Positions 1 to 34,202 of a stretch of 34,202 nucleotides of DNA are shown here, piece after piece. How positions within the stretch are numbered: the first letter of the stretch is position 1; each line of letters opens with the position of its first letter. Both the position numbers and the translations under genes were made by a program. The notes under the pieces were generated by a model, which made no database searches, was not told where the DNA came from, and saw only the letters and a program-made list of their open reading frames with translations. This DNA is from Candidatus Bathyarchaeota archaeon (GTDB taxonomy: Archaea > Thermoproteota > Bathyarchaeia > Bathyarchaeales > Bathycorpusculaceae), in NCBI GenBank assembly GCA_026414525.1, contig JAOAIV010000003.1, positions 1 to 34,202 on the forward strand, in the 5' to 3' direction.

Positions 1-275
1 CAGCACACGCAGGAAGTCGAACGGCGCGTTCCGCCCCGCCAGGGCGCGTTCGAGCCACTCGGTGAAGCCGCCCGAATGGCCGCCTTAAATTTTTTAACTA
101 TCTCAGGCGGGGTTTCCTCTAAATCCTGATTGAAAGGCGGGATTTCTTCAAGATCAAAAACTTCTATCACCGCGTTTTTTGGCTTCAGCGCTACCGCAGT
201 TCGCATCAAAGCCTTGTTATATGAGTCCCTGCGTAAGCTGCCTACAACACCTAAAATTTTAACAGGTTCGTTCAT
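1..275 (-). CDS. NADPH-dependent FMN reductase-like flavoprotein, partial; distal end runs into probable chimeric sequence
   Basis: Minus-strand translation from the ATG at ~275: MNEPVKILGVVGSLRRDSYNKALMRTAVALKPKNAVIEVFDLEEIPPFNQDLEETPPEIVKKFKAAIRAA..., with the GSLRxxSYNxxL flavodoxin-fold motif. Homology-like sequence stops at about position 66. Confidence 0.7.
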   Translation of the reverse strand, partial: MNEPVKILGVVGSLRRDSYNKALMRTAVALKPKNAVIEVFDLEEIPPFNQDLEETPPEIVKKFKAAIRAASPSGSNAPWRGGTRRSTSCVC

Positions 276-331
276 ACACAACACGTCCTGCTTTCAAGTT
301 ATACTTAGACAGAAATAATGATTTAACTTTA

Positions 332-1024
332 CTATTGCTTAGAGGCTTCGTTGCCTTCAGGCGATTGACCGTTGGGCTTTTCATCTTCACTTACGTACTT
401 AGAGAATCTTTTTTCCCAATCTACCTCAAACATTATGATGAACACAATGATAAGCAAGGCTATTCCAATTGCGGTGCCTATCAGCAGCGAGGCGCCTTCG
501 CCTTCAAAGCCAAAGATGAGTTTAACGATTCCCAGAGATAAGCGGCCGCTGTAGGCTATTATCAGGTTTGAGAAGAATTTTCCAAGCAGCGCTGGAATAA
601 AAGCTTGAACTAAGCCGTATCGCATGATGCCCAGAGGAATGAAGAGCAAATCGTCAGGAAGCGGCGTCAAAGCGAAAATGAAGATGGCTATTGGCCCGAA
701 TTTTTTGAAAAGCCGTGTTAAGAAATCCATTTTCTTTTTGTAGCGAGCGCCTATCACTTTTCTCCCGCCGAAGCCGATTAGGTACCCTGAAAATTCGCCT
801 ATCGCCGCGCCGAAGCCTGACGCAACTGCAATCCAGAGCGGCTCAAAAACCCAGTTGCCTGCTGTGTCTTGGAGCCCGCCGAGGACGAAGATGACGACTG
901 TGTAGGGAATGGGAATTAAAATTACTGTTGCACCAAGCAGGCTAATGAGAAATATGCCTAGATACCCGTATTGCAAGGCGAAATTCCGCATCCACTCCGC
1001 TATGTCCTGCAGTTCCAAATCCAC
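332..1024 (-). CDS. DedA/SNARE-associated (VTT domain) membrane protein
   Basis: ORF of 230 aa, multiple TM segments, VTT/DedA-like glycine-rich motif (GAAIGEFSGYLIGFGGRK; FKKFGPIAIFIFALTPLPDDLLFIPLGIMRYG); GTG start. Confidence 0.8.
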   Translation of the reverse strand: MDLELQDIAEWMRNFALQYGYLGIFLISLLGATVILIPIPYTVVIFVLGGLQDTAGNWVFEPLWIAVASGFGAAIGEFSGYLIGFGGRKVIGARYKKKMDFLTRLFKKFGPIAIFIFALTPLPDDLLFIPLGIMRYGLVQAFIPALLGKFFSNLIIAYSGRLSLGIVKLIFGFEGEGASLLIGTAIGIALLIIVFIIMFEVDWEKRFSKYVSEDEKPNGQSPEGNEASKQ

Positions 1025-1191
1025 TCACGCTTTCCACTGACGTATAGGGCGTACGCCTAAAGAGATTTACGATTCAATAAATCATATCCGAAACTGTCCA
1101 TTCAATAATTTATTATAACTGCCGTTTGCTAAAAGGCTGGGTAAAGTCTATCAAGTCGAATGTGTATATGTTGTTCAAGAAGGCGTTCTAA

Positions 1192-2022
1192 ATGGGTGTA
1201 AGAACTGATTGGCTGGAAATTCTTGTTCGTTGCAAAGACAACGTGAAAGCCAAGATTCGCCCTTATCTTGAAACTATCGACGCGCCGCAACCTGTTCTGG
1301 GCACGGGTGCCGGCGGAGACCCTATGAAACCCGTAGATGTGGTAGCGGAAAAAGCCATAGTTGAAATTTTGCAGCAGCGACTAAGCGCTTTTACCCTTGT
1401 AAGCGAGGAGTCAGGTATAAAAGAGTTTGGCGATAATGCAGAAAAGTGTTATGTGGTTGTGGATCCAATAGATGGAACAACAAACCTTGTTCGCAAGCTT
1501 CCGTTTTATGCTACTTCAATTGCAGTGGCAACTGCGCCTACGCTTTCTGCGGTTTCCGCGGCTTTAGTTGCCGATCTTTATCATGATGTCACCTACACCG
1601 CAATAACGGGCGGAGGCGCCTATTGCAATGGCGGAAAAATAGCTCCCTCCAAGCTTACTTCGCTAGATGATGCAGTAGTAGGCTTGGACATGAATAGTTA
1701 CCAAGTTAAGGAAATTGCACCTCGACTATCCGACTTAATTGAAAAGACTAAGCATATAAGGCATTTCGGTGCTAACGCGCTTGAGATATGCTATGTGGCT
1801 GAAGGCTTAACAGACGCTTTTGTGGATATTCGCGGAAAACTCCGCGTAACTGACATGGCTGCTGGCTACTTGATACTCAAAGAGGCTGGCGGAATAATAA
1901 CCACGCCTGAAGGCCACGAGCTGATTGCCACGTTGGATCCTAAGCAGAAAATAAAGTTTATTGCCTCTGGAAATGAGCAGTTGCATAGAAGAATTCTCGG
2001 TTTGGTAAAGCTAAAATGTTAA
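1192..2022 (+). CDS. Inositol monophosphatase family protein (archaeal IMPase/FBPase-like)
   Basis: VSEESG and VVDPIDGTTNLVRKLPFYATSIAVA motifs; C-terminal VTDMAAGYLILKEAGG. Confidence 0.9.
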   Translation: MGVRTDWLEILVRCKDNVKAKIRPYLETIDAPQPVLGTGAGGDPMKPVDVVAEKAIVEILQQRLSAFTLVSEESGIKEFGDNAEKCYVVVDPIDGTTNLVRKLPFYATSIAVATAPTLSAVSAALVADLYHDVTYTAITGGGAYCNGGKIAPSKLTSLDDAVVGLDMNSYQVKEIAPRLSDLIEKTKHIRHFGANALEICYVAEGLTDAFVDIRGKLRVTDMAAGYLILKEAGGIITTPEGHELIATLDPKQKIKFIASGNEQLHRRILGLVKLKC

Positions 2023-2855
2023 GGTTACTTAGGCCACATCCTGCGGCTTTAATAGAGACCGACCGCGAAAAATCACTGGTTATTGCTGATCCTCATTTGG
2101 GCTGGGAGCTTACGCTTTATGATAAAGGCATATATGTCCCAAGCCAAACCTCCAAGCTTCTCAAAAAACTTACCGCTTTACTTTTAAAATACCGACCTGA
2201 CACTCTACTAATTCTCGGCGACGTCAAGTACACCGTGGTTACTGCTGAACCTGGCGAATGGCGTGACATACCTGAATTCTTTACGCAACTCAAAAACTAC
2301 GTGAGCACAATAGCCATTGTACGTGGCAATCACGATGCTAATCTTGAACCTCTATTGCCAGAAGATATTCAACTTCTCCCAGCCACAGGCACCATAATTG
2401 GCGATGTCGGTCTTTGCCATGGGCATAAGTGGCCTTCACCAACGCTGCTTCAGTGTAAAACGCTAATTATGGGCCATATTCATCCCGTTGTTGTCTTCCG
2501 CGACCCTTCTGGTTTCAAGATAATCAAGCAGGTGTGGGTTAAAGCCAAATGCCACACTGAAGAGCTGGCAACTGTGCTTTTACGGAAACACGGCATAAAA
2601 GTTGAAGGCACCGCTGAAGACACAGTAAAAAAGCATTATAATTTCGCGCTGCGTACAAAACAAATCTTTCTAATGCCATCATTCAACGATTTTCTAGGCG
2701 GCAGACCCGTAAATGAAAAGGCACAGCGGAAAGGACAAACGCTCGGCATGATTGGGCCTGTTTTCCGCTCAAAAGTTGTTGACTTAGATAACGCAGAGAT
2801 TTACCTCTTGGACGGCACTTACCTTGGAACTTTAAGCCAGCTGAGAAGGCTATAG
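2016..2855 (+). CDS. Calcineurin-like metallophosphoesterase
   Basis: Motifs VIADPHLG, LLILGDVK, VRGNHD, GHKWP, MGHIHPV; overlaps the upstream ORF end. Confidence 0.9.
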   Translation: MLRLLRPHPAALIETDREKSLVIADPHLGWELTLYDKGIYVPSQTSKLLKKLTALLLKYRPDTLLILGDVKYTVVTAEPGEWRDIPEFFTQLKNYVSTIAIVRGNHDANLEPLLPEDIQLLPATGTIIGDVGLCHGHKWPSPTLLQCKTLIMGHIHPVVVFRDPSGFKIIKQVWVKAKCHTEELATVLLRKHGIKVEGTAEDTVKKHYNFALRTKQIFLMPSFNDFLGGRPVNEKAQRKGQTLGMIGPVFRSKVVDLDNAEIYLLDGTYLGTLSQLRRL

Positions 2856-3038
2856 GACATTTGATAACCAGTTTTGTACTGGCAAAGATAACATAAACAC
2901 GAAACGCCTGTTATGTGCCTTTTAAAGACAATGGGCGCTTCATATAGCCTTTTCACAGTCAATTTTAATTTGCAAACAATTTGCCAAATTACTAGCACAA
3001 CACTTATAGAAACGAATAACCCACTTTACTAAGGTGAA

Positions 3039-3641
3039 ATGTTTATGTCATCAGATGAAGATTATCCAGAATGGTTTAGGCGCCGGCGATATCCTTTGGC
3101 CAGCGACCCATTCTTCGGCGACATTGATCGCATGTTCCGTGAAATGGAAAAACGCATAGAAGAGGAATTCCGCATGTTCACCGAGAAGGTTCCCAAGGAG
3201 TACGTTAAAGAACGTAAGCTTCCTGATGGAAGCACCGTGAGAGAATTCGGGCCTTTTGTTTACGGCTACAGTATGAAAATCGGACCAGATGGTAAACCTG
3301 AAATCCGCGAGTTCGGTAACATAAAGAAGGGCATTCAAGGGCCGCAGGTTAAGGAAGAGCGTGAGCCGCTAGTTGATGTGATTGAATCAGACAGTGAAAT
3401 CCGCGTGGTCGCCGAATTACCGGGTGTGGAAAAGAGCGACATAAAGCTTCACGGCACTGAAGACTCGCTTGAAATAAGTGTGGATACGCCGCAATACAAG
3501 TATTACAAAGAGGTGGCGCTTCCTTCTAAAGTAAAAGTAAGAGAGGCAAAGTCAAGCTACAAAAACGGCGTGCTGGAAGTTATTTTGCCCAAAGTTGACG
3601 CGCCAACCAAGCCAAAAGGCGAGCCGATCGACATTGAGTAA
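3039..3641 (+). CDS. Hsp20/alpha-crystallin family small heat shock protein
   Basis: C-terminal alpha-crystallin domain: PLVDVIESDSEIRVVAELPGVEKSDIKLHGTEDSLEISV...YKNGVLEVILPK. Confidence 0.92.
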   Translation: MFMSSDEDYPEWFRRRRYPLASDPFFGDIDRMFREMEKRIEEEFRMFTEKVPKEYVKERKLPDGSTVREFGPFVYGYSMKIGPDGKPEIREFGNIKKGIQGPQVKEEREPLVDVIESDSEIRVVAELPGVEKSDIKLHGTEDSLEISVDTPQYKYYKEVALPSKVKVREAKSSYKNGVLEVILPKVDAPTKPKGEPIDIE

Positions 3642-3675
3642 ATGTTTGTCGCTTTTATGAAGCGCTCGTGCCTGC

Positions 3676-4086
3676 ATGACCGACTCTTCAGAAATTGATG
3701 TATTAAATAGCATCTGCCGAGAAGCAAAGGTAGAAGGAAAAATATCTGGAAAGAATCTTACAGTTCTTTACGAGGCTTTTGGCCAGCGTTTCACGAAAGC
3801 GCTTGAGGCTTTAAAGGAAAATCGCGTTAAAAAATACATTTTTAAGCCAAGTGGCAGAGTCGTCTGGATAGTCGTGGGGCGCGAGCGTGATTACTTGCTA
3901 ATGCCTGAAGCTGAATTTTGCATGTGTGACGACTTTTACTTCCACGTGTTAGATCGAAAAGTCCACTTATGCTATCACTTGATTGCGCAGAGAATCGCTC
4001 GAAACCTAGGTTGGTATGAAACTATAGAAGAAGACGATAGCCTATATGACATTTTAATGAATGAATGGAAAAAACCCACCGCTTGA
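3676..4086 (+). CDS. SWIM zinc-finger protein (Sws1/Shu2-like motif)
   Basis: 136 aa with CMCDDFYFHVLDRKVHLCYHLIA, i.e. CxC...CxHxxA. Confidence 0.7.
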   Translation: MTDSSEIDVLNSICREAKVEGKISGKNLTVLYEAFGQRFTKALEALKENRVKKYIFKPSGRVVWIVVGRERDYLLMPEAEFCMCDDFYFHVLDRKVHLCYHLIAQRIARNLGWYETIEEDDSLYDILMNEWKKPTA

Positions 4087-4159
4087 CCAGCCAATAGAAA
4101 TGTTGATTAAAGATTAGAGGCACTTGAAATGTAACCAGAAAGCACTAAATGTTTGGTGG

Positions 4160-4435
4160 TTATCTGCTTGTTCTTCGCACCATGACTGTCTGAACTTGGC
4201 TTACTCCAGCAATTTTTGCAAGTTCAGTTTCGAATTCATCTACAATTCCTGTTTTGTCCTCTGGGAATTTTACTTGAACTAAAAGTGCTTTCAGCCCGAA
4301 TGCTATGGGCTCCTCGTTGTAGCCTTCAATAGCTGAAAATTCAGGTAGACATTTCTCGATTTTAGCTTTCAACTCGTCAAAATTAACGACGACATCTTCA
4401 GGGAAAACTTTGTAGATAACTTTTACACTGCCCAT
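4160..4435 (-). CDS. Translation elongation factor 1-beta (aEF1B)
   Basis: 91 aa: MGSVKVIYKVFPEDVVVNFDELKAKIE...EEPIAFGLKALLVQVKFPEDKTG. Confidence 0.92.
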   Translation of the reverse strand: MGSVKVIYKVFPEDVVVNFDELKAKIEKCLPEFSAIEGYNEEPIAFGLKALLVQVKFPEDKTGIVDEFETELAKIAGVSQVQTVMVRRTSR

Positions 4436-4451
4436 GTTTACTAGCCTCTTT

Positions 4452-4649
4452 TCATGGTCCTGTAAACCCGCACTTGGGACACTTGTAGGGACGCCCGAAT
4501 TTACGGCATTTCCCGCAGCGTTTTATCTGTATTTCCCCGCAGTTGGGGCAGAGGAATTTCGTTGCTTCTGTCCCAGGCTGGATGGGTTTACTACAACTCG
4601 TGCAGGTTACTAAAGTTAGTGTTGCTGCTTTTTCTGACATCAAGCTCAA
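4452..4649 (-). CDS. Small zinc-ribbon protein (COG2888-like; predicted nucleic-acid binding)
   Basis: Four CxxC knuckles: CTSC, CPNC, CGKC, CPKC; adjacent to aEF1B as in other archaea. Start may be the internal MSEKAA. Confidence 0.85.
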
Positions 4650-4752
4650 CTCCGTGGCGTGTTCTGTAATTGTAGGACTTCCTTATATCTGCTATGCTTC
4701 TTTTCGCAAGTTTATTATTCCAGTTTCCCGTCTATGTTTTGGAGGAGCCATT

Positions 4753-5787
4753 TTGGGAGTAAACTTTCGCGATATTGTCCCGAAAATAGTTGTTAGACTA
4801 GAAGATTTAAGCGGGAAAACAATTGCTATAGACGCTTACAATGCTTTATATCAATTCCTCGCCATCATCCGCCAACCAGACGGCACTCCCCTAAAAGATC
4901 GCACGGGCAAAATTACCAGCCACCTCAGCGGCTTATTCTACCGCACAAGCAACCTTGTGGAGCTGGGTATAAAGCCAATTTACGTTTTCGACGGCACCCC
5001 GCCTATTCTAAAAGAAGTTGAAATTAAACGTCGCGCAAAGGCCAAGGCAGAAGCCACAATTAAATATGAGCAAGCTTTAGCGGAAGGCAAAGTTGAAGAA
5101 GCCCGTATGTACGCGCAAGCAACCTCGCGTTTGCACGATTACATGATGGAAGACAGCAAAAAGCTTCTCACGCTAATGGGTATCCCGTGGATTCAAGCTC
5201 CAAGCGAGGGCGAAGCACAAGCGGCGCACTTGGCTAAACGTGGCGACGCAGACTATTGCGCAAGCCAAGACTATGATAGTCTGCTTTTTGGCGCGCCACT
5301 TCTTATCCGAAACGTGACCATTTCTGGTAGAAGAAAGCTTCCAGGCAAGAGTGTTTACATCGATGTCGTTCCTGAAGTAATCAAGTTGGCTGACGTGCTA
5401 AAGGAGTGCGGAATAACCTATGAGCAGTTAATCGACGTAGGAATACTTATTGGCACAGATTTCAATCCAGATGGTATAAAGGGCTTGGGCCCAAAAACCG
5501 CTCTAAAACTCATAAAAGAGTATGGTTCGCTGGAGAGGGCTTTGCCGCATATTAAGAACGCCGAATTTCCGCATCCGCCAGAGACAATCCGGGAATTATT
5601 TTTGCGCCCCCACGTAAGCGATAATTACACGTTGAAGTGGCGAGAGCCAAATGTGGAGGGCATTATCGCGTTTTTGGTTGGCGAAAAAGACTTCTCAGAA
5701 GACCGTGTGATAAAAGCTATCGAGAAAATGAAGCAAGGAAGCAAGAAGCTTGTAGGGAAAACTACGTTGGAAAAATGGTTTGAGTAA
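4753..5787 (+). CDS. fen: Flap endonuclease 1
   Basis: GVNFRDIVPK...LSGKTIAIDAYNALYQFLAIIRQPDGTPL, YVFDGTPP, APSEGEAQAA, SQDYDSLLFGAP, LIGTDFNPDGIKGLGPKTAL; C-terminal PIP-box-like TTLEKWFE. The tracked ORF starts at 4543, but homology begins at the in-frame TTG at 4753. Confidence 0.95.
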   Translation: MGVNFRDIVPKIVVRLEDLSGKTIAIDAYNALYQFLAIIRQPDGTPLKDRTGKITSHLSGLFYRTSNLVELGIKPIYVFDGTPPILKEVEIKRRAKAKAEATIKYEQALAEGKVEEARMYAQATSRLHDYMMEDSKKLLTLMGIPWIQAPSEGEAQAAHLAKRGDADYCASQDYDSLLFGAPLLIRNVTISGRRKLPGKSVYIDVVPEVIKLADVLKECGITYEQLIDVGILIGTDFNPDGIKGLGPKTALKLIKEYGSLERALPHIKNAEFPHPPETIRELFLRPHVSDNYTLKWREPNVEGIIAFLVGEKDFSEDRVIKAIEKMKQGSKKLVGKTTLEKWFE

Positions 5788-5790
5788 TGG

Positions 5791-6499
5791 CTAAAATTTT
5801 TGCCCATACTCGCCTGTTAATGGAACAAAAGCTACTCCGCCAAGGTTTTCCTGTCTAATTTTACCATCCGCGCTCTTCAAGACTTTTATGAGACTTTGAA
5901 ACAGCGAGACACTACCAACAGGAATCAACATAATACCATTAGGCTTCAGCTGCTCTATAAGAGGTTTAGGCACATCTGGCGCTGCCGCTGTAACTAAAAT
6001 ACGATCATATGGCGCTTTTTCCTCATAGCCCTTGGAGCCGTCGGCGTTAATTATTGTTACGCGATCAGAATAACCAGCGGTCATAAGGTTTTTCTTAGCG
6101 TTATCCGCCAGTGCCTTGACTATCTCCACGGTGTAAACATGACCCCATTCGCTTCTAGGCACATCCAAGGGGGCAATTACCTCCGCTATTGTAGCGGCGT
6201 GCCAGCCTGAACCAGCGCCGACTTCTAGAACTCTCTGGCCGATTTCCAGATTTAGGGCTTCGTTCATTATGGCAACCATGTGTCGCCTAGCCCAAGCCTA
6301 CGCTGGAGCTATGTGGCGCAGAAACTGTTTGACCGAAGCCTATTGGAAGCGGCGTATCAACACTGCCGTATTGCTGCATGTCTGGAGGCAGAAATTTTGC
6401 GCGGGGCACGGACCGCATTGCTTTGATAACTTTTGGCGTCTTCAGGATGCCCTGCTTTATCAAGCTGTCAACGAGTTTTTCCCATTCTGGCTTTTCCAA
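5791..6499 (-). CDS. pcm: Protein-L-isoaspartate O-methyltransferase, interrupted by a 31-nt candidate BHB intron (6282..6312); spliced product 225 aa
   Basis: Exon 1 ORF (6499 down) encodes MEKPEWEKLVDSL...DTPLPIGFGQTVSAPH; exon 2 (from 6281 down) encodes MVAIMNEALNLEIGQRVLEVGAGSGWHAA. Joining them with 31 nt removed gives one continuous Pcm ORF of 678 nt. Confidence 0.9.
6282..6312 (-). other. Candidate archaeal bulge-helix-bulge (BHB) pre-mRNA intron in pcm
   Basis: Minus strand: ...tctg[CGCC][ACA][TAGCTC]cagcgtaggctt[GGGCTA][GGCG][ACA]catggtt... 4-bp central helix CGCC/GGCG, 3-nt bulges ACA/ACA, 6-bp inner helix UAGCUC/GGGCUA (one G-U). Cleavage between bulge nt 2 and 3 removes 31 nt and yields tct gcg cca cac atg gtt (SAPHMV). 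Confidence 0.8.
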
Positions 6500-6728
6500 A
6501 TTGAAACACCATTCAGAATATGTCGCTGGTTCCTTTTAACATGTATGGTTATTGGAGACGTGTATTTACTAAAAACAGCGTCTTACGCTTTGTTTTGCTT
6601 AAAATTGCTTGATGTAACTGTGTTTCAAATAGGCTTTTCTTATGTTCAAGCATTATTTTGTGAACTTGAGTGTTCTAGTGTAAATCTTTTATACCATAGT
6701 GCATATGCATTAAGCGAGGAAACGGGTC

Positions 6729-7484
6729 ATGTTTAAGCTAAAAGTATCTGATGCTAAACTCTTGCGGGATATGGTTTCCGCCATCTCAATTCTCGTTGAT
6801 GAAGCTACCTTTAAAATTGATCTTGAAGGTTTAAAATTGCGGGCTATGGATCCTTCCCGCGTTGCCATGATTGATTTTGAGTGGCCTAAAACAGTTTTTG
6901 AGGAGTATTTTTGTGAAGCCCCTACAAAGATGTGCATAAATATAAGCGAGTTGCTGAGGCTGCTTAAGCGGGCAGGGAAAGATGAAGCAGTAGAGTTATC
7001 TCTAGATGAGAAGACAGGGCGGCTTCAAATAAAAATAACCGGCAAGTACACTCGCAATTTTAATATGCCTACACTTGAGGCGGCTGAGGAGGCGGTCCCA
7101 ACTCCGAAGATAACCTTCAACGTGAAAGCCAAAGCGACGACGCAGGGACTAAGCCAAGCCATAGAGGACGCGCAATTGGTCAGCGATCATGTGCGTATAG
7201 AAGCGGACGCGGAGAAGCTTGTACTAAACGCCACAGGCGACTTAATGGGCGCGACAATTATGCTTCAGAAGGGAAGCGACGCGTTGCTGGACTTGGAAGT
7301 AAAAGAGAATTCAAAGGCAACATTCAGTTTAAGCTACTTGGCAGAGATAATAAAGGCGGCTTCTGCCACGTCAGACATTGCTACCCTTGAATTCTCAACA
7401 GACATGCCCATTAAAATAGACTTCCAACAAACAAAAGAGGGCAAGTTGACGTTCTTCCTCGCGCCTAGAATCGAAACAGAATGA
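6729..7484 (+). CDS. pcn: DNA polymerase sliding clamp PCNA
   Basis: 251 aa; LKLRAMDPSRVAMIDFEW, LRRLLKRA-like LLRLLKRAGKDE, C-terminal MPIKIDFQQTKEGKLTFFLAPRIE. Confidence 0.95.
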   Translation: MFKLKVSDAKLLRDMVSAISILVDEATFKIDLEGLKLRAMDPSRVAMIDFEWPKTVFEEYFCEAPTKMCINISELLRLLKRAGKDEAVELSLDEKTGRLQIKITGKYTRNFNMPTLEAAEEAVPTPKITFNVKAKATTQGLSQAIEDAQLVSDHVRIEADAEKLVLNATGDLMGATIMLQKGSDALLDLEVKENSKATFSLSYLAEIIKAASATSDIATLEFSTDMPIKIDFQQTKEGKLTFFLAPRIETE

Positions 7485-7494
7485 GAACGTTACA

Positions 7495-8550
7495 ATGGAA
7501 ATGACAAAGGCGAGATTTACACAAACAGACCTCGCCAAATATCCTTTTCTTAAAGAGACTGCTATGCTTGTGAAGCAGTTAGACTTAAAAATTGAAGAAT
7601 TAACAAATCCTGATATAGCGGCGATCCTTAATCGTGCCGAGGAACGGGTCAGAGAAGCAATAATGTCTCTTTCGGTTGGGGAAAAGCGTGAAGCCGATGT
7701 GGAAATCCCCTCTTTTCCTGTTGCTCTTCTCTTGGTGATAAATACAAAAAATTCCTTCATTAAAAAGCGCTATGCGCTAGCCGAAGCTAAGCAAGCTTTC
7801 GTCGATATGCAGACTGAAAGTAGTGAAAAGATTTTGTTAATTGCACGCGATTTCGACTGGAATATAGAGCTAACGCGCTTTTCTACTATGCCTCTCGAGT
7901 TTGCGATTAGTTTTACTGATTATTTGAGGAACACAACGCATTTACGAGATAAAAAGTGGAAGCTTGTTAATCGCCTTTTGGTTAATGGTAAAGTTTATCT
8001 TAACAAGCAGGATGTTGCACGGCTTCTGCAAGAAGAAGTGCAAAGGCGCATTGAAAAAAGGTTAGAGGTAACAGAGCTTCCCGTATTGCCAGAGAAAATA
8101 GCAGAAATAACAAAGCGTCTTTTGGAATTAGCCAAGGAAAAGATTGGCCAAGAAGAGATGGAAGGGCTTCCAAAAGTTGTAACGCAATCAGCTTTCCCAC
8201 CGTGCATTCTGGCGCTTTATGAAGCAGCATCGAAAGGTCGCCATCTCTCGCATGTAGGCCGATTCACTTTAACCTCTTTCCTAGTAAACATTGGCATGCC
8301 GCCTGAAAAAGTAGCGGAGCTCTTTAAAAGTTTCTCCGATTATAACGAAAGATTAACACGTTATCAAATTGAGCATATCGCTGGAGAACGTGGTTCTAGA
8401 ACACGGTATACCCCGCCGCGTTGTGTAACCTTGCAAACCCATGGGGTTTGTGTAAATCCTGATGTTTTATGTCGCCGCGTTAGTCATCCATTGAGCTATT
8501 ATAAGCGCAAACAAAAGCAGTTAAGTTCTAACTTGCCAAAATCAAATTGA
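7495..8550 (+). CDS. priL: DNA primase large subunit
   Basis: Conserved FPPCILALYEAASKGRHLSHVGRFTLTSFLVNIGM...YNERLTRYQIEHIAG...YTPPRCVTLQTHGVC (Fe-S cysteines). Confidence 0.93.
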   Translation: MEMTKARFTQTDLAKYPFLKETAMLVKQLDLKIEELTNPDIAAILNRAEERVREAIMSLSVGEKREADVEIPSFPVALLLVINTKNSFIKKRYALAEAKQAFVDMQTESSEKILLIARDFDWNIELTRFSTMPLEFAISFTDYLRNTTHLRDKKWKLVNRLLVNGKVYLNKQDVARLLQEEVQRRIEKRLEVTELPVLPEKIAEITKRLLELAKEKIGQEEMEGLPKVVTQSAFPPCILALYEAASKGRHLSHVGRFTLTSFLVNIGMPPEKVAELFKSFSDYNERLTRYQIEHIAGERGSRTRYTPPRCVTLQTHGVCVNPDVLCRRVSHPLSYYKRKQKQLSSNLPKSN

Positions 8551-8656
8551 CAAACAACTCTGTTTCATTTTAGAATCTAATGAATAGGCTGTTAATGGTT
8601 AAATTTGGGTGCACAGAATAATTTTTATCACACAACTGCGGCAGAAGAGGGTTAAT

Positions 8657-9886
8657 GTGGCTTCCCGAGATTTCGTTTATAAAAAATTTTCAGAGTTTTA
8701 CAGCAGCCCTTCAACGGTTATACCTAAGATTTCCATGATCGGTCAACGTGAAATTGGTTTTCTCCTCTTCAAGGAACACGTGATGTTAAGACATAAAAGT
8801 TTTGAAAGCACTAGCAGTTTAAAGCGTTTTCTCGGTGAAACGGTTCCTTCAGATGTCTATCACTCCTGTGCCTACTATGAGAATCCAGAAGCCGAGATGA
8901 ATAAGAAAATCTGGCTCGGCGCGGACTTAGTCTTCGACATAGATGCTGACCACATACCCACGCCATGCAATAAAATACATGACGAATGGACTTGTAACAA
9001 ATGTGGCTTCGGTGGGAAAGGCGTAACACCTGACGCTTGCCCAATCTGTGGCGGACAAAAATTTGAAACAAAAACTTGGGCGTGCGAACTTTGCTTGAAG
9101 ACCGCAAAAGAGGAAACTGCAAAGCTGCTTAATATCTTAGAGCAGGACTTCGGATTCTCATTACAAGAGTTACATGTATTCTTTTCAGGCCACCGCGGAT
9201 ATCATGTTCAAATAGAAAAGGAGACTATCAAAACTTTAGATGCCATGGCACGTAAAGAAATAGTGGATTATGTTTCCGGCCTTGGACTAGCTATATTAGA
9301 GGATGAAACGAAAGACAACACGCGACGACAGAGACATAAGATTTCCTTCAGTCTACACGACTTCGGTTGGCACAAACGCTTGAAATTGGGACTTCAAAAT
9401 TTTGTTATGAATGCTACAAAAGATGACTTAAATAATGCGGGCGTAAAAGTAAATTACAAGGTTTTTTCGGAAAACCGCGAAATCCTGCTTAAGCGTTGCA
9501 TAGAAGAGAATCGTTGGAGCAGCGTTCGAGGAATCGGTATTACCACATGGAAAAAACTCGCCAAGCACGTGAAGGATCTTGAGTCAGCGAAAATTGACAC
9601 CGTTGTAACCACAGACATTCACCGTTTAATCCGAATGAACGGTACTTTACACGGCAAAACAGGCTTATTAAAAGTCGGATTCCCAGCTAATCGCCTCGAA
9701 AACTTTGACCCTCTAAAGGAGGCAGTAGCTTTTAAAGAAGGTACAGCCAAAATCTCTGTATCGGAAGCGCCTGAATTCAGGTTAGGTGATGATACTTTGG
9801 GTCCATACAAGAATCAAACGGTGGAACTTCCTACTGCGGCAGCGGTGCTGTTAATCTGCAAAGGCAGAGCTGAGGTGGTGCAATAA
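8657..9886 (+). CDS. priS: DNA primase small (catalytic) subunit
   Basis: LVFDIDADH catalytic Asp motif, zinc motif CNKCGFGG...CPICGG, FFSGHRGYHVQ. Likely GTG start at 8657 (MASRDFVYKKFSEFY); tracked ORF begins at 8609. Confidence 0.94.
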   Translation: MASRDFVYKKFSEFYSSPSTVIPKISMIGQREIGFLLFKEHVMLRHKSFESTSSLKRFLGETVPSDVYHSCAYYENPEAEMNKKIWLGADLVFDIDADHIPTPCNKIHDEWTCNKCGFGGKGVTPDACPICGGQKFETKTWACELCLKTAKEETAKLLNILEQDFGFSLQELHVFFSGHRGYHVQIEKETIKTLDAMARKEIVDYVSGLGLAILEDETKDNTRRQRHKISFSLHDFGWHKRLKLGLQNFVMNATKDDLNNAGVKVNYKVFSENREILLKRCIEENRWSSVRGIGITTWKKLAKHVKDLESAKIDTVVTTDIHRLIRMNGTLHGKTGLLKVGFPANRLENFDPLKEAVAFKEGTAKISVSEAPEFRLGDDTLGPYKNQTVELPTAAAVLLICKGRAEVVQ

Positions 9887-9889
9887 GAT

Positions 9890-10438
9890 ATGTATGAAGA
9901 GATTTATGCTGCGTGGCGGTGCGAAGCAGAAAGCAAAGCTCTTGGCAGTTTGCCCGCTGACTTTTACGCTCGTGTAACGCGTTATTTGCAGAAGATTAGA
10001 GAAGAAAGTAGAATGCTTGATAAGAAATCGGTGAAGGCAACGCTTCTTGAGCATGAGCTACAACATGCCAGACGAATGGTCAAAGCGCTGGTTTGGCTAC
10101 GTTACAGAAAGCTACTTCTAATTATTAGTAAAAAACAGAAAGTTCCAGCAGAATCATTAACACCCGAAGAAACTAAATTGTGGACACACTTTTCTGCCTT
10201 CGCTGAGGAGTATCAAAAGTTTGCAGAGCGACTTCTGCGGGGACAATTTTCTACAGACAAAACGCCTATACCACACAAACGCGTTATCTTACGCTTCTTG
10301 AAGGATATTCCCGCAATTATTGGCTCGGACATGAAAACCTACGGTCCATTTTTGGTTGAGGACATAGCATCTGTACCTGCAGAAAACGCAAAAATCTTGA
10401 TTAAACAAGGCTTCGCTGTGCCAGTTGAGGCTTCTTAA
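9890..10438 (+). CDS. GINS complex subunit (Gins51/15-type)
   Basis: 182 aa immediately after priS; helical N-terminal GINS-like domain (LLEHELQHARRMVKALVWLRYRKLLLII) and C-terminal B-domain-like YGPFLVEDIASVPAENAKILIKQGFAVPVE. Confidence 0.85.
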   Translation: MYEEIYAAWRCEAESKALGSLPADFYARVTRYLQKIREESRMLDKKSVKATLLEHELQHARRMVKALVWLRYRKLLLIISKKQKVPAESLTPEETKLWTHFSAFAEEYQKFAERLLRGQFSTDKTPIPHKRVILRFLKDIPAIIGSDMKTYGPFLVEDIASVPAENAKILIKQGFAVPVEAS

Positions 10439-10490
10439 AAAAAATAATTACCCTTTAATGCCTTTTCTATGCAAATATGCCACCACCCTC

Positions 10491-10539
10491 ATATTTGGCG
10501 CCTATTAGAGGTTCATTGCAGAAACCTATAGAGGGTCTA
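10491..10539 (+). promoter_or_regulatory. Copy A of a 49-bp element upstream of the rpl44e-rps27e-aIF2alpha operon
   Basis: atatttggcgcctattagaggttcattgcagaaacctatagagggtcta; 45/49 identical to the reverse complement of 17999..18047. Confidence 0.75.
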
Positions 10540-10643
10540 TTCCGCGTTGGCAAAAGGCTTATGCGTTAGTGAATGTGTGCAAAAGGCGGAAAAAGTATAA
10601 GAATGTGGATGTTTTTTCTATTGCGAAGTTGGAAGCGATAAAC

Positions 10644-10919
10644 ATGAATGTTCCAAAAGAGATTACCACATACTGCCCAAAATGTAGGGAGCATCAGGCT
10701 CATGCCGTCAGTTTATATAAGGCGGGGAAGCGTCGCGCTTTAGCTAAGGGCGAGCGGCATCACAAACGTGAGAAGAAAGGCTATGGTGGTCAGAAATATC
10801 CTTTGCAGCGCGAGTTTGCTAAAACTACCAAAAAGCAGACTCTGCGGCTTAAATGCAAGAAATGCGGGTACACGCGGCATAAAGAGGGTATACGTTTGAG
10901 AAAGCTTGCGATAGTGTAG
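10644..10919 (+). CDS. rpl44e: Ribosomal protein eL42 (L44e)
   Basis: MNVPKEITTYCPKCREHQAHAVSLYKAGKRRALAKGERHHKREKKGYGGQKYPLQREFAKTTKKQTLRLKCKKCGYT. Start at the ATG at 10644 rather than the upstream GTG at 10569. Confidence 0.95.
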   Translation: MNVPKEITTYCPKCREHQAHAVSLYKAGKRRALAKGERHHKREKKGYGGQKYPLQREFAKTTKKQTLRLKCKKCGYTRHKEGIRLRKLAIV

Positions 10920-10932
10920 GGAGGAAGAGAGT

Positions 10933-11130
10933 TTGACTGAATGGGATAAGCTTATTCCGAAGCCTAAGAGTCACTTTTTGCGCGTTAAATGTTTGAAGTG
11001 TGGAAATGAACAGTTAGTCTTTAGTCATGCTACCAACAAAGTTTTTTGCAATGTCTGTGGTGAAGTGCTCGCAGAACCGATGGGTGGTAAGGCAAAAATA
11101 AAAGGCGAGACCCAAACAATATATGAATAA
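10933..11130 (+). CDS. rps27e: Ribosomal protein eS27 (S27e)
   Basis: FLRVKCLKCGNEQLVFSHATNKVFCNVCGEVLAEPMGGKAKIKG; TTG start. Confidence 0.95.
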   Translation: MTEWDKLIPKPKSHFLRVKCLKCGNEQLVFSHATNKVFCNVCGEVLAEPMGGKAKIKGETQTIYE

Positions 11131-11145
11131 AGGGTAGAAAATTTA

Positions 11146-11934
11146 ATGGCGGAACGCAAATCCGAATGGCCTGAAGTTGGCGATTTAGTAATCGCTACTA
11201 TCGAAAGTGTTACGGATTATGGAGCGTACGCCAAACTTGATGAGTATGGCAAGCGGGGTCTGCTTCATGTTTCTGAGATTAGCAGCAGCTGGATTAGGAA
11301 CATCCGTGATTTTGTTAGAGAAGGGCAGAAGGTTGTTCTGAAAGTTTTACGTGTAGACGCGGAAAAAGGCCATATTGACCTATCTCTTAGGCGGGTTACT
11401 AAACGCGAGAAAATTGAAAAAATTAAGATGTGGAAGCAGGGTAGAAAGGCTGAGTCGCTGCTTCGTGATGTCGCAGAAAAGCTTGGTTTGACTGTTGAAG
11501 AAGTATATGCTAAGGCCGGCTCTATTGTAGAGGAAAAGTATGGATTATATGAAGGCTTTGAAAAGACTATTACTGAAGGCCCAGAAGTTTTGATTAAAAT
11601 TGGTGTCCCTGAAAATTTTGCGAAGGCTTTTGCTGAGGTTGCAGAAGAGCGAATACGTGTTAAAATGGTGAAGGTTAGGGGCATTCTTGAAGTTCGCTGC
11701 ATGAAACCGAATGGTGTTCTGGTGATTAAGAATGCGTTTCTAAACGCCCTAAAAAATGAAAAAGCAAGGGGTGCGAGCGTTAATTTTTATGTGATTGCAG
11801 CGCCAAAATATGGTGTTGAGGTAATGGCTGAGAATTATAAGCGGGCCGAGGAAATTTTACAAAAAGTTTCGCTAAACGTTGTCGCAAACATTGTTAAAGC
11901 GGGAGGGCAAGGCATTTTTAGAAGGGAAAAGTGA
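11146..11934 (+). CDS. eif2a: Translation initiation factor aIF2 subunit alpha
   Basis: N-terminal S1 domain (GDLVIATIESVTDYGAYAKLDEYGKRGLLHVSEISSSWIRNIRDFVREGQKVVLKVLRVD) plus eIF2alpha C-terminal domain. Confidence 0.96.
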   Translation: MAERKSEWPEVGDLVIATIESVTDYGAYAKLDEYGKRGLLHVSEISSSWIRNIRDFVREGQKVVLKVLRVDAEKGHIDLSLRRVTKREKIEKIKMWKQGRKAESLLRDVAEKLGLTVEEVYAKAGSIVEEKYGLYEGFEKTITEGPEVLIKIGVPENFAKAFAEVAEERIRVKMVKVRGILEVRCMKPNGVLVIKNAFLNALKNEKARGASVNFYVIAAPKYGVEVMAENYKRAEEILQKVSLNVVANIVKAGGQGIFRREK

Positions 11935-12098
11935 TGGCTTGGCTGCTAAGAAAATGCGCAATCTGCCAAAGATACACCTTAAAAAAGGAGACTTGCCCCT
12001 ACTGCGGGGGTTCTGTCCGCGTTCCTCATCCGCCAAAGTTTTCGCCTGATGACAAATACCTAAAGTATAGAATGATTTTGAAAGAGCAGGGGAATTGA
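11934..12098 (+). CDS. nop10: Ribosome biogenesis protein Nop10
   Basis: 54 aa, below the ORF-track cutoff: MAWLLRKCAICQRYTLKKETCPYCGGSVRVPHPPKFSPDDKYLKYRMILKEQGN; overlaps the aIF2alpha stop. Confidence 0.95.
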   Translation: MAWLLRKCAICQRYTLKKETCPYCGGSVRVPHPPKFSPDDKYLKYRMILKEQGN

Positions 12099-12102
12099 AG
12101 AA

Positions 12103-12876
12103 ATGAAAGAAACATACATCAAAGAACTTAGGCAAATTACCCCTTTTAACGCGGTTTTAGTTGAAGGCTTTCCCGGCTTAGGCCTCGTAGGCAAAATTGC
12201 TATACGTTATTTAATCAAGCAATTGAAAGCGGAAAAGTTTGCGCATCTTTACTCCCCGCATTTTCCCTACTTTGTGCTTGTAAACAAGAAAGGCAATGTC
12301 CGACTTCTACGTGGCAACTTTTATTTCTGGAAAAACGAAGGCGGCCAAAATGATTTAATTCTTTTTACTGGCGACAGCCAAGCGCAGACTATTGAGGGGC
12401 AATATGAAATTGCTAGTCGAATGCTTGATTTCGCACAGACACATTCTGTAAAAGCTATTGTAACCATCGGCGGCTATCGTATGGAAGCAAAAGATAAACC
12501 CAAAGTTTTTGCTGCGGCCACATCCCAAGAACTTTTAGATAAAGCGCTGCAAGCAGGCGCCATCGTTAGCGCCTCCGGGAGTCCAATAGTTGGCACTGCA
12601 GGGCTAATTCTTGGTTTAGCAAAGTTTAGAAAAATAGGCGCACTTTGCCTTTTGGGTGAAACGCGCGGATATCTGCCAGATCCATTGGCCGCTAGAAGCG
12701 TTCTGGAAGTCTTTAACGCTATATTTAATTTCAATGTGGATCTGACGGCACTAAACGAGGAGATTGCTAAAGCGGAAAGTATGTTAACGAGACTGCAGAA
12801 AATCGAGGAAAAGAGGGCGCTGCAAGCCGAGGAAATCCGCAAAGAAGAGGATAGAAAAACCACATACATATCCTGA
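12103..12876 (+). CDS. PAC2-family protein (archaeal proteasome assembly chaperone-like)
   Basis: VLVEGFPGLGLVGKIAIRYLIKQL, ASGSPIVGTAGLILGLA, LLGETRGYLPDPLAARSVLEV; follows nop10 as in other archaea. Confidence 0.9.
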   Translation: MKETYIKELRQITPFNAVLVEGFPGLGLVGKIAIRYLIKQLKAEKFAHLYSPHFPYFVLVNKKGNVRLLRGNFYFWKNEGGQNDLILFTGDSQAQTIEGQYEIASRMLDFAQTHSVKAIVTIGGYRMEAKDKPKVFAAATSQELLDKALQAGAIVSASGSPIVGTAGLILGLAKFRKIGALCLLGETRGYLPDPLAARSVLEVFNAIFNFNVDLTALNEEIAKAESMLTRLQKIEEKRALQAEEIRKEEDRKTTYIS

Positions 12877-12924
12877 GCCCCGTTATACTTTGGAGAGCCA
12901 TTCTCTGTTTACAGCTTACAATAT

Positions 12925-12957
12925 AGCGATCACCCTCTGAATTATCACAGGGTCGTT
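12925..12957. other. Hairpin in a convergent intergenic region (possible terminator or structured 3' end)
   Basis: AGCGA(TCA)CCCT-ctgaattatcac-AGGG-TCGTT, between the 3' ends of the PAC2 gene (+) and the 13045 ORF (-). Confidence 0.3.
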
Positions 12958-13044
12958 ACACTAATTTCGTTAAAGAATAATTTAGAATCGCCCTATCGTT
13001 GGCAAGTTAGAAATTAGACCCATAAATTTCAGCGCGTTTTGAGG

Positions 13045-13470
13045 TTACGCTGTGTAGTCTCTGCCTTTGGGTTTGGTGTCTAGCGGTTTCGCTTCAGATA
13101 TCTGTGGTAGCGGAATAGGAGGTGGAATGTTTAGAGTACGTGAGATAAGAACAGACTCAATAAATACAACATTTGAAATAGATTGCACGATAAGCGATGG
13201 TGGTGGCTTTTTCTCTTCATGATCCTTAAGTAACTGCTCAATCTCGTTTTTTTCACCTGCAACGAAGGCGCTTCCTTTGAGGCTTATCTGTGCTATGGAT
13301 GGATTATAGTTTATTGCCAAAATGAACGGGACTTCCAAGTTGCCATCCGACATTTTCTGCATACCCACAACATTGATGTTCGTGTTTATCTGTATAGGCG
13401 GAAATGGTTTTTTGATGTCCCAAAAACGCTCTGCAGAAATGCTTGCTATAAGCACATTAACTCTTAGCAT
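13045..13470 (-). CDS. Conserved hypothetical protein, possibly SecB-like fold
   Basis: ORF 13045..13557; the more likely start is the internal ATG at 13470 (MLRVNVLIASISAERFWDIKKPFPPIQINTNINVVGM...), which avoids overlap with S27ae. Confidence 0.5.
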   Translation of the reverse strand: MLRVNVLIASISAERFWDIKKPFPPIQINTNINVVGMQKMSDGNLEVPFILAINYNPSIAQISLKGSAFVAGEKNEIEQLLKDHEEKKPPPSLIVQSISNVVFIESVLISRTLNIPPPIPLPQISEAKPLDTKPKGRDYTA

Positions 13471-13517
13471 GTTGAAGCACAAAGAATATGTGTAACCGGG
13501 GAATTTAAAACTGCTTA

Positions 13518-13781
13518 CTAAGCCTTCTTGTAACGTGTAAAACCACAGTGGCCACAAGTATATCGATCATGATGATCAGCCATGAAGTAACCTGGGCCAC
13601 AACGTTCGCATATTGGTCGCAACCGCGTAACTTTCTCGCCTTCTACCTTATACAAATAATGAACACCTTTTTCGTTTTTCTGTTTTTTCTCCGCTTTCGA
13701 TGCTGGTGCGGTCTTAGCAGCCTTCTGAGGCTTCGCCTCTTCCGCAGTAGCTTCTTTCTTTTCAGGTGCTTTCTTGGACAT
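13518..13781 (-). CDS. rps27ae: Ribosomal protein eS31 (S27ae)
   Basis: C-terminal [29 protein letters not shown]; Ala/Lys/Glu-rich N-terminal extension. Confidence 0.93.
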
Positions 13782-14093
13782 TTACTTTGCGACCTCTTCC
13801 TTCTGTTCTTGTGGCGGACTGTTCCTTTTTCTTATGTACTCAGGCTCAATAAGTTTTGCTTGTTCCAAGGTTTCGTAAGCATTAGCAACGCCTACAGTAA
13901 CATTTATTCCAGTCAACGTTTGCATTTTCTTAATGAACACATGCTCTTCACTGATTTTTAACGCGGTAGCTAAAGCCTTCTTAACTTCCAACCGAGGAGG
14001 CGTTTTCTCTTTTGGAGCATGTTCCACTTTGAAGCGCACTTCTTTTCGCTTCAGAAGAGGATTCGCCTTTACTGATTCAATCTTGACTTCCAT
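13782..14093 (-). CDS. rps24e: Ribosomal protein eS24 (S24e)
   Basis: MEVKIESVKANPLLKRKEVRFKVEHAPKEKTPPRLEVKKALATAL...VFIKKMQTLTGINVTVGVANAYET. Confidence 0.94.
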   Translation of the reverse strand: MEVKIESVKANPLLKRKEVRFKVEHAPKEKTPPRLEVKKALATALKISEEHVFIKKMQTLTGINVTVGVANAYETLEQAKLIEPEYIRKRNSPPQEQKEEVAK

Positions 14094-14138
14094 CGCTTCA
14101 TCACTTGTTTAGCGCAGAGAGTTTCATACCTTTACTTC

Positions 14139-14669
14139 TTATTTAGCTTTTCGAGCCATTTTCATCGCTTTCAGAATTTCCGCTGTTTCCGCCTTTTTCT
14201 CAGCAGTAACCTTAACAGCCACAACGCCCTCGCGAGGCTGCCCATAGACAACCAATGAACCTTCTGGGGCATATGAAACGGCGATAAGCGTCAGCAAATC
14301 CTCTTCGCCATCCACAATTATCTGTGAGCTCTCGCCGCTTTCCAGAGCAGTCTTTATTGCTGCTATCGCTTCTTCAGTTATTGTCCCTGGCGGGTTCTTA
14401 ACATGAAGCCTCTTGGTTGCATATATTTGAGGCTTTACCTTCTTTCGCATACATCGATTATCAGTGATCATTAGCTGCGGCTTGACTGAGTGTTCATGCA
14501 TATTATGAGAAACTGTATCGCCAACAGAAACTACCATAGGAGGTTTTTCAATTTCCAATAGTTCTTTCAGTTTAAGGATTGTTTCATCAAAGGAACCACG
14601 GATTAAAGTGCCAAAGGGTTCCTTAAGCTTTACACGCAGCTCCGGTGTTATATTATATGCAATAGCCAC
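14139..14669 (-). CDS. DUF359 family protein (GTP-dependent dephospho-CoA kinase)
   Basis: KEPFGTLIRG, VSVGDTVSHNMHEHSVKPQLMITDNRCMRK, VDGEEDLLTLIAVSYAPEGSLVVYGQPREGVV; located between spt4 and rps24e. Confidence 0.9.
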   Translation of the reverse strand: MAIAYNITPELRVKLKEPFGTLIRGSFDETILKLKELLEIEKPPMVVSVGDTVSHNMHEHSVKPQLMITDNRCMRKKVKPQIYATKRLHVKNPPGTITEEAIAAIKTALESGESSQIIVDGEEDLLTLIAVSYAPEGSLVVYGQPREGVVAVKVTAEKKAETAEILKAMKMARKAK

Positions 14670-14741
14670 TTTTCACACCTTCAAGGTGCATAAAGGGTAG
14701 ATTTGAACGTAGACTCAATGCTTATACGGAAAGCGCTTTTT

Positions 14742-14927
14742 TTATCTAATCTTTAGAGCGTAACGGCCTTTTTCTTTTATGTTCATAGCCCTTGCAATAG
14801 CTGAGCTCGCTGGTTCAAAGAGGATAACTATTCCGCTGAAGTCTTCGCTGAGACTTGTTGACTTGCATTTAGGGCAAACATTTTCTTTAGTTATGAAATG
14901 ACAAATAGTGCAAGCTTTTTCATTCAT
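14742..14927 (-). CDS. spt4: Transcription elongation factor Spt4 (RpoE'')
   Basis: MNEKACTICHFITKENVCPKCKSTSLSEDFSGIVILFEPASSAIARAMNIKEKGRYALKIR; CxxC/CxxC plus conserved tail. Start set to the internal Met of the tracked ORF. Confidence 0.92.
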   Translation of the reverse strand: MNEKACTICHFITKENVCPKCKSTSLSEDFSGIVILFEPASSAIARAMNIKEKGRYALKIR

Positions 14928-14940
14928 CTGCCCGTCGCTC

Positions 14941-15531
14941 CTATTCTGCTTTTTCTTGCGCTGTTTTCTTCTCTGCTGCCTCTTTTGTTTGCGAAGCCTC
15001 AAGCTTAATCCATTCTAACTTGCCCAGAAACGGCTGCCTAGCTGTTACGCCTATTTTTCCTGAACTACCCGCTCTTCCGAGCGAAACGGCTGTTATCCTT
15101 ACGCGCACTTGGTCGCCGCTCATCAGCTTCCTTTTGGTTTCTTTCCCTAGTAGAACTCCTTGTTTTTCGTCATAAGACATGTAGTCATCCATGAGCTGCG
15201 AAACATGAAGCAACGCGTCTACTGGGCCTATGCGCACGAAAGCGCCGAAATCTGCAATTTCAACCACGTCGCCTTCAACTATTTCCTGAAGAACTGGACA
15301 GAACGTTAACAGCGAGAAGGTTACTTTATGGTAGGTTGCGCCGTCTCCTGGAATTATCTTTCCTATTGGGCTTACTTCGACGTTTGTAACTGCTATAACG
15401 TAGCCTAATTCTTCGTCGACAAATCCCTCATATTTAGCCTTAACTTGGTCGTGGCCTACCTTCTCGAGGGGGTTTCCGAAGGTTTCAGGTGGAATGCGAA
15501 TGGTATCCTGTAATGTTATAAGTTTAAACAT
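14941..15531 (-). CDS. rpo7: DNA-directed RNA polymerase subunit Rpo7 (RpoE')
   Basis: MFKLITLQDTIRIPPETFG...YEGFVDEELGYVIAVTNVEVSPIGKIIPGDGATYHKVTFSLL...EGDVVEIADFGAFVRIGPVDALLHVSQL (S1). Confidence 0.94.
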   Translation of the reverse strand: MFKLITLQDTIRIPPETFGNPLEKVGHDQVKAKYEGFVDEELGYVIAVTNVEVSPIGKIIPGDGATYHKVTFSLLTFCPVLQEIVEGDVVEIADFGAFVRIGPVDALLHVSQLMDDYMSYDEKQGVLLGKETKRKLMSGDQVRVRITAVSLGRAGSSGKIGVTARQPFLGKLEWIKLEASQTKEAAEKKTAQEKAE

Positions 15532-15533
15532 TT

Positions 15534-15980
15534 TCAGACCAATCCGTCAATTTCAAGATGCGATTTTTGTCTCACATAAATTACTGGCACATTTATATCT
15601 CTTAGCCTCTTCCTGAGCTGCTTGTCATTGGTAAATACGGGAGAACGCAATTCTTTAGCAGTGCGAACTATGACATCGTCGGTGGACTCTGACTTTGACT
15701 TGACTATCTCCAAATATTTGCATTTTTCAGCGAGCTTTAATGCGTAAGCCGCTTTTTTACGTATGCTAGGCGAACTCCGCTTCGCAAGAACTTCTAACTC
15801 ATGTTTGACAGGAGATAATAAAATCAGTTCAAAGTTTCTATTCAATAGCAGTTTCAAATCGTTAAAGACGTCGATTTTAAATTGAAGAGGAATAAAAAGG
15901 GCGTTTGAGTCCAAAATTATCCCTATGGGGCCTTCTTTGACCGACATTTTTAACTTATATGCTCCTTTTGTCTTCAACAT
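15534..15980 (-). CDS. PIN-domain protein (Fcf1/Utp24-like or VapC9-like)
   Basis: ILDSNALFIP...DDVIVRTAKELRSPVFTNDKQLRKRLRDINVPVIYVRQKSHLEIDG; adjacent to rpo7 and aIF2gamma as in many archaea. Confidence 0.85.
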   Translation of the reverse strand: MLKTKGAYKLKMSVKEGPIGIILDSNALFIPLQFKIDVFNDLKLLLNRNFELILLSPVKHELEVLAKRSSPSIRKKAAYALKLAEKCKYLEIVKSKSESTDDVIVRTAKELRSPVFTNDKQLRKRLRDINVPVIYVRQKSHLEIDGLV

Positions 15981-16054
15981 TTTTCTATTTTCTTTATATA
16001 AGCTTAAAATTGTTTATTCCTTTCTCAACTTGATTGCCAAACGCAGTAGAACCT

Positions 16055-16067
16055 GCGCTGTCAGCGC
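16055..16067. repeat. 13-bp interrupted palindrome GCGCTG-T-CAGCGC in a divergent intergenic region
   Basis: Direct reading of the sequence; lies between the PIN gene (-) and the Nudix gene (+). Confidence 0.5.
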
Positions 16068-16144
16068 GACCATGCATATCACTTTTAAATAACTTTCACG
16101 TAAATGAGCAGCAGAGGGTAAAGAATAGGGTTTAGTGAAAGCTG

Positions 16145-16573
16145 TTGATCCAAGAAAAATCCTGTGGTGCAATAGTGTTCCTAAGAACTAAACCGGCAAA
16201 GTATCTTCTTCTGCATTACGAAGCGGGCCACTGGGATTTTGTTAAAGGAAATGTTGAGCCGAATGAAAGCGAAAAGGACACCGTGATCAGGGAGCTTCGA
16301 GAGGAAACAGGCATAACCGATGCACAATTTATTGAGGGCTTTAGAGAAAGAATAGAATACTTCTATAGAAGGCAAGGCGAAAAAGTGCATAAGAAAGTAG
16401 TCTTCTTTCTCGTGGAAACACATACAGAAAAAGTGGAACTTTCCTATGAGCATGTTGGCTATATTTGGCTGGATTATCACAGTGCTTTAGATAAACTTAC
16501 TTTTAGAAACGCAAAGGTTCTGCTTACTAAGGCCCATGAGTTATTGAAGGCTCAAGGTCTAATACCCTTGTGA
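16145..16573 (+). CDS. Nudix hydrolase (Ap4A hydrolase-like)
   Basis: Nudix box GNVEPNESEKDTVIRELREETGI. Confidence 0.92.
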   Translation: MIQEKSCGAIVFLRTKPAKYLLLHYEAGHWDFVKGNVEPNESEKDTVIRELREETGITDAQFIEGFRERIEYFYRRQGEKVHKKVVFFLVETHTEKVELSYEHVGYIWLDYHSALDKLTFRNAKVLLTKAHELLKAQGLIPL

Positions 16574-16582
16574 AAGTGCATC

Positions 16583-17842
16583 CTATGCAGAATTATTTAT
16601 TGTTATTCCATATCCTATGAGTCGCCAGCGCGCTGCAATCTTCCGGCTTAGGGCAACACGCGCATTTGGCTGCGCACATATTGGCCTGCTTAACTTGATC
16701 TTTACAATATTGTTTTTGATTGATGTGATTTTCCCAACGTTTACGGCGGCGCCCACATGTAGTAGCAATGTCTCGTCAGGATTAATTTTTTCAACTTTAA
16801 GTAGCTCTTTTGTTCCTACTGCCCTATCCAAGATATGCGTTTCCAATGTCAACTCTGATGTTACTGGAGGAAGCAAACCCGCTTTTCCAGCTATATTGCC
16901 TATTAAACCGTCTGCTTTTGTGTAGGAGGGATCAAGCAGTGTTCCCACACCAACTAATCCGCCACATGCTGCCTCTTTAACTTCTCTTTCGCCTGCGTGT
17001 AAACTAACTATTTCAGTGACTAAAGGCGCATAAACTGTTTTGCCCTCTTTTTCAACGCTGACGCCTGGGCGTATTTCTATTTCATCGCCAACTGCAAATT
17101 TCCCTTGAGTTATGGTGCCGCCTATAACACCGCCTTTCAGTTCCTCAATGGAGGTGCCAGGTTTGTTAACATCAAAAGAGCGGACAATATACATGAGCGG
17201 CGGCTTTGTTTCATCCCGTTTCGGTGTAGGTATAATTTCCTCTATGGCGTTAAGTAGCACGTCAATGTTTATCTTGCGTTGCGCTGAGATCGGGATTATA
17301 GGCGCGTTCTCCGCAATTGTGCCTTTAACGAATTCTTTAATTTCTTTATAGCTATCGCGCGCTCGCTTCTCATCAACAACATCAATCTTGTTTTGAACAA
17401 TAATTATGTTCTTTATGCCGATAATCTGCGCAGCTGCTAAGTGTTCCCGTGTCTGCGGCTGAGGGCACGGCTCATCGGCAGCTATCACAAGCAGCGCTCC
17501 ATCCATTATGGCTGCCCCAGAAAGCATAGTCGCCATTAACGCTTCATGCCCTGGCGCGTCAACAAAGCTTGCAGCACGAACAAAAATGGTTTCTGAAGCG
17601 CAGTTAGGGCAGACGGGGTTAGTTGAATAGTTTTTTGGCGGCTCACACTTTGGGCATTTATAGACAGGCATGTCCGCGTATCCTAAACGTATAGTTATGC
17701 CTCTTTTAAGCTCCTCGCTATGTCTAGACGCCCAAACACCAGTCAACGCCTGCACCAAAGTTGTCTTTCCATGATCTACATGTCCTATGGTGCCTATGTT
17801 GACTTCCGGTTGTTTAGGTAAAGCTCTAGTTGTGTCACTCAT
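16583..17842 (-). CDS. eif2g: Translation initiation factor aIF2 subunit gamma
   Basis: [38 protein letters not shown], zinc knuckle [55 protein letters not shown]. Start at the internal ATG (MSDTTRAL); tracked ORF extends to 17860. Confidence 0.96.
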
Positions 17843-17998
17843 TTTGCGTCTAATCCACAAATACCCATTGAATTAGAGAAAGATTAATGATGGAAGTTAA
17901 TAAGTTTTGAGCACCCACCATAGAAAATCTACCTTTCGGTCAACTAAATGCTTTTTTTTAAATGGCGCATCAAATAATAGCCAAGACAACTTATAAAG

Positions 17999-18047
17999 TA
18001 GACTCTCTATAGGTTTCTGCAATGAATTTCTAATATGCGCCAAATAT
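17999..18047 (-). promoter_or_regulatory. Copy B of the 49-bp element, upstream of and co-oriented with aIF2gamma
   Basis: Minus strand: atatttggcgcatattagaaattcattgcagaaacctatagagagtcta; 45/49 identical to 10491..10539. Confidence 0.75.
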
Positions 18048-18181
18048 TTTGGCGGAATTATTTTTAGTCTTATTTATAATCAAAAAGCTGACAATTTAGG
18101 TAAACTATTATTGCGTTTATAAAAACTTTAAAAAATAAAGATGGAATGCCAATAACTGGCGTTGGCTATTGGCAAACCATT

Positions 18182-18694
18182 TTATTTGTTTTCTGCTTTT
18201 TTCTCTTTTGCTTCTTGGAACAAATTCTTTACCGCGCTGATTCTTGCTTTCTGTGCCAGCACGTCGCTTGTAACGAACGTTAATGCCTCTTCAGGACACC
18301 ATTTTACGCATTGAGGGCCATCCTGCTCATTTTTGCAGCTGTCGCACGTAAAAACCACTTTTTTCTCCGGATGCATCATCATGGCGCCGAATTGGCAGGC
18401 GCTGATGCACCATGCGCAACCGTCGCAGGCTTCTTCGTCAACGATGATTATCCCAGTGTTTTCCTCTTGCGTCAACGCGTTGCGTGGGCAGGCGGCGACA
18501 CATGCTGGATCTTCGCAGTGTCTGCATGTTATAGCCAAGTTTACAAGTGGCCCAAGACGTAGGGCACGTATTCTTGATTTGGTCGGATTATACGTTTTCT
18601 CCTTAGTCATCGAGCATGCATATTCGCAGACGACGCAGCCTATGCATTTTTCCGGGTCAGCTGTAACAAATTTTCTGTCTTGCGGTCTAACCAT
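18182..18694 (-). CDS. 4Fe-4S ferredoxin-type electron-transfer subunit
   Basis: Multiple Fe-S motifs: CIGCVVCEYAC, CRHCEDPACVAACP, CDGCAWCISAC, CDSCKNEQDGPQCVKWCP; overlaps the AOR stop. Confidence 0.93.
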   Translation of the reverse strand: MVRPQDRKFVTADPEKCIGCVVCEYACSMTKEKTYNPTKSRIRALRLGPLVNLAITCRHCEDPACVAACPRNALTQEENTGIIIVDEEACDGCAWCISACQFGAMMMHPEKKVVFTCDSCKNEQDGPQCVKWCPEEALTFVTSDVLAQKARISAVKNLFQEAKEKKAENK

Positions 18695-20556
18695 TATGCT
18701 TTGCCTCCTTGCACAATGTACGCGTATTCGCCGAGACCAAGTGCGGTAATCTTTTCGACCGTGGGTACACCATCCTTAGTCCATCCTCGTGCTTCGTAGT
18801 AATCGTCTAGGCCGATCTGGAATTCTTCTTCTGTGACAACAGCTCCTTTAGCTGGGCCCTCATCTGGGACTGGCACATTCATTATTTTCCATGGAAGTGT
18901 ATCATACTTTCTTGTGCCTTTGCCTTCGCGGATGTTGAAGAGTCTTGCAAGGTTTTCAATTCTTTCGCCAGCTTTATCAAGCTCCTCTGCAGTCATTGGA
19001 ATGCCCGTGGCTAGGGTGTAATAGTTCGCCAGATCCTTCAAACCGTCATAGTATGTGCCTCTTGAAAACTTGCAGACTATAAGTGAATCAATGATGTTGT
19101 AGAGGTTTCCGTCGCTTACAATCATTTTGCCTCTGCCTTTTTCGATCTTGAAGCGGTTTACTTTGCCTTTCACGTCGGGCGCGTAAGCTCCGTTTCTAAG
19201 GTGGCAAGCGCCACGGAACGCAACGCTAAAGCCAAGAGCCGCCGTCTTTAACGTGCGGATATCATAGCCTGGTAATTCCAAGCCTTTTATGTGGCATGCA
19301 TATTTGTATGCGTCTCCTCCAATTATTTCCGCGGCTCTTGCAACGCCTTCGGCAAGTGTATTGCCCAACCATCCTTCGCGTTTACCTATTTTATGGATAA
19401 GCGCAATCAAAGCTTCCGCATTCCCGAAGCGAAGGTCTATTCCTTCTGTTTGCTCCTTTGTCAATATCCCGTGCTCGTAGCAGTCCATGGCAAAAGCAAC
19501 GACTACGCCGATGGATATGCCGTCCATTCCATATTCGTTTACGATTTTCATTGCCTCTATTATTGCGTCAAGTCTGTCGATCCCGCATAGTGGGCCCATA
19601 GACCATAAGCACTCGAATTCTAATCTTGAAATTGCGCCTTTGTAGGGTCCTTCTGACACTGCCGCTATGTGGTCACAGCGCATGCCGCAGGTTGCGCAGC
19701 CCACAATCTTCTTAACGTAGTGTTCATTCAGGTATTCACCGCTAACTTTTTCAGCTCCTTCAAACCTCGAGTTAGTGAAGTTCCTTGTTGCTAGAGCAGA
19801 CAGCGAATTCAAAACCAAAACGTTCTCCGGCGTCCCCAAGGTCTTATATTTCTTCGTTGCTGGGCCCTTCATACGTTCATGTATCATCTTAACGAATTCT
19901 TTGAAGCCCTCTAGGTTAGCTACGTTAACATCACGTGTTCCTCGAACAGCCACTGCCTTAAGGTTTTTTGAACCCATGACAGCACCCAAGCCTGTTCTTC
20001 CAATAGCGCGGAATTCATCGTTTATTATGCAGGCAATGCGGCTCAGTTTCTCGCCTGCCTCGCCTATCGCTGAGACTCGGATGTAATAGTCGCCGAGTTC
20101 CTCTTTTATTGCCACGTCAGTTTGGTATGGCGATTTCCCCCTCAAATGCTCCGCGTTTCTCAATTCAACTTTGTCATCGTCAATCCACAAGTAAGACAGC
20201 TTATCCGCCTTTCCAGTAATAATGACAGCGTCATAGCCTGCCCGTTTGAGTTCAGCGCCAAAGAAGCCGTGTGCTTTAGCTTCACCTACACAACCAGTTG
20301 CCGGTGATTTTGAAACAACTGCGTAGCCGTTTCCTGCTGTGGGACCCATGGTGCCGCTCAGCGGCCCTGTGACGTAAATTAGCGGGTTATCTGGGCTGAA
20401 CGGGTCTGTACCGGGCTTTGAGTTATCCATTAACAAGCGAATGCCAAGTCCTATACCGCCAATGTAGTTCTTCGCTAACTCCTCGCTTAATGGTTCTGTA
20501 GAAACTTTGCCAGTAGTTAAATCAACACGCAAAATTTTTCCGGCGTATGCATACAT
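18694..20556 (-). CDS. Aldehyde:ferredoxin oxidoreductase family (tungstopterin) protein
   Basis: MYAYAGKILRVDLTTGKVSTEPL...YIGGIGLGIRLL...GTMGPTAGNGYAVVSKSPATG...EFRAIGRTGLGAVMGSKNLKAVAVRG...CATCGMRCDH. Confidence 0.95.
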   Translation of the reverse strand: MYAYAGKILRVDLTTGKVSTEPLSEELAKNYIGGIGLGIRLLMDNSKPGTDPFSPDNPLIYVTGPLSGTMGPTAGNGYAVVSKSPATGCVGEAKAHGFFGAELKRAGYDAVIITGKADKLSYLWIDDDKVELRNAEHLRGKSPYQTDVAIKEELGDYYIRVSAIGEAGEKLSRIACIINDEFRAIGRTGLGAVMGSKNLKAVAVRGTRDVNVANLEGFKEFVKMIHERMKGPATKKYKTLGTPENVLVLNSLSALATRNFTNSRFEGAEKVSGEYLNEHYVKKIVGCATCGMRCDHIAAVSEGPYKGAISRLEFECLWSMGPLCGIDRLDAIIEAMKIVNEYGMDGISIGVVVAFAMDCYEHGILTKEQTEGIDLRFGNAEALIALIHKIGKREGWLGNTLAEGVARAAEIIGGDAYKYACHIKGLELPGYDIRTLKTAALGFSVAFRGACHLRNGAYAPDVKGKVNRFKIEKGRGKMIVSDGNLYNIIDSLIVCKFSRGTYYDGLKDLANYYTLATGIPMTAEELDKAGERIENLARLFNIREGKGTRKYDTLPWKIMNVPVPDEGPAKGAVVTEEEFQIGLDDYYEARGWTKDGVPTVEKITALGLGEYAYIVQGGKA

Positions 20557-20775
20557 TTAATTCTTATCTCCATCGTGTTGTTAGGCGTATATGCTGAAGC
20601 AAAAGGTATATTAACCTAATGGCCTATTCCGCTGAAAATACCATGTATATTCTATCAAACTTGGGCAACTAGCTTCTCAGCATTATCACATGTTAAATAA
20701 TTCTTTTCCAAGTAAGAAACAATTATATAACGTTTTTAGCACTTGTAACTATCGGCATATTCGAGGTGGTCAATC

Positions 20776-21066
20776 GTGAAAGTAACCGTTGACTATTTAG
20801 GAAGCATCAAACAAACCTTAGGTCTAAAGCAAGCGGAGCAGGTTGAACTCAAAAGTGGCGCCTCTGTGCGTGACTTGCTGACTTTGCTTGCTGAAAAGTA
20901 TGGCGAGCCCTTCAAGAAAGCCGTTTATGAGCCTAAAGGTCTCGATTTAAAGCCTCATCACATATTATCAGTCAATGGCTTACTGCTTAACCAGCTTGAT
21001 GGCATAGAAACGAAGCTTAAAGACGGCGACCATGTCGTTTTGATGCCCGTTGTCACGGGTGGGTAA
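20776..21066 (+). CDS. MoaD/ThiS-family sulfur carrier protein
   Basis: Beta-grasp protein ending in GG: VKVTVDYLGSIKQTLG...HHILSVNGLLLNQLDGIETKLKDGDHVVLMPVVTGG. Confidence 0.9.
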   Translation: MKVTVDYLGSIKQTLGLKQAEQVELKSGASVRDLLTLLAEKYGEPFKKAVYEPKGLDLKPHHILSVNGLLLNQLDGIETKLKDGDHVVLMPVVTGG

Positions 21067-21116
21067 GCAAAACCATTAAAGCTCGCCTCCGCTTTAAACT
21101 TCTCAGGCGGATATTC

Positions 21117-22187
21117 TTGGACAGGGTGGCCTCTCTAAGGCGAGTAGCCTTTAAAGACGGAGAATTTGATGGTTTTCTAATTTTCAACCACGCTAACTTA
21201 ATTTACTTTACAGGTTTTTCTGGCGCGGCTGCACTGTTAATTTCCAAAGAAAGTAAGCCCACCATATATGTCTATAATGTTAACTATCAACAAGCGAAAG
21301 CGGAAGGCAAGCAATTCATTGTGACATTAGTGAGACGCAGTAGCGACCTACTAACTTTAATTGCTGAACAGGTTAAGGCACTTAAAATTAAAAACCTCGC
21401 CTTAGACGCTGTCAGCATAGAAAGTTGGCAAGTGCTCGCCAAAAAAGTTAGAGATACAACAAAGCTTAAAGTTCAAGGTAGCCTTGTTTCTGCTCTTCGC
21501 AAAGTCAAAGATTCTCAGGAAATCGAGTTTATGCGCAAAGCAGCGGCGTTGACAAGTGAAGGAATGCGTGTGGCTTACGAGACATTAGCTCCTGGCATGA
21601 AGGAATATGAGGTGGCAGCTGAAATCGAATATGCCATGCGAAAGAGCGGCTCTTATGGTACGGCTTTCGAGACGATAGTTGCTTCCGGACCATATTCTGC
21701 GTTCCCACATGGTGGCTGCTCTGATAGGGAAATTCGCAAAGGCGATTTGGTGGTTGTGGATATCGGCGCTACTTACAAGCACTATCGCTCTGATATGACG
21801 CGCACAATAGTAGCCGGGAAACCAGCGGACACGCAAAAAAGGCTCTACGATGTAGTAAAGAAAGCGCAGGATAAAGCGCTTGAAGCTGTAAATCCTAACG
21901 TTAAAGCTAAAGTCGTGGATGCGGCAGCCAGAAAAGTAATCAAAGATGCTGGATACGGCCAGAATTTTGTGCATAACCTTGGGCACGGTGTAGGTTTAGA
22001 AGTGCATGAGCCGCCTGTTCTAGGGCCTTACAGCAAAGAAGTGCTGGCAGCGGGCAATGTTTTCACAGTTGAGCCAGGCATCTACCTTGTGGACTACGGT
22101 GGAATCCGCATAGAAGACACTGTGCTGCTGCAGAAAGACGGCGTGCAGAAACTTACAAATGGGCCTTACTTACTAAGCAAAGAATAA
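21117..22187 (+). CDS. M24 family Xaa-Pro peptidase
   Basis: SGPYSAFPHGG, DLVVVDIGATYKHYRSDMTRTIV, HNLGHGVGLEVHEPP, FTVEPGIYLVDYGGIRIEDTVLL. Confidence 0.94.
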   Translation: MDRVASLRRVAFKDGEFDGFLIFNHANLIYFTGFSGAAALLISKESKPTIYVYNVNYQQAKAEGKQFIVTLVRRSSDLLTLIAEQVKALKIKNLALDAVSIESWQVLAKKVRDTTKLKVQGSLVSALRKVKDSQEIEFMRKAAALTSEGMRVAYETLAPGMKEYEVAAEIEYAMRKSGSYGTAFETIVASGPYSAFPHGGCSDREIRKGDLVVVDIGATYKHYRSDMTRTIVAGKPADTQKRLYDVVKKAQDKALEAVNPNVKAKVVDAAARKVIKDAGYGQNFVHNLGHGVGLEVHEPPVLGPYSKEVLAAGNVFTVEPGIYLVDYGGIRIEDTVLLQKDGVQKLTNGPYLLSKE

Positions 22188-22268
22188 TGCCGCCCAACTA
22201 AATTTTGCATTGCTTTGTTAGAAGTTGCCTCTGCAGAGAATACAAAGAATGGCTTAAACACGGCTATC

Positions 22269-23507
22269 TTATGGTATTGTCTGGTTCCAATAGTAAATTA
22301 GTGGGTACTTGCCTTCTACGGGAAACGCTGGGTCCTCATAGACTATGTCCAATCGTGTGCCGTACTGAGAAAGAAGTTTACGCGAGTTTTCCCATATCAG
22401 TGGCGATTTCGCGTCGGGTCCCCAGAAACCCCAAATCCAATCTTCGGGGTGCCTCATCCCCCAGCCATAATTTCTCGGTAAAACAAGCACTGCGTCTGCT
22501 TGCCCTCCCGTCTCTTCCCTGGGGTTCTGTGTTACTTCAGTCCATAATTTCTTTAGCGCCTCGAAGTGTTCGCTTTTAAGCGCGCCGTAAGGATTGCCTT
22601 CTATTTGCGGATAATTAAATATAACCACGTACTCGGCCCCTGCTTTGTAGGCTGTGAGCATCTGCTGATAGATTTCTCCGCCACTGTCCAAGTATGGTGG
22701 CTCTGTGTATTTCCATGTGATTATCGCACCCCATGACTTATTCTGCATTCGTGCGGCTCCCCTTACAAGCGCTATGTCTTGGATATAGCTATTGTTCCAG
22801 CCGAACTGGGCAAGAATAACGTCGTATCCCCCTAAGTAGTCAAACCAGTAAAGCACATAATCCGAGGTGAAGGTTCTGATTCCCGCTTTTTTCAGAGAGT
22901 TCAAGCCATCATTATTATCAAACAGCATTTGAAACCATGCTGCTTCTGTGTCGTAATCTTTTGGCTCATGTGTGGTAACATTTGCCATTTTATCTTCCAA
23001 ATCAGCAAAAATTTCATGTAAAAGAGAGATATGCGGTTTCCCCTTAAAATAGTTTGAATGCTTAAGGAAGAAATTAAACCAGTTATAGTCAAGTTGATGC
23101 CCGGCTGGCTCATCGTCATAATATGTGCCTAAAAATCTGCCACCGTATCTTTGTTGGGCCGCTTTGAGCCACGAAAACTGCCATGTCCAAACTCTACTGT
23201 AGCTCCAATTAATGCCTAAATTAACGATAATGTTAAGACCTGCGGCGACGGCGTAATCGCAGATTTCAGTTGTTGCGGTTTCATTATTGCTTATGGGCCA
23301 GGATTGTAGAACAAAGAGGTTTGTGTAACCTTTCACCTCGTCGATTAACATTTTCGCTTCTATGGTGGTGTTACCGCAGAAAGTAACTCCGACAAAAAAG
23401 TCTGCTGGCTCTCTTTTTATGTTGCTTGATGTGTAATATGAAACAAATAATAGTGCTGTCCCTATCAATAGTATCAGAACTATAGAGGCCACGCCTGTTT
23501 GCTTCAT
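22269..23507 (-). CDS. Membrane-anchored/secreted protein of unknown function, possible glycoside hydrolase-like TIM barrel
   Basis: N-terminal TM/signal segment (SIVLILLIGTALLFVSYYTSS), then FLGTYYDDEPAGHQ and other aromatic/acidic-rich segments. Confidence 0.55.
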   Translation of the reverse strand: MKQTGVASIVLILLIGTALLFVSYYTSSNIKREPADFFVGVTFCGNTTIEAKMLIDEVKGYTNLFVLQSWPISNNETATTEICDYAVAAGLNIIVNLGINWSYSRVWTWQFSWLKAAQQRYGGRFLGTYYDDEPAGHQLDYNWFNFFLKHSNYFKGKPHISLLHEIFADLEDKMANVTTHEPKDYDTEAAWFQMLFDNNDGLNSLKKAGIRTFTSDYVLYWFDYLGGYDVILAQFGWNNSYIQDIALVRGAARMQNKSWGAIITWKYTEPPYLDSGGEIYQQMLTAYKAGAEYVVIFNYPQIEGNPYGALKSEHFEALKKLWTEVTQNPREETGGQADAVLVLPRNYGWGMRHPEDWIWGFWGPDAKSPLIWENSRKLLSQYGTRLDIVYEDPAFPVEGKYPLIYYWNQTIP

Positions 23508-23598
23508 TCTTAATTATTTGCTCCGGTCAGTTAATTTCCAATGTAACTTTCGCGTTTTCAAGCTATTTTCAATTATCCACATCAAAGGTTGATAGTTT

Positions 23599-23808
23599 TC
23601 ATTTTTTCTTTACTTTTATTCTACCACTAAAGTTTCTTAGGCTATCCTCACAAATTGACTTTTTCCACTTGCATATTCCTTTGATTATCTCGCTCAGATA
23701 GTACTCAAATTCTTCTTCTGTTAGGTTGCTGGCGCATTCGACGCGGTAAACGATTTCGTCTTTCTCTCTGCTTGCAGTTATTAACACCAAAACATCATTC
23801 TCGTTCAT
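23599..23808 (-). CDS. Small hypothetical protein
   Basis: 69-aa ORF with plausible spacing; no recognised family. Confidence 0.4.
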   Translation of the reverse strand: MNENDVLVLITASREKDEIVYRVECASNLTEEEFEYYLSEIIKGICKWKKSICEDSLRNFSGRIKVKKK

Positions 23809-23912
23809 AATGTCTCCCTCGTTGTTTAATTTTAGTGTTTTTTAGATTTAAATTGTTTCATTTCAACGTTCTTGCAAATTTACCTTTGGCGTTAGTTTTG
23901 CCCAGATTATTT

Positions 23913-24371
23913 TTAATATTTCAAAGTCAAGTAGAGCAAAACTCCTAATGCTATTAAAGCAAACATGTCGGGCAGCATTGCGAATGGTCCAAGCCCAAAC
24001 GGTCTGAAACCTGCGAGATAAATCACAATAGGGTTGGAAACAAGTGTGTAGAATAGCAAAACCAACGCGAATACTATCAATCCAACAACAAACTCCGATT
24101 TCGTTTTTCTATACAAACTAATGTAGGTTCCAAGTAAAATGATTACAAGCGTCAAGTTTATTGAGGAAATAACAGTTTTAGCTATGTAAAAAACCTCCAA
24201 GTCTCCTCTAAAACTAAAGTTGCTTGGGTAAGGCGGCGGCGCGGGCCTGACCTCCAGCAAAGGCGCTGTTCTCTCAACCGTAATAGCCCACGCTCCAGCA
24301 AAGAGACCCATTATTGCTATAAGAACAATTGTTAGACCAAATTTTACTTTATCATTCATACACGTTTCCAT
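23913..24371 (-). CDS. Hypothetical membrane protein
   Basis: Four predicted hydrophobic segments; directly downstream of and co-oriented with an HTH regulator. Confidence 0.6.
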   Translation of the reverse strand: METCMNDKVKFGLTIVLIAIMGLFAGAWAITVERTAPLLEVRPAPPPYPSNFSFRGDLEVFYIAKTVISSINLTLVIILLGTYISLYRKTKSEFVVGLIVFALVLLFYTLVSNPIVIYLAGFRPFGLGPFAMLPDMFALIALGVLLYLTLKY

Positions 24372-24376
24372 CTACA

Positions 24377-24691
24377 TTACTCCTTTTTTTCTTTTTCCCA
24401 AATTCTGTTCAATATCTCCTCGAATACAGCATAATTTTCCTCTAAAAGCGGAGAAAGAAAATAGGTGGTGCCGTAACCTTCCCCTGCAGTGGTGATGAGT
24501 CTGTTTTTCTGTAGAACCTTTAAGTGGTGCCTTATCGTTCGATAATCGAGCGCAAGAAGAGAGGCTAATTGGTTTGCATTCTGCGGTGCTTCCCGTAGCA
24601 CCTGAATTATCTTGGCGCGAGTTACGCCACCACGGGTGCCTGCTATAAGCCAGCCCAGTATGTATTTCAAGCTGCGTGTATTAGCAGACAC
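24377..24691 (-). CDS. Winged-helix (ArsR-like) transcriptional regulator
   Basis: RGGVTRAKIIQVLREAPQNANQLASLLALDYRTIRHHLKVLQKNRLITTAGEGYGTTYFLSP. Confidence 0.88.
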   Translation of the reverse strand: MSANTRSLKYILGWLIAGTRGGVTRAKIIQVLREAPQNANQLASLLALDYRTIRHHLKVLQKNRLITTAGEGYGTTYFLSPLLEENYAVFEEILNRIWEKEKKE

Positions 24692-24868
24692 CTAAACTCA
24701 TCCCTTGAGAGAGCGATTTTTAGTCAAACTGAATGTAGCAAGCAGTAAATATAGTTTATAGCCCCCTTCAAGCTATTAAGCCACGATTGCGCGGCGCGTA
24801 TGATGGCACTTCATTTATTTAAATAGCCTTTTTCGCCTGAAAGACGGCGAATAAACAATTTGTCTAAC

Positions 24869-25954
24869 TTACACCATAATCTTTCTAACATCTTGCAAAA
24901 TTGTGTCTGAGGGTATTGCAAACCCTATGCCCTGTGAATCTTCAACTATGGCCGTAGCCATGCCTACTACTTGGCCTTGATAGTTCAGAAGCGGGCCTCC
25001 GGAATTACCAGGATTCAATGGCGCCGTCGTCTGTATAATATTAGTTAAAGTAGTGCTTTCTGTTGTTATGGTGCGGTTCAGGGCGCTTATTATGCCATTG
25101 CTCATTGAACCCTCTAAACCGTAAGGCGTGCCAACCACAACTACAGGATCTCCCACCCTAAGCGTTGATGAGCTAACCATAAGGAGCGGTTTCATCTCGT
25201 TCTGCGGCGCACTTGTTAGAAGCACCGCAACATCAGTGTTTGGGTTAGAACCTTTAACTGAGGCTGAATACACTTTTCCGTTTGTGAATGTTACCGTTAT
25301 ATTTACTGCGTTTTCAATTACGTGATTGTTTGTTAAGATAACCGGCTGCCCCGAATAGTTGTAGACAAAGCCTGAACCTTGCACTTGCGAATAAACGCTG
25401 CCGTACCAGAAAATGGTGCGTCTTAATCCTTTAACTACCACAACCGAATCGCGTACTTGTTCGAAAAGCTGGGAAAGTGAAACGTTCTCGCCTAACACGT
25501 AAACTATGTTTGTTGTTGTGTCAATGCTCTTAATTTGCGCTTGCAGAGCTAACAGCTGACTTCGGAGAGTCTCAACTTCTTCCATGATTTCATCAATTTT
25601 CTGGCTGGTTACGCTGGTTGCTTGTAGACTGCTGATTTGGCTTTGAATCGCCGAAAGTTGGCTTTGAAGTGCATCAATTGTTTGCAAAATACTGCTCTGG
25701 TTTTTAGTGGCTGCTTCTGATTTTGCTTGGAGATTATCTATTTGCTCCTGAATTGTTGACAACTGCTTTTGCAGCTTATCAATTTTATCTGAAGCGGCTG
25801 TGCTGCCTGTCCAGTAGCCAATAAGCCCGCCTACAGCGAGGCTCGCGGCTACAATCACAACTATAAGAAGGAGCGAAAGCGTTCTGTTCTGTTTTTTCGG
25901 AAGCTCCAAGGTGGCCACCGCCTGAACGTAGTTACCAACAAGCAAATGGAACAT
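24869..25954 (-). CDS. HtrA/DegP-like S1C serine protease, N-terminal TM plus coiled coil, no PDZ domain
   Basis: Triad regions TNNHVIENAVN, NTDVAVLLTS, NPGNSGGPLLNYQGQVVG; ends at FAIPSDTILQDVRKIMV. Confidence 0.92.
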   Translation of the reverse strand: MFHLLVGNYVQAVATLELPKKQNRTLSLLLIVVIVAASLAVGGLIGYWTGSTAASDKIDKLQKQLSTIQEQIDNLQAKSEAATKNQSSILQTIDALQSQLSAIQSQISSLQATSVTSQKIDEIMEEVETLRSQLLALQAQIKSIDTTTNIVYVLGENVSLSQLFEQVRDSVVVVKGLRRTIFWYGSVYSQVQGSGFVYNYSGQPVILTNNHVIENAVNITVTFTNGKVYSASVKGSNPNTDVAVLLTSAPQNEMKPLLMVSSSTLRVGDPVVVVGTPYGLEGSMSNGIISALNRTITTESTTLTNIIQTTAPLNPGNSGGPLLNYQGQVVGMATAIVEDSQGIGFAIPSDTILQDVRKIMV

Positions 25955-26009
25955 TTTGAAAATGGGGTTTTTTACTTGTTGCCGTTTGCAACCTTATCTG
26001 TTGCTTCTG

Positions 26010-26027
26010 CACCATTAAAAAATGGTG
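26010..26027. repeat. Inverted repeat CACCATT-AAAA-AATGGTG in the divergent HtrA/ABC intergenic region
   Basis: Perfect 7-bp arms with a 4-nt spacer. Confidence 0.5.
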
Positions 26028-26319
26028 TGAATAGTTATTTAATGATTTTTCCAAATTTGTTTCAGAAGTTATTCATGGGCTATTATTTAGAGTTGCAAAA
26101 TTCTGTAGAGATTAGGGAATGATTCTGAAAAACAGTTTAATGCTCTGTTTTAGCAGCAATTTTCAGCAACCGAAAGGGAGGATGTGTTAACTGACACAAG
26201 TAAATCCAGAAGTACAGACAAAGCCTATAGCGTCAAGCAAAGCAGCACTTCCCTTAACGTTTTTCAACTTCTCTCTTTTCGGTTGCCTTTTTTCTGAAAT
26301 AGCTTACCAGGTGAATTAG

Positions 26320-27759
26320 TTGGGTGTCCTATCAAGAGCTATCCGAAATATCTCGCGGCGCAAGATCCGCGCTTTATTAGTGATTATTGCCTTGGGTTTC
26401 TGCATGGCAATTATGGTTTCCATTCCAGCGGGCGTAACTGCGAATCAGGAATCTACACTGGCTTTAACTCAGAATCTTGGCAGTGTTATCACTCAGACAG
26501 AAGCAACGATCAACCAGACATTGACACAAATAGAGTGCACCTTAGCGCCGAGCTTTGAAGGTTTCGGTTTTGCGCCGCCCAGCTCTGGCAGTTCAGGCAA
26601 TATGGCTCAGCCTCCTATCGGCGGCAACTTCACGCCTTCTCGCCCGTTTGGCGGCGGCAACATCCCAGGCCAATTTGGCGGCGGCCAATTCGGCAGCAGA
26701 GGAACTACTCCAATGAATGAAAGCCTCTATTATGACATTAGCTCAATTGAGGGTGTTGTTGCTGTTGTGCCAACGTTAACGGTTTCGCAGGGAACTAATC
26801 AAACAATGGAAATGTTCGGGCGAAGTTTCACCCGTCTCGTCGTGGATTATGTAATTGAAGGTGTCCCATTAACTTCCGTTATCGATGAGTATCCCATTCT
26901 GCCAACGAATATCACTGCTGGAAGAAACTTGCAGGCAGGAGACAGCGGGGTTGTTCTCATAAGCGCTAATAACTCAGCGTTTTTCGGTGTTGGAGTTGGC
27001 GATACAATTGAGATTTTGGGGCAAACTTTTCTGGTTGTGGGCATTCACGGGTCAACAGGGGTTGAAGATCAGTTGACATTGTACATGAATCTATCCGATG
27101 CGCAATCGTTGACTGGTAACGTTGGATACATAACGGGTTTAACAGTGTTCGCTGAATCCAGCGCCGTTGTAAGTGACGTTGCCAGTGCTATAAGTGAATT
27201 GCACCCCGAGCTCACCGTAGTCACGGGTCAACAGCGCCTCCAGCAGCTTGAGGCTATGCGAAGAAATTACGAGACGGCTCTAGCTAATGCCGAGTCAACT
27301 CTTGCGCAAACCCAGGGTACTGCGGTTCAGGTGACAATCGTGGCGGTTGCAGCCGCAAGCTTGATCGTTCTGTTCGTGATGTTATACACTGTTCGCGAAA
27401 GAACCCGAGAGATTGGCACGCTCAAAGCTATAGGCTTCAGCGATTGGACTGTGATGAGCCAATTCATGCTCGAAGGTGTACTTTTAAGTCTGGTGGCAAG
27501 CGTGGTTGGCATCGCAGTAGCCAGTTTTGCTGCACCGACGCTCTCCGGGCTACTGCTTCCTACTGTAACACAACAAGTTAACATGGGTCGCGGCGTCACC
27601 GCGGCAACGGCGTCAACTGGAACGGCGTCTGTAACGTTGACTCCTGAATTGGTGCTGATGGCGCTTGGCGGCGCTGCTCTTCTAGGCGCGTTGGGTAGTT
27701 TATATCCAGCGTGGCGAGCAGCGAGAACAAGACCTGCGGAGGCCATGAGATATGAATGA
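26320..27759 (+). CDS. ABC transporter permease, FtsX/MacB/LolC-like
   Basis: LSRAIRNISRRKIRALLVIIALGFCMAIMVSIPAG; periplasmic-type insert; C-terminal VRERTREIGTLKAIGFSDWTVMSQFMLEGVLLSL...SLYPAWRAARTRPAEAMRYE. TTG start. Confidence 0.93.
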   Translation: MGVLSRAIRNISRRKIRALLVIIALGFCMAIMVSIPAGVTANQESTLALTQNLGSVITQTEATINQTLTQIECTLAPSFEGFGFAPPSSGSSGNMAQPPIGGNFTPSRPFGGGNIPGQFGGGQFGSRGTTPMNESLYYDISSIEGVVAVVPTLTVSQGTNQTMEMFGRSFTRLVVDYVIEGVPLTSVIDEYPILPTNITAGRNLQAGDSGVVLISANNSAFFGVGVGDTIEILGQTFLVVGIHGSTGVEDQLTLYMNLSDAQSLTGNVGYITGLTVFAESSAVVSDVASAISELHPELTVVTGQQRLQQLEAMRRNYETALANAESTLAQTQGTAVQVTIVAVAAASLIVLFVMLYTVRERTREIGTLKAIGFSDWTVMSQFMLEGVLLSLVASVVGIAVASFAAPTLSGLLLPTVTQQVNMGRGVTAATASTGTASVTLTPELVLMALGGAALLGALGSLYPAWRAARTRPAEAMRYE

Positions 27760-28561
27760 AGCGGTATTGAAACTTGAAAATTTATCCAAAACTTACACGC
27801 TCGGCAAACGCAACGTTCAAGCCCTTTCCAACGTGAATCTTCAAGTGAATAAAGGCGAGTTTGTTGCGATAATGGGGCCTTCTGGGTCAGGCAAGACGAC
27901 ACTGCTAAACATCCTGGGCTGTCTTGACAAGCCAACGGCAGGGCTGGTTCTGCTGGACGGCGTTGACGTTACAAGTTTGCCGGAAAAAGAGCTTTACAAA
28001 ATACGCGGTAGCAAGATTGGGTTTGTTTTCCAAACTTTCAATTTGCTGCCGTATTTGAATGCGCGGGAAAATGTGGAGTTGCCAATGGAAAGCCTGAAAG
28101 TGCCTAAAGACGAGAGAAAACGGCGGGCCGGTGAGCTTTTGGCGATGGTTGGTCTTTCTGGCAGAGAAGAGCACAGACCGCAGCGTCTTAGCGCTGGCGA
28201 GCAGCAGCGCGTAGCAATTGCAAGAGCGCTGGCGAACAATCCTGCTTTGATTCTCGCTGATGAGCCTACGGGAAATTTAGATGCCAAAAATAAGTATGAG
28301 ATTGTCAAGTTGCTTGCTAACCTCAACATTAATCAAGGAACAACCATTATAATGGTGACGCATGATAGTAATGTGGCTTCTCAAGCGGAGCGGTTACTCT
28401 TTTTGAACGATGGGAAAATAACACGGGAGAAACAAGGACTTCATTTAGTGAAAAAGAAGCTTATGTGTCCTTACTGCGGAGGCAAGATTCAAGCTGAAGA
28501 CACTATGTGTCCATCCTGTAGAAAAAAGCTGAAGTATCAAGGCGAGGAAGATGGCGACTGA
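27752..28561 (+). CDS. ABC transporter ATP-binding protein (LolD/MacB type) with C-terminal zinc ribbon
   Basis: Walker A GPSGSGKTT, LSAGEQQRVAIARAL, LADEPTGNLD; C-terminal CPYCGGKIQAEDTMCPSCRKKL. Confidence 0.94.
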   Translation: MNEAVLKLENLSKTYTLGKRNVQALSNVNLQVNKGEFVAIMGPSGSGKTTLLNILGCLDKPTAGLVLLDGVDVTSLPEKELYKIRGSKIGFVFQTFNLLPYLNARENVELPMESLKVPKDERKRRAGELLAMVGLSGREEHRPQRLSAGEQQRVAIARALANNPALILADEPTGNLDAKNKYEIVKLLANLNINQGTTIIMVTHDSNVASQAERLLFLNDGKITREKQGLHLVKKKLMCPYCGGKIQAEDTMCPSCRKKLKYQGEEDGD

Positions 28562-29771
28562 GCAGAAGCTTAAAACAAATGGGTTTTCCAAGTTTCTTGT
28601 GGTCGTCATAATAAGTTGCCTTTTAGCGGGCGGTTTACTTGGAAGCGCATTAAGCACTATATTCTTAGCGCAGCACATAAGTGATCTCCAGAATCAAGTT
28701 TCTGCGCTTCGAAGTCAGCTTGCCACTTCTCAATCCAGTACGATAAATGGTGACATCACCTTCGTGATAGGAGAGAATGCGTCACTTTCACATCTATACC
28801 ATGCAGTCAAGGATTCAATTGTCGTAATCCGTGGATTGCTGCTGCAATACGACATTTTTCGCCGCGCATATTATTCGCAAGTTCAAGGTTCTGGGTTTAT
28901 CTACAACTATTCAGGGCAAAACATTGTCATCACAAACTACCACGTAGTTCAAGACGCAGTTAACATAACTATAACCTTTATAAACGGTAACAGTTATGGC
29001 GCCACAGTTATCGGGGCTGATCCTTATGCTGACCTCGCCGTGCTTAGGACAAGCGCGCCAGAAAGTGAGTGCAAACCTCTGGAGATAATTAGCTCCGCAT
29101 CATTAAATGTGGGTGACCCGGTTATAGCGGTCGGTAGCCCCTACGGCTTGGCTGGCTCAATGACTGCCGGAATAGTCAGCGCGTTGGGCAGAACGATAAC
29201 CGAGGAAATGTCTGGCGGCTATCCAATAGCAAACGTAATACAGATGACCGCGCCCATAAACCCCGGTAATTCCGGAGGGCCGCTTTTGAATTATCAGGGC
29301 CAAGTAGTCGGCATAACCACCGCCATTTTAAGCGACTCGGAAGGGTTAGGCTTCGCTATTCCCTCAAGCACAGTGCTCCGTGAACTTGATTCCTTGGTTA
29401 AGAATGGTTACTATAATAATCATCCATGGATCGGTGCTTCAGGAACTGATATGACATATGAAATAGCCAAAGCAATGGGTGTTAACATCACGTACGGCTG
29501 GCTGATTGCTCAAGTTACAGCTGACGGCCCAGCTGCAAGGGCTGGATTACGTGGTGGATCCCGCATAGCTTCAATTGCTGGGGAGTCGGTGACTGTTGGC
29601 GGTGACATAATAATCGCCATAAATGGAACACGGATTAGAGGCATAGATGATCTCTCAACTTTCCTTGAGGAGTACACTTTACCTGGTGAAACCATCGCTG
29701 TGACAGTTATACGTGACAATAATACTTTGACTTTGGAGCTTAAGTTAGCAGCTCGGCCACAAGTAATGTGA
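28551..29771 (+). CDS. HtrA/DegP-like S1C serine protease with C-terminal PDZ domain
   Basis: TNYHVVQDAVN, YADLAVLRTS, NPGNSGGPLLNYQGQVVG, then PDZ-like AQVTADGPAARAGLRGG...GGDIIIAINGTRIRGIDDL. Start overlaps the ABC ATPase end. Confidence 0.94.
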   Translation: MATEQKLKTNGFSKFLVVVIISCLLAGGLLGSALSTIFLAQHISDLQNQVSALRSQLATSQSSTINGDITFVIGENASLSHLYHAVKDSIVVIRGLLLQYDIFRRAYYSQVQGSGFIYNYSGQNIVITNYHVVQDAVNITITFINGNSYGATVIGADPYADLAVLRTSAPESECKPLEIISSASLNVGDPVIAVGSPYGLAGSMTAGIVSALGRTITEEMSGGYPIANVIQMTAPINPGNSGGPLLNYQGQVVGITTAILSDSEGLGFAIPSSTVLRELDSLVKNGYYNNHPWIGASGTDMTYEIAKAMGVNITYGWLIAQVTADGPAARAGLRGGSRIASIAGESVTVGGDIIIAINGTRIRGIDDLSTFLEEYTLPGETIAVTVIRDNNTLTLELKLAARPQVM

Positions 29772-29939
29772 TTTCCATAGTTTAATGCTTTTTTTGTTCT
29801 ACTTAGGATATCCTGAAGATTGAACTTTGGAAAGTTGACTATTTGGGTGTAAATCTGAAGTAATTCTGAAAAACCCATTTAACTACACCTGCAAGTTTAA
29901 AGCAAACACGTAAACAACGCCTTAAACGGTAGGGTTAAC

Positions 29940-30368
29940 ATGGTCAATGTCTGCCCTTGTGGAAAATTTGTAGATGACACCGAAAAAAGCTCTGCTGTCA
30001 TCGATGAATTTGGCGTTTTATGGCATGGCTCTTGTTTCGTTTTGAAAGAGCGTGTAAAAGCTAATCCGAAAATTCCTCGGATTATTGTTAAAGGAAAAGA
30101 AGAAAGGCATTTAGCTAGTTGTGTTGTTGAAGCGAATGACTCGTGTACCGTCTGGGCTTATGGTTGCTGGGTTGAAGCTAACGGCAATAGTTGCATCATT
30201 GATTTAGGCAATAACATTATTTTCGCCTATCAAAATGCCCGAATCCGAGGTTTAACTCCAACTTCCGTGCTTTTCGTTAAAGATACTCTATATGTTAACC
30301 ATGAAGTGCCGGTTCGAAAAATTAAAAAATCTTGCCAAACGCTTGAAATTGGAAAAATAGAAAGATGA
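29940..30368 (+). CDS. Hypothetical cysteine-rich protein
   Basis: 142-aa ORF with CPCGKFVDDTEKSSAVIDEFGVLWHGSCF; no recognised family. Confidence 0.55.
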   Translation: MVNVCPCGKFVDDTEKSSAVIDEFGVLWHGSCFVLKERVKANPKIPRIIVKGKEERHLASCVVEANDSCTVWAYGCWVEANGNSCIIDLGNNIIFAYQNARIRGLTPTSVLFVKDTLYVNHEVPVRKIKKSCQTLEIGKIER

Positions 30369-30537
30369 ACCGCCTGTTTCCAGCGCTGATCTGCCTTAAT
30401 AATCAAGGCTATTTATGCGCTGTAGCATATTTGAACACTAATTCAAATGTTGCTTGAACCGCTTTACTCAGAGCTTTTTAGACCAAAACAGATAAAAGTC
30501 GCTTAGCTTTCCATCAAAGCGTTTGAAAGGTGAGCAT

Positions 30538-30732
30538 ATGCCCGCTGAAATCTTTGATGTAGAAAAATTTGTGGCAATGAGCGCGAAGGCAAAATATTGT
30601 GCCGTTAAACGGCTTAAGGATGCTGTAAAACTTAAGCTCCGCACGCCAAGTAGGCTTTACACTTTGAAAGTGGAGCCTTTAAAGGCAGAAGAAATAATTA
30701 AGAAGCTCAAATGCGAGATCAAAGAGCTCTAA
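30538..30732 (+). CDS. rpl38e: Ribosomal protein eL38 (L38e)-like
   Basis: MPAEIFDVEKFVAMSAKAKYCAVKRLKDAVKLKLRTPSRLYTLKVEPLKAEEIIKKLKCEIKEL matches the L38e pattern (I.di..Fl..ar.kdak.vkikk.kd.vKfKvR.srYLYTLvv.d.eKAekl). Start at the ATG at 30538. Confidence 0.8.
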   Translation: MPAEIFDVEKFVAMSAKAKYCAVKRLKDAVKLKLRTPSRLYTLKVEPLKAEEIIKKLKCEIKEL

Positions 30733-30841
30733 AAGGCTTTTCACATAACTCTACAGCGTTTGCTAGTAAATTTGCCTTACCAAGTAGACTTTACCCTCTG
30801 GAAGTCTTCAAAACAGGAAAATTGTGGTGTAAAATAAAAGT

Positions 30842-31909
30842 TTACTCGATGGTTTTCGGTTTTTTTGGTCTTAGCGAACGGACTGTTGCACCTGCACGCC
30901 ACATTTCCGAATTGCCCATGGCAGCTAATTCTTCAGCAAGCTTCTGTTTGTAGTCTGGTGCTTGGCTTTTTTCAAGGACAATCCGTGTTTCTTCACCTGA
31001 GGCCACCAACTCGTAAAGCGCCTCAAACAATGGCTCAGTGCATGCACGGAACCGCTCCTTCCATCGTAACGCGCCGATGCGTGCAGTTTCACTACAGTTA
31101 GCATACATCCAATCCATTCCGTTTTCGTCAACCAAACGTATAAGACTCTGCGTAAGCTCCTCCACAGTTTCGTTGAAGGCTTCACTGGGGCTATGTCCAT
31201 GTCTTCTCAAAGTATAGTATTGCGCTTCCATTATTCCAGCTAAGGCGCCCATCAAAACTCCACGTTCACCTGTCAAGTCGCTGTAAACTTCTTTTTCGAA
31301 CGTTGTGGGAAAAAGGTAGCCTGAACCGATGGCTATTCCGATGGCTTTAGCGCGGTCTTCTGCCCTGCCAGTATAATCTTGGTAAACAGCGTAGCTACTG
31401 TTTATGCCGCTACCATCTAGGAAATTGCGTCTAACAGAGGTTCCTGAACCTTTCGGCGCAACCAAGATGACGTCAATGTTCTTTGGCGGAATGACTCCTG
31501 TTTGCTCTTTGTAGACTATTGAAAAGCCATGAGAAAAGTAAAGGGCATCGCCTTCCTTCAGCGTCTTTTTGATGGCAGGCCACATTTCTCGTTGTCCAGC
31601 GTCGGTGAGCAGATACATTTTGATGCTGCCGTGTTTCGCTGCTTCTTCCATGGGGAACAAGTTTTTCCCCGGTACCCAGCCATCTTGCACCGCCAAATCA
31701 TAGTAGGCTTTGTGTACGCCAGTGCTTTCCTGCCCAATAATTACATTTATGCCATTATCGCGCATGTTTAATGATTGCGCGCGCCCTTGAATTCCATAAC
31801 CAAGCGAAACGACAATTTCATCTTTCAATATTTTGCGGGCTTTTTCAAGCGGAAACTCTTGCCTTGTAACAACGTATTCTTTTATGCCACCAAAGTCTAA
31901 TTCCACCAT
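30842..31909 (-). CDS. ilvC: Ketol-acid reductoisomerase
   Basis: VSLGYGIQGRAQSLNMRDNG, LYFSHGFSIVYKEQTGVIPPKNIDVILVAPKGSGTSVR, GINSSYAVYQD, FEKEVYSDLTGERGVLMG, HSPSEAFNETVEELTQSL. Confidence 0.95.
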   Translation of the reverse strand: MVELDFGGIKEYVVTRQEFPLEKARKILKDEIVVSLGYGIQGRAQSLNMRDNGINVIIGQESTGVHKAYYDLAVQDGWVPGKNLFPMEEAAKHGSIKMYLLTDAGQREMWPAIKKTLKEGDALYFSHGFSIVYKEQTGVIPPKNIDVILVAPKGSGTSVRRNFLDGSGINSSYAVYQDYTGRAEDRAKAIGIAIGSGYLFPTTFEKEVYSDLTGERGVLMGALAGIMEAQYYTLRRHGHSPSEAFNETVEELTQSLIRLVDENGMDWMYANCSETARIGALRWKERFRACTEPLFEALYELVASGEETRIVLEKSQAPDYKQKLAEELAAMGNSEMWRAGATVRSLRPKKPKTIE

Positions 31910-32090
31910 AGCTGATTCCTCAATTCAGTGGTATGAGACGCACATGAGGTAATTAAGAATTACTTTTTACACGCACGCTCAACAGTTAAGCGGTAGCAGT
32001 TTTTAATTCGCGAAGGCTGAATGGGCCAGCTGTTTACAACTTATGCTAGTTCAGCAAGTATGATATTAACTTGGCTTCTCTGGCTGGAGC

Positions 32091-32489
32091 CTACTTTGCG
32101 ATGATTGTATAAACAAACTTGTTACCTTTATCGGTCTGAAAAGCTATTTGGTACGTTCTGTCTGGAACAGAGGGTATGGCTACTCGCAGAATAGCTGAAC
32201 CTCCACTCCTTATTTGGCTTGAGCCAAGGATATAGATCACTGTTGCCGGTTTAGAGTTTACTTTCACGCTTCTCAGAACCGCAGTTTGGGTGCCATTATT
32301 GTATAATCGAACATCAATGTAAGCACGGTTTGGGCCCAGTCTGTGGGCTACAATTTGTACTTTGTTGTTCTGGTTGGTTGTTGGCAAGCCATTTATCCAA
32401 GCCATGGTAGCTAAAGAAATCGCAATTGCTATGCATAACAAAGTTTGTGCAAGCGACAGCGCGTTTTTCTTTATGCTTGGTTGAGGCAT
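32091..32489 (-). CDS. Secreted/pilin-like protein of unknown function
   Basis: Lys-rich N-terminus followed by a hydrophobic helix (KKNALSLAQTLLCIAIAISLATMAWINGL), then a beta-rich domain. Confidence 0.5.
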   Translation of the reverse strand: MPQPSIKKNALSLAQTLLCIAIAISLATMAWINGLPTTNQNNKVQIVAHRLGPNRAYIDVRLYNNGTQTAVLRSVKVNSKPATVIYILGSSQIRSGGSAILRVAIPSVPDRTYQIAFQTDKGNKFVYTIIAK

Positions 32490-32629
32490 GTTGCACGTTT
32501 AGGCGGAAAATAATGGATATCGTTTATGAATTCAAAATCCGAATTAGCTTTCAAGCTTTGTTTTATTGCAGCTTATTGCTACAGAACATTTAAGTTTTAT
32601 TAGCGCCGTAATAATTTTACCTTCAAAGC

Positions 32630-32708
32630 GGGGTAGTCGTCTAGCTTGGTTTAGGATACCAGCCTGGGGCGTTGGCGATCCTGGGTTCAAATCCCAGCTA
32701 CCCCACCA
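32630..32708 (+). tRNA. tRNA-Pro (anticodon GGG), CCA encoded
   Basis: Acceptor GGGGTAG/CTACCCC, anticodon stem CCAGC/GTTGG with loop CTGGGGC, T-arm CTGGG-TTCAAAT-CCCAG, 3' ACCA. No intron seen. Confidence 0.92.
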
Positions 32709-32935
32709 CAATCAATTTCATTTGTATGTGTTTTGTGTTTCAGTGTTTGGCTAGGCTTGTTTGCTTTTTAACAATTTTTCTTGTAAAATATTTTGGGTTT
32801 TTTGTCGGGTGGTTTTGCGATATTAGCTGTTTTTGGGACGTTTGTGAAGTTTAATGTGGTGTTTTATGTAAATATATGCGCAAATGTTTGATTTTATATT
32901 AGAAATGTTTATATAACTTTAGTTTAAATGAACAA

Positions 32936-33442
32936 ATGTTTAAAAAGATTCGCGTGAACCTTCGGGAAGTGATCAAAGTGCAAGGTAACTCTAGCGAAAA
33001 TTTGCATTCAGTTGATTTCCAACTTATCAACTTACTTCAAGAAGATTGCCGCCTAAGCTTCAATAAAATAGCCCGTAAACTCGGAATATCTGTAGGCACA
33101 GCTTTTAATCACGTCAAAAAACTAGAGAAAAAAGGTATTGTAAAAGGCTATACAGTACTTGTTGACTCTGCTAAACTTGGTTACACTTTAACTGTGTTAA
33201 TACTAATTCAAGCCGAAGGCGGCCAGCTTTCTGCTATTGAGCAGGAAATTGCTAAAACAGCCGACGCCTTGGCTGTGTACGATATTACCGGAGATTATGA
33301 CATTGCTGTAATCGCCCGTTTCAAAGATCGTGCTAGTTTGAATGCTTACGTAAAGAATTTGTTAGCCCATCCCCACATTAAACGGACAGTTACAAATGTT
33401 GCTCTCAATGTAGTCAAAGAAGATATGAGAGTTAAATTGTAG
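32936..33442 (+). CDS. Lrp/AsnC family transcriptional regulator
   Basis: HTH: DFQLINLLQEDCRLSFNKIARKLGISVGTAFNHVKKLEKKGIVKGYTVLVDSAKLGY; RAM-like ALAVYDITGDYDIAVIARF. Confidence 0.93.
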   Translation: MFKKIRVNLREVIKVQGNSSENLHSVDFQLINLLQEDCRLSFNKIARKLGISVGTAFNHVKKLEKKGIVKGYTVLVDSAKLGYTLTVLILIQAEGGQLSAIEQEIAKTADALAVYDITGDYDIAVIARFKDRASLNAYVKNLLAHPHIKRTVTNVALNVVKEDMRVKL

Positions 33443-33461
33443 TTAAGTATGAGGTGAAAAT

Positions 33462-34001
33462 ATGAACCCAACAAGAATAACGGTTGCTTTCGACGCTCCA
33501 ACTGCTGCTTTGCTTGAAAAGATCAGCAAAGAAGCTGATATATCCCAAAGTGAAGTGATGCGGCGGGCTCTGCGGTTTTACAGCGAAAACAAGGCATTAC
33601 TGGATCCAGTTATAAAAAAGAAAGTTTATGCTTACATGGATCTACTACTAAGTGGGGAACATGTTATTTTGGATGTGGATCATTGGTTGCTCTTTTTGAA
33701 TGTGATTGAGTCCTTGCCTGATCCGGAAAAATTTTGGACTGCGCATAGAAATATTGCGCAATCTCATAAAGACCAATTGAAAAGTAAGGTGCATACCGCT
33801 GAAGAAGTTTTAGCTCGGCTAGAAGCATGTAACTTTTTCAGAATAATAAAAAACTCTGAAAAAGATTTTACTTTGATTTTGGGGTCGGAGCAGCCGAAAA
33901 AGTTTGTCAAAATTCTTATCGAAGAGTTCTTTGCCGCAATTGGCGTGCGTGCTGATATTAGAGAGAACCTTTCAAAGCTAAACATTTACATAAAGCCGTA
34001 A
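33462..34001 (+). CDS. Ribbon-helix-helix (CopG-like) protein with a ~130-aa C-terminal domain
   Basis: N-terminal RITVAFDAPTAALLEKISKEADISQSEVMRRALRFYSEN. Confidence 0.8.
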   Translation: MNPTRITVAFDAPTAALLEKISKEADISQSEVMRRALRFYSENKALLDPVIKKKVYAYMDLLLSGEHVILDVDHWLLFLNVIESLPDPEKFWTAHRNIAQSHKDQLKSKVHTAEEVLARLEACNFFRIIKNSEKDFTLILGSEQPKKFVKILIEEFFAAIGVRADIRENLSKLNIYIKP

Positions 34002-34183
34002 ATAATGGACATACGCTCAAGTTTACATTGATTTTATATATGATTTTTTATTTTTTCATAAAAATTATGAACAAATCATAAATAGCTTTATATGGCGTGT
34101 CTGTGCATTCCACAATAAAAAAATAAAATTGGGAAACATAATGAAAATGACTTCAAAAGTTCGCAAAACAGCTGAAGTAGTAT

Positions 34184-34202
34184 CTGTCTCTTATACACAT
34201 CT
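34184..34202 (+). other. Nextera/Tn5 transposase mosaic-end adapter (sequencing artefact)
   Basis: The terminal 19 nt are exactly CTGTCTCTTATACACATCT. Confidence 0.97.

Follow-up and report, generated by a model that had tools for sequence, protein, structure and literature searches.

Evidence for a bulge-helix-bulge type mRNA intron in the pcm gene of Bathyarchaeia and two further archaeal classes

RESULTS

The interrupted pcm gene

The window analyzed here is a stretch of 34,202 nucleotides from a Candidatus Bathyarchaeota archaeon (contig JAOAIV010000003.1), and it carries on its minus strand a gene whose reading frame is broken by a short insert (Table 1). The interrupted gene is pcm, encoding protein-L-isoaspartate O-methyltransferase (Pcm), a protein-repair enzyme. 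The frame of exon 1 reads ...DTPLPIGFGQTVSAPH and then meets a TAG, and the frame of exon 2 opens with MVAIMNEAL. The insert between them, read from position 6312 to 6282, is ATAGCTCCAGCGTAGGCTTGGGCTAGGCGAC (31 nt). Exon 1 ends with ...GCG CCA C, its last nucleotide at 6313, and exon 2 begins with AC ATG GTT, its first nucleotide at 6281. Deletion of 6312 to 6282 gives a single open frame of 225 codons and an intact Pcm of 225 amino acids; the predicted joined exons read GCGCCTCACATGG without the insert. The spliced protein is a full-length match to the PCMT profile (positions 4 to 208), and the Pcm of P. furiosus (1jg1) aligns over the splice junction, where GQTVSAPHMVAIM is identical. The start of exon 1, a TTG at 6499, is assumed. 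The break falls within the most conserved motif of the protein, not between domains.

TABLE 1 Features of the interrupted pcm gene and of its predicted intron, in window coordinates
Feature	Position	Strand	Remarks
pcm exon 1	6313..6499	(-)	Pcm N-terminal part as far as SAPH; PCMT profile positions 4-62; spliced ORF open
Putative intron, BHB type, 31 nt	6282..6312	(-)	Predicted cuts 6313/6312 and 6282/6281; insertion point conserved in 103 distinct genes
pcm exon 2	5791..6281	(-)	HMVAIM to stop; SAM-binding methyltransferase core; PCMT profile positions 61-208
In-frame TAG inside intron	6287..6289	(-)	Terminates translation of unspliced message
Central helix 5' arm CGCC (exon 1)	6315..6318	(-)	Partner 6284-6287; 4/4 pairs in every intron-bearing row inspected
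5' bulge ACA, predicted cut after nt 2	6312..6314	(-)	ACA/TCT/ACT/TCA/ACG among 103 genes
Inner helix 5' arm TAGCTC	6306..6311	(-)	Every inner pair with two-sided changes
Inner helix 3' arm GGGCTA	6288..6293	(-)	Every inner pair with two-sided changes
Central helix 3' arm GGCG (intron)	6284..6287	(-)	GGCG to GGTG jointly with exon CGCC to CACC, four lineages
3' bulge ACA, predicted cut after nt 2	6281..6283	(-)	ANA or TNA among 103 genes

The insert and its flanks can be folded into a bulge-helix-bulge (BHB), CGCC-ACA-TAGCTC-(12 nt)-GGGCTA-GGCG-ACA. Four pairs form the central helix and six the inner helix, and the outer helix consists of G-C, U-A, one mismatch, and two G-U pairs. The original prediction, made without database searches, had proposed a split minus-strand pcm with a 31-nt insert at 6282 to 6312, and its coordinates and anatomy held exactly. 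Its BHB geometry (a 4-bp central helix, two 3-nt bulges, and a 6-bp inner helix) also held, and its claim that cutting between bulge nucleotides 2 and 3 removes 31 nt and restores SAPHMVAIM held at the sequence level. A BHB fold in a single sequence is weak evidence: a motif scan that required four Watson-Crick central pairs, bulges of 3 nt, and an inner helix of six or more pairs gave 33 comparable folds on the two strands of the window. The decisive evidence comes from relatives.

The neighborhood of pcm, from 4543 to 10438, contains replication genes: a FEN1/XPG-type nuclease, PCNA (divergent from pcm), the large and small subunits of DNA primase, and Gins51. An Rfam search of the window returned no family for the pcm element, and its sole match was tRNA-Pro. 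The tRNA-Pro(GGG) gene, at 32630 to 32708, is without an intron.

The same insert in related genomes

The spliced protein was searched against 120 related genomes, and the junction was then located in the DNA of each pcm. Many of the genes proved to be split at the same residue, and others were uninterrupted. In all, 103 distinct pcm genes have an insert of 20 to 48 nt, always at the same nucleotide and in the phase c/ac of the His codon in SAPHM. Excision restores SAPHM (His-Met) in all inspected rows, even where the unspliced codon would specify Leu, Gln, or Arg; the restored junctions in relatives were judged by sequence only. The central helix keeps its four pairs, and the two bulges their 3 nt, in each of the 75 rows of the first alignment of relatives and in all further intron-bearing rows inspected. 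The intron sequences themselves differ among the more than 100 genomes, single-contig genomes included, that share the insertion point. The point of excision is ambiguous by 0 to 3 nt in 102 of the 103 introns, and the CACAT direct repeat that the original prediction had pointed out at both sites is present but peculiar to the window genome. A shared insertion point, fold, and restored frame in 103 pcm genes are far beyond chance.

A covariance model search placed intron-bearing genes in several orders of Bathyarchaeia and also in two further classes of the same phylum (families f34 and f43; family f33), a breadth beyond what could be seen in the window itself. Candidatus Bathyarchaeum tardum (L137) is one of the intron-bearing relatives. 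About 35 relatives are precisely without the insert, most of them nested within intron-bearing clades.

The longest introns of the set, at 48 nt, are those of L209 and L210 (family f17), and they form long G+C-rich hairpins. In many genomes of genus g12 (G012, G038, G048, G055, G059, G062, G065, G068, G069, G071, and G072), matches to Pcm are very weak, with E values of about 1e-4 to 1e-7. Most of these genomes are more than 90% complete, and pcm seems to have been lost or replaced there.

Covariation and constraint

Covariation supports the fold. For the whole structure, 135 cells in 59 aligned introns were changed on both sides, against a mean of 42 after shuffling and no more than 24 for slid structures, and the observed covariation score was reached in none of 500 shuffles. 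Two-sided changes occurred at all seven inner pairs, and RNAalifold, unprompted, returned the same central and inner helices. At central pair 2 (n = 103), an exon G faces an intron C in 95 rows and an exon A faces an intron U in 7; a single row has G-U, and the pair is broken in none. The switch from G-C to A-U (CACC/GGTG) took place in four phylogenetically independent instances, with both arms in agreement in all four. The codons of the exon arm are nearly frozen in intron-bearing genes: Ala is GCG in 73 of 75 and GCA, with compensation, in the other 2, and Pro is only CCA or CCT. The same Ala and Pro codons are variable in intronless genes.

The outer exon-exon helix is another matter. Its first G-C pair is constant, the second pair forms in 21 of 59 rows, and at the third position every row except one has a C-U mismatch. 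The canonical hBHBh' criterion, an outer helix of at least two Watson-Crick pairs, is not met across the 59 aligned introns. The pcm motif is a relaxed BHB and not a canonical hBHBh', because the outer helix is unsupported beyond one G-C pair; a relaxed BHB with a weak outer helix had been predicted, and the pairs past the first G-C are indeed not conserved.

Both pcm exons are under purifying selection. Between the window gene and that of a same-genus relative, Ka/Ks was 0.045/0.787 for exon 1 and 0.044/0.763 for exon 2, a ratio of about 0.06 in both, and eight other gene pairs gave a similar pattern. The original prediction had suggested three comparative checks, and each spoke for an intron: alignment of related pcm genes revealed a conserved position with precise absence in some relatives, inspection of CGCC/GGCG revealed compensatory change to CACC/GGTG in four independent lineages, and the covariance search in pcm orthologues recovered the spread given above. 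It had also stated that varied decay elsewhere in the pcm genes of relatives would refute an intron. No such pattern was seen, and the gene is otherwise intact.

In-frame stop codons

Among introns whose length is divisible by 3 (21, 30, 33, 36, and 48 nt), 24 of 24 contain an in-frame stop, where shuffling leads one to expect 28% on average. This count is inflated by relatedness. Over the full set, 74 of 103 genes have their first stop within the intron. Even with this caveat, the stops, far more frequent than after shuffling, suggest selection against translation of the unspliced message.

Splicing enzymes

The window genome, like most of its relatives, encodes two EndA paralogues. The first is nearest to crenarchaeal-type catalytic subunits (3p1z and 2cv8). 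The second aligns with the M. jannaschii EndA (1a79) and has a Thr at the position of the catalytic His. EndA enzymes of the (alpha-beta)2 or epsilon-2 type are able to cut relaxed BHBs, and the two paralogues point to an enzyme of this kind, with its quaternary structure here inferred. RtcB is also present in the window genome and is fragmented by contig ends; its pieces lie on contig C90 and at the end of contig C106.

Search for other introns and other breaks in pcm

A scan of G010, an intron-bearing genome in a single contig of 869 kb, gave 232 BHB folds that rejoin split open reading frames, compared with 241 to 274 control folds with wrong bulge sizes. Those candidates with long flanking frames that were inspected appeared to be boundaries of adjacent genes, for example, homocitrate synthase after isocitrate dehydrogenase. 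No second mRNA intron was found in the G010 scan, which is insensitive: the pcm intron itself failed the coding filter, and weak cases may be missed. Other interruptions of pcm were likewise set aside. The stops in Pcm of f38 and f54 genomes are ordinary C-terminal stops and not introns, and the break near residue 108 in the intronless pcm of G067 (L103 / L289, G067:C22) is a frameshift at a G run and not an intron. That frameshift may be an assembly error or recent decay.

DISCUSSION

Proposed mechanism

We consider it very likely that the 31-nt insert in pcm is an archaeal mRNA intron of the BHB type; splicing is inferred, and there are no RNA data. What the sequences establish is the conserved position, the fold and its covariation, the frame restored by excision, selection on both exons, and the presence of the enzyme genes. 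Cleavage by EndA and ligation by RtcB are inferred from the fold, the covariation, and the enzymes, without transcript evidence. In the proposed pathway, the CGCC before the exon 1 bulge would pair in the pre-mRNA with the GGCG at the 3' end of the intron, enclosing a hairpin and leaving a bulge of 3 nt at either side. The tRNA-splicing endonuclease EndA, as a heterotetramer, would cut both bulges after the second nucleotide, and RtcB would join the exons, which would restore CAC AUG, the His and Met codons of the conserved motif GQTxSAPHM. An unspliced message would be translated only into or slightly past the intron, before any of the methyltransferase core is reached; Pcm would come from spliced mRNA alone.

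Alternative explanations

Three other explanations were considered. In programmed ribosomal bypassing, as in phage T4 gene 60, the ribosome would hop the hairpin, with matching codons for take-off and landing, and the mRNA would stay intact. In favor of this, the gap in the window gene is flanked by CAT and CAC, both His codons, with a hairpin between them. However, only 6 of the 103 genes have take-off and landing codons for one amino acid, and in 2 the codons are identical; bypassing also leaves unexplained the exact 3-nt bulges, the CGCC/GGCG exon-intron pairing with its compensatory changes, and the frozen exon codons. We regard it as very unlikely.

A split Pcm, made from two separately translated genes with exon 2 using its own ATG and with no splicing, is also very unlikely. 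Exon 2 does open with an ATG (6277 to 6279), shortly after the stop of the upstream frame. That ATG, however, is the conserved Met of SAPHM, which is also found in nearly all uninterrupted homologues. A split protein would have no need for a covarying exon-intron helix, for fixed bulges, or for an exactly kept His codon shared between exons, and the break lies inside the most conserved motif and not at a domain boundary.

A pseudogene or assembly error with a coincidental fold, a possibility that the original prediction had left standing and for which the 33 chance folds in the window and the CACAT repeat flanking the insert might speak, is all but excluded and was rejected, since more than 100 genomes, single-contig ones among them, share the insertion point with differing intron sequences, and both exons have Ka/Ks near 0.06 in a gene whose remainder is intact.

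History of the intron

With a BHB intron as the preferred reading, its distribution can be set on a tree built from 138 Pcm proteins. The best tree needs 12 changes of intron state, of which well-supported branches force 3; shuffled labels need 31. The tree is only partly resolved, and the counts of origins and losses are uncertain. Many related lineages are without the intron; most intronless groups sit within intron-bearing clades, and the absence is exact. The simplest reading is one old origin followed by repeated exact losses, the single origin being an inference. The intron was likely present in the common ancestor of much of Bathyarchaeia and may be older still, with exact loss afterward in several lineages. 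Transfer of the intron together with the gene remains possible and is not excluded.

A bolder reading is conceivable. The pcm intron may be an ancient, retained regulatory element that predates the split of the three classes, and its splicing may gate the production of Pcm, with selected stops holding off the unspliced message. If this were true, few mRNA introns known in prokaryotes would be as old or as widely kept.

Comparison with known BHB introns

Among archaeal protein-coding genes, most descriptions of spliced introns concern cbf5 of Crenarchaeota. The cbf5 pre-mRNA introns of Sulfolobales and Desulfurococcales are 16 to 44 nt long, have relaxed BHBs, interrupt a critical codon, and show lineage-specific loss (PMC2738675). 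According to a 2020 paper (PMC7714728), cbf5 holds the only additional BHB intron that had been reported, and a 2011 PNAS paper on archaeal introns (Tocchini-Valentini) reportedly adds further protein-gene introns in Thermoproteales. The original prediction knew of no pcm example, and we likewise found no report of a pcm intron in the open-access literature searched. A practical caution follows for annotation: intron-bearing genes of this kind get called split genes or pseudogenes.

Archaeal tRNA introns, including the relaxed forms hBH and HBh' (PMC6379350), have in common with the pcm intron a 4-bp central helix, 3-nt bulges, an inner helix, and presumed cleavage by EndA. Unlike them, the pcm intron interrupts the reading frame of an mRNA and has no tRNA body around it; it retains both bulges but has almost no outer helix. 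A known EndA-type BHB in an mRNA 5' untranslated region resembles the pcm case in having a BHB in mRNA; in pcm, however, a reading frame is interrupted and restored.

The closest likeness is to the cbf5 introns, in that each is a short relaxed BHB in an mRNA that is lost in some lineages. Membership in the cbf5 family itself, defined by the cbf5 gene and its conserved intron position, is not met, the gene being pcm by its matches to the PCMT profile and to P. furiosus Pcm, and the clades differ as well, being Bathyarchaeia and two other classes of the phylum. Splicing has been shown for cbf5, whereas for pcm it is inferred, without RNA evidence. A second widely conserved case, in another gene and in other major lineages, would show EndA-mediated mRNA splicing to be broader and older than thought, and pcm introns would allow the gain, retention, and loss of introns to be compared outside eukaryotes. 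On present evidence, the pcm intron likely belongs with the cbf5-type BHB mRNA introns, as an unusually widespread and, within the limits of an open-access literature search, apparently new member of that kind.
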